From a virus, in the IMG/VR virus record IMGVR_UViG_3300042364_000053, positions 1-32,707 of that record: a stretch of 32,707 nt of DNA; one strand, written 5' to 3'. The notes beneath the pieces were generated by a model. It was given only the letters and a program-made list of their open reading frames with translations. It had not been told where the DNA came from and ran no database searches. Below are positions 1-32,707 of this stretch, in pieces (positions within the stretch are counted from its first letter, which is position 1; each line of letters opens with the position of its first letter). The translations under genes and the position numbers were made by a program.

Positions 1-33
1 CAGGTCGTGTGATCTGCACCCGCAAGTGACACC

Positions 34-41
34 GTCTAGGA
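34..41 (+). promoter_or_regulatory. partial copy of the GTCTAG repeat
   Basis: The 8 bases GTCTAGGA match the left arm of the palindrome at 59-74. The right arm is degenerate (a CATAG at 46-50). It lies 25 nt before the full copy, so the first gene may have one and a half sites. It could be a decayed repeat or chance. Confidence 0.35.
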
Positions 42-58
42 GCCACATAGTGGCGACT

Positions 59-74
59 GTCTAGGACCCTAGAC
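59..74. promoter_or_regulatory. GTCTAG palindrome, copy 1
   Basis: GTCTAGGACCCTAGAC has 6-bp inverted arms (GTCTAG/CTAGAC) around GACC. It ends 27 nt before the ATG of the first gene and is followed by an AACGAAAG leader. It is one of about eight copies in the first 10 kb. Either a dimeric DNA-binding protein or an RNA stem with a 4-nt loop would explain the shape. Confidence 0.75.
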
Positions 75-101
75 CCAACACCAACGAAAGAGAGAACACC
101 A

Positions 102-731
102 ATGAGATACGGAAACCTTGCAATCAGGACCATCGCCTTCAACCTGCGTGACATGGGCAGGACCATCACCGACTTTGACCGTCGTACTGCCGCTGATGCC
201 CTTGATCAGATGCTTGATGCGCTCATGCGGTCAGACGATCAGATGGTCGCCAAGTGTCAGCAGGTGCGTGACCTGAAGGAGAAGATCATGGACATCGAGG
301 AGACCAACCTTCAGCAGGGATGCTCCCTTCAGGAGAAGGACGTACGCATCATGCGTCTTGAGGAGGACCGCAACTGGTACAAGAATGCCCACACCACACT
401 GTGTGAGGAGTTTGCCGAGAAGAATCGCCTCATCGATGCCCTGAGGTCGGACCTTGATGGCACGGCACGTCATGCGGCATCCTTGGAGAACCAACTCAAG
501 GAACAGCAGAATCCCAAGGTCGAGACCAAGGGATTCCGTGCCATGGTCCAATGGCGTTCCGACGAGCAGGATGATGTGGACCCAATCGAGGTCTTCATCG
601 CGCAGACCGAGGACTCCTACGAGGATGAGCACTTTGTGTTCTTCTACGCAGGTGACTACCCGGAGGCTGAGATCCGCCATGCGTACAGCCGTGAGTGTTC
701 CCCTGAGGAATGGTACATCATCCCGGATTGA
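102..731 (+). CDS. early protein with coiled coil, unknown function
   Basis: The product is 209 aa and I do not recognise its family. Residues from about 45 to 140 are rich in E, K, L and Q with heptad-like spacing (LKEKIMDIEE, LEDRNWYKN, SLENQLKEQQ), which suggests a long coiled coil and oligomerisation. The C-terminal 60 residues are acidic and aromatic and look like a small folded domain. The ATG at 102 follows an AACGAAAGAGAG leader downstream of palindrome copy 1. The stop codon at 729-731 overlaps the -35 box of the next promoter. Its position, before the RNA polymerase gene and behind host-type signals, suggests early expression. A role in host takeover is only a guess from position. 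Confidence 0.75.
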   Translation: MRYGNLAIRTIAFNLRDMGRTITDFDRRTAADALDQMLDALMRSDDQMVAKCQQVRDLKEKIMDIEETNLQQGCSLQEKDVRIMRLEEDRNWYKNAHTTLCEEFAEKNRLIDALRSDLDGTARHAASLENQLKEQQNPKVETKGFRAMVQWRSDEQDDVDPIEVFIAQTEDSYEDEHFVFFYAGDYPEAEIRHAYSRECSPEEWYIIPD

Positions 732-755
732 CAATTCCCGGGCTTCTGGTAGGAT
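728..755 (+). promoter_or_regulatory. host-type extended -10 promoter upstream of the GP88-like gene
   Basis: A perfect TTGACA lies at 728-733, then 16 nt, then TAGGAT at 750-755 preceded by TGG (extended -10). The spacer begins ATTCC and ends CTGG, the same ends as in the promoter at 3394-3421. Transcription should start near 762, at the foot of a strong hairpin. Confidence 0.7.
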
Positions 756-759
756 GCTT

Positions 760-798
760 GGTGGGTCGGGGTGTGGACGTTCCATGCCCTGACCCGCC
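760..798 (+). other. strong hairpin at predicted 5' end of transcript
   Basis: The left arm at 760-771 pairs with the right arm at 787-798 over 12 positions, two of them G-T wobbles. An inner TGGA/TCCA stem extends it. It begins at the predicted start of the promoter at 728-755. There is no T-run after it, so it is not a typical terminator. It could protect the 5' end of the mRNA or act as an attenuator. Confidence 0.5.
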
Positions 799-800
799 TT

Positions 801-816
801 GTCTAGGACCCTAGAC
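801..816. promoter_or_regulatory. GTCTAG palindrome, copy 2
   Basis: The sequence is identical to copy 1 (GTCTAGGACCCTAGAC). It lies 45 nt downstream of the -10 box at 750-755, inside the predicted 5' UTR. It ends 19 nt before the ATG at 836, with an AACGAAAGGAAAGG leader between. Confidence 0.78.
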
Positions 817-835
817 CGCAACGAAAGGAAAGGTC

Positions 836-1654
836 ATGCAACTCAACGTTCTCCATCAGTCAGTCGTGTCGCCACCGTGGCGCACCATCACGGACGCCTC
901 CAAGTTGGCGTTTCAGCATCACTTCGATGTGCTGTTCAAGAAGAAGTCGATCCCCTTCGAGCGGATCCACCGTCAGATCCTGACGCCACCGTCAGCCAAC
1001 GCCAAGTTGTCCAAAGGCAGCGTCCCGATCTATGGCCTGACCTTGGCTCCCGCCGGATCCTCGGGTTACCAGTTGTGCCCATGGCGTAGCCCCGAGTGCG
1101 AGGCTGCCTGCCTTGGGATCACCGCAGGTCGCTCACGGTTCAGCAACGTGCTTCAGGCACGCATCAACAAGACCCGCCTGCTGATGACCCGTCCGTACGA
1201 GTTCATGCGCCAGTTGTACGTCGAGTTGGACAAGGTCGCCATGTCCCACATCGGTACGCGCTGGCTGTTCAGGTCCAATGTCCTCAGTGACATCCCGTGG
1301 GAGGACATCGCTGAAGATATGTACATCGCTGCCACAGGTGCTGACTTCTACGACTATACGAAATCATTCCACCGTGCCATGAAGTCACTACGGGAGCCGT
1401 CCATGCCGCACCTTGTCCTGTCCCACAGCGGCTGGAACATGGACCAGTGCAGGTGCTACATGGACCACGGTGGTACTGCTGCGTTCGTCTTCAACATCCG
1501 CAGGGGTCAGCCCTTGCCTGCCCAGTACTGTGGGTATGCCGTCATCGACGGCGACCTCACGGATGACCGCTGCTCGGATCCCGAGGGCGTCATCGTCGGT
1601 CTTCGTGCCAAGGGCAACGTGGTTGCCGATGGCAAGTTCATCACCAACGTCTAG
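836..1654 (+). CDS. GP88-like early protein
   Basis: The product is 272 aa. It resembles the phage 'gene product 88' family (Pfam GP88) known from actinobacteriophages and others. Visible signs are a Cys cluster around residues 80-95 (LCPW..PECEAACLG), a central YDYTKS segment near residue 170, and a C-terminal half with QCRCY and a glycine-rich VVADGKF end. The biochemical role of GP88 is unknown. The cysteines could bind a metal, but that is inference. The ATG at 836 has a strong GAAAGGAAAGG site 5-10 nt before it. The stop codon TAG lies in a GTCTAGAC half-repeat that precedes the next gene. Confidence 0.6.
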   Translation: MQLNVLHQSVVSPPWRTITDASKLAFQHHFDVLFKKKSIPFERIHRQILTPPSANAKLSKGSVPIYGLTLAPAGSSGYQLCPWRSPECEAACLGITAGRSRFSNVLQARINKTRLLMTRPYEFMRQLYVELDKVAMSHIGTRWLFRSNVLSDIPWEDIAEDMYIAATGADFYDYTKSFHRAMKSLREPSMPHLVLSHSGWNMDQCRCYMDHGGTAAFVFNIRRGQPLPAQYCGYAVIDGDLTDDRCSDPEGVIVGLRAKGNVVADGKFITNV

Positions 1655-1673
1655 ACCTTCTAGGATCCTAGAC
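1649..1673. promoter_or_regulatory. GTCTAG palindrome, copy 3, double site
   Basis: A short GTCTAGAC palindrome at 1649-1656 is followed at once by TTCTAGGATCCTAGAC at 1658-1673, which differs from the perfect form only in its first base. The short unit contains the TAG stop of the gene ending at 1654. The ATG of the next gene is 20 nt downstream, after ACGAAAGGAAAG. Confidence 0.72.
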
Positions 1674-1693
1674 CCAACACGAAAGGAAAGATC

Positions 1694-2146
1694 ATGTCTA
1701 TCGAATTCGCAATGAATCCCGAGGTCAAGGCCAAGTGGGTTGCTGCCCTGCGATCAGGTCAGTACACGCAGGGAACCTGTTTCCTCAAGCGTGATGTGAT
1801 TGTGATGGGAACCACTGACCAAGTCACCAAGTTCTGCTGCCTTGGAGTCCTCTGTGATATTGCTGCCCAGTCGGGAGTCAACGTCACTTGGAAAAACTTC
1901 TTGCAGTCGGGCTTTGACACTTGGTTTGCCTCGTCTACCGAGATCCAGCACGACATCCACTCTGAGCAACTGCCAGCGTGCGTCCAAGCGTGGGCTGGGT
2001 TGGACTCCAATGACCCCGTTGTCACGGCGCGTACTTTTGGATCCCAACGCGCCATGAACACCCGCCGAACCAGACTCAGCGAACTGAATGACCACGAGCG
2101 GTTTACCTTTTACGAGATCGCAGATCTCATCGAGGAACAACTATGA
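1694..2146 (+). CDS. conserved phage hypothetical protein
   Basis: The product is 150 aa. The N-terminal pattern MNPEVKAKWVAALRSG...QGT, followed by KFCCLGVLCDIAAQSG near residues 47-62, is typical of a small protein common in phages of many hosts. Its function is not known to me. Paired cysteines (CCLGVLC) and a C-terminal ELNDH-ERFTFYEIADLIEE segment are the most conserved-looking parts. The start follows a GAAAGGAAAG ribosome-binding leader behind palindrome copy 3. The stop overlaps the start of the next gene by ATGA, so the two are probably translated together. Confidence 0.75.
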   Translation: MSIEFAMNPEVKAKWVAALRSGQYTQGTCFLKRDVIVMGTTDQVTKFCCLGVLCDIAAQSGVNVTWKNFLQSGFDTWFASSTEIQHDIHSEQLPACVQAWAGLDSNDPVVTARTFGSQRAMNTRRTRLSELNDHERFTFYEIADLIEEQL

Positions 2147-2358
2147 GTCCCAACGAACTGGTCAACGCCATCATCCGTGAGGGTTCCTACTTGGCAACCA
2201 TTCACGGGGTCCGCAGGTCAGCCATGTGGTGGCACCTTGTTGACACCTATCGCCGCCAGTGCCCACACGGTATTGACATTGTGGATACCTGTGGTAATCT
2301 TGGTTCATCGGTCAAGGAAGCGTCTTCCGAGACCCCGTCAGTTTCACCAACCGTCTAG
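2143..2358 (+). CDS. small hypothetical protein
   Basis: The product is 71 aa and is not recognised. It has a basic, tryptophan-containing middle (RRSAMWWHLVDTYRR) and a Ser/Thr/Pro-rich tail. It starts with ATGA overlapping the upstream stop, with a GAGGAAC site just before it, so coupled translation is likely. Its last codons run into palindrome copy 4, whose GTCTAG supplies the TAG stop. A host-type promoter for the next gene is embedded near its 3' end. Confidence 0.6.
   Translation: MSPNELVNAIIREGSYLATIHGVRRSAMWWHLVDTYRRQCPHGIDIVDTCGNLGSSVKEASSETPSVSPTV
2273..2300 (+). promoter_or_regulatory. candidate extended -10 promoter inside the upstream gene
   Basis: TTGACA at 2273-2278, a 16-nt spacer ending TGG, and TAATCT at 2295-2300 give the same layout as the promoters at 728 and 3394. 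Transcription would start near 2307 and pass through palindrome copy 4 before the ATG at 2386. Confidence 0.5.
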
Positions 2359-2368
2359 GACACTAGAC
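2353..2368. promoter_or_regulatory. GTCTAG palindrome, copy 4
   Basis: GTCTAGGACACTAGAC has intact 6-bp arms and a GACA centre. It contains the TAG stop of the gene ending at 2358. An AAACGAAAGG leader follows, and the start codon at 2386 is 17 nt downstream. Confidence 0.72.
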
Positions 2369-2385
2369 AAACGAAAGGATTGGAC

Positions 2386-3078
2386 ATGGATCTCATCATC
2401 AACATCGACTCGTCCCAGTACGACACCCTCCGCAAGACCTTGGGTGTCTCCGACACGCCCCGTCTGTTCCCCGATGCGGACATCAAGGCGGTCGCCAACT
2501 CCATCATGGAGTCCCCGACCCACGGCAACGCCTTGGCGAACGCCATCGTGGACCAGTACGAGGCCCGCATCGCCTCCGAGGTCGCAGGCCAGATCGACGC
2601 ACAGGTCATCGCTGACTGCATCAACATGGATGACCTTGCCAACTGCATCGACCTGTCTCAGATGGATCACGGCGATATCGCAGGCAACATCGACCTCAGT
2701 GACCTTGCCCGTGAGATCGATGGCTCGGACATTGCCGAGCACTTTGCAGCCTCCGACATTGCCGAGATGATTGACCTGCATGAGGTCGCTAGGCACGTCG
2801 ATACCAACGAGATCGCCGACTTGGTCGCCGAGAAGGTCATTGAGGATCAGGCCGTCAAGGTCGCGGAGAACGTGTCGGTTGCCGACATTGTCGCCAACAT
2901 CAACCACAAGCAGATCGCCCTGCACCTCGTTCAGTCGGTCGTTCACAACGAGGAGTTCCGCAACTGCCTGATCAACGCGCTCATCGAGCGGCTTGTGCTG
3001 ACCGTCCCGATGTCCGACGAGTTCCTCAAGAGCGTTGACATGGCACGCAACATTCCGGTTTCGTCATCCCGTATCTGA
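2386..3078 (+). CDS. early protein made of 9-residue helical repeats
   Basis: The product is 230 aa. I prefer the ATG at 2386 because CGAAAGG ends 7 nt before it; a TTG at 2380 is too close. Residues about 65-150 are tandem 9-residue units of the form (D/E)-(I/L/V)-A-x-x-(I/V/F)-(D/A)-x-(S/H/N), for example DLAREIDGS, DIAEHFAAS, DIAEMIDLH and EVARHVDTN. Weaker units follow to about residue 184. The repeats are acidic and should form a regular helical or solenoid scaffold, perhaps a binding surface or nucleic-acid mimic. Similar Asp-rich repeat proteins exist in other phages but have no assigned function that I know of. Confidence 0.75.
   Translation: MDLIINIDSSQYDTLRKTLGVSDTPRLFPDADIKAVANSIMESPTHGNALANAIVDQYEARIASEVAGQIDAQVIADCINMDDLANCIDLSQMDHGDIAGNIDLSDLAREIDGSDIAEHFAASDIAEMIDLHEVARHVDTNEIADLVAEKVIEDQAVKVAENVSVADIVANINHKQIALHLVQSVVHNEEFRNCLINALIERLVLTVPMSDEFLKSVDMARNIPVSSSRI
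2578..2835 (+). repeat. tandem 27-nt (9-residue) coding repeats
   Basis: About nine degenerate 27-nt units encode residues 65-150 of the protein starting at 2386. There is one 5-residue insertion after the third unit (residues 92-96). The conserved core at the DNA level is roughly GACATTGCCGAG. The units are conserved in protein pattern more than in DNA, so they look old and under selection. Confidence 0.7.
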
Positions 3079-3089
3079 ACCTTTCGTTG

Positions 3090-3112
3090 TGAGGTGGGGC
3101 GCGCATACCTCA
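3090..3112 (+). other. small hairpin in intergenic gap
   Basis: TGAGGT at 3090-3095 pairs with ACCTCA at 3107-3112 across an 11-nt loop, in the 62-nt gap between two early genes. No T-run follows. This gap has no GTCTAG palindrome, unlike most early gaps. Confidence 0.3.
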
Positions 3113-3140
3113 ATAGCCACGCGCACTACAGGAGAACACC

Positions 3141-3407
3141 ATGTGGACAGGACAAGGACCGACAGAGCAGACCCCACCCGGGGCAACATACGTCTACAAC
3201 ACCATCAAGCCGCTCAAGGGCATGGAGGTTGTGGGACTGGGCGTCATGGATGACCGGGACAACCCCGGCGAGTTTGTTGCCACCCTCCTGCTTGGGGACC
3301 GCAAGACCGGGCAGGCGTTCGTCATCCGTGCATGGCGCGACGAGGAGCAGAATGGCCCCGGCTGGCTTGAGGTCACCGAGGTTCATCCCCGTGTTGACAA
3401 TTCCTGA
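3141..3407 (+). CDS. small hypothetical early protein
   Basis: The product is 88 aa and is not recognised. It looks like a compact beta-rich fold: alternating hydrophobic stretches (MEVVGLGVMDD, FVATLLLGD, AFVIRAWRD, WLEVTEVHP) separated by short acidic turns. The ATG at 3141 has an AGGAG site at 3130-3134. The 3' end overlaps the -35 box of the promoter at 3394, so this transcript probably continues into, or competes with, the next unit. There are no membrane segments or cysteines. Confidence 0.65.
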   Translation: MWTGQGPTEQTPPGATYVYNTIKPLKGMEVVGLGVMDDRDNPGEFVATLLLGDRKTGQAFVIRAWRDEEQNGPGWLEVTEVHPRVDNS

Positions 3408-3421
3408 TTCTCTGGTAGGAT
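3394..3421 (+). promoter_or_regulatory. extended -10 promoter giving a leaderless transcript
   Basis: TTGACA at 3394-3399, 16 nt, then TGG-TAGGAT with the hexamer at 3416-3421. Exactly 6 nt separate the -10 box from the ATG at 3428. Transcription would therefore start at or next to the start codon, and no ribosome-binding site is available. It is a close sequence relative of the promoter at 728-755. Confidence 0.68.
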
Positions 3422-3427
3422 CATGGC

Positions 3428-3631
3428 ATGAGTCGATTCACCATTACGGACACGGTGTCTGAGGTCATCCGTTGCCTCAAGGAAAGCGACACCGAGATGG
3501 CGTCCAACTACGCAGCACTGGTGCTTTGGAGAGTTGAGCATCACGGTTCTTGGCTAACCGATAACGAGCATGATCTCGTTGCCAAGTTGATTCCCGATCC
3601 GCCCAAGGCACGTCGCCGCAGGCGCAACTGA
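3428..3631 (+). CDS. small hypothetical protein, probably leaderless
   Basis: The product is 67 aa and is not recognised. It is largely helical with a very basic C-terminus (PPKARRRRRN), which suggests nucleic-acid or ribosome contact. The start at 3428 lies 6 nt after a TAGGAT -10 box, and there is no Shine-Dalgarno site upstream, so a leaderless mRNA is the simplest reading. It ends just before palindrome copy 5. Confidence 0.6.
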   Translation: MSRFTITDTVSEVIRCLKESDTEMASNYAALVLWRVEHHGSWLTDNEHDLVAKLIPDPPKARRRRRN

Positions 3632-3641
3632 ACCTGTCTGG

Positions 3642-3657
3642 GTCTAGGACCCTAGAC
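3642..3657. promoter_or_regulatory. GTCTAG palindrome, copy 5
   Basis: The sequence is identical to copies 1 and 2 (GTCTAGGACCCTAGAC). It lies 21 nt before the ATG at 3679, with an AACCGAAAGGA leader between. A GTCTGG just upstream may be a fragment of another copy. Confidence 0.77.
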
Positions 3658-3678
3658 AACAACCGAAAGGACTGCAAC

Positions 3679-4401
3679 ATGAGCAAGGCATTCACCACCA
3701 TCACCGATCTGGCCACGATCCCCGTCCCTGTCGCTACGCCGACCTACCAGCCCGTCCCTCAGGAGGAACTGTGGGAGCGCGTCATCGACAACGTCAGGTC
3801 GTTCGGGTACGACATCGTCCGTGAGACCCACCAGATGCACCGCAAGAACCCGTGGTTCATCTCCAAGGTCAGCCTGCGGAACCCCAACGCCCTGCGTAAC
3901 TCCGAGGAGATCGGCTGGGAGATCGGCGTGATCAACTCCTACGATGGCTCCAAGGCCGTTCGCCTGCTGTTCGGAGGCAACGTCTTTGCCTGCACCAACG
4001 GGCTGATCGTGGCTGATCACATCCTCCGTACCAAGCACACCTCAGGTGTGTGGAACCGTCTTCCCGCCATGCTGACCCAGACCATCAACAGGTTCGAGGT
4101 CGAGGTCAACAAGGCGGCGTACTTCTACGACAGGATCAAGGAGGTCACGTTCAACCGTGCGAACCTGTCGGACTTTGCCGTGCGTCTTGGACAGCAGGGA
4201 CTGCTGCCGAGGGCCAAGGTCGTGGATCTGGTGGAGGAGTCCATGACCCCATCCTTCGGGTACGACACCCGTGAGCGTCCGGTGCTGTGGAACGTCCACA
4301 ACGCCTACACGCACCTCGCCAAGGAATGGAATCCTGTCGAGGCTCCGCGAAAGATCATGGGAATGGAGCGCACGATGCGCGACCACTACGCATTGGTTTG
4401 A
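3679..4401 (+). CDS. DUF932-family protein
   Basis: The product is 240 aa. The pattern LLFGGNVFACTNGLIV near residues 95-111 and the late NVHNAYTHLAKE near residues 208-219 match the DUF932 family (phage/plasmid-like protein), in which a C-T/S-N-G segment and a W-x-x-x-NA-x-T segment are conserved. The biochemical function of DUF932 is not established; members sit on phages and plasmids near DNA-processing genes. This copy is shorter than many. It starts after a CCGAAAGGA site behind palindrome copy 5. Its TGA stop forms the TGn of a possible extended -10 box, and a strong terminator follows 43 nt later, so it is the last gene of the early block. Confidence 0.75.
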   Translation: MSKAFTTITDLATIPVPVATPTYQPVPQEELWERVIDNVRSFGYDIVRETHQMHRKNPWFISKVSLRNPNALRNSEEIGWEIGVINSYDGSKAVRLLFGGNVFACTNGLIVADHILRTKHTSGVWNRLPAMLTQTINRFEVEVNKAAYFYDRIKEVTFNRANLSDFAVRLGQQGLLPRAKVVDLVEESMTPSFGYDTRERPVLWNVHNAYTHLAKEWNPVEAPRKIMGMERTMRDHYALV

Positions 4402-4413
4402 TAGGATAGGGGC

Positions 4414-4477
4414 GCACCGCAAGGTGTTCTCCTTTCCTTTCGGCCCCTCGTCACCTTTGGGTGGCGGGGGGTTTTTT
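4414..4477 (+). ncRNA. possible short RNA between DUF932 gene and terminator
   Basis: TGATAGGAT at 4399-4407 is an extended -10 box without a good -35. A transcript starting near 4414 would contain a CACC-GCAA-GGTG stem with a GNRA-type loop (4415-4426) and end at the terminator at 4444-4477, about 65 nt in total. No ORF fits. It may simply be the 3' UTR of the early operon. Confidence 0.2.
4444..4477 (+). terminator. rho-independent early terminator
   Basis: A 12-bp stem (4444-4455 with 4460-4471, including two G-T pairs) encloses a TTTG loop and is followed by six T residues at 4472-4477. It closes the early block and separates it from the RNA polymerase promoter just downstream. T7 also has an early terminator, but downstream of its polymerase gene; here it is upstream. 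Confidence 0.88.
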
Positions 4478-4485
4478 ATTTGCCC

Positions 4486-4501
4486 GTCTAGGATCCTAGA
4501 C
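4486..4501. promoter_or_regulatory. GTCTAG palindrome, copy 6, over the RNAP promoter
   Basis: GTCTAGGATCCTAGAC is a perfect 16-bp palindrome. It lies 14 nt upstream of a TATAAT box, so it covers the -35 position (about 4493-4498). Unlike the other copies, no GAAAGG leader follows, and the site would lie outside a leaderless transcript. That favours DNA binding at this copy. Confidence 0.78.
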
Positions 4502-4515
4502 ACCATTCATTTGGT

Positions 4516-4521
4516 TATAAT
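4516..4521 (+). promoter_or_regulatory. -10 box of leaderless RNAP promoter
   Basis: TATAAT is the consensus -10 hexamer. It ends 6 nt before the ATG at 4528, the same spacing as at 3416-3421 and 3428. No recognisable -35 is present; palindrome copy 6 sits there. The gene also lacks a Shine-Dalgarno site, supporting leaderless expression. Confidence 0.65.
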
Positions 4522-4527
4522 GCGTCT

Positions 4528-6921
4528 ATGCGTCAATCGAAACTGGACGAGGAGATGGTGGAACTGGGGCGACAAAGGTATCGCAACAGGTCAGCCAAGG
4601 CAACGCAGATCACCTCCGAGAGCAACACCATCCCCGGGCGGATGATGCTCAACAGGTGCACCACCGAACTGGTAGATGAGATCGACAAGTGGATGGCCAA
4701 GGCACGCTCGGGACCGGGCCGCAAGCATCGCTGTTTGCCTTTCCTTGAGCAGATCAGTTCGGAGAAGGCCGCAGTCATCGCATCCAAGGTGGTCATCGAT
4801 GCCTTGTCTGCCGAGCGGATGCTCACGACCACATGCATCGCCGTTGGTCGTGCCCTAGAGGACGAGATCCTGCTTGATGACCTTGCGTCAAACAGCCCTG
4901 ACTTCCTCAGGCGCATACAGCAGCGCACATTCAAGTCAGTCGGCCAGAAGTTCAAGCGCAGGTTTGCCCGTGATGCCGCCCGTGCAGTCGATCTGGTCAC
5001 CAAGCGGTGGGCCAAGGCCGACGCCCTTGCTGTGGGCCTGCTGCTTGTGGAGATGATTGCCCAGCGCACAGGCATCATCGAGATCCTCACCAAGTTGAAC
5101 GCACGGGGACGCAAGTACTGCATCATTCAGGCAGCCCCGGACATCCGCAGGTGGGTCAAGGGCTGCCACGATTACCACGAATCGCTGGAGCCGATGTTCC
5201 TGCCCACAATCGAGAAGCCGCTTCAGTGGAATAACCCTTGGGTGGGCGGCTATGCGTCGATTGCGTGGAAACCAAGGCCGCTGGTCAAGAGCAGGAACAA
5301 GGCGTATCAGGAATCACTGTCATCGCTCATGCCGTCAGCCGTGTACGACGCCGTGAACTTCATCCAGAACACGCCATGGGAAGTCGATCAGCAAATCCTT
5401 GGGCTGGTCAAGCATTGCTGGCAGGAGGGTCTTGAGGTTGACTCGATGCCCCCATCGCGTGACGAGGAGATCCCCTCCAAGCCGCTGGACATCGACACCA
5501 ATCTGGAATCCAGACGCCATTGGCGCAAGGCTGCCGCAAAGATCCACTTCCTCAACGAGTCATACGAGTCCCAGCGACTGTTGGCACTCAAGACCCTGTT
5601 CGTTGCGGACAAGATGAATTCCCATCAGCGCCTGTGGTTCCCACATCAGTTGGACTTCCGTGGGCGTGGGTATCCCCTGCCGCTGTTCCTGCATCCTCAG
5701 GGCGTGTCGTACGCCAAGGCCATGCTCAGGTTCTCTGACGGCAAGCCTGTCACGACAGACGCTCAGGCCCAGTCCCTGTACGTCCATGCGGCCAACAAGT
5801 TCGGACTCGACAAGAAGACCATCGAGGAGCGCACAGTCTGGGTCGAGCAGAACCGCTCCATGATCGAGGCCATCGGCAATGACCCATACTCCACAAAGAA
5901 GTGGCTTGATGCAGACGAGCCATTTGCCTTTGTCGCAGCCTGTAGGGAACTCACCGAGTTCTGGAACTACGGAAGCGGATTCATCTCCAACCTGCCAATC
6001 GCCATGGACGCCACCACCCAAGGACTACAGATCTACGCCATGCTGCTGCGTGATCCCGTCGCTGGGCTGGCAACTAATGTCCTTCCTTCGGAGAGGCCGT
6101 CAGATCCCTACCAGTTCGTCGCAAACGCCGTCATCGCCAAGTTGAAGGCTGATCACGATCCCCTGTCCAAGCAGTTGCTCGAGTTTGGCATCGACCGCAC
6201 GACAACCAAGCGTCAGACCATGACCCTGCCCTACGGGCTGACCCAGCACTCATGCATCTCGTACACCCGAGAGTGGCTTGAGGAGCGCATCAGGAAGACC
6301 GGGAGCAACCCGTGGGGTCTGGAGATGTACAAGCCTGTGGTCCACCTAGGCAAGATCATCTGGGCTTCCATCGATGACGTTGTGGGTTCCGCCAAGAAGG
6401 GCATGGACTTCCTCAAGGGTTGCATGGCCGCCATGATCGAGCATGACGTGACGCCCTACTGGATGACCCCCATTGGGTTCCCGGTCAGGATGCGCTACGA
6501 GAACTATGACCGGATCACGGTGTCCACCCGCATCGGAGCCAAGGCCAAGGTGCTGTCTCTTCGTCAGGAGAACGGACGCCAGTCCAAGCGCAAGGCGCTC
6601 AATGGAGGCCCCGCAAACTACATCCACTCCTTGGACGGCTTTGGCGGCCTATTGGGCCATACCGTAAACCTGTGCGCCCAATCGGGCATCAATCACCTCG
6701 GCTCGGTCCACGACCAGATCATGTGCCTTTCAGGCGACTACCCACAGGTATACCACAGGGTACGGGAGGCTACCGTTGAGTTGTTCTCAAGGGATCTTCT
6801 TAGGGAGTTCCATGAGGGAGTATTGACTTTTCTCCCAAAGGGTGCTACACTTCCAGATGTTCCCGAGTACGGTACTCTGGACATATCGAAAGTGATGGAC
6901 TCCCAGTACTACTTCAACTAG
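4528..6921 (+). CDS. T7-like single-subunit DNA-directed RNA polymerase
   Basis: The 797-aa product transcribes phage middle and late genes. Key T7 RNAP residues are all present. Motif A has the metal-binding Asp at 494 (LPIAMDATTQGLQ). Motif B has Lys 561 and Tyr 569 (TKRQTMTLPYG), with the same 8-residue spacing as T7 K631/Y639. Motif C has Asp 729 (SVHDQIMCL). The C-terminus ends in aromatic residues (QYYFN), near the active site in T7. It is about 85 residues shorter than T7 RNAP (883), mostly in the N-terminal promoter-recognition part. It sits behind its own terminator, palindrome and leaderless promoter. The 3' end carries a candidate promoter for the next gene. Confidence 0.97.
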   Translation: MRQSKLDEEMVELGRQRYRNRSAKATQITSESNTIPGRMMLNRCTTELVDEIDKWMAKARSGPGRKHRCLPFLEQISSEKAAVIASKVVIDALSAERMLTTTCIAVGRALEDEILLDDLASNSPDFLRRIQQRTFKSVGQKFKRRFARDAARAVDLVTKRWAKADALAVGLLLVEMIAQRTGIIEILTKLNARGRKYCIIQAAPDIRRWVKGCHDYHESLEPMFLPTIEKPLQWNNPWVGGYASIAWKPRPLVKSRNKAYQESLSSLMPSAVYDAVNFIQNTPWEVDQQILGLVKHCWQEGLEVDSMPPSRDEEIPSKPLDIDTNLESRRHWRKAAAKIHFLNESYESQRLLALKTLFVADKMNSHQRLWFPHQLDFRGRGYPLPLFLHPQGVSYAKAMLRFSDGKPVTTDAQAQSLYVHAANKFGLDKKTIEERTVWVEQNRSMIEAIGNDPYSTKKWLDADEPFAFVAACRELTEFWNYGSGFISNLPIAMDATTQGLQIYAMLLRDPVAGLATNVLPSERPSDPYQFVANAVIAKLKADHDPLSKQLLEFGIDRTTTKRQTMTLPYGLTQHSCISYTREWLEERIRKTGSNPWGLEMYKPVVHLGKIIWASIDDVVGSAKKGMDFLKGCMAAMIEHDVTPYWMTPIGFPVRMRYENYDRITVSTRIGAKAKVLSLRQENGRQSKRKALNGGPANYIHSLDGFGGLLGHTVNLCAQSGINHLGSVHDQIMCLSGDYPQVYHRVREATVELFSRDLLREFHEGVLTFLPKGATLPDVPEYGTLDISKVMDSQYYFN
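6823..6851 (+). promoter_or_regulatory. candidate promoter for the ssDNA-binding protein operon
   Basis: TTGACT at 6823-6828, a 17-nt spacer ending TGC, and TACACT at 6846-6851 form a good sigma70-type extended -10 promoter inside the 3' end of the polymerase gene. It points to the ssDNA-binding protein gene, 99 nt downstream, through palindrome copy 7. Confidence 0.5.
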
Positions 6922-6936
6922 TCTAGGATCCTAGAA
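6921..6936. promoter_or_regulatory. GTCTAG palindrome, copy 7
   Basis: GTCTAGGATCCTAGAA matches the perfect form except for the last base. Its first base is the last base of the polymerase stop codon. A GAAAGG site follows directly and the ATG at 6950 is 13 nt away, the closest spacing of the set. Confidence 0.7.
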
Positions 6937-6949
6937 GAAAGGCAACACC

Positions 6950-7561
6950 ATGCAAGGCAAGAAGAAGTTCGTTCGTATGACATCCCCTCTCGGCATCGCG
7001 GTCTATCCCAAACTCAACAAGCCAGACACCAAGTTCGACGCCAACGGCGTCTACAGCGTGGATCTGGACCTTGATCCCAACGCCAAGGAGACCAAGGATT
7101 TCCTCGCTGCAATTCGCAAGATTCAGGAGGACGAGTACAAGGCGACCTGCGAGGCCAAGGGCGGCAAGAAGTTGAAGAAGGCCGACCTTCCGATCAAGAC
7201 CACCGAGGACGGGCTGACCCGCTTCAAGTTCAAGTTGAAGGCCAAGGGCGGATCCGAGGAGCGTTCGTGGGACCAGAAGCCCACCCTGTTCGACGCCAAG
7301 GGCAACCCTCTGGTCAACGCTCCCAGCATCGGCTCGGGCAGCAAGATCAAGGTCGCCTTCGAGGTGGTCCCCTACTTCACAGCCATGGTTGGCGCTGGGC
7401 TGTCGTTCCGTATGCGTGCCGTTCAGATCTGCGATCTGGTCGAGTACACACCCGGCGACAACTTCAACGCCTTTGGCTTCAAGGCCACGGACGGCTTCGA
7501 GGTCACGGCTCCCCCGACCGATGCGACCGAGACCGACTCCGACGAGGAGAGTGACTTCTGA
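6950..7561 (+). CDS. ssDNA-binding protein (T7 gp2.5-like, DUF2815 type)
   Basis: The product is 203 aa. The N-terminal half (FVRMTSPLGIAVYPKLNKPD, then KFDANGVYSVDLDLDP) is typical of the gp2.5-like/DUF2815 ssDNA-binding proteins of podoviruses. Residues about 10-175 form the OB-fold region. The last 15 residues are strongly acidic and end in Phe (SDEESDF), the tail by which T7 gp2.5 contacts the polymerase and helicase. It should coat single strands during replication and promote annealing. The ATG at 6950 follows GAAAGG behind palindrome copy 7. It overlaps the next gene by 4 nt. Confidence 0.88.
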   Translation: MQGKKKFVRMTSPLGIAVYPKLNKPDTKFDANGVYSVDLDLDPNAKETKDFLAAIRKIQEDEYKATCEAKGGKKLKKADLPIKTTEDGLTRFKFKLKAKGGSEERSWDQKPTLFDAKGNPLVNAPSIGSGSKIKVAFEVVPYFTAMVGAGLSFRMRAVQICDLVEYTPGDNFNAFGFKATDGFEVTAPPTDATETDSDEESDF

Positions 7562-7953
7562 AACTGACGCTCAAGGTTGACCCTACACCCGCCTCAAGAC
7601 CACGGGTTACGAGGTGGGGTGCCTACTACGGGAAGACCTATGAGCGTTTCAGGAAGCAGGCCAAGGCAGCCCTTGGTGCCATCAATAAGCCCAAGGGCTG
7701 CCCCCTTGCCTGCCCTCTCGTCGTGACGGTCACGTTCTTCTGCCGATCCCCAAAGAAGCCCACCAACGTGTGGCCCAAGGGCGACATCGACAACCACCAG
7801 AAAGCCATCCTCGATGCCCTCAATGAGTGGGCATGGAAGGATGACGTTCAGATAATGAAGATCGTTGCCGTCAAGTGCTACAGCAAGGATCCGCGAATCG
7901 AAATCGAATGGAAGGAACATGGAACACAAGGAATCGGAGTTCGTACAGCATGA
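7558..7953 (+). CDS. RusA-family Holliday junction resolvase, CTG start
   Basis: The product is about 131 aa and takes the place of T7 endonuclease I (gp3) between the ssDNA-binding protein and primase genes. RusA hallmarks are present: an N-terminal basic RPRVTR segment, the GDIDNHQKAILDALN block with catalytic Asp residues, and KDDVQI. It should resolve branched replication intermediates before packaging. No ATG occurs in this frame upstream of the conserved region; an in-frame stop lies at 7552-7554. The best start is CTG at 7558, overlapping the upstream TGA, with GAGGAGAG 7 nt before it. The GTG at 7723 would remove the N-terminal strand. A fused product by frameshift is a less likely alternative. 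Confidence 0.8.
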   Translation: MKLTLKVDPTPASRPRVTRWGAYYGKTYERFRKQAKAALGAINKPKGCPLACPLVVTVTFFCRSPKKPTNVWPKGDIDNHQKAILDALNEWAWKDDVQIMKIVAVKCYSKDPRIEIEWKEHGTQGIGVRTA

Positions 7954-9508
7954 GCCATGCCCCAAGTGTGGCTCGCAGGACAACCTAGCCCGGTATTCGG
8001 ATGGGCATGGGTACTGCTTCGGGTGCAAGTACTATGAGACAGGGGTCGGCCAGTCACTTCCAGAAGTGACCAAGAAACTCGATACTCTTATTGATGTCGA
8101 GTACTCGGCCCTACGCAAGCGTGGCATCACGGAGGACACCTGTCGGTTCTGGGGATACGGCGTAGGCCAGTTCAACGGCCAGACCGTTCAGGTAGCCCAG
8201 TACGTCAAGGACCGTGATGTGGTGGCGCAGAAGTTGCGCTTCCCCTCCAAGGACTTCATGCTGATCGGTGACGCCAAGGGGCTGCCCCTGTACGGCTCTC
8301 ACCTGTGGCGTGACGGGGGACGCATGGTCACGGTGACCGAGGGTGAGATCGACGCCCTGACCATCAGCCAGTTGTTCGGCAACCGATGGCCTGTGGTGTC
8401 TGTCCCCAGCGGCGCTGCTGGTGCGTACAAGGCATTCCAGAACAACCTTGAGTGGCTTGAGAAGTTCGACTCTGTGGTGCTGATGTTCGATGATGACGAG
8501 CCGGGGCGCAAGGCGGCCAAGGAGTGCGCCATGCTTCTGACTCCCGGCAAGGCAAAGATCGGTACGATCCCCGAGTACAAGGATGCCAATGATGCCCATG
8601 TCGCAGGTCAAGGCAAGCGTGTCATCGATGCTGTCTATGGTGCCAAGGCTTATCGTCCTGATGGCGTTGTTCTTGGCTCGGACCTGTGGGATATCGTCAA
8701 CACCGAGGACATCAACGACTCGATCCCATATCCGTGGCAGGCCCTGAACGAGAAGTTGCTGGGCATCCGAAAGGGTGAACTCGTTGTCCTGACTTCAGGT
8801 ACAGGAATCGGCAAGTCATCTGTGTGCCGCGAGATGGTGTGCCACCTGATCCGCAACGGCAAGAAGGTCGGTCTGCTGATGCTTGAGGAGTCCGTCAAGA
8901 GGACCGCAAGGAACCTGATGGGCATCCACCTGAACACCCCGCCGTATTTCTGGGAGGACCGTGGCATCACGGCAGACCAGAAGCGGGAGGCGTTCGAGGC
9001 AACGGTAGCCAACGTCGTGATGTTCGACCACTTCGGATCCGTCGATCCCGACAACCTGCTCGCCAAGACGCGCTACATGATCAAGTCATGCGGATGCGAC
9101 TACATCTTCCTAGACCACCTCAGCATCGTCGTGTCTGGGCTAGGTGACGGCGACGAGCGCAGGCTCATTGACAACGCCATGACATCCCTGCGTTCCCTCG
9201 TTGAGGAGACACAGGCAGCCATGTTTGTGGTATCCCATCTGAGGCGTCCTGATGGGGATCGTGGGCATGAGGAGGGGGCTTCGACCTCCCTTGCCCAACT
9301 CAGAGGTTCACACTCAATTGCACAGTTGGCAGATGCCGTGATCGGCATGGAAAGGAATCAGCAAGGTGACGCTCCAAACGAACTGGTACTCAGGGTTCTT
9401 AAGAACCGTTTCACGGGAGATACAGGCATTGCGGGAACGCTGCGGTATTTCAAGGAGTCGGGAAGGCTGGCAGAATTCAACATGGAGACAACAGACGATG
9501 ACATTTGA
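7919..9508 (+). CDS. bifunctional DNA primase-helicase (T7 gp4-like)
   Basis: The 529-aa product primes and unwinds DNA at the fork. A zinc ribbon opens it (Cys 14/17 and Cys 33/36). A TOPRIM domain follows (VTEGEIDALTISQL, then VVLMFDDDEPGRKAA). The C-terminal half is a RecA-like DnaB/gp4 helicase: Walker A GTGIGKSS with Lys 299, Walker B CDYIFLDHLS, a SHLRRPDGD motif and an arginine finger near NRFTGDTG. The C-terminus is acidic (TTDDDI), like the T7 gp4 tail that binds polymerase. I chose ATG 7919 because the zinc motif follows directly; the frame is open further up inside the RusA gene. It overlaps RusA by 35 nt. Confidence 0.95.
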   Translation: MEHKESEFVQHEPCPKCGSQDNLARYSDGHGYCFGCKYYETGVGQSLPEVTKKLDTLIDVEYSALRKRGITEDTCRFWGYGVGQFNGQTVQVAQYVKDRDVVAQKLRFPSKDFMLIGDAKGLPLYGSHLWRDGGRMVTVTEGEIDALTISQLFGNRWPVVSVPSGAAGAYKAFQNNLEWLEKFDSVVLMFDDDEPGRKAAKECAMLLTPGKAKIGTIPEYKDANDAHVAGQGKRVIDAVYGAKAYRPDGVVLGSDLWDIVNTEDINDSIPYPWQALNEKLLGIRKGELVVLTSGTGIGKSSVCREMVCHLIRNGKKVGLLMLEESVKRTARNLMGIHLNTPPYFWEDRGITADQKREAFEATVANVVMFDHFGSVDPDNLLAKTRYMIKSCGCDYIFLDHLSIVVSGLGDGDERRLIDNAMTSLRSLVEETQAAMFVVSHLRRPDGDRGHEEGASTSLAQLRGSHSIAQLADAVIGMERNQQGDAPNELVLRVLKNRFTGDTGIAGTLRYFKESGRLAEFNMETTDDDI

Positions 9509-9677
9509 GAAGGATCCAATCATCGAGATCTCCGATCTCAGGACAGACAACGAGATCCTCAGGGCTGGAGTCAGGAACTGGTCCCAGCGTTGCGTCGAAC
9601 TGGAAGAGGAAGTCAAGCGTCTTCGGGCCTTGCTTCACGTCAGCATTGAGAAGGCCATGTACGAGGGGGAAGGATGA
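9498..9677 (+). CDS. small coiled-coil protein
   Basis: The product is 59 aa and overlaps the end of the primase-helicase gene by 11 nt. The ATG at 9498 has a GGAGA site 9 nt upstream and I prefer it to earlier in-frame starts buried in the helicase gene. The sequence has hydrophobic heptads (ISDLRTDNEILRAGV, CVELEEEVKRLRALL), which predict a short coiled coil. Function is unknown. It is coupled to the next gene by an ATGA overlap. Confidence 0.65.
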   Translation: MTFEKDPIIEISDLRTDNEILRAGVRNWSQRCVELEEEVKRLRALLHVSIEKAMYEGEG

Positions 9678-10006
9678 AGCAGAGGAAACTTACCCCAGAG
9701 CAGTCCGAGGAGATCCGCAGGCTGTCGGAGACCATGTCGAACATCGAGATTGCACGCCGATACAACGTCAGCCCACAGTTGATATCCTGCATCCTGCTGT
9801 ACGGATACGGCAACAGGCCCAAGCCAAAGGTCACGATGGACTTGGTCGCGTACAGGGAATGGGAGGATGTGGCTGCCGAGTACAATCGGCGCAATCCCCA
9901 TGATCAGATCACGACCAAGCAGGCTAGGGATTGCTTCAGGCACGCGCAGAAGAAGTTGATCAAGGAACTGGCTAAGGCAGGCATTACCGAAAGAACGCTT
10001 GTCTAG
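9674..10006 (+). CDS. helix-turn-helix protein
   Basis: The product is 110 aa. Residues about 7-42 (LTPEQSEEIRRLS, then NIEIARRYNVSPQLIS) look like a resolvase/transposase-type helix-turn-helix: a Q/E-rich first helix, an IARRYNVS turn, and a recognition helix. The second half is basic and helical (TTKQARDCFRHAQKKLIKE). It is probably a small DNA-binding protein. It is the only clear HTH protein in the window, so it is a candidate ligand of the GTCTAG palindromes, but nothing proves this. Its TAG stop is part of palindrome copy 8. Confidence 0.65.
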   Translation: MKQRKLTPEQSEEIRRLSETMSNIEIARRYNVSPQLISCILLYGYGNRPKPKVTMDLVAYREWEDVAAEYNRRNPHDQITTKQARDCFRHAQKKLIKELAKAGITERTLV

Positions 10007-10015
10007 TCACTAGAC
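10001..10015. promoter_or_regulatory. GTCTAG palindrome, copy 8, 3-nt centre
   Basis: GTCTAGTCACTAGAC has both 6-bp arms but only three central bases (TCA). It contains the stop of the HTH gene and lies 20 nt before the ATG of the DNA polymerase gene, with AAAGAAAGGAAAG between. It is the last copy in the window. Confidence 0.7.
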
Positions 10016-10035
10016 TAAAGAAAGGAAAGAGAGAC

Positions 10036-11775
10036 ATGGACATCTACTTTGACATCGAGACCAACCCAATCACCGATTGGATGCACCTGAGTGACCTGAA
10101 GGAACTGAGGTCCTTCGCGGTTGCCATCGAGGACGAGCCTGCACGCACAGTGTCCCTGAAGGAGGGCATCGAACTACTGAACGGGGCTACCACCTTGATC
10201 GGTCACAACCTGATTGGGTTCGACCTGCCCGCGCTCAGGAAGTTGGTTCCGTCCTTTACCCGGGATCACAACATCTTCGATACCGCTGTGGCGTGTCGCC
10301 TGCTGCACACCAACATCGCTGATGCGGACTACAGGGATCCCACCATGCCCAAGGAACTGGTGGGTTTGCACTCCCTGAAGGCATGGGGACACAGGCTCAA
10401 GTTCCCCAAGACCGATGGTGGAGACTTTGAGGCTGGTCCCAAGTTGGACGAGTACTGCCGCAACGATGTCGAACTGGTCCGGGTATTGGCTAGGGATCTG
10501 CTCAAGCATCCTGCCAAGGCGTTCAAGTCGCTGGACCTTGAGATGCGCTTTGCCCAGATCATCAAGCAGCAGGAGCGCGTGGGCATCCCGTTCAACGTCA
10601 AGGCCGCAGAGAGACTGCACGCCGAGATCCGCAAGCAGATGCTTGAGATCGAGCAGCAGATGCAGTCCATGTTCCCGCCCGTGGTTCAGGAGCGCGTGTC
10701 GGAGAAGACTGGTAAGAAACTCAAGCCAAAGATTCTTACGTTCAACCCCGGCTCCCGACTCCAGATTGCAGACCGACTCAAGGACATGCACGGGTGGCAA
10801 CCCACAGAGTTCACCCCAGACGGCAGGCCCAAGGTTGACGAGACTGTGCTCCAGTCGCTGTCCTATCCAGAGGCCAAGGTCCTAGCCGAGTACCTGACCC
10901 TTGGCAAGCGCCTTGGGCAATTGGCAGACGGCGACGAGGCGTGGCTCAAGGTGGTCACCCCCAAGGGACGCATCCACGGGCGCGTGAACACCAATGGAGC
11001 CATTACAGGGCGCTGCACCCACAGCAGACCCAACATGGCTCAGGTGCCCACAGAGCCTGCCTACAGGGCGCTGTTTGCGGCACCCAAGGGCAAGGTCATG
11101 GTGGGAGCCGATGCCTCGGGCCTTGAGTTGCGTTGCCTTGCCCATTACCTCGGAGGGTGGGATGGGGGCGAGTACGCCAAGGCTGTGACCACCGGAGACA
11201 TCCACTGGACCAACGCTCTTGCCTTTGGTCTGACCTCAGACAAGGTGATGGACAAGGGCAACCCAGCCCACAAGCAGGCACGCAACCAAGCCAAGGGCGC
11301 GATCTACGCTCTGATCTACGGGGCAGGCAACGAGAAGTTGGGCATGGTCCTTGGCGGCGACAAGCGCACAGGAGCCAAGGCACGGGCTAACTTCGAGTCC
11401 AAGGTCCCCGCCTACCTGCGGCTCAAGGAGACCGTCACTAGGAACTTGGGTTCCCGTGGGTGGCTCAAGGGTCTTGACGGCAGGCCCCTGTACCCACGCT
11501 CGGAACACGCTGCATTGAACACCCTGTTGCAGTCAGCGGGTGCTGTGGTGATGAAGCAGGCTTGCGTCTATGCCCACATGAAACTCGATGCATCCGAGGT
11601 CGAGCAGGTGGCTGCTGTGCATGACGAGTATCAATTCATCACGACGCCCGACTACGCAGATCAAGTTGGTAAAGTTGTCGTGCAGGCAATCCGGGATGCC
11701 GGAACCTTCTTCGAGATGAGATGTCCTCTAGACGGTGAATACCGAATAGGAGCAAATTGGTCCGAAACTCACTAA
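10036..11775 (+). CDS. family A DNA polymerase (T7 gp5-like)
   Basis: The 579-aa product is the replicative polymerase. The 3'-5' exonuclease domain has Asp 6 and Glu 8 (YFDIETN), LIGHNLIGFDLPALRKL, and YCRNDVELVRVL. The polymerase domain has motif A Asp 359 (GADASGLELR), motif B RNQAKGAIYALIYG with Arg 416, Lys 420 and Tyr 424, and motif C VHDEY with Asp 530. Tyr 424 corresponds to T7 Tyr 526 and E. coli Pol I Phe 762, linked to acceptance of dideoxynucleotides. It is about 125 residues shorter than T7 gp5 (704), so the thioredoxin-binding loop is probably missing or reduced. The ATG follows GAAAGGAAAG. The 3' end overlaps a homing-endonuclease-like gene. Confidence 0.96.
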   Translation: MDIYFDIETNPITDWMHLSDLKELRSFAVAIEDEPARTVSLKEGIELLNGATTLIGHNLIGFDLPALRKLVPSFTRDHNIFDTAVACRLLHTNIADADYRDPTMPKELVGLHSLKAWGHRLKFPKTDGGDFEAGPKLDEYCRNDVELVRVLARDLLKHPAKAFKSLDLEMRFAQIIKQQERVGIPFNVKAAERLHAEIRKQMLEIEQQMQSMFPPVVQERVSEKTGKKLKPKILTFNPGSRLQIADRLKDMHGWQPTEFTPDGRPKVDETVLQSLSYPEAKVLAEYLTLGKRLGQLADGDEAWLKVVTPKGRIHGRVNTNGAITGRCTHSRPNMAQVPTEPAYRALFAAPKGKVMVGADASGLELRCLAHYLGGWDGGEYAKAVTTGDIHWTNALAFGLTSDKVMDKGNPAHKQARNQAKGAIYALIYGAGNEKLGMVLGGDKRTGAKARANFESKVPAYLRLKETVTRNLGSRGWLKGLDGRPLYPRSEHAALNTLLQSAGAVVMKQACVYAHMKLDASEVEQVAAVHDEYQFITTPDYADQVGKVVVQAIRDAGTFFEMRCPLDGEYRIGANWSETH

Positions 11776-12104
11776 AGGCGTACGCGGCTGGAATCATGGA
11801 CGGTGAAGGCTGCATCAGGTGGAACAACACACCAACTGTCGAGATCACCAACAAGCACATCGGGGTGCTGACCATGCTCGCGGGATACTGGGGCGGCTCT
11901 GTGCGGGACAAGGGCAACGACACATACGTCTGGACCCTGCACAGCAAGAAGGCCGTCAGGTTCCTCAAGGATGTGGGCAAGTTCACGGTGATCAAGTTGC
12001 CTCAGGTGTTCATGCTGCTGCTGGCGGCACATGAGCGGGACCGAGTCAAGCGCCAGAAGTACATCGATCAGATCAAGAGGCTCAAGCATGTCTACACCAA
12101 TTGA
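11757..12104 (+). CDS. LAGLIDADG-type homing endonuclease-like protein
   Basis: The product is 115 aa. Residues about 6-20 (LKAYAAGIMDGEGCIRW) match the LAGLIDADG helix, including the acidic residue expected to bind metal. One motif in a short protein implies that it would act as a homodimer. The later part (VGKFTVIKLPQVFMLLLAAHERDR) resembles the C-terminal half of small members of the family. It starts at TTG 11757 with AGGAG 4 nt upstream, so it overlaps the last 19 nt of the DNA polymerase gene. The polymerase reading frame is uninterrupted, so this is free-standing rather than intron-borne. Catalytic activity is uncertain. Confidence 0.72.
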   Translation: MVRNSLKAYAAGIMDGEGCIRWNNTPTVEITNKHIGVLTMLAGYWGGSVRDKGNDTYVWTLHSKKAVRFLKDVGKFTVIKLPQVFMLLLAAHERDRVKRQKYIDQIKRLKHVYTN

Positions 12105-12288
12105 GTACATCACCACGGAAGAGATCATCACGGAACTGAAGAAGCGGTTCGATGAATTGGCCTTCATCGGGTTTGCCGTGCGCTCCAAGAAGGAGGACGG
12201 TTACACGATCTGCTTCAAGACCTCCATGCACGGGGCATTCGGTCTTACGCACATCCTGAGCAAGGCCGCAGAAGCGGAGGCAACATGA
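12088..12288 (+). CDS. small hypothetical protein
   Basis: The product is 66 aa and is not recognised. I chose ATG 12088 because AGAGG lies 8 nt before it; an upstream in-frame start at 12031 would lie within the homing-endonuclease-like gene and has no good site. The fold looks alpha/beta (TEEIITELKKRFDELAF, IGFAVRSKKEDGYTICF). It overlaps its neighbours on both sides (17 and 4 nt), so it is translated as part of the replication operon. Confidence 0.6.
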   Translation: MSTPIEYITTEEIITELKKRFDELAFIGFAVRSKKEDGYTICFKTSMHGAFGLTHILSKAAEAEAT

Positions 12289-13019
12289 GTACGACACTGC
12301 TGATTGACGGTGACATCCTGATCTACCACATCTGTGCAGCGACCGAATACGTTGCTCGGTACGACGATGACATCGACTGCGTCTTCGGGAATGTCAAGGA
12401 GGCTTTGGTTCTGACCGACGAGAAGGTCACCGAGTGGATGAAGCGGCTTAACGCCACCAACTGCATCTTCGGGTTCACCGGACCGGACAACTTTCGCAAG
12501 ACGATCTACCCTCCCTACAAGAGCCACCGCAAGAGCGCACGCAAGCCCTGTGGGTTCAAGCAGGTCAAGGAACTGCTGGGGAACGGGTTCAAGACCGTCA
12601 CCGAGCCGACACTTGAGGGGGATGACATCATCGGTCTGTTGCAGAACGACATCGGCACCACGTTCGAGAAGACCATCATTATCTCCTCCGACAAGGACCT
12701 CAAGAGCGTCCCCGGCTGGGTCTGGAATCCCGACAAGGACGAGGAGCCTGTGTTCCTCACCAAGGCCGAGGCAGACCGCAACTGGCTGATGCAGACCCTT
12801 ACGGGGGACAAGACCGATGGATACCCGGGGCTTGAGGGGATCGGTCCAGTCAAGGCAGAGCGCATCCTGAAGGAAGGCACGTTCGAGGAGGTCCTTCAGG
12901 CTTACACCAACGCCGGGTTCAACGAGGAGTTCGCCCTGTCTCAGGCACGTTGCGCCCGTATCCTCAGGCATGGCGAATACAATTGGGAAACTAAGGAGGT
13001 CAGGCTATGGAACCCATGA
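12285..13019 (+). CDS. 5'-3' exonuclease (T7 gp6-like, FEN family)
   Basis: The 244-aa product matches the T7 gp6/FEN-type exonucleases, which remove RNA primers and degrade host DNA to feed phage synthesis. Metal-binding Asp residues are seen early (LLIDGDILIY, Asp 8 and 10), at EGDDIIGLL, at SSDKDLKSV, and at TGDKTDGYPG. The latter leads into a helix-hairpin-helix (GLEGIGPVKAERIL) for DNA backbone binding. It lies downstream of the polymerase gene as in T7. It is somewhat shorter than T7 gp6 (300 aa). ATG 12285 overlaps the previous stop. Confidence 0.92.
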   Translation: MSTTLLIDGDILIYHICAATEYVARYDDDIDCVFGNVKEALVLTDEKVTEWMKRLNATNCIFGFTGPDNFRKTIYPPYKSHRKSARKPCGFKQVKELLGNGFKTVTEPTLEGDDIIGLLQNDIGTTFEKTIIISSDKDLKSVPGWVWNPDKDEEPVFLTKAEADRNWLMQTLTGDKTDGYPGLEGIGPVKAERILKEGTFEEVLQAYTNAGFNEEFALSQARCARILRHGEYNWETKEVRLWNP

Positions 13020-13342
13020 ACCGTTCACGTCTTCTCGCAACCCACAAGGAACTGTGTGACGAGGCCCGTGGCCTGTCCGAGAGGAAGAACCACGACTACT
13101 CGGGAGGCAAGGATGACTCGCACCCCTTCCTCAACTTCACCCGGTGCGAGGCCATGGGCATCTGCAAGACCGAGGCAGGCATCATGGTGCGCCTCACGGA
13201 CAAGATGTCCCGCCTATCGACCTTCATCACCACAGGCGAGTTCAGGGTCAAGGATGAGGCAGTCAAGGACACGGTCCTCGATGTGATCAACTATGTGGTG
13301 ATCCTGTACGCCTACATCCAGAGCAAGAAAGATGCCGAATAA
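13007..13342 (+). CDS. DUF1599 (nucleotide-modification-associated) protein
   Basis: The product is 111 aa. The pattern KNHDYSGGKDDSHPFLNF, then MVRLTDKMSRL, then DEAVKDTVLDVINYVV is the DUF1599 signature (nucleotide modification associated domain 1), an all-helical MazG-like fold. Family members are thought to act on nucleotides; the exact reaction is unknown. It follows the exonuclease gene, overlapping by 13 nt, which fits a role in nucleotide supply or clean-up. The ATG at 13007 has a strong AAGGAGG 8 nt upstream. Confidence 0.82.
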   Translation: MEPMNRSRLLATHKELCDEARGLSERKNHDYSGGKDDSHPFLNFTRCEAMGICKTEAGIMVRLTDKMSRLSTFITTGEFRVKDEAVKDTVLDVINYVVILYAYIQSKKDAE

Positions 13343-13535
13343 CGACCTTTCTAAGGAAGGCGTCCCACCTCCTAGGCTGACGCCTGAGTTGCTTGGGTTC
13401 CTTGACAGGACCTTTCCTGAACGCTGTCCAGACACGAACGAGACTCCTGCGGAGATCTTCTTCAAGTCAGGGCAGCGTTCGGTCGTTCGATATCTCATAC
13501 GCATCTACGAGGAGCAAAACGAGAATGTGCTTTAG
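13332..13535 (+). CDS. small conserved protein upstream of the portal
   Basis: The product is 67 aa. The pattern LTPELLGFLDRTFPERCPD, then FFKSGQRSVVRYLIRIYEEQ is one I associate with a small protein encoded just before the portal gene in marine T7-like phages. Its function is unknown; a structural or assembly role is possible from position. It overlaps the genes on both sides by 11 nt. Confidence 0.68.
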   Translation: MPNNDLSKEGVPPPRLTPELLGFLDRTFPERCPDTNETPAEIFFKSGQRSVVRYLIRIYEEQNENVL

Positions 13536-13737
13536 CAGCCCTAAGCCAGCAGCGCCGCCGCCACCCCCGGCTCAACTCCCCGAGGCTCCACGGATGGCCA
13601 ATGTGGCGGCTCCAATGATGACCCAGTCACGTCCCAAGCCCCCTGCGGCAGCCTCTGAGATGTTCCAGTCCAAGGGCAAGCGCCGCCTCCGTATCCAGAT
13701 GGGTACGTCCCCGGGCGTCAACATTCCGGGAACCTAA
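13525..13737 (+). CDS. small proline-rich protein before the portal
   Basis: The product is 70 aa. It starts MCFSSPKP, continues with a proline-rich stretch (AAPPPPPAQLPEAPR), and ends RLRIQMGTSPGVNIPGT. The MCF start, Pro-rich middle and terminal GVNIP-type motif recur in small proteins next to podovirus portal genes. Its role is unknown. A GAGGAG site lies about 13 nt before the ATG. It overlaps the previous gene by 11 nt and ends 3 nt before the portal start. Confidence 0.65.
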   Translation: MCFSSPKPAAPPPPPAQLPEAPRMANVAAPMMTQSRPKPPAAASEMFQSKGKRRLRIQMGTSPGVNIPGT

Positions 13738-13740
13738 AAC

Positions 13741-15276
13741 ATGCCAGACACAGGCAAGGCTCTGTACCTGAACCTAGAGACCCGCAGGTTTCCGTACCTA
13801 GAGCGTGCCAGAGACTGTGCGAGGCTGACCCTGCCGCACCTGATGCCCGACGAGGGCGACAAGACGGCATACAAGTTCCCGACCCCATACCAGTCAGTAG
13901 GTGCGCGAGGCGTTAACAACCTCTCGTCTGCCCTGCTGCTGTCGCTGCTGCCTCCCAACGCTCCCTTCTTCCGCTTCATCATCGACCCCAAGGCTGCCCG
14001 TGACCTTGAGACAATCTCTCCCCGCGCCAAGGGCGAGGCCGAGCAGACGCTGTCGAACATGGAGCGGATGGTGATGAGGGAGATCGAGGGGCAGAACATT
14101 CGTGTGGCCCTGTTCGAGGCCCTTAAGCAACTGATCGTCTGCGGGAACGTCCTTCTGTACTTCCCCGATGAAGGTCCCATGAGGGTGATCCGTCTGGACC
14201 GCTATGTGGTCAAGCGTGATCCCATGGGGCATGTCCGCAAGATCGTCATCAAGGAGAATGTGTCTCCTGCTGTGCTGCCTCCCGAGGCTGCCGCCATTGC
14301 CAAGACCTGCATGTGTTCCCATGAGGACACCGTGGAGTTGTACACATGCGCTCACATGATGCCGGATGACAAGGTTGAGGTGTATCAGGAGATCGGCGGG
14401 GTGGTCCTGCCAGACTCGGTGTCCACCTACCCCCTTGAGAGAAACCCGTTCCTCGCCCTGAGGATGCACCGGGTCGATGGAGAGGACTATGGCCGAGGCT
14501 ACGTCGAGCAGTATTACGGTGATCTGGTCTCCCTCGAAAGTCTCTCTAAGAGCATTGTCGAGGCCGCTGCTGCCTCTGCGAAGGTTCTATTCCTTGTCAA
14601 TCCGGTGGGCACCACCCGTCCGAAGAAACTGGCCCAGTCTGCCAACGGCTCGATTATCGAGGGGAACGCCGCCGACGTGACGGTCCTTCAGGTAGCCAAG
14701 GCGGCTGATCTAACGGTTGCGCTCCAGACGATGAACACCATCAACGAGCGCCTGAGTTACGCCTTCCTGCTGACCGAGGCATCCATCCGCAACGCGGAGC
14801 GTGTCACCGCCGAGGAGATCCGGCTGGTCACCCAGAGCATCGAGCGCCAACTTGGAGGCATCTACAGCCTGCTGTCGCAGGAGTTCCAGTTGCCTCTGGT
14901 GAACCGCATCATGGACCGCCTGACCAAGGCCAAGAAGATGCCCAAGATCGATAAGAAGATGGTCACCCCCACGATTGTCACAGGCATCGACGCCCTTGGT
15001 CGTGGCAATGACCTCAACAGGCTGGACATCTATTTGCAGGGAATTGCACAGATTCTTGGACCCGGCGGTCTCCAGCAGTATGTAGACTTCCGTGAGTACA
15101 TGAATCGCCGTGCCGCAGCCCTCGGTATCGACACGGCGGGTCTGGTCAAGTCTGAGGAGCAGATTGCTCAGGAGCAGCAACTGGCCATGCAACAGCAGAT
15201 GCTCATGCAGGCAGGACCTCAGGCAGCCAGAACACTAGGAAACATTGCCGAGGACAGGTTTAGAACCCCACAATGA
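13741..15276 (+). CDS. portal (head-tail connector) protein, T7 gp8-like
   Basis: The 511-aa product forms the dodecameric ring at the capsid vertex, through which DNA is packaged and ejected. Typical T7-type portal blocks include KFPTPYQSVGARGVNNLSS near residue 45, DGEDYGRGYVEQYYGDL near residue 245, and TEASIRNAERVTAEEIR near residue 345, where gp8 proteins have a conserved R-x-ERVTA-x-EI. The C-terminus is Gln-rich and probably helical (QEQQLAMQQQMLMQ). Length is close to T7 gp8 (536). Translation is probably coupled to the scaffold gene through an ATGA overlap. Confidence 0.95.
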   Translation: MPDTGKALYLNLETRRFPYLERARDCARLTLPHLMPDEGDKTAYKFPTPYQSVGARGVNNLSSALLLSLLPPNAPFFRFIIDPKAARDLETISPRAKGEAEQTLSNMERMVMREIEGQNIRVALFEALKQLIVCGNVLLYFPDEGPMRVIRLDRYVVKRDPMGHVRKIVIKENVSPAVLPPEAAAIAKTCMCSHEDTVELYTCAHMMPDDKVEVYQEIGGVVLPDSVSTYPLERNPFLALRMHRVDGEDYGRGYVEQYYGDLVSLESLSKSIVEAAAASAKVLFLVNPVGTTRPKKLAQSANGSIIEGNAADVTVLQVAKAADLTVALQTMNTINERLSYAFLLTEASIRNAERVTAEEIRLVTQSIERQLGGIYSLLSQEFQLPLVNRIMDRLTKAKKMPKIDKKMVTPTIVTGIDALGRGNDLNRLDIYLQGIAQILGPGGLQQYVDFREYMNRRAAALGIDTAGLVKSEEQIAQEQQLAMQQQMLMQAGPQAARTLGNIAEDRFRTPQ

Positions 15277-16016
15277 GCAACCATCAGCAAGTGACAATCG
15301 TTCGAGACACCGCAGAGACAAACAATGAGACCGACGCGCTGGCAGAAGCAATCTCTCAGGCACAGACCCCAGCCGCTACCGACGCTCCAGCCCAGCCAGC
15401 CCAAGCCCGACCCGAGTGGCTCCCTGAGAAGTTTCAGGACCCCACAGAACTGGCTAAGGCGTATTCTGAACTGGAGCGCCGACTGTCTTCTGGCTCTGGT
15501 CCGCTAGATCAGAACTCGCTTGAGACCTACTCCAAGGAGTTCTCCGAGAACGGGGATCTCAGCGACGAGTCGATCCAGAAGATCGCAGGCATGGGCATCC
15601 CAGAGCATCTGGTGCGTGCCTATGTGGATGGGCAAAAGGCTCTGGTGGACACGAACACCAAGACCATGATGTCCTACGCAGGCGGCGAACAGGCGTACAC
15701 CCAGATCCAGAACTGGGCAGCGGACAACATTGCCGAGGACGAGATCGATGCGTTCAACAGCATCATCGAGTCTGGCAACATGTCGAACATCAAGATGGCA
15801 ATTCAGGGACTCAAGGCTCGCTATGAGCAGGCCAACGGCAAGCAGACCGGACGCCTGATTCAGGGCGAGATGTCTGGTCCCGCAGGAGGCGCTTTCAGGT
15901 CGATCTCCGAGATCGTTGAGGCCATGAAGGATCCTAGGTATGCGCGTGACCCGGCATATCGCAAGGATGTCGAGTCTCGGGTCGCCCTGTCCAACGCACT
16001 AGGAGTCGCTCGATGA
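15273..16016 (+). CDS. capsid assembly scaffolding protein, T7 gp9-like
   Basis: The 247-aa product has the usual podovirus scaffold layout. It has a low-complexity, Ala/Pro-rich N-terminus, a PEWLPEKFQDPTELAKAY segment near residue 48 that is a hallmark of these proteins, a helical middle, and a C-terminal end (DPRYARDPAYRKDVESRV) expected to contact the capsid protein. It guides procapsid assembly and then leaves. It is a little shorter than T7 gp9. It lies between portal and capsid genes, but three small membrane/lipoprotein genes are inserted before the capsid. Confidence 0.9.
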   Translation: MSNHQQVTIVRDTAETNNETDALAEAISQAQTPAATDAPAQPAQARPEWLPEKFQDPTELAKAYSELERRLSSGSGPLDQNSLETYSKEFSENGDLSDESIQKIAGMGIPEHLVRAYVDGQKALVDTNTKTMMSYAGGEQAYTQIQNWAADNIAEDEIDAFNSIIESGNMSNIKMAIQGLKARYEQANGKQTGRLIQGEMSGPAGGAFRSISEIVEAMKDPRYARDPAYRKDVESRVALSNALGVAR

Positions 16017-16198
16017 AGAACGCAAAGACCACCGCACTTGGCATCGCAACCATTCTGACCGCACTCTCGTCGGCAGCCATGGCCATGCTTGATGGCGATC
16101 CGGCAACCACCTTTGACATCGCTGCTGTGATCGCCGCTTGCACCGCAGGCGTGGGTCTGATCCTTGCCAAGGATGCAAAGGAACCCGAGACCAAGTGA
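16013..16198 (+). CDS. small two-helix membrane protein, possible holin
   Basis: The product is 61 aa. It has two hydrophobic segments (residues about 7-27, TALGIATILTALSSAAMAML, and about 36-52, IAAVIAACTAGVGLILA) separated by DGDPATT and closed by a charged KDAKEPETK tail. This LDGDPATT...GLILAKD pattern recurs in small phage membrane proteins of unknown role. A holin-like job is plausible but not shown. AGGAG at 16001-16005 lies before the ATG. It overlaps the scaffold gene by 4 nt and the next gene by 1 nt. Confidence 0.72.
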   Translation: MKNAKTTALGIATILTALSSAAMAMLDGDPATTFDIAAVIAACTAGVGLILAKDAKEPETK

Positions 16199-16377
16199 TG
16201 GGCTGGATTGGGCAGATTGTCCACGCCATCCTACTCTTTCTGGAACGTCTGGTATCTAAGGAAACACATGCCAAAGATGCTGACCCAACTGCTGGCGGTG
16301 TTCGTGATCGGTTCCGCGACCGGGTGCGCCACCACCGTGATTCTGGTTCCTCCGGGAACTCCGGTCCAACTGGCTGA
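16198..16377 (+). CDS. small amphipathic protein overlapping a lipoprotein gene
   Basis: The product is 59 aa. It has a hydrophobic N-terminus (MGWIGQIVHAILLFLERLVS), then THAKDADPTAGGVRDRFRDR and a basic, glycine-rich tail. Similar short proteins (hydrophobic start, R-D-R repeats) occur in many phages without a known role. The start overlaps the previous stop (TGATG), so it depends on coupled translation. The lipoprotein gene begins within it, in another frame, and they share 110 nt. The layout recalls overlapping spanin genes, but this protein lacks the long periplasmic coiled coil of an Rz protein. Confidence 0.55.
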   Translation: MGWIGQIVHAILLFLERLVSKETHAKDADPTAGGVRDRFRDRVRHHRDSGSSGNSGPTG

Positions 16378-16528
16378 ACCTGTCAAGGCACATGTGTTCG
16401 TGGTCCAGAAGGATGGGACCAAGATCATGTCCAACAATCGCGTCGAGATCCCCGCTGGGTGGTGGACCGCAGACGTACCTGAGGAAACTGGCACTAAGCC
16501 AGCGGCTGCGCTTCCACGCTCCAAGTAG
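16268..16528 (+). CDS. small phage lipoprotein
   Basis: The product is 86 aa. A signal peptide (residues 1-19, LTQLLAVFVIGSATGC) ends in an ATGC lipobox with the lipidated Cys at 20. The mature part has VPPGTPVQLAEPVKAHVFV and NRVEIPAGWW, a pattern I know from small lipoproteins widespread in podoviruses and siphoviruses. An outer-membrane or lysis-related role is possible. AAGGA lies 5 nt before ATG 16268. It ends 24 nt before a terminator, so it is the last gene of the portal operon. Confidence 0.7.
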   Translation: MPKMLTQLLAVFVIGSATGCATTVILVPPGTPVQLAEPVKAHVFVVQKDGTKIMSNNRVEIPAGWWTADVPEETGTKPAAALPRSK

Positions 16529-16551
16529 AGCCTGACGCAGACCCAAACCCC

Positions 16552-16590
16552 GAGACCTCTCCCTTAAGTGGGTGGGGTCTCTTTCTTTTC
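16552..16590 (+). terminator. rho-independent terminator before the capsid gene
   Basis: GAGACC at 16552-16557 pairs with GGTCTC at 16576-16581. The stem continues inward as TCTCCC/GGGTGG with one mismatch and a 6-nt loop. A pyrimidine run TTTCTTTTC follows. It separates the portal operon from the capsid gene. Confidence 0.82.
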
Positions 16591-16711
16591 CGGCTAGTTA
16601 GATGGGCCGGGAAGCGTTGTTGATTGGCCCCTTGCGAGGGACAACCCTTCGGACAGCGCACCTGCATCTGAACAACAACACGTCCTTTCTTTCCCACAGG
16701 AGTCCATTCAA
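16591..16711 (+). promoter_or_regulatory. capsid leader, expected late promoter region
   Basis: This 121-nt gap lies between a terminator and the capsid gene, so a promoter is expected here. I see no host -35/-10 pair and no full GTCTAG palindrome. A CCGGC/GCCGG hairpin occupies 16591-16611, and CCCTTGCGAGGG and a purine-rich CACAGGAG ribosome site (16696-16702) follow. The phage RNAP promoter cannot be named from one copy. Confidence 0.35.
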
Positions 16712-17815
16712 ATGGCTTCACATGATTACACGGGACCGTCGCGCCTTGGTCAGGTCAATCTGGCCGGGGACGTTGACGAACTGTTCCTGAAGGTGTTCTC
16801 TGGCGAGATCATCACCACGTTCGAGAAGTTCAACGTGATGATGCCTCTTCACCGCGTTCGCACGATTGCCAGCGGCAAGTCTGCCACGTTCCCGGTCACG
16901 GGCGTTGCAGAGGCCAAGTACCACACCCCCGGCGAGAGCGTTCTCTCCGAGGCTTCGGGTACGTCGCTGTTCGCCGCTTCGGCCTCGGCCGGCTCGCCCA
17001 CCACGTCCTTCGACTCGGGCAACAGCCCCACGTCCAAGTACCTGAATCGCTTCAAGCACAACGAGAAGGTCATCTTCATCGATGACGTGCTTCTCTCCAG
17101 CGTCTTCGTGGCCGACATCGATGAGATGAAGAACCACTATGACGTGCGCAGCATCTACAGCACGGAGATCGGTCGCGCCCTTGCCTACACGGCAGACAAG
17201 AACCTGATCCGCACTGTGATCGCAGGCGCTCGCCGCACCACGGATCGCTTCGGCGGTTCGGATGCCGAGTACCTTGGTGCTCAGGTCCAGATCAACTCGT
17301 CGCCCACGGGCACGACCCTGATCAACGGTCTGTTCGAGGTCGCCCAGAAGATGGACGAGCGCAACGTGCCGAGCGAGGAGCGGTTCTGCATCCTCAAGCC
17401 CAGCATGTACTACAAGTTGGTGAACGAGAACAAGGACGCCATCAACCGCGACTACGGCAACGACGGCAACGGATCGACCGCTGCTGGCGAGATCGTGTCG
17501 GTGGCTGGCATCCGCGTCCTCAAGTCCAACCACGTTCCCGCGACCAATGAGAGCGCCGTGAACAACATCCACAACGCCACTGGCGTGAAGAATGATGTCT
17601 ACGGTTCCAGCGGCGTCGGCTACGGTGGTACGTCCTACGCTGACACCGAGGGCGTCGTGTTCCACCGCGAGGCTCTGGGCACGGTCAAGTTGATGGACCT
17701 CTCGCTGGAGACTGACTACATCATGGAGCGCCTCGGCACGCTGATGCTTGCCAAGTACGCCATGGGTCACAACGTCCTCCGCGAGGAGTGCTGCTTCGAA
17801 CTGATCTCGACCTAA
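16712..17815 (+). CDS. major capsid protein, T7 gp10A-like
   Basis: The 367-aa product is the HK97-fold major head protein of T7-like phages. Typical features are the start ASHDYTGPSRLGQVNLAGD, FSGEIITTFEKFNVM near residue 30, the SGKSATFPVTG strand near residue 53, FIDDVLLSSVFVADIDEM near residue 123, and a C-terminal MVERLG-like stretch (IMERLGTLMLAKYAMGHNVL). Length is close to T7 gp10A (345). Codon use is highly biased (GTC, AAG, GAG, CTG), fitting very high expression. It has its own leader with CACAGGAG and is flanked by terminators on both sides. Confidence 0.95.
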   Translation: MASHDYTGPSRLGQVNLAGDVDELFLKVFSGEIITTFEKFNVMMPLHRVRTIASGKSATFPVTGVAEAKYHTPGESVLSEASGTSLFAASASAGSPTTSFDSGNSPTSKYLNRFKHNEKVIFIDDVLLSSVFVADIDEMKNHYDVRSIYSTEIGRALAYTADKNLIRTVIAGARRTTDRFGGSDAEYLGAQVQINSSPTGTTLINGLFEVAQKMDERNVPSEERFCILKPSMYYKLVNENKDAINRDYGNDGNGSTAAGEIVSVAGIRVLKSNHVPATNESAVNNIHNATGVKNDVYGSSGVGYGGTSYADTEGVVFHREALGTVKLMDLSLETDYIMERLGTLMLAKYAMGHNVLREECCFELIST

Positions 17816-17844
17816 TCGAGTCGGTTCTCCCACCTGAGTGAAAC

Positions 17845-17886
17845 AAAGGGGGAGGTTCCAAGAGATTGGGGCCTCCCCCTTTTGTT
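17845..17886 (+). terminator. terminator after the capsid gene (T7 T-phi equivalent)
   Basis: AAAGGGGGAGG at 17845-17855 pairs with CCTCCCCCTTT at 17872-17882 around a 16-nt loop, followed by TTGTT. The flanking A-run could make it work in both directions. It is placed like the T7 late terminator after gene 10, lowering tail gene expression relative to capsid. Confidence 0.85.
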
Positions 17887-17906
17887 CGACCTTCAAAGAG
17901 GATCAC

Positions 17907-18503
17907 ATGTCGCTGACAAAGACCACCAAGTTGCAGGCGATCAATACCATGCTGTCTGCCGTAGGCGAGCCTCCGGTCAACTCCCTGACGGCCCTTAGGG
18001 CAGACTCGCTGATTGCACAGAACATCCTCGATGAGGTCACTCGGGATGTCCAGTCCTACGGATGGCTGTTCAACACCGAGGACAACATCGAACTGGTGCC
18101 CGAGACAGGTACCGGGTACATCTACATCACCGACAATGTCGCCCGTGTGGACATGGATCCTGCCTACTACAACTACGACATCACGATCCGTGGCAACCGC
18201 CTGTACGACCGCAAGACCAACTCCTATGCGTTCTACGGCCCGATCAAGGTGACCCGTGTGCTGCTGATGGACTATGATGAGATGCCTGAGGTGGCACGCA
18301 GGTACGTCTTCATCCGTGCCGCTAGGATCTTTCAGGACCGCGTAGTCGGCTCGGAGAGGCTGCACATGTTCACCCAAGCCGACGAGATCGCCGCCCTTGC
18401 AAGGATGAGCGAGCATGAAAACGAGACAGGCGATTACACGATTTTCCAGAGTCCTGACATCGCACGGACCTTCATCCGTCAGGGCCAGTACCGGGTCTAC
18501 TGA
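17907..18503 (+). CDS. tail tubular protein A, T7 gp11-like
   Basis: The 198-aa product forms the adaptor ring between portal and tail nozzle. The opening LTKTTKLQAINTMLSAVGEP is the usual start of this family, followed by DVQSYGWLFNTEDN and RRYVFIRAARIFQDRVVGSE. Length equals T7 gp11 (196). I chose ATG 17907 because AGAGGA lies just before it, whereas an upstream in-frame start at 17838 would lie within the terminator. The gene overlaps the next by TGATG. Confidence 0.93.
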   Translation: MSLTKTTKLQAINTMLSAVGEPPVNSLTALRADSLIAQNILDEVTRDVQSYGWLFNTEDNIELVPETGTGYIYITDNVARVDMDPAYYNYDITIRGNRLYDRKTNSYAFYGPIKVTRVLLMDYDEMPEVARRYVFIRAARIFQDRVVGSERLHMFTQADEIAALARMSEHENETGDYTIFQSPDIARTFIRQGQYRVY

Positions 18504-21298
18504 TGGCACTGATCACAACGGCAATTCCGAACCTGATCGGGGGGATCTCACAGCAGCCTCCGTCGATCCGGCAGCCCAACGAGGCCGAGGACATTGTCAA
18601 TGCGGTTCCGTCCCCTGTGGAGGGGTTGATCAAGAGGCCCCCAACGGAACATCTAGCCGCTGTGGCTGCTGCCAACGGAACACTGCTATGGAACAACCTG
18701 ACGGACAAGCCATTTGTCCACATGATCGAGCGGGACGAGAACGAGAAGTACCTGCTGATCATCCAGAAGAACGGAACGGCATCCGTCTACGACCTCGCGG
18801 GTAACCGCAAGACGCTGTTCGTTGTCAACTCGCTATCGACTGCCGAGTACTATGAGCGGTTTGCGGTGTCGATTGCGGATGTGACATTCATCTCAAATCA
18901 CACAGTTACGCCTGCATTGACTGCTGCCGTAGCCTCTCAGACACCCAGCAACTACAACAGGGCTGGTCTCCTGTGGGTACGCCAAGCCAACTATGCTCGT
19001 AAGCACTCGGTCATCCTTACCTCTGGCGCAACCACGCATACCTTTACGCACACCACGCGATCCCTTGAGATCACCAACGCTGGCAGTTCGGGAACAAACG
19101 GAACATACGGAACCTATGCCGTCCCTGTGCAGTTGACCTATGTCAGCGGAACCAAGGCAACGACCTATCCAAATGCGATCATTACGGTTTCTGGCGGTAA
19201 GGTCACCAAGGTTCAACTGGTGACTGATGCCGTGTCTTGGAATGGTCCCGTGTCAACCAAGTTGTCGGCTCTTGCGGCAGACATCGGAAATGTCAACAAC
19301 TTCGAGTGCGAGATCAAGGATGTCGTGTCTGGCGAGATCGGAACCGACATGGTGGCTGAGTCGCTGTTTGATGGAGAGACCTCCGGGTACATCGGACCCA
19401 GCGGGGGCATCGACAACACATCTCCATACACATCCTCAACGCACCTCGATGGCGTGATCTACCTGCAAGCCTCTGCCGACTTTACGGTCAAGGTCGAGGA
19501 TGACTTTGCAGGCGAGGGCATTGTCTTTATCCGGGACGCGGTCGAAAGGTTTGAGGATCTGCCTCCTACGGCTCCCCATGGCTATACCGTGCGTGTGGCC
19601 AATGCCCCAGAGGCGACCGTGGATGACTACTATGTCAAGTTCAAGGCAGATGATGGCGTGTTCTCCCGTGGCGTCTGGGAGGAGACCATCAAGCCGGGGA
19701 TCAAGTACGAGGTCGATAAGGCCACGATGCCCCTGATCCTGATCCGCCAGTCGGACGGGACGTTCATGTTGAAGAGGGCAGATGGCACCACCCCAAGTAC
19801 TGCCAATGGCCGACCCACGGCTGACGCTGCGGATGTCTACAACAAGTTCAAGTGGTCAGACCGCCTTGTGGGCGACGAGGACACCAACCCTGATCCATCC
19901 TTCATCGGAGAGCCGATCAAGTGCATGGTGTACCACCAGAACCGCCTTGCAATGCTGGCTGGCGAGAACATCGTCCTCAGCGAGACAGGAGAGTTCTTCA
20001 ACTTCTGGCGCACCACGGTCCTTGACATCCCAGACTCAGAGGTCATTGATGTCGCCTCCTCGACTCCCCGTGTGGGCGAACTGGTTGCCGCAATCCCGTT
20101 CAACAGGGACCTGATCCTGTTCACCCCGACCAGCCAGATGATCATGCGTGGAAACGATGTCTTCAGCCCGAGGACCGTTGGCATCTTCCCTGTGGCTGAC
20201 TTCGAGTCTGTGTCCTCCAAGGTCCAGCCAGTCGCATCCGCTAACTCGATCTTCTTCCTGTACCCCAACGGCTTGTACCACGGGATGCGGGAGATGGTGC
20301 CTCACCAGAACATTGACGGATCCTATGTGGCCAACGATCTGACCGCAGGAGTCCCTAGGTTCATCAAGGCACCCGCAGCCCACATTGCCGCCACCAGCCA
20401 CGACAACATCGCCGCTGTGGTGACTGATGATGACCTGTACTGCTACAGGTACACCAACCAAGGCGACCAGAGGGTCCAGTCTGCGTGGTTCAGGTTCACC
20501 TTCAACAGCGCCCACGACCCAACCTACAGCGACATCGCCAAGGTGGTCTGGGCGGGGTTTGACGAGTCTGACCTGTACCTTGTGATGCACCGCACGCGGA
20601 CCGACAGCACCGCCTACATGACCATCGAGAAGATCCGCATGGGTGCGGGGATCAACGATACGGCGACCACAGGCAAGGACTGGGTGACTCACCTTGATCA
20701 GCGCAAGTTGCTGACCTCCAAGTCGTACAACGCCTCCACCGACATCACCACCTTCATCCTGCCTGCGCCGATCTCGTACAAGCCCGGAGTAACTCGGGTG
20801 GTGACCGAGGATGGGTACACCCTGAACATCCTGTCTGGAACCTCCTATGTGACAACCCCATCGGTGTCCTTCGGAACCCTTGAGGTTCAGGGAGACTGGA
20901 CTACGGTGGACACTTGGGTAGGCACCAACTACACCATGACCTACACCTTCTCGACTCCTTACCTGAGGTCTCGGGTTGGGTCTGGGATGGCGGCCATGCT
21001 GACCGGGCGGTACCAGATGCGCTACCTGTTCCTCCAGTACGCAGACACGGGCTACTTCAAGTCAACCGTGGCAATGGACGATGGCACAACCTACGAGTAC
21101 AGGTTCACGGGCGAGACTCTGGGCCTGTCCTACAGCGGTGGGATCAACCTGAGTACAGGCACCTTCAGGATCCCGATCTTCTCGCGCAATGACGGGATGA
21201 CCCTTCGTGTCATAAACGATTCGCCATTCCCGTCCAAACTCTTGAGTGCAGACCTAGAGGCGTTCTACAATGACCGCGCCACTAGGTACTCCTCTTGA
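18503..21298 (+). CDS. tail tubular protein B (tail nozzle), T7 gp12-like
   Basis: The 931-aa product builds the hexameric nozzle of the short tail. The opening TTAIPNLIGGISQQPPSIRQ, then NEAEDIVNAVPSPVEGL is diagnostic of gp12-like proteins. The middle has the family's VYHQNRLAMLAGENIVLSE and TPTSQMIMRGNDVFSPRT blocks. It is longer than T7 gp12 (794 aa); the extra length appears to be in the Thr/Ser-rich region around residues 165-320, which might be an inserted surface domain. The stop overlaps the next start by TTGA. Confidence 0.95.
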   Translation: MALITTAIPNLIGGISQQPPSIRQPNEAEDIVNAVPSPVEGLIKRPPTEHLAAVAAANGTLLWNNLTDKPFVHMIERDENEKYLLIIQKNGTASVYDLAGNRKTLFVVNSLSTAEYYERFAVSIADVTFISNHTVTPALTAAVASQTPSNYNRAGLLWVRQANYARKHSVILTSGATTHTFTHTTRSLEITNAGSSGTNGTYGTYAVPVQLTYVSGTKATTYPNAIITVSGGKVTKVQLVTDAVSWNGPVSTKLSALAADIGNVNNFECEIKDVVSGEIGTDMVAESLFDGETSGYIGPSGGIDNTSPYTSSTHLDGVIYLQASADFTVKVEDDFAGEGIVFIRDAVERFEDLPPTAPHGYTVRVANAPEATVDDYYVKFKADDGVFSRGVWEETIKPGIKYEVDKATMPLILIRQSDGTFMLKRADGTTPSTANGRPTADAADVYNKFKWSDRLVGDEDTNPDPSFIGEPIKCMVYHQNRLAMLAGENIVLSETGEFFNFWRTTVLDIPDSEVIDVASSTPRVGELVAAIPFNRDLILFTPTSQMIMRGNDVFSPRTVGIFPVADFESVSSKVQPVASANSIFFLYPNGLYHGMREMVPHQNIDGSYVANDLTAGVPRFIKAPAAHIAATSHDNIAAVVTDDDLYCYRYTNQGDQRVQSAWFRFTFNSAHDPTYSDIAKVVWAGFDESDLYLVMHRTRTDSTAYMTIEKIRMGAGINDTATTGKDWVTHLDQRKLLTSKSYNASTDITTFILPAPISYKPGVTRVVTEDGYTLNILSGTSYVTTPSVSFGTLEVQGDWTTVDTWVGTNYTMTYTFSTPYLRSRVGSGMAAMLTGRYQMRYLFLQYADTGYFKSTVAMDDGTTYEYRFTGETLGLSYSGGINLSTGTFRIPIFSRNDGMTLRVINDSPFPSKLLSADLEAFYNDRATRYSS

Positions 21299-21762
21299 TC
21301 TACGCACGCCCCAGCGTCATCCCTGATGTAGCCGCAGTTTCCAAGGACATACGTCCTGAGGACGCTGCGGAGATCTATGCAGCATCTGGCCTTGATCCCA
21401 TGGCTGGGCTGCTGACTGGCTACCTGCATTCGGACATCTGCCAGACCATTTGCACGGCTAAGGAACACAAGCCAATCGGACTGTTCGGCCTGCGGATGGT
21501 CGAGAAGGACAAGGGTGTGGTCTGGCTACTGGCAGGCAATGACCTTCCCAAGTACGGCACAAGGTTCCTGAGGGAATCGCGTGGATGGATAGACCGCTTT
21601 CACCAGAAGGCAGATCTACTGTTCAATGCGGTGGACCAACGGAACGCAGTTCACATCCGATGGCTGGAATGGCTTGGCTTCAAGTTCATCCGTGTCATCC
21701 CCGAGTACGGACACCTCAAACTTCCCTTTGTAGAATTCGCAAGGATCAAACCCCATGTGTGA
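21295..21762 (+). CDS. internal virion protein A, T7 gp13-like, TTG start
   Basis: The 155-aa product belongs to the T7 gp13 family, which has a GNAT-like fold: MIYARPSVIPDVAAVSKDIR at the start, then PIGLFGLRMV and WLEWLGFKFIRVIPEYG near the end. In T7, gp13 is needed for virion assembly but is not part of the mature core. The start is TTG at 21295, overlapping the tail tube stop (TTGA). No ATG occurs in frame until deep inside the domain. Coupled translation is likely because the ribosome site is weak. Confidence 0.85.
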   Translation: MIYARPSVIPDVAAVSKDIRPEDAAEIYAASGLDPMAGLLTGYLHSDICQTICTAKEHKPIGLFGLRMVEKDKGVVWLLAGNDLPKYGTRFLRESRGWIDRFHQKADLLFNAVDQRNAVHIRWLEWLGFKFIRVIPEYGHLKLPFVEFARIKPHV

Positions 21763-22423
21763 AGCAGGAACCATCATCGCAGCAGCATCTCTTGCTGTCG
21801 GTGTAGGCACCGCAGTCGCTGGAGGCGTGTCTCAATCAAAGGCTGCCAGCGCACAGAACAGGTACAACCGACAGTTGGGTGAAGCGGCTCTGGACCAATA
21901 CAACGAGACAGAGAAGTCTGTGGTCCGTGACGTTGGACTACAGATCGACCAGTTGGCCCAGCGTGAGTTCGAGCAGACGGCGGCCACCCGGCAGGAACTG
22001 GAGAACATCACCAAGAACGTCAGGCAGGCCGCAGGATCGACCAGAGTGGCTCAGGCAGCCATGGGCGTCGAGGGTCGATCTGTGGACATGCTGCATCAGC
22101 AGTTCGAGCGGGAGATCGCTGGCTTTGAGTCCACCGCCATGCGAAACATTCGTAACTTCCGCTACCAGTCCAACATGGAGGCGCAGGCGATCTATGCCCG
22201 TGGCCAAAGCATCCTCAACAGTGGCGTTCCATCCCCGCTTCCACCTTCGGCAACTTGGTCACCTGTTCTCAATGCCCTTCAGGGAGCAACGGTCGGCATT
22301 CAGACCGCGTCTGCCCTCCAGTCCTTCAGGGATCCTAATGGAGTTGGTGGAGCGGGGAATCCGATGCCTGCTGTGTCAGCGCCCCCGCCCCCGCCTTCGC
22401 CATACACACAGCGCGCAGGATAA
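21755..22423 (+). CDS. internal virion protein B, T7 gp14-like
   Basis: The 222-aa product has the gp14 layout. A short hydrophobic N-terminus (IIAAASLAVGVGTAVAGGV) is followed by a long helix rich in Q, E and R (SQSKAASAQNRYNRQ and onwards). The family-typical STRVAQAAMGVEGRSVDML comes next, then a proline-rich C-terminus (SAPPPPPSPYTQ). T7 gp14 is ejected first and forms a pore in the outer membrane. This fits a Gram-negative host but does not prove it. It overlaps gp13-like by 8 nt. Confidence 0.88.
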   Translation: MCEAGTIIAAASLAVGVGTAVAGGVSQSKAASAQNRYNRQLGEAALDQYNETEKSVVRDVGLQIDQLAQREFEQTAATRQELENITKNVRQAAGSTRVAQAAMGVEGRSVDMLHQQFEREIAGFESTAMRNIRNFRYQSNMEAQAIYARGQSILNSGVPSPLPPSATWSPVLNALQGATVGIQTASALQSFRDPNGVGGAGNPMPAVSAPPPPPSPYTQRAG

Positions 22424-22429
22424 CAACTA

Positions 22430-25093
22430 ATGCCTCCACAGAGCGGACCATCTCTCAGCGTACAGGCCAGTCCTGTCAACACCTATGTGGCTGCTGCGGC
22501 TCCTGCGGTTGCCCTGTATGACCAGCAGCAGGTCGCCATGGCCCAGCAACTGGTCTCTGCTTTCAGTGACCTCTCGGTGACTGCTGCTCGCTTTGCAGGC
22601 TCTATGAAGGCCGAGCAGAACGAGGAGGAGATCAAGGCGGGAATGGATCTCGTCAACAAGAGCCGCAAGTCGTACCAGAAACTGGTCGAGTCTGGCGAGA
22701 TCAAGCCCACGGAGAACCCATGGATGGCTGTGGGTGCCCAGCAGGCCAGCGGAACTATCGAGGGTCTCAGGGCTAGGGCAGACTTTGAGCGCATCTACGC
22801 CATGAAGGCTGCGGATGACCCCAAGTTCTTTGAGAACCCTGAGGCATTTGATGCCCTTGCTGCCCAGTACGCCCAGAATGCCAATGTGAACCTTGGGGAC
22901 GCTTCGTACCAGACCCGGTCGTTCTACGAGGCATTCAACCCCTACATCGCCTCCAAGGCCATGCAGCATGAGGAGGCCATTGCCAAGCACCGTGAGGAGA
23001 AGATCATTACGGGGCTTGGGGCTTCTGTAGCCAAGGCTGTTGAGGACTATTCCAGCCCAGATCCGATTGTCCGCAATGAGGCCGTCACGGCGCTTCAAGA
23101 AAGCATGGACATTGTTACGGGAGTGTCTCGGCAGCGGATGAACAACACCGTAATTGATTTCCTGATCGAGCAGATGGAGACTTCGGATAACCCCGAGATT
23201 GCCGAGGGTCTGTACAAGTCTCTTAAGGCTGGCACAGGACCTCTTAGCGAGATCGAATACGCCAAGTATCGCCTATCGTCCCGCAAAGCGCAGATCGAGC
23301 AGAACCGCAATCGGATGACCATTGCCGAGTCCCGGGCTGCCGCAGAATGGATCGAGTCCAGTTCCTTGCAGGCAGTCAAGACCGGAATGACCAAGGACCA
23401 GTATGTGTCTTCGGTGCGCGACAAGTTGTCTGATGGCTCCTTGGCAACCCTGAGCGCCCCGGAGATTGAATCCAAGACGGCGTGGGCAATGAGCCGCTAT
23501 GACCAAGCCCAAAAGGATCAGGAGACCGCCCGCGCTCAGGCAATTGAGCAGACCCTGACCACTCAGATTGAAGCCTCGTCCATCGACATAAATGTCTCGT
23601 ATCAGCAAGGTCTTGATAGCCTGCGGAAAACGATGGATAACCTAGACCTTCCGCTGGCTCAACGGTGGGGTGTCGAGAAGACCTATACGGATCGTTATAA
23701 CAGCAGGGCTGAAGAGCGTGCCCAGATCCAACTGGAAAAGGACACCCGGATTCGTTGGTATGGCGAGGACGGAAAGAGCGGAATCATTGGATCCGTCAAC
23801 AGCGATGTCAATGTGTTCTTTGGGATCAATGCTGATGGAAGTCGCCGCACCCCAGAGCAGCAGATGGTGCGCCCTGATGGAGCGATTCCCGAGTTCGGCG
23901 TTGCCAAGCAAAAGATCACCGATAGCCTTCTTGATATGGGGCTGGTGCCTGATTCTGATGCCGCCAAGCGCGAATACAAGAGGGCCTATACCACAATTGA
24001 TAGGGAAATTTCAGAGCGAGAAGATGCCGTAGCCAAGGGTGTTGCAAATTTCCGTGGAACTCTAAAGTCCTTGCCGGATGACACAGAGGATGTCCTTAGG
24101 GATAAGGCATCTATGCGGGGTCGATTCCTGATGCTGAGGATGCACCTTGGGTCGGTCTTTGAGGACTACCGAGTTGTAGGACCAGCGGTCAACAACTTCA
24201 TTAACGCGCTGAACCCACAGGTCGTTGAATCATCCAACTTCAAGATGGACGCTGTTGTGGACATGATTGAAGCCTATGGCTATCTCAAGTCCAACAACCT
24301 TGAGGATTCTGCACTGCTTCCTACGGGACCCAACGGCAAGGCGCTCCGAGAGACACTTGATTCCGCCCTGTATCGACTGCGGACAGACAACATCTACGAG
24401 GTTGCCCGTGATGTTGCGGCTCAACGCTTCTTTGGTAATGCGGGAGAGATCACCGCAGCCGCCTTCAAGAGTGACGCCGCAAACTTCACGGGACTGTTTA
24501 GCGGAGACCCGACAGATACCCGCGACTTTCAAGAGAACTTCAATACCTTCGTTCTCGACATGGAAGTGACAAACCCAGACTCCTTGCGCTATGGTGCCTA
24601 TGAGTTTGGACGGGCGTACCTCAAGTTGGTTGAAGAGTCCAAGAACTCAAATGTTTCAGCGCGCAAAGCAAGTGATGCTGTTAAGGAGACCAATTTCTTC
24701 TTGCGTAACTCCATGATTCCGCGCAAGGGTTTTGATCCAAACATCAATGAGTCGTGGCTTGAGGCTTTCCTCACCACGTTCTATCCGAACAACCCAGACG
24801 CCACCCTTGTGACTGTTGCGTTGGAACCAACCGGAGAAGGCATCTTTGCTGTGCGTGATGCCGATGGAAACGCCTTGCCTCCAACTGTTGATGGCCAGCC
24901 GAGCGATCCCCGCTTCTATCGAGTCGGAGAATTCAAGACTGGCGAAAAGTTTGATAAGGCCATCAACAGGCGTCTTATTGAAGAAACGCAGAACAAGCGT
25001 GAGCAGGAGCGCCGAGAAAACAGTATGGAAAGGATGCAACGGGAATCTGCGGCAGCGCAGTTCTTGAATCCGCGTCGAACTATGGGGTTCTAA
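22430..25093 (+). CDS. internal virion protein C, T7 gp15-like
   Basis: The 887-aa product is large, mostly helical and hydrophilic, and sits in the gp15 position between gp14-like and gp16-like genes. The N-terminal 100 residues have long amphipathic helices (QQVAMAQQLVSAFSDLSVTA). T7 gp15 (747 aa) is an ejected core protein that bridges the periplasm. The assignment rests on order, size and composition rather than a sharp motif. Codon choice drifts from strongly C-ending to more T-ending from about 23,100 on. Confidence 0.78.
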   Translation: MPPQSGPSLSVQASPVNTYVAAAAPAVALYDQQQVAMAQQLVSAFSDLSVTAARFAGSMKAEQNEEEIKAGMDLVNKSRKSYQKLVESGEIKPTENPWMAVGAQQASGTIEGLRARADFERIYAMKAADDPKFFENPEAFDALAAQYAQNANVNLGDASYQTRSFYEAFNPYIASKAMQHEEAIAKHREEKIITGLGASVAKAVEDYSSPDPIVRNEAVTALQESMDIVTGVSRQRMNNTVIDFLIEQMETSDNPEIAEGLYKSLKAGTGPLSEIEYAKYRLSSRKAQIEQNRNRMTIAESRAAAEWIESSSLQAVKTGMTKDQYVSSVRDKLSDGSLATLSAPEIESKTAWAMSRYDQAQKDQETARAQAIEQTLTTQIEASSIDINVSYQQGLDSLRKTMDNLDLPLAQRWGVEKTYTDRYNSRAEERAQIQLEKDTRIRWYGEDGKSGIIGSVNSDVNVFFGINADGSRRTPEQQMVRPDGAIPEFGVAKQKITDSLLDMGLVPDSDAAKREYKRAYTTIDREISEREDAVAKGVANFRGTLKSLPDDTEDVLRDKASMRGRFLMLRMHLGSVFEDYRVVGPAVNNFINALNPQVVESSNFKMDAVVDMIEAYGYLKSNNLEDSALLPTGPNGKALRETLDSALYRLRTDNIYEVARDVAAQRFFGNAGEITAAAFKSDAANFTGLFSGDPTDTRDFQENFNTFVLDMEVTNPDSLRYGAYEFGRAYLKLVEESKNSNVSARKASDAVKETNFFLRNSMIPRKGFDPNINESWLEAFLTTFYPNNPDATLVTVALEPTGEGIFAVRDADGNALPPTVDGQPSDPRFYRVGEFKTGEKFDKAINRRLIEETQNKREQERRENSMERMQRESAAAQFLNPRRTMGF

Positions 25094-25107
25094 TTCCCTA
25101 ACACACC

Positions 25108-28100
25108 ATGCCTGAAACACTGATACCACAGTTCAACTACCCACCCTCTCCGATGGAGATGGCCTACAGGAAGGAACAGGCCAAGCAGAATCTTGTCTTT
25201 GACCCTGATGTTCAGGACATCATTGACATGCGCTATGGCATGGGGCCGTTCTTGGCAGGCACCAGACCATCGATGATTGGTGCAGCAGGTACGCGCCTTG
25301 GCTATGCGGTTGATTCCTTCTTGAGCGACAGCGGCGACGAACCATTGAACTTCAACAAGGATCGTCAAGAAGCCGATCCAATTCGTGATCCACTGTCGTT
25401 CAGTATGGGGAACAACCTTGACGGGATCAGCGAGGATCTTGCGCCAGTTCCTGTTGAGGAGCGTGGATGGCTGTTGTCCTCTCCTACCTATGCCGAATAC
25501 CAGCGCCGACTGATGTTCATCAAGATGGGGTTGCCTGATGCTCAATCGCAGGCTAGCGGATACGGAACAGCATTTGGTGTGGCGGCGGATATTTCCGCTT
25601 TGATGGCTGCTGGAATTGCCGCCGAAGGTGTTGCTGTGGCTGGGCTGGGAACCAGAGGAGCCTTGGCTGGGCGTACCGTGGCTTCAGCGTTTGGCAAGAA
25701 CAAGACCATGGAATTGGCTACGGCGGCTGGAGAGGCGGCTGCAATGGTCAGCCGGACTAACCTAGCGGCTCGGTGGACCGCCCTAGGTGTGGCCGAAGAG
25801 GCTGTGTTTCAGGCTGTCAAAAACGGCATTGATCCACTGTATGACCCTACGGCTGGTGAAGTGATTGGCGATTTGGTAGTCTCAGGCTCAATTTCGGGTG
25901 TCTTTGGTGGCGCGGTGTTTGGTCGGATGTTTGTCCGGGATCGCATCCAAGAAGCCGCCCTTGAACTGCGCCGCAAGCGAATTACCAAACTGCCCGGTGG
26001 ATATACCGTTGACTACGGCCCGGGGTACATCTTTGATTCTCCCGCTGCTGCGGACCAGATGCTGTTCTCCATGGGTACAGGATCTTTTGCCGAGGAGGCT
26101 TCCAAGGTCGGTGCCAAACTGTGGGACGAGTGGGAGTCCTCTCCTGTAGAAGCGGTATTCAGCACCCGAGTTGCAGGGGAGATCCTGCCTTCTGATGGCA
26201 CATCGTTCCGCTACACGACAGTCAGCGGTGACGCCTTTGATGTCATGGAGACAGGCGCTCTTAGGGCTTCTGGAGCGGGTGATGAGGTCACGTCTAACCG
26301 TGTCTACTTTGTGTCTACAGCGGACGTAAACAAGTTGAATACCGTGATGAATGTCCATCGTCGCGGCTATCCAAATGTTCCGTTGGCCGCGGCAATGAAT
26401 GACGAAGGTACCTCTCTGGTTCTCCGTGAAACCGGAGGAACTTGGACAGGCCGCGCTCGTACCGCAGTCAAGGCCAGCACCACACCCCGCCCCGGGGCAA
26501 TCCCTGTTCAGGTTGATGAGGCGGGACAGATTTCCTTTGGAGGTCGCGTCAAGTCGGTCAAGGAAACAGCCAAGGGCATTCAGCCATTCAGGTCGGTGAT
26601 CAAGTCGATTGCATTTGAGATCTCGCTTGCTGGTGGTCCAATCACCCGCGAGACCTTTGCAATGATTGCCCAAGCCCTGACCAACGTCGAGCGACGAGGC
26701 TTGATGTCGGGTGCATTCAACAAGGCCATTTGGGAGGAGGTCTCCAAGAATCTCAACCCAGAAGTTGCCGCCAAACTCAGGAAGAACAAGGCATTCATCG
26801 GCGGTGCGGATAGAACAGTCATGGACTTGGTTGACCGGGAAACCATGATTGACACGATCACGGGAATGTTCCGCAGGAATGTCATTGAGGGTGTCGATGA
26901 CAAGAACTCACTGATCTTCCATGTACTGCGTGAGATCCGCAACCGTGGTGGTGTCGTGAACCGCAAGGTTGTCGAGGAGGTTGTCGATACCCTGCGAGGA
27001 CTTGCTCAGGCTCCTCCGACCAAGGTCAACAAGGCTGGAAAGACAATCATTGACAAGAATGCCCGCCGCCTTGGTGTGGCTCAACTGATCAACAAGCATT
27101 CCAAGTCAACGCAGCAGATCTTCATTCCGCCCAGCCTAATGAACAACATGAAGCCTCCAAGGCCTCCCGGGGGAGGCGCTGGTGGTGGCGCGGTGGGCAC
27201 GGGTGGAGGCCCAACTCCTAAGGGAACGGCTTCCAACTTCAGTGATGTGCCTAAGGTGAACTCTTGGTGGGACAAGTGGTGGAGCGCCCTAGGAAACCAA
27301 GCGGCTCGCCTTATGCGTTCGGAAAACCCCGCTGCTCGTCTGATCGGGTGGCACGCTTTCCACGCCAAGCGCGTATTTGACGAGGCCCAGCCACAGACCA
27401 TCTTTGAACTGGGAACTCAAACGCTGAACGGTCTAATGTGGACGTTCCTGCGGAGTTACCGTCAGGGTTGGACCAAGTTTGCTGTTGGGGACAATGTGGC
27501 AGCGCCCACAATGCGCCATAGGCTCCGTGCATTTGGCAAGAAGGAGTTGCGAGCCGAGTTCAATACTCGGGTGATGCGTCAACTTCGCTCGGGGGCCTTT
27601 AATGATGCTGCCGATTCCGTCAACGAGACCGCCAAAGCGATCCGTGAACTGTTTCAGCGAGTCCACGACATTGCACACTCGGTTGGTCTCAAGGGATTTC
27701 AGAAGTCCGCTGTAGCCAACTATGCGCCACGCCTGTGGCGCTGGGACCGGATCCGCAGACTGGCAACGACTGATGAGGGCCGCAAGGCGCTAATTCAACT
27801 GGTCAAGCAGGCCATTGATCAGAACGGTCGCCGGGTAGTCATCGATGGCGTCGAGCAGACCATTACAGGTGACATTGACGAGGCGGCTACGGTATTCGCC
27901 AATCGGCTTATCTCCATTGCCAAGGGTACCGAGGGCGCTCCTCTGATTGAACAGGAGCAGGAACTGGCTGATGCTTTACTGGCCCTTAAGGCTCCCATCA
28001 AGGGCAAGGGACCAACCGGAGGGACACCCTTTGGTCGCTCTAGGACGCTGCTTGACGAAAGCGCGGCAATCTCTGTTTCAGATGACTTCTTGGGTACAGG

Positions 28101-29739
28101 ACGCAGGGAACTGGCGCTTGATGATTTGACGAACAACGACCTTCCGTTCGTACTGCGTAAGTACCTGACCTCCATCATGGGTGCAGTCAATCAGCGCCGA
28201 ATGATTACCGCCTTTAACGACGAGATGCGAGCCAGAGGCGTCTTTGGTCCCAAGTATGTCGGACGCACTGGCAACATCTTGCAGAGCGAGCCTGAGGTAG
28301 AAACCGTCGAGGGCATGATTGCTCTTGCCAAGAAGGTTGGCGGTGATATCGAGGATGGTGCCGAGGCGGGTCTTTTGGAACTCATGGAGGCTGTTCGGTA
28401 CGACCCGATCCATAAGGGTCCCATGAATGTGGGCCGCCGTCTGCTGAACATTGCCCTGTCTTACGGATATCTGACTGGAGGCGGTCAGTTCGGTCTTTCG
28501 GCTCTCAGTGAGATTTCCCGACTTGTAGGCACACTGGGGGTCAAGAACATGATCCGCCAGATGCCAATCCTAGGAGAGATGATCACCAACTGGAGAAACC
28601 TAGACAGGGACGCTCAAAACCTTTCATCGCTTCTTGATGCTTGGTTTGCACCTTCGACGGATCGTCTGCGACGAGTCTTTATGGAAGGTTTGGAGCAGAC
28701 CGATGAGTTCTCTGGCGGTATTACAGCAGCCATCGAGCGTGGTCTCAATTCAGCAGCGCAAGTGATGAGTGACCTTTCAGGTCTTGCCCCGATCAACTCA
28801 TTCACCCAGCAACTAGCAGCCGCAGGAGTCCTTCAGCACCTTTACGACGTAGCCCGAGCGGGCACCAAGAGGCTGGACCCAGCCACAGTTCGAGCCTTGG
28901 GTCTTGAGCCTGCCCAATACGAGCAGATCATCCAGTTTGTTGGAAAGAACGCCAAAACCAAGAAGGGGTTTTTGGGAGAGCGCATTATTGGAATGGACAA
29001 CATTGACGCCAAGGACATGGACCTTATCAAGGGCTTTGTCCAGCGCATGGTTGAAAGCCGTATCCAGTCTGTGCCTACCCGAGGAGATCTCCACAAGTCA
29101 GCCTTTACTTGGTGGGGAAGAATATTGACCCAGTTCCGCTCGTTCAACCTTAAGGGTGTGGACAACTTCCTTATTCAGAATGTCGAACGGACTCAACGGG
29201 GCGGCAAGGCAAAGGTTGCACAAGAAATTGGGGCTACCTTGATGCTTGCTGGAGTTATCCAGTGGCTTCGATCTTGGGCGGATTACGCCTCAGAGCGCAA
29301 GGCAGGCAATTGGGAAAAGGCTGACCAACTCGCCAAGCAGATGACTCCTGAGGGATTTGTGAAAGGCGCTCTTACAGGTCCAGCGGAGTTCTTTGTACCG
29401 TCTTTGGCTTTGGATACGGTCTCCACTTTTGCTATCGGAGATCCGATCTTTTCTCCGTACCGCTACAGCGGATTGCAGTTCTATGGGTTCCCCGGACAAG
29501 CCATGGTAGAAAACGTGTACGGCCTTGCAAAGGACGCCTATGGACGCTCTGTGGGGCGCGGCCTTGAACTAAAGACCGAGCGGGACATCACTACAGGAAC
29601 CGTACGCAAGGTCCGTATGCTGCTTCCATTTCAGAACTTTCCGGGCCTGAAGCAGTACTTTAACATCCTTGAAGGCGACATTGAAGACGAATACATGCTG
29701 CGCCGTAGGCAGACAAGACGCCCAAAGGAACCAGATTGA
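25108..29739 (+). CDS. internal virion protein D, T7 gp16-like
   Basis: The 1543-aa product is the largest in the window and is placed like T7 gp16 (1318 aa), the ejected core protein of the DNA translocation channel. Two Ala/Gly-rich hydrophobic stretches lie at about residues 152-190 and 250-275. A Gly-rich linker (PPGGGAGGGAVGTGGG) lies near residue 690, and long helical regions follow. I see no lytic transglycosylase (SLT) motif at its N-terminus, unlike T7 gp16. Codon use is less C-ending than in replication genes. Confidence 0.82.
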   Translation: MPETLIPQFNYPPSPMEMAYRKEQAKQNLVFDPDVQDIIDMRYGMGPFLAGTRPSMIGAAGTRLGYAVDSFLSDSGDEPLNFNKDRQEADPIRDPLSFSMGNNLDGISEDLAPVPVEERGWLLSSPTYAEYQRRLMFIKMGLPDAQSQASGYGTAFGVAADISALMAAGIAAEGVAVAGLGTRGALAGRTVASAFGKNKTMELATAAGEAAAMVSRTNLAARWTALGVAEEAVFQAVKNGIDPLYDPTAGEVIGDLVVSGSISGVFGGAVFGRMFVRDRIQEAALELRRKRITKLPGGYTVDYGPGYIFDSPAAADQMLFSMGTGSFAEEASKVGAKLWDEWESSPVEAVFSTRVAGEILPSDGTSFRYTTVSGDAFDVMETGALRASGAGDEVTSNRVYFVSTADVNKLNTVMNVHRRGYPNVPLAAAMNDEGTSLVLRETGGTWTGRARTAVKASTTPRPGAIPVQVDEAGQISFGGRVKSVKETAKGIQPFRSVIKSIAFEISLAGGPITRETFAMIAQALTNVERRGLMSGAFNKAIWEEVSKNLNPEVAAKLRKNKAFIGGADRTVMDLVDRETMIDTITGMFRRNVIEGVDDKNSLIFHVLREIRNRGGVVNRKVVEEVVDTLRGLAQAPPTKVNKAGKTIIDKNARRLGVAQLINKHSKSTQQIFIPPSLMNNMKPPRPPGGGAGGGAVGTGGGPTPKGTASNFSDVPKVNSWWDKWWSALGNQAARLMRSENPAARLIGWHAFHAKRVFDEAQPQTIFELGTQTLNGLMWTFLRSYRQGWTKFAVGDNVAAPTMRHRLRAFGKKELRAEFNTRVMRQLRSGAFNDAADSVNETAKAIRELFQRVHDIAHSVGLKGFQKSAVANYAPRLWRWDRIRRLATTDEGRKALIQLVKQAIDQNGRRVVIDGVEQTITGDIDEAATVFANRLISIAKGTEGAPLIEQEQELADALLALKAPIKGKGPTGGTPFGRSRTLLDESAAISVSDDFLGTGRRELALDDLTNNDLPFVLRKYLTSIMGAVNQRRMITAFNDEMRARGVFGPKYVGRTGNILQSEPEVETVEGMIALAKKVGGDIEDGAEAGLLELMEAVRYDPIHKGPMNVGRRLLNIALSYGYLTGGGQFGLSALSEISRLVGTLGVKNMIRQMPILGEMITNWRNLDRDAQNLSSLLDAWFAPSTDRLRRVFMEGLEQTDEFSGGITAAIERGLNSAAQVMSDLSGLAPINSFTQQLAAAGVLQHLYDVARAGTKRLDPATVRALGLEPAQYEQIIQFVGKNAKTKKGFLGERIIGMDNIDAKDMDLIKGFVQRMVESRIQSVPTRGDLHKSAFTWWGRILTQFRSFNLKGVDNFLIQNVERTQRGGKAKVAQEIGATLMLAGVIQWLRSWADYASERKAGNWEKADQLAKQMTPEGFVKGALTGPAEFFVPSLALDTVSTFAIGDPIFSPYRYSGLQFYGFPGQAMVENVYGLAKDAYGRSVGRGLELKTERDITTGTVRKVRMLLPFQNFPGLKQYFNILEGDIEDEYMLRRRQTRRPKEPD

Positions 29740-29760
29740 TTCTAAGGAGCAAACTCCAAC

Positions 29761-31401
29761 ATGGCCAATAGTTACCTCCTCTACACGGGGAACGGCTCGA
29801 CCACCCAGTACTCCCTCAGCGGGATTGATGGGTGGATCTCCACGGGATTCCTGAAGGTCTACTTCAACGACAACGCGAATCCCGAGGCGACCAACACCTA
29901 CACGTTCGTTGACCTGACAACGTCGCCAAAGATCCAGTTTAACTCGGCTCCTGCGAACAACACAATCATTCGCATCCAGCGCGAGACTCCGGCTACCGTG
30001 TCGCTGTTCCGGTCCAACGTGGTTGACTTTGAGGACACTTCGATCCTGACTGCGTCTGACCTTGACAAGTCGGTTCAAGGTGTTCTGCACGTCGTTCAGG
30101 AGGCCAATGACACAGGTTCTGGTGCGCTGCCACCTACGGCTGATGGAACGCACTGGAATGCCGAGAGCAAGCGCATCACCAACACTGCTGTTCCTACGGC
30201 TCTCAACGATGCCGCCAACAAGGCTTATGTGGATGGCATGACCCTGTATGGAACCACAGCCGTCACGGTGCCACAGGCATGGACGTTCTCTGGCGATTCA
30301 ACCACAACGGACTTTACGTTTTCTCCAGCAGCCGCCACAACCGACCCGGCCATGTTCATTGTCGAGGTTGGCGGAACAATTCAAAGGCCGACAACGGACT
30401 ATACCGTTACGTCCTCTACGCTGTCCTTCGTCAGCGCACCCGGAGCAGGAACTAACAACATCCGAGTGCGAAACCTTGGCGTAACCCGGGCTGTCCAGTC
30501 GTTCCCCAACAACGTCACCTTCGGGCAGAACATCACGGTCACGGGAACGGCAAGTTCGGCTGGATTCTCCGGTCCACTTACGGGCAATGTCACAGGCAAT
30601 GTCACGGGCAACGTAAACGGAACCACAGTAACGGCTTCTGGTGCAGGATCTCTCGGCTCTCTTGCAGTCACCAACAACGCTACCGTGGGCGGAACGCTGG
30701 TGGTCACTGGCGCATCGACGCTGGGCGTCCTTGGGGCTGGAGCATCGACTGTTTCTAGCCTAGTGGTGAACAACAACGCCTCTGTAGGCGGAACTCTTGG
30801 GGCTGGATCCTCGACGCTTTCTAGCCTAACGGTTACCAACAACGCCACTGTGGGCGGGACCTTGGGAGTCACCGGAGTCCTTAACACGTCGAACGACATT
30901 GTCCTTGCCAACACCAGAGGAATCGACTTCTCGGCAACGGCTAATGGCTCGGGCACGCCCACCACAGAGAAACTGACTGACTACGAGGAGGGGACTTGGG
31001 TCCCGGTGTTTGAGCCTGAAACAGGCGCGTTCGGCGCAATCACATACGACATCGTGTCTGCGCGGTACACCAAGATCGGCAACATGGTGATTGCAGCGGC
31101 GCACATGCGAACGGACAACTTTACCGTAGGTACCGCATCCGGCGATCTCTACGTTGCTGGATTCCCGTACACGCAGGCGAACATTCAGGCTGGTGGAGGA
31201 GCGGTCACTTTTTCGACCGGATGGAGTTCCAACAACCCAAGCGGTCTTGTGGGGTTTGCGGGAACCAACAAGATGCTCCTTACTCACAGGATCACCACAC
31301 CGAACACCGTCACGCTGTTTACTCAGGTAAGCAGCCTTACGACTGGAGCCATTGCCGACCGCAATCACATCGTCTTCACGGTTACCTACTGGACGGTCTG
31401 A
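29761..31401 (+). CDS. tail fibre protein, T7 gp17-like N-terminus
   Basis: The 546-aa product starts with the T7 tail fibre anchor domain (about residues 1-155: YLLYTGNGSTTQYSLSGIDG, then FEDTSILTASDLDKSV). The middle is made of low-complexity and 22-residue repeats (residues about 275-367), as expected for a trimeric fibre shaft. The C-terminal part (RGIDFSATANGSGTP, then DYEEGTWVPVF, then YTKIGNMV) is a receptor-binding tip module shared among many unrelated phage fibres and probably exchanged by recombination. AAGGAG lies 12 nt before the ATG. It determines host binding, together perhaps with the gene at 32182. Confidence 0.9.
   Translation: MANSYLLYTGNGSTTQYSLSGIDGWISTGFLKVYFNDNANPEATNTYTFVDLTTSPKIQFNSAPANNTIIRIQRETPATVSLFRSNVVDFEDTSILTASDLDKSVQGVLHVVQEANDTGSGALPPTADGTHWNAESKRITNTAVPTALNDAANKAYVDGMTLYGTTAVTVPQAWTFSGDSTTTDFTFSPAAATTDPAMFIVEVGGTIQRPTTDYTVTSSTLSFVSAPGAGTNNIRVRNLGVTRAVQSFPNNVTFGQNITVTGTASSAGFSGPLTGNVTGNVTGNVNGTTVTASGAGSLGSLAVTNNATVGGTLVVTGASTLGVLGAGASTVSSLVVNNNASVGGTLGAGSSTLSSLTVTNNATVGGTLGVTGVLNTSNDIVLANTRGIDFSATANGSGTPTTEKLTDYEEGTWVPVFEPETGAFGAITYDIVSARYTKIGNMVIAAAHMRTDNFTVGTASGDLYVAGFPYTQANIQAGGGAVTFSTGWSSNNPSGLVGFAGTNKMLLTHRITTPNTVTLFTQVSSLTTGAIADRNHIVFTVTYWTV
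30733..30861 (+). repeat. 66-nt tandem repeat in the fibre shaft
   Basis: Two adjacent units, 30733-30798 and from 30799, encode GAGASTVSSLVVNNNASVGGT and its near copy GAGSSTLSSLTVTNNATVGGT. A third, more diverged unit is at 30640-30696. Just upstream, 30583-30621 holds three 12-nt GNVT-type units. These should form a regular beta-structured shaft and may change in number by recombination. Confidence 0.8.
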
Positions 31402-31403
31402 CC

Positions 31404-31616
31404 ATGCACGACGAACTATTGATCGCCGTAGGTCGCCTTGAGGGGAAGATGGATGCCCTGATCCAGTTGCAGCGCATTCAGGAGGAGCAGATCAAGAACC
31501 ATGAGGAGCGCCTCAGGCAACTGGAACACTCCAAGTCATACGCCATGGGCATTGCAGCCGCAGTAGGCGCAGTGATCTCCACGGCAGTCCAATTCGCAAC
31601 CAAAGCCTTTAACTAG
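31404..31616 (+). CDS. XhlA-like membrane protein, candidate holin
   Basis: The product is 70 aa. An N-terminal coiled coil (RLEGKMDALIQLQRIQEEQ, then EERLRQLEHSK) is followed by a single C-terminal membrane helix (GIAAAVGAVISTAVQFA). This is the layout of the XhlA/haemolysin family and of small phage holins. It may form the lysis pore or regulate it. No endolysin gene is seen next to it. It starts 2 nt after the fibre stop, and no strong ribosome site is visible, so translation may be coupled. Confidence 0.75.
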   Translation: MHDELLIAVGRLEGKMDALIQLQRIQEEQIKNHEERLRQLEHSKSYAMGIAAAVGAVISTAVQFATKAFN

Positions 31617-31624
31617 AGGAACCC

Positions 31625-31963
31625 ATGCCCATCAACCCAACTACGCTGTTCAATGCCGCAGCAACCAGTCAGGTCAGCGACCCCTTCAACCCGTCCCTTG
31701 AGCCTGACTCGTTTGGCTTCATTGCGGTCATGCACAGCGGAGCCAAACTTGGGACTTCCAGCACCGTCAAGGTTGCCCTTGAGGGCACCTACAACGGCTC
31801 GGACTGGTTCGTCATCGAGACCATGCTGCCCACTGACGTTGACTACCAGAACCAGACCGGGGATGTCCCGTCGTGGTTCCGTGTGGTCCCTGTTGTTCCC
31901 ACGATCCGCATCAGGTTCGTCAATGGTGGCGGTCTGACGTACAAGGTCTGGCTGGCCGAGTGA
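31625..31963 (+). CDS. small beta-rich protein next to fibre genes
   Basis: The product is 112 aa and is not assigned to a named family. Alternating strands (FGFIAVMHSG, STVKVALEGTYNG, DWFVIETML, PTIRIRFVNGG, TYKVWLAE) predict a beta-sandwich, as in small virion decoration or fibre-associated proteins. AGAGGA lies 4 nt before the ATG. It overlaps the next gene by TGATG. A structural role is inferred from neighbours only. Confidence 0.65.
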   Translation: MPINPTTLFNAAATSQVSDPFNPSLEPDSFGFIAVMHSGAKLGTSSTVKVALEGTYNGSDWFVIETMLPTDVDYQNQTGDVPSWFRVVPVVPTIRIRFVNGGGLTYKVWLAE

Positions 31964-32172
31964 TGAAGTACGAGATCTACTCGCTCCCAAGGGCCAAGCG
32001 CCGAACGGTCGTGATGACCAAGCGGCAGGATGACCTTGAGATGGAGTCTGAACTGGTCGATGTGGACGGCAGCGATGCCTTTGAGACTGGTTACAGCCTT
32101 GTGTATGACGGAGATGACGCCTCTCCGCTCACCGTAGAGATCTACCTAGACGGCGGCGACGCCATCAACTAA
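31963..32172 (+). CDS. small acidic hypothetical protein
   Basis: The product is 69 aa. A basic N-terminus (SLPRAKRRTVVMTKRQ) precedes an acidic C-terminal half (ELVDVDGSDAFETG, then VYDGDDASPLTVEIYLDGGD). No family is recognised. It starts within the stop of the previous gene (TGATG) and is followed after 9 nt by the second fibre gene, so it may be part of a fibre assembly cassette. Confidence 0.6.
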   Translation: MKYEIYSLPRAKRRTVVMTKRQDDLEMESELVDVDGSDAFETGYSLVYDGDDASPLTVEIYLDGGDAIN

Positions 32173-32181
32173 AGGAAACCC

Positions 32182-32707
32182 ATGCCCCCCACGACACAGA
32201 TCCGAATCCGCCGAGACACAGCAGCGAACTTCACCTCAGCGAACCCAACGCTGGCCCTTGGCGAGATCGCCTACGAGACCGATACGTTCCGCTTCAAGGT
32301 GGGCACCGGGTCTACCGCATGGACCGCTCTGGGGTATGCCGCGCAGAACCCCACCAGTTTGACTGTGGCTTCGGATGCGTTCATTAACGGCGCTCGCGTC
32401 GGCATCGGTCCCGCAGGCACGAACAACACGGTGCTTGGCGTGTCGGCGGGCGCGGCGCTTGCTGCCGGATCATCCGACAATGTGCTGATCGGTCGTTCGG
32501 CAGGCGACAATATCACAACGGCAACGGGAAACGTATTCATCGGGCGGGATGTCGGTGCGCAGACCACCGGAGGTAACTCGGTTGCCATTGGCTTCGAGGC
32601 AATGGGAAGTGCTGGAACATCATCGTTCAACTCGGTTGCCATTGGAAGGCGCGCACTGTGGCAAGCGACATCCGGAAACAATGTTGCGGTGGGGTTTGAG
32701 GCTGCGT
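32182..32707 (+). CDS. second fibre/spike protein, cut by the window end
   Basis: At least 175 aa are present and the frame is open to the last base. The start (PTTQIRIRRDTAANFTSANP, then LALGEIAYETDTFRFKVG) matches the N-terminal domain of major-tropism-determinant-like receptor-binding proteins. Further on, NNTVLGVSAGAAL, NVLIGRSAGDN, NSVAIGFEAMGS and NSVAIGRRALWQ are YadA-head-like repeats, which make a trimeric beta-roll. It is probably a second receptor-binding protein or a distal fibre part. AAAGGA lies 7 nt before the ATG. The C-terminal tip is outside the window. Confidence 0.82.
   Translation, partial: MPPTTQIRIRRDTAANFTSANPTLALGEIAYETDTFRFKVGTGSTAWTALGYAAQNPTSLTVASDAFINGARVGIGPAGTNNTVLGVSAGAALAAGSSDNVLIGRSAGDNITTATGNVFIGRDVGAQTTGGNSVAIGFEAMGSAGTSSFNSVAIGRRALWQATSGNNVAVGFEAA

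Follow-up and report, generated by a model that had tools for sequence, protein, structure and literature searches.

A dispersed palindrome with genome-specific arms as the probable operator of a phage-encoded repressor in uncultured T7-like phages

Early and middle genes of an uncultured T7-like phage are preceded by copies of a short palindrome whose arms are replaced, all together, from one related phage to the next. Comparison of these phages makes it probable, though not certain, that the palindrome serves as the DNA operator for a repressor that is encoded by the phage, sequence-specific, self-regulated and probably dimeric. The most likely candidate for this regulator is the product of the leftmost early gene, which is itself flanked by palindromes and which the palindrome class follows when it changes between near-identical phages.

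Palindrome copies in the window

The stretch of DNA that was analyzed (the window) is the 32,707-bp virus record IMGVR_UViG_3300042364_000053, positions 1 to 32,707. It belongs to a T7-like phage, with genes for a single-subunit RNA polymerase, a Gp2.5-like single-stranded DNA (ssDNA)-binding protein, a primase-helicase and a DNA polymerase, followed by head and tail genes; its RNA polymerase is at most ~35% identical to those of isolated phages. Six exact copies of GTCTAG-N3/4-CTAGAC are found at 59, 801, 2353, 3642, 4486 and 10001, and two copies with one mismatch at 1658 (TTCTAG...) and 6921 (...CTAGAA). In 100 shuffles of the window the expected number of exact copies was 0, confirming the earlier note, which had described a repeated palindrome at these eight places. 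The note had also remarked that the two single-base changes fall only at the outermost pair, and this was borne out for both 1658 and 6921. The palindromes and the genes and signals discussed below are as follows, the palindromes being given without strand.

59..74, no strand: operator-like palindrome GTCTAGGACCCTAGAC, before the gene at 102-731
801..816, no strand: palindrome GTCTAGGACCCTAGAC, before the gene at 836-1654 (GP88 family)
1658..1673, no strand: palindrome TTCTAGGATCCTAGAC with an outermost mismatch, before the gene at 1694-2146
2353..2368, no strand: palindrome GTCTAGGACACTAGAC, before the gene at 2386-3078
3642..3657, no strand: palindrome GTCTAGGACCCTAGAC, before the gene at 3679-4401 (DUF932)
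4441..4480, + strand: hairpin and T-run resembling an intrinsic terminator, immediately upstream of the RNA polymerase promoter, with a similar one in relatives
4486..4501, no strand: palindrome GTCTAGGATCCTAGAC at the RNA polymerase promoter, terminator upstream and −10 box downstream
4516..4521, + strand: TATAAT, the putative −10 box for the RNA polymerase gene, called from the sequence
4528..6921, + strand: single-subunit (T7-like) RNA polymerase gene, the main proposed target
6921..6936, no strand: palindrome GTCTAGGATCCTAGAA with an outermost mismatch, between the RNA polymerase gene, whose end it overlaps, and the ssDNA-binding protein gene
6950..7561, + strand: Gp2.5-like ssDNA-binding protein gene, a proposed target
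10001..10015, no strand: palindrome GTCTAGTCACTAGAC with a 3-nt centre, before the DNA polymerase gene
10036..11775, + strand: DNA polymerase gene, a proposed target

Two of the palindromes contain stop codons, the copy at 2353 the TAG of the ORF at 2143-2358 and the copy at 10001 that of the ORF at 9674-10006, and the copy at 801 lies ~39 nt past the start predicted for a promoter-like site at 728-755. From the end of the palindrome to the next ATG the distances are 27, 19, 20, 17, 21, 26, 13 and 20 nt for the eight copies in order. The earlier note had linked the palindrome to a ribosome-binding leader. The ATG does lie 13-27 nt away, but the exact ACGAAAGG leader follows only three copies (801, 1658 and 2353), with CGAAAGG shared by the copy at 3642 as well. 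Palindrome and leader do not form a fixed cassette, because the leaders of the other copies are looser, AG-rich Shine-Dalgarno sequences and the copy at 4486 has none.

Past position 10,015 no credible copy was found in the window, and the matches with three mismatches at 15494 and 28590 are no more than chance would give. Likewise, in nine long records the copies occur far above chance, are confined to the early and middle region and were not found in the late head-and-tail region, which upholds the reported absence of the palindrome from late genes.

Arm sequences change in concert between genomes

Relatives, all of them uncultured records, were gathered through the RNA polymerase and through the terminase. 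A palindrome of 15-16 bp occurs 4-19 times in each of about 50 related T7-like phages, located at gene starts of the same kinds. A search for its absence from these places in relatives did not refute the idea of a control element. The arms are uniform within each genome and differ between genomes, falling into 12 classes: GTCTAG-N3, GTCTAG-N4, TTCTAG-N3, TTCTAG-N4, GTCTAA-N3, TTATAG-N3, GTCCAA-N3, ATCCCA-N4, ATCCCG-N4, GTCTCA-N4, GTTTAC-N4 and TGAAAC-N3. The near constancy of the arms noticed earlier therefore holds within the genome of the window but not across its relatives. Since all of the copies of a genome change in concert, a factor that reads the sequence is needed. Most single changes in the arms (42/57) fall at the outermost pair. 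Spacing between the arms is constant within a genome at 238/243 sites, the copy at 10001 being an exception, and the argument that its 3-nt centre favours an RNA loop over a dimer operator fails. Asymmetric centres are found in both orientations in several genomes (e.g. caa/ttg in L072), whereas their orientation is fixed in L082 and L122.

A conserved site at the probable RNA polymerase promoter

A palindrome is present at the RNA polymerase gene in 33/34 relatives, with an intrinsic terminator on one side and the ATG on the other. An extended −10 box precedes it in some relatives (TGCTATAAT in L056, TGCTATACT in L082), and the palindrome would therefore cover the start point, whereas in other relatives and in the window it lies just upstream of the −10 box. 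We infer that the RNA polymerase transcript of the window starts at or near the ATG at 4528; with the palindrome at 4486 upstream of the −10 box, this copy is therefore probably outside the RNA polymerase mRNA. Overlap with the promoter is conserved while the side of the −10 box varies, the promoters being called by consensus only. A repressor operator would be expected to show such a pattern and a leader RNA would not, because a palindrome located before the −10 box would not be transcribed from that promoter. TTGACA-type matches in the early region number 3 against 1.4 expected and are not clearly enriched, and many mid-operon copies have no obvious promoter, such as that directly after the RNA polymerase stop codon.

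The leftmost early gene is the candidate regulator

The window record does not include the stretch from the terminase to the first early gene, and the leftmost early gene is thus missing from it. In a search for exact matches to the left neighbour of the window, only one record, L020, was recovered; it matches the first 75 bp of the window at 96%, and the terminase-to-first-early-gene stretch of this close relative holds further palindrome copies. L020 and L014 derive from one metagenome, and L014 shows no difference from the window in the stretch common to the two. Several GTCTAGGAYCCTAGAC matches lie in contigs dissimilar to the window (e.g. L019, L021, L027 and L032) and were set aside.

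The leftmost early gene (4184-4873 in L020) encodes an alanine-rich protein of 200-290 aa that is predicted to be all-helical, and 44 homologs were found, with structure predictions that are likewise all-helical (mean pLDDT 85-87). Searches of Pfam and PHROG with this protein gave no match, including none to the ParB helix-turn-helix (HTH) domain of Pfam. A fold search of the PDB gave no significant match, the weak ones including ParB/Spo0J/SopB-type proteins, and tblastn of isolated phages and plasmids detected no relative. The family is undescribed and belongs to no recognized class of DNA-binding proteins. At least 27 homologs are flanked on both sides by the palindrome of their own genome. 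The downstream copy usually lies 1-8 nt past the stop codon or contains it, and a terminator then follows in the cases read. The layout is similar around the positional equivalent of this gene in the more distant phages L159 and L161, while among weak homologs it is incomplete, L144 having no copy just downstream and L137 no palindrome.

Pairs of closely related phages indicate that in swaps the motif follows the leftmost gene and not the backbone. L010 and L011 share ~96% DNA identity over 6 kb and 787/795 identical RNA polymerase residues (99%), but the palindromes are of the TTATAG type in one and the GTCTAA type in the other, and their leftmost early genes show no DNA similarity; some accessory genes differ as well. 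L057 and L082 have terminases 98% identical, regulators 20% identical and different motifs, whereas L057 and L056 (terminase 85%, regulator 82%) have the same motif. Similarly, motifs differ between L119 and L125 (terminase 95%, regulator 23%) and are the same in L119 and L132 (terminase 92%, regulator 93%). When regulators were clustered at ≥60% identity, 9/9 clusters held a single arm class, compared with 6/9 terminase clusters at ≥95%. Changes of motif class number 11 on the regulator tree and 14 on the terminase tree, against 19 after shuffling and a minimum of 8. A partial Mantel test on all 36 rows detected no effect of the regulator once terminase distance was accounted for (r = 0.01), and on a 27-row subset a weak one (r = 0.15, p = 0.01). 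Because regulator identities saturate near 20%, we place weight on the swap pairs and the clusters and not on the Mantel test. Some regulators that are only ~35% alike, those of L130 and L134, nevertheless have the same motif.

Other readings of the palindrome

The earlier note had offered two options, the operator of a dimeric regulator, which the relatives support well, and an RNA stem-loop in the 5′ leader, read as structure, that would stabilize the mRNA or gate translation. Most copies do lie beside a Shine-Dalgarno sequence, with a start codon 13-27 nt further on, and in L159 and L161 the Shine-Dalgarno sequence is inside the palindrome itself (GTTTACAGGAGTAAAC). However, the palindrome lies outside the predicted RNA polymerase transcript in the window and in the L072, L013, L075 and L161 types. 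Single arm changes that give G-U pairs are not in excess (12/57 versus ~9.5 expected), and predicted hairpin energies of the classes range from −7.9 to −0.9 kcal/mol. Arms that are uniform per genome and switch together between genomes, and centres whose orientation is free in several genomes, also speak against a stem. The position of the copies, the G-U statistics and the predicted strength of the stems led us to reject the structured leader, which we regard as unlikely. A role as partition site (a ParB-like centromere) or replication site is quite unlikely: the candidate regulator has its weak fold resemblance to ParB-type proteins, and dispersed sites are numerous, as for the plasmid repressor KorB, but ParA (PF13614) was found in 0/15 records, the ParB HTH match is lacking, and the positions of the sites follow gene starts and the RNA polymerase promoter.

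Other proteins might read the sites. That the classes reflect regulators of different hosts is very unlikely: the classes go with a phage gene that has sites on both sides. The small protein encoded at 9674-10006 (CENP-B_N/HTH_38-like) has a clear HTH, and a palindrome overlaps the stop codon of its gene. Its recognition helix (SPQLVSTVIRYGY type) hardly varies, however, from one motif class to another, and L072, L074 and L075, all of which carry palindromes, lack the HTH half; this protein was rejected as the reader and is a highly improbable one. The sites precede early and middle genes in a T7-like phage, as promoters of its own RNA polymerase might. Against this, T7-type promoters are non-palindromic, whereas the site is a palindrome, and the late genes have none. 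Moreover, the 8/795 residues at which the L010 and L011 polymerases differ include none in the 655-700 stretch matching the specificity loop, although the palindromes differ throughout. Near-identical polymerases with entirely different palindromes led us to reject the phage polymerase as the reader, an extremely unlikely one.

A proposed control circuit and its counterparts

According to the preferred reading, that of a repressor operator, operators would lie on the RNA polymerase promoter and would flank the regulator gene, and most early and middle genes would have one between stop codon and ribosome-binding site. Those flanking its gene would let the regulator control its own synthesis. 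Bound at the RNA polymerase promoter, it would keep host RNA polymerase from initiating transcription of the phage RNA polymerase gene, and at the other sites it would block elongation or nearby starts in the manner of stoperators; many mid-operon copies have no obvious promoter, and repression there would therefore have to act on elongation. Late genes would need no sites, because they would depend on the phage polymerase under control. The regulator and all of its operators would shift specificity jointly, giving each phage type a private control group and possibly an immunity group, and whole control systems appear to have been swapped between otherwise near-identical T7-like phages.

A tyrosine integrase near the RNA polymerase gene was found in 0/15 records, and a search for resolvases found none. 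Possible roles of such a system in phages with no detected integrase, resolvase or ParA are early-gene shut-off, exclusion of like phages and a non-integrated dormant state. More tentatively, and with rather less than even confidence, these phages may form an integrase-less T7-like lineage with a genome-wide repressor-operator immunity system. In exchanges between near-identical phages, a repressor of an undescribed family would be replaced together with all of its 10-20 operators, and many specificity groups blind to one another would arise. The system might serve a dormant or carrier state without integration, or the exclusion of related phages.

The usual view of T7-like phages is that they are strictly lytic and that control runs through their own polymerase. 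In the branch described here, in which no integrase was detected, a dedicated repressor with about a dozen operators seems to govern the RNA polymerase and most early genes. Its 12 natural operator classes with matched proteins offer a system for asking how a repressor and all of its sites change specificity together. They also provide a way to sort uncultured phages into immunity groups, and orthogonal repressor-operator pairs may be drawn from them.

In cluster A mycobacteriophages (L5, Bxb1, TipsytheTRex), 20-30 repressor sites lie in promoters and short intergenic gaps, and sites and repressors diverge together between related phages; the sites are 13 bp, asymmetric, oriented with transcription and read by a monomer (PMC6550527, PMC9283540), and such stoperators block elongation (PMC9283540). 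The palindromes are likewise numerous in the intergenic gaps of one phage, where repressor binding would occur, and site and candidate repressor diverge together according to the swap pairs and cluster purity, though not the global partial Mantel test. Unlike stoperators, they are 15-16 bp palindromes, with centres in both orientations apart from genomes such as L082 and L122, and they belong to T7-like phages that have their own RNA polymerase and a candidate repressor without a match in family libraries. The temperate T7-like phages LUZ100, HTVC109P and CRP-125 carry a module of MarR-like regulator and integrase, with the regulator proposed to act at the autographivirus RNA polymerase promoter (PMC10134795). 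This module is at the corresponding place in all three, near whose polymerase we found no repeated palindrome. The proposed action at the RNA polymerase promoter is similar in our phages, but no integrase or resolvase was found in them and their candidate regulator has no match to MarR families. In IncP plasmids (KorB) and in phage phiC31, with its inverted-repeat operators, one repressor serves many dispersed palindromic sites. Although these systems involve other replicons and other proteins, with only a weak ParB-type fold resemblance here, the phages described above share with them many dispersed palindromic sites and a single candidate repressor.

A putative structured RNA and other elements in the window and its relatives

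The window contains the following features:
728-756 and 3394-3428, a pair of promoter-like sequences that are almost the same (TTGACAATTCC...TCTGGTAGGAT)
3086-3130, conserved element GAGGTGGGGCGCGCATACCTC...ACGCGC, shortly 3′ of the stop codon of gene 2386-3078
9674-10006, small HTH protein gene, between the helicase and DNA polymerase genes

The conserved element recurs in relatives (L-numbers denote other DNA records, mostly related uncultured T7-like phages) at L054:90, L056:8588, L059:4352, L061:569, and L072:1261 and 5822, and in further relatives at L080:4184, L086:1760 and L161:12812. Its constant GTGGGGNGCGCATAC is flanked by a covarying stem, and the loop CGCG pairs with a copy further downstream, a pairing that covaries too (GTGCG/CGCAC, GAGCG/CGCTC). 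Rfam gave no credible match for the element. Judged by these covarying pairings, it is probably an H-type pseudoknot RNA. The 13-kb contig L086 (JAIXOQ010000009.1), from a phage of this type, has been placed in a metagenome-assembled genome of a bacterium that bears the label Proteobacteria, which probably reflects mis-binning or an infecting phage.

From the promoter-like stretch at 3394-3428, transcription would begin on the ATG at 3428 or close to it, yielding a leaderless message. Beyond the terminator of the regulator, the candidate repressor, TTTACTGTCATCA / CATCAC repeats occur in L048 (2520-2700) and L020 (4955-4990) and are possibly an origin or phage promoters.

Counterparts of the small HTH protein are found at L072:12864, L074:7485 and L075:11072, and in some relatives the C-terminal half alone is left.

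Palindrome sequences

CTAG occurs 58 times in the whole window, about half the 122 predicted from base composition, and the palindromes hold 16 of these 58. Among the more distant phages L159 and L161, of the GTTTAC arm class, many palindromes take the form GTTTACAGGAGTAAAC, within which the Shine-Dalgarno AGGAG falls.
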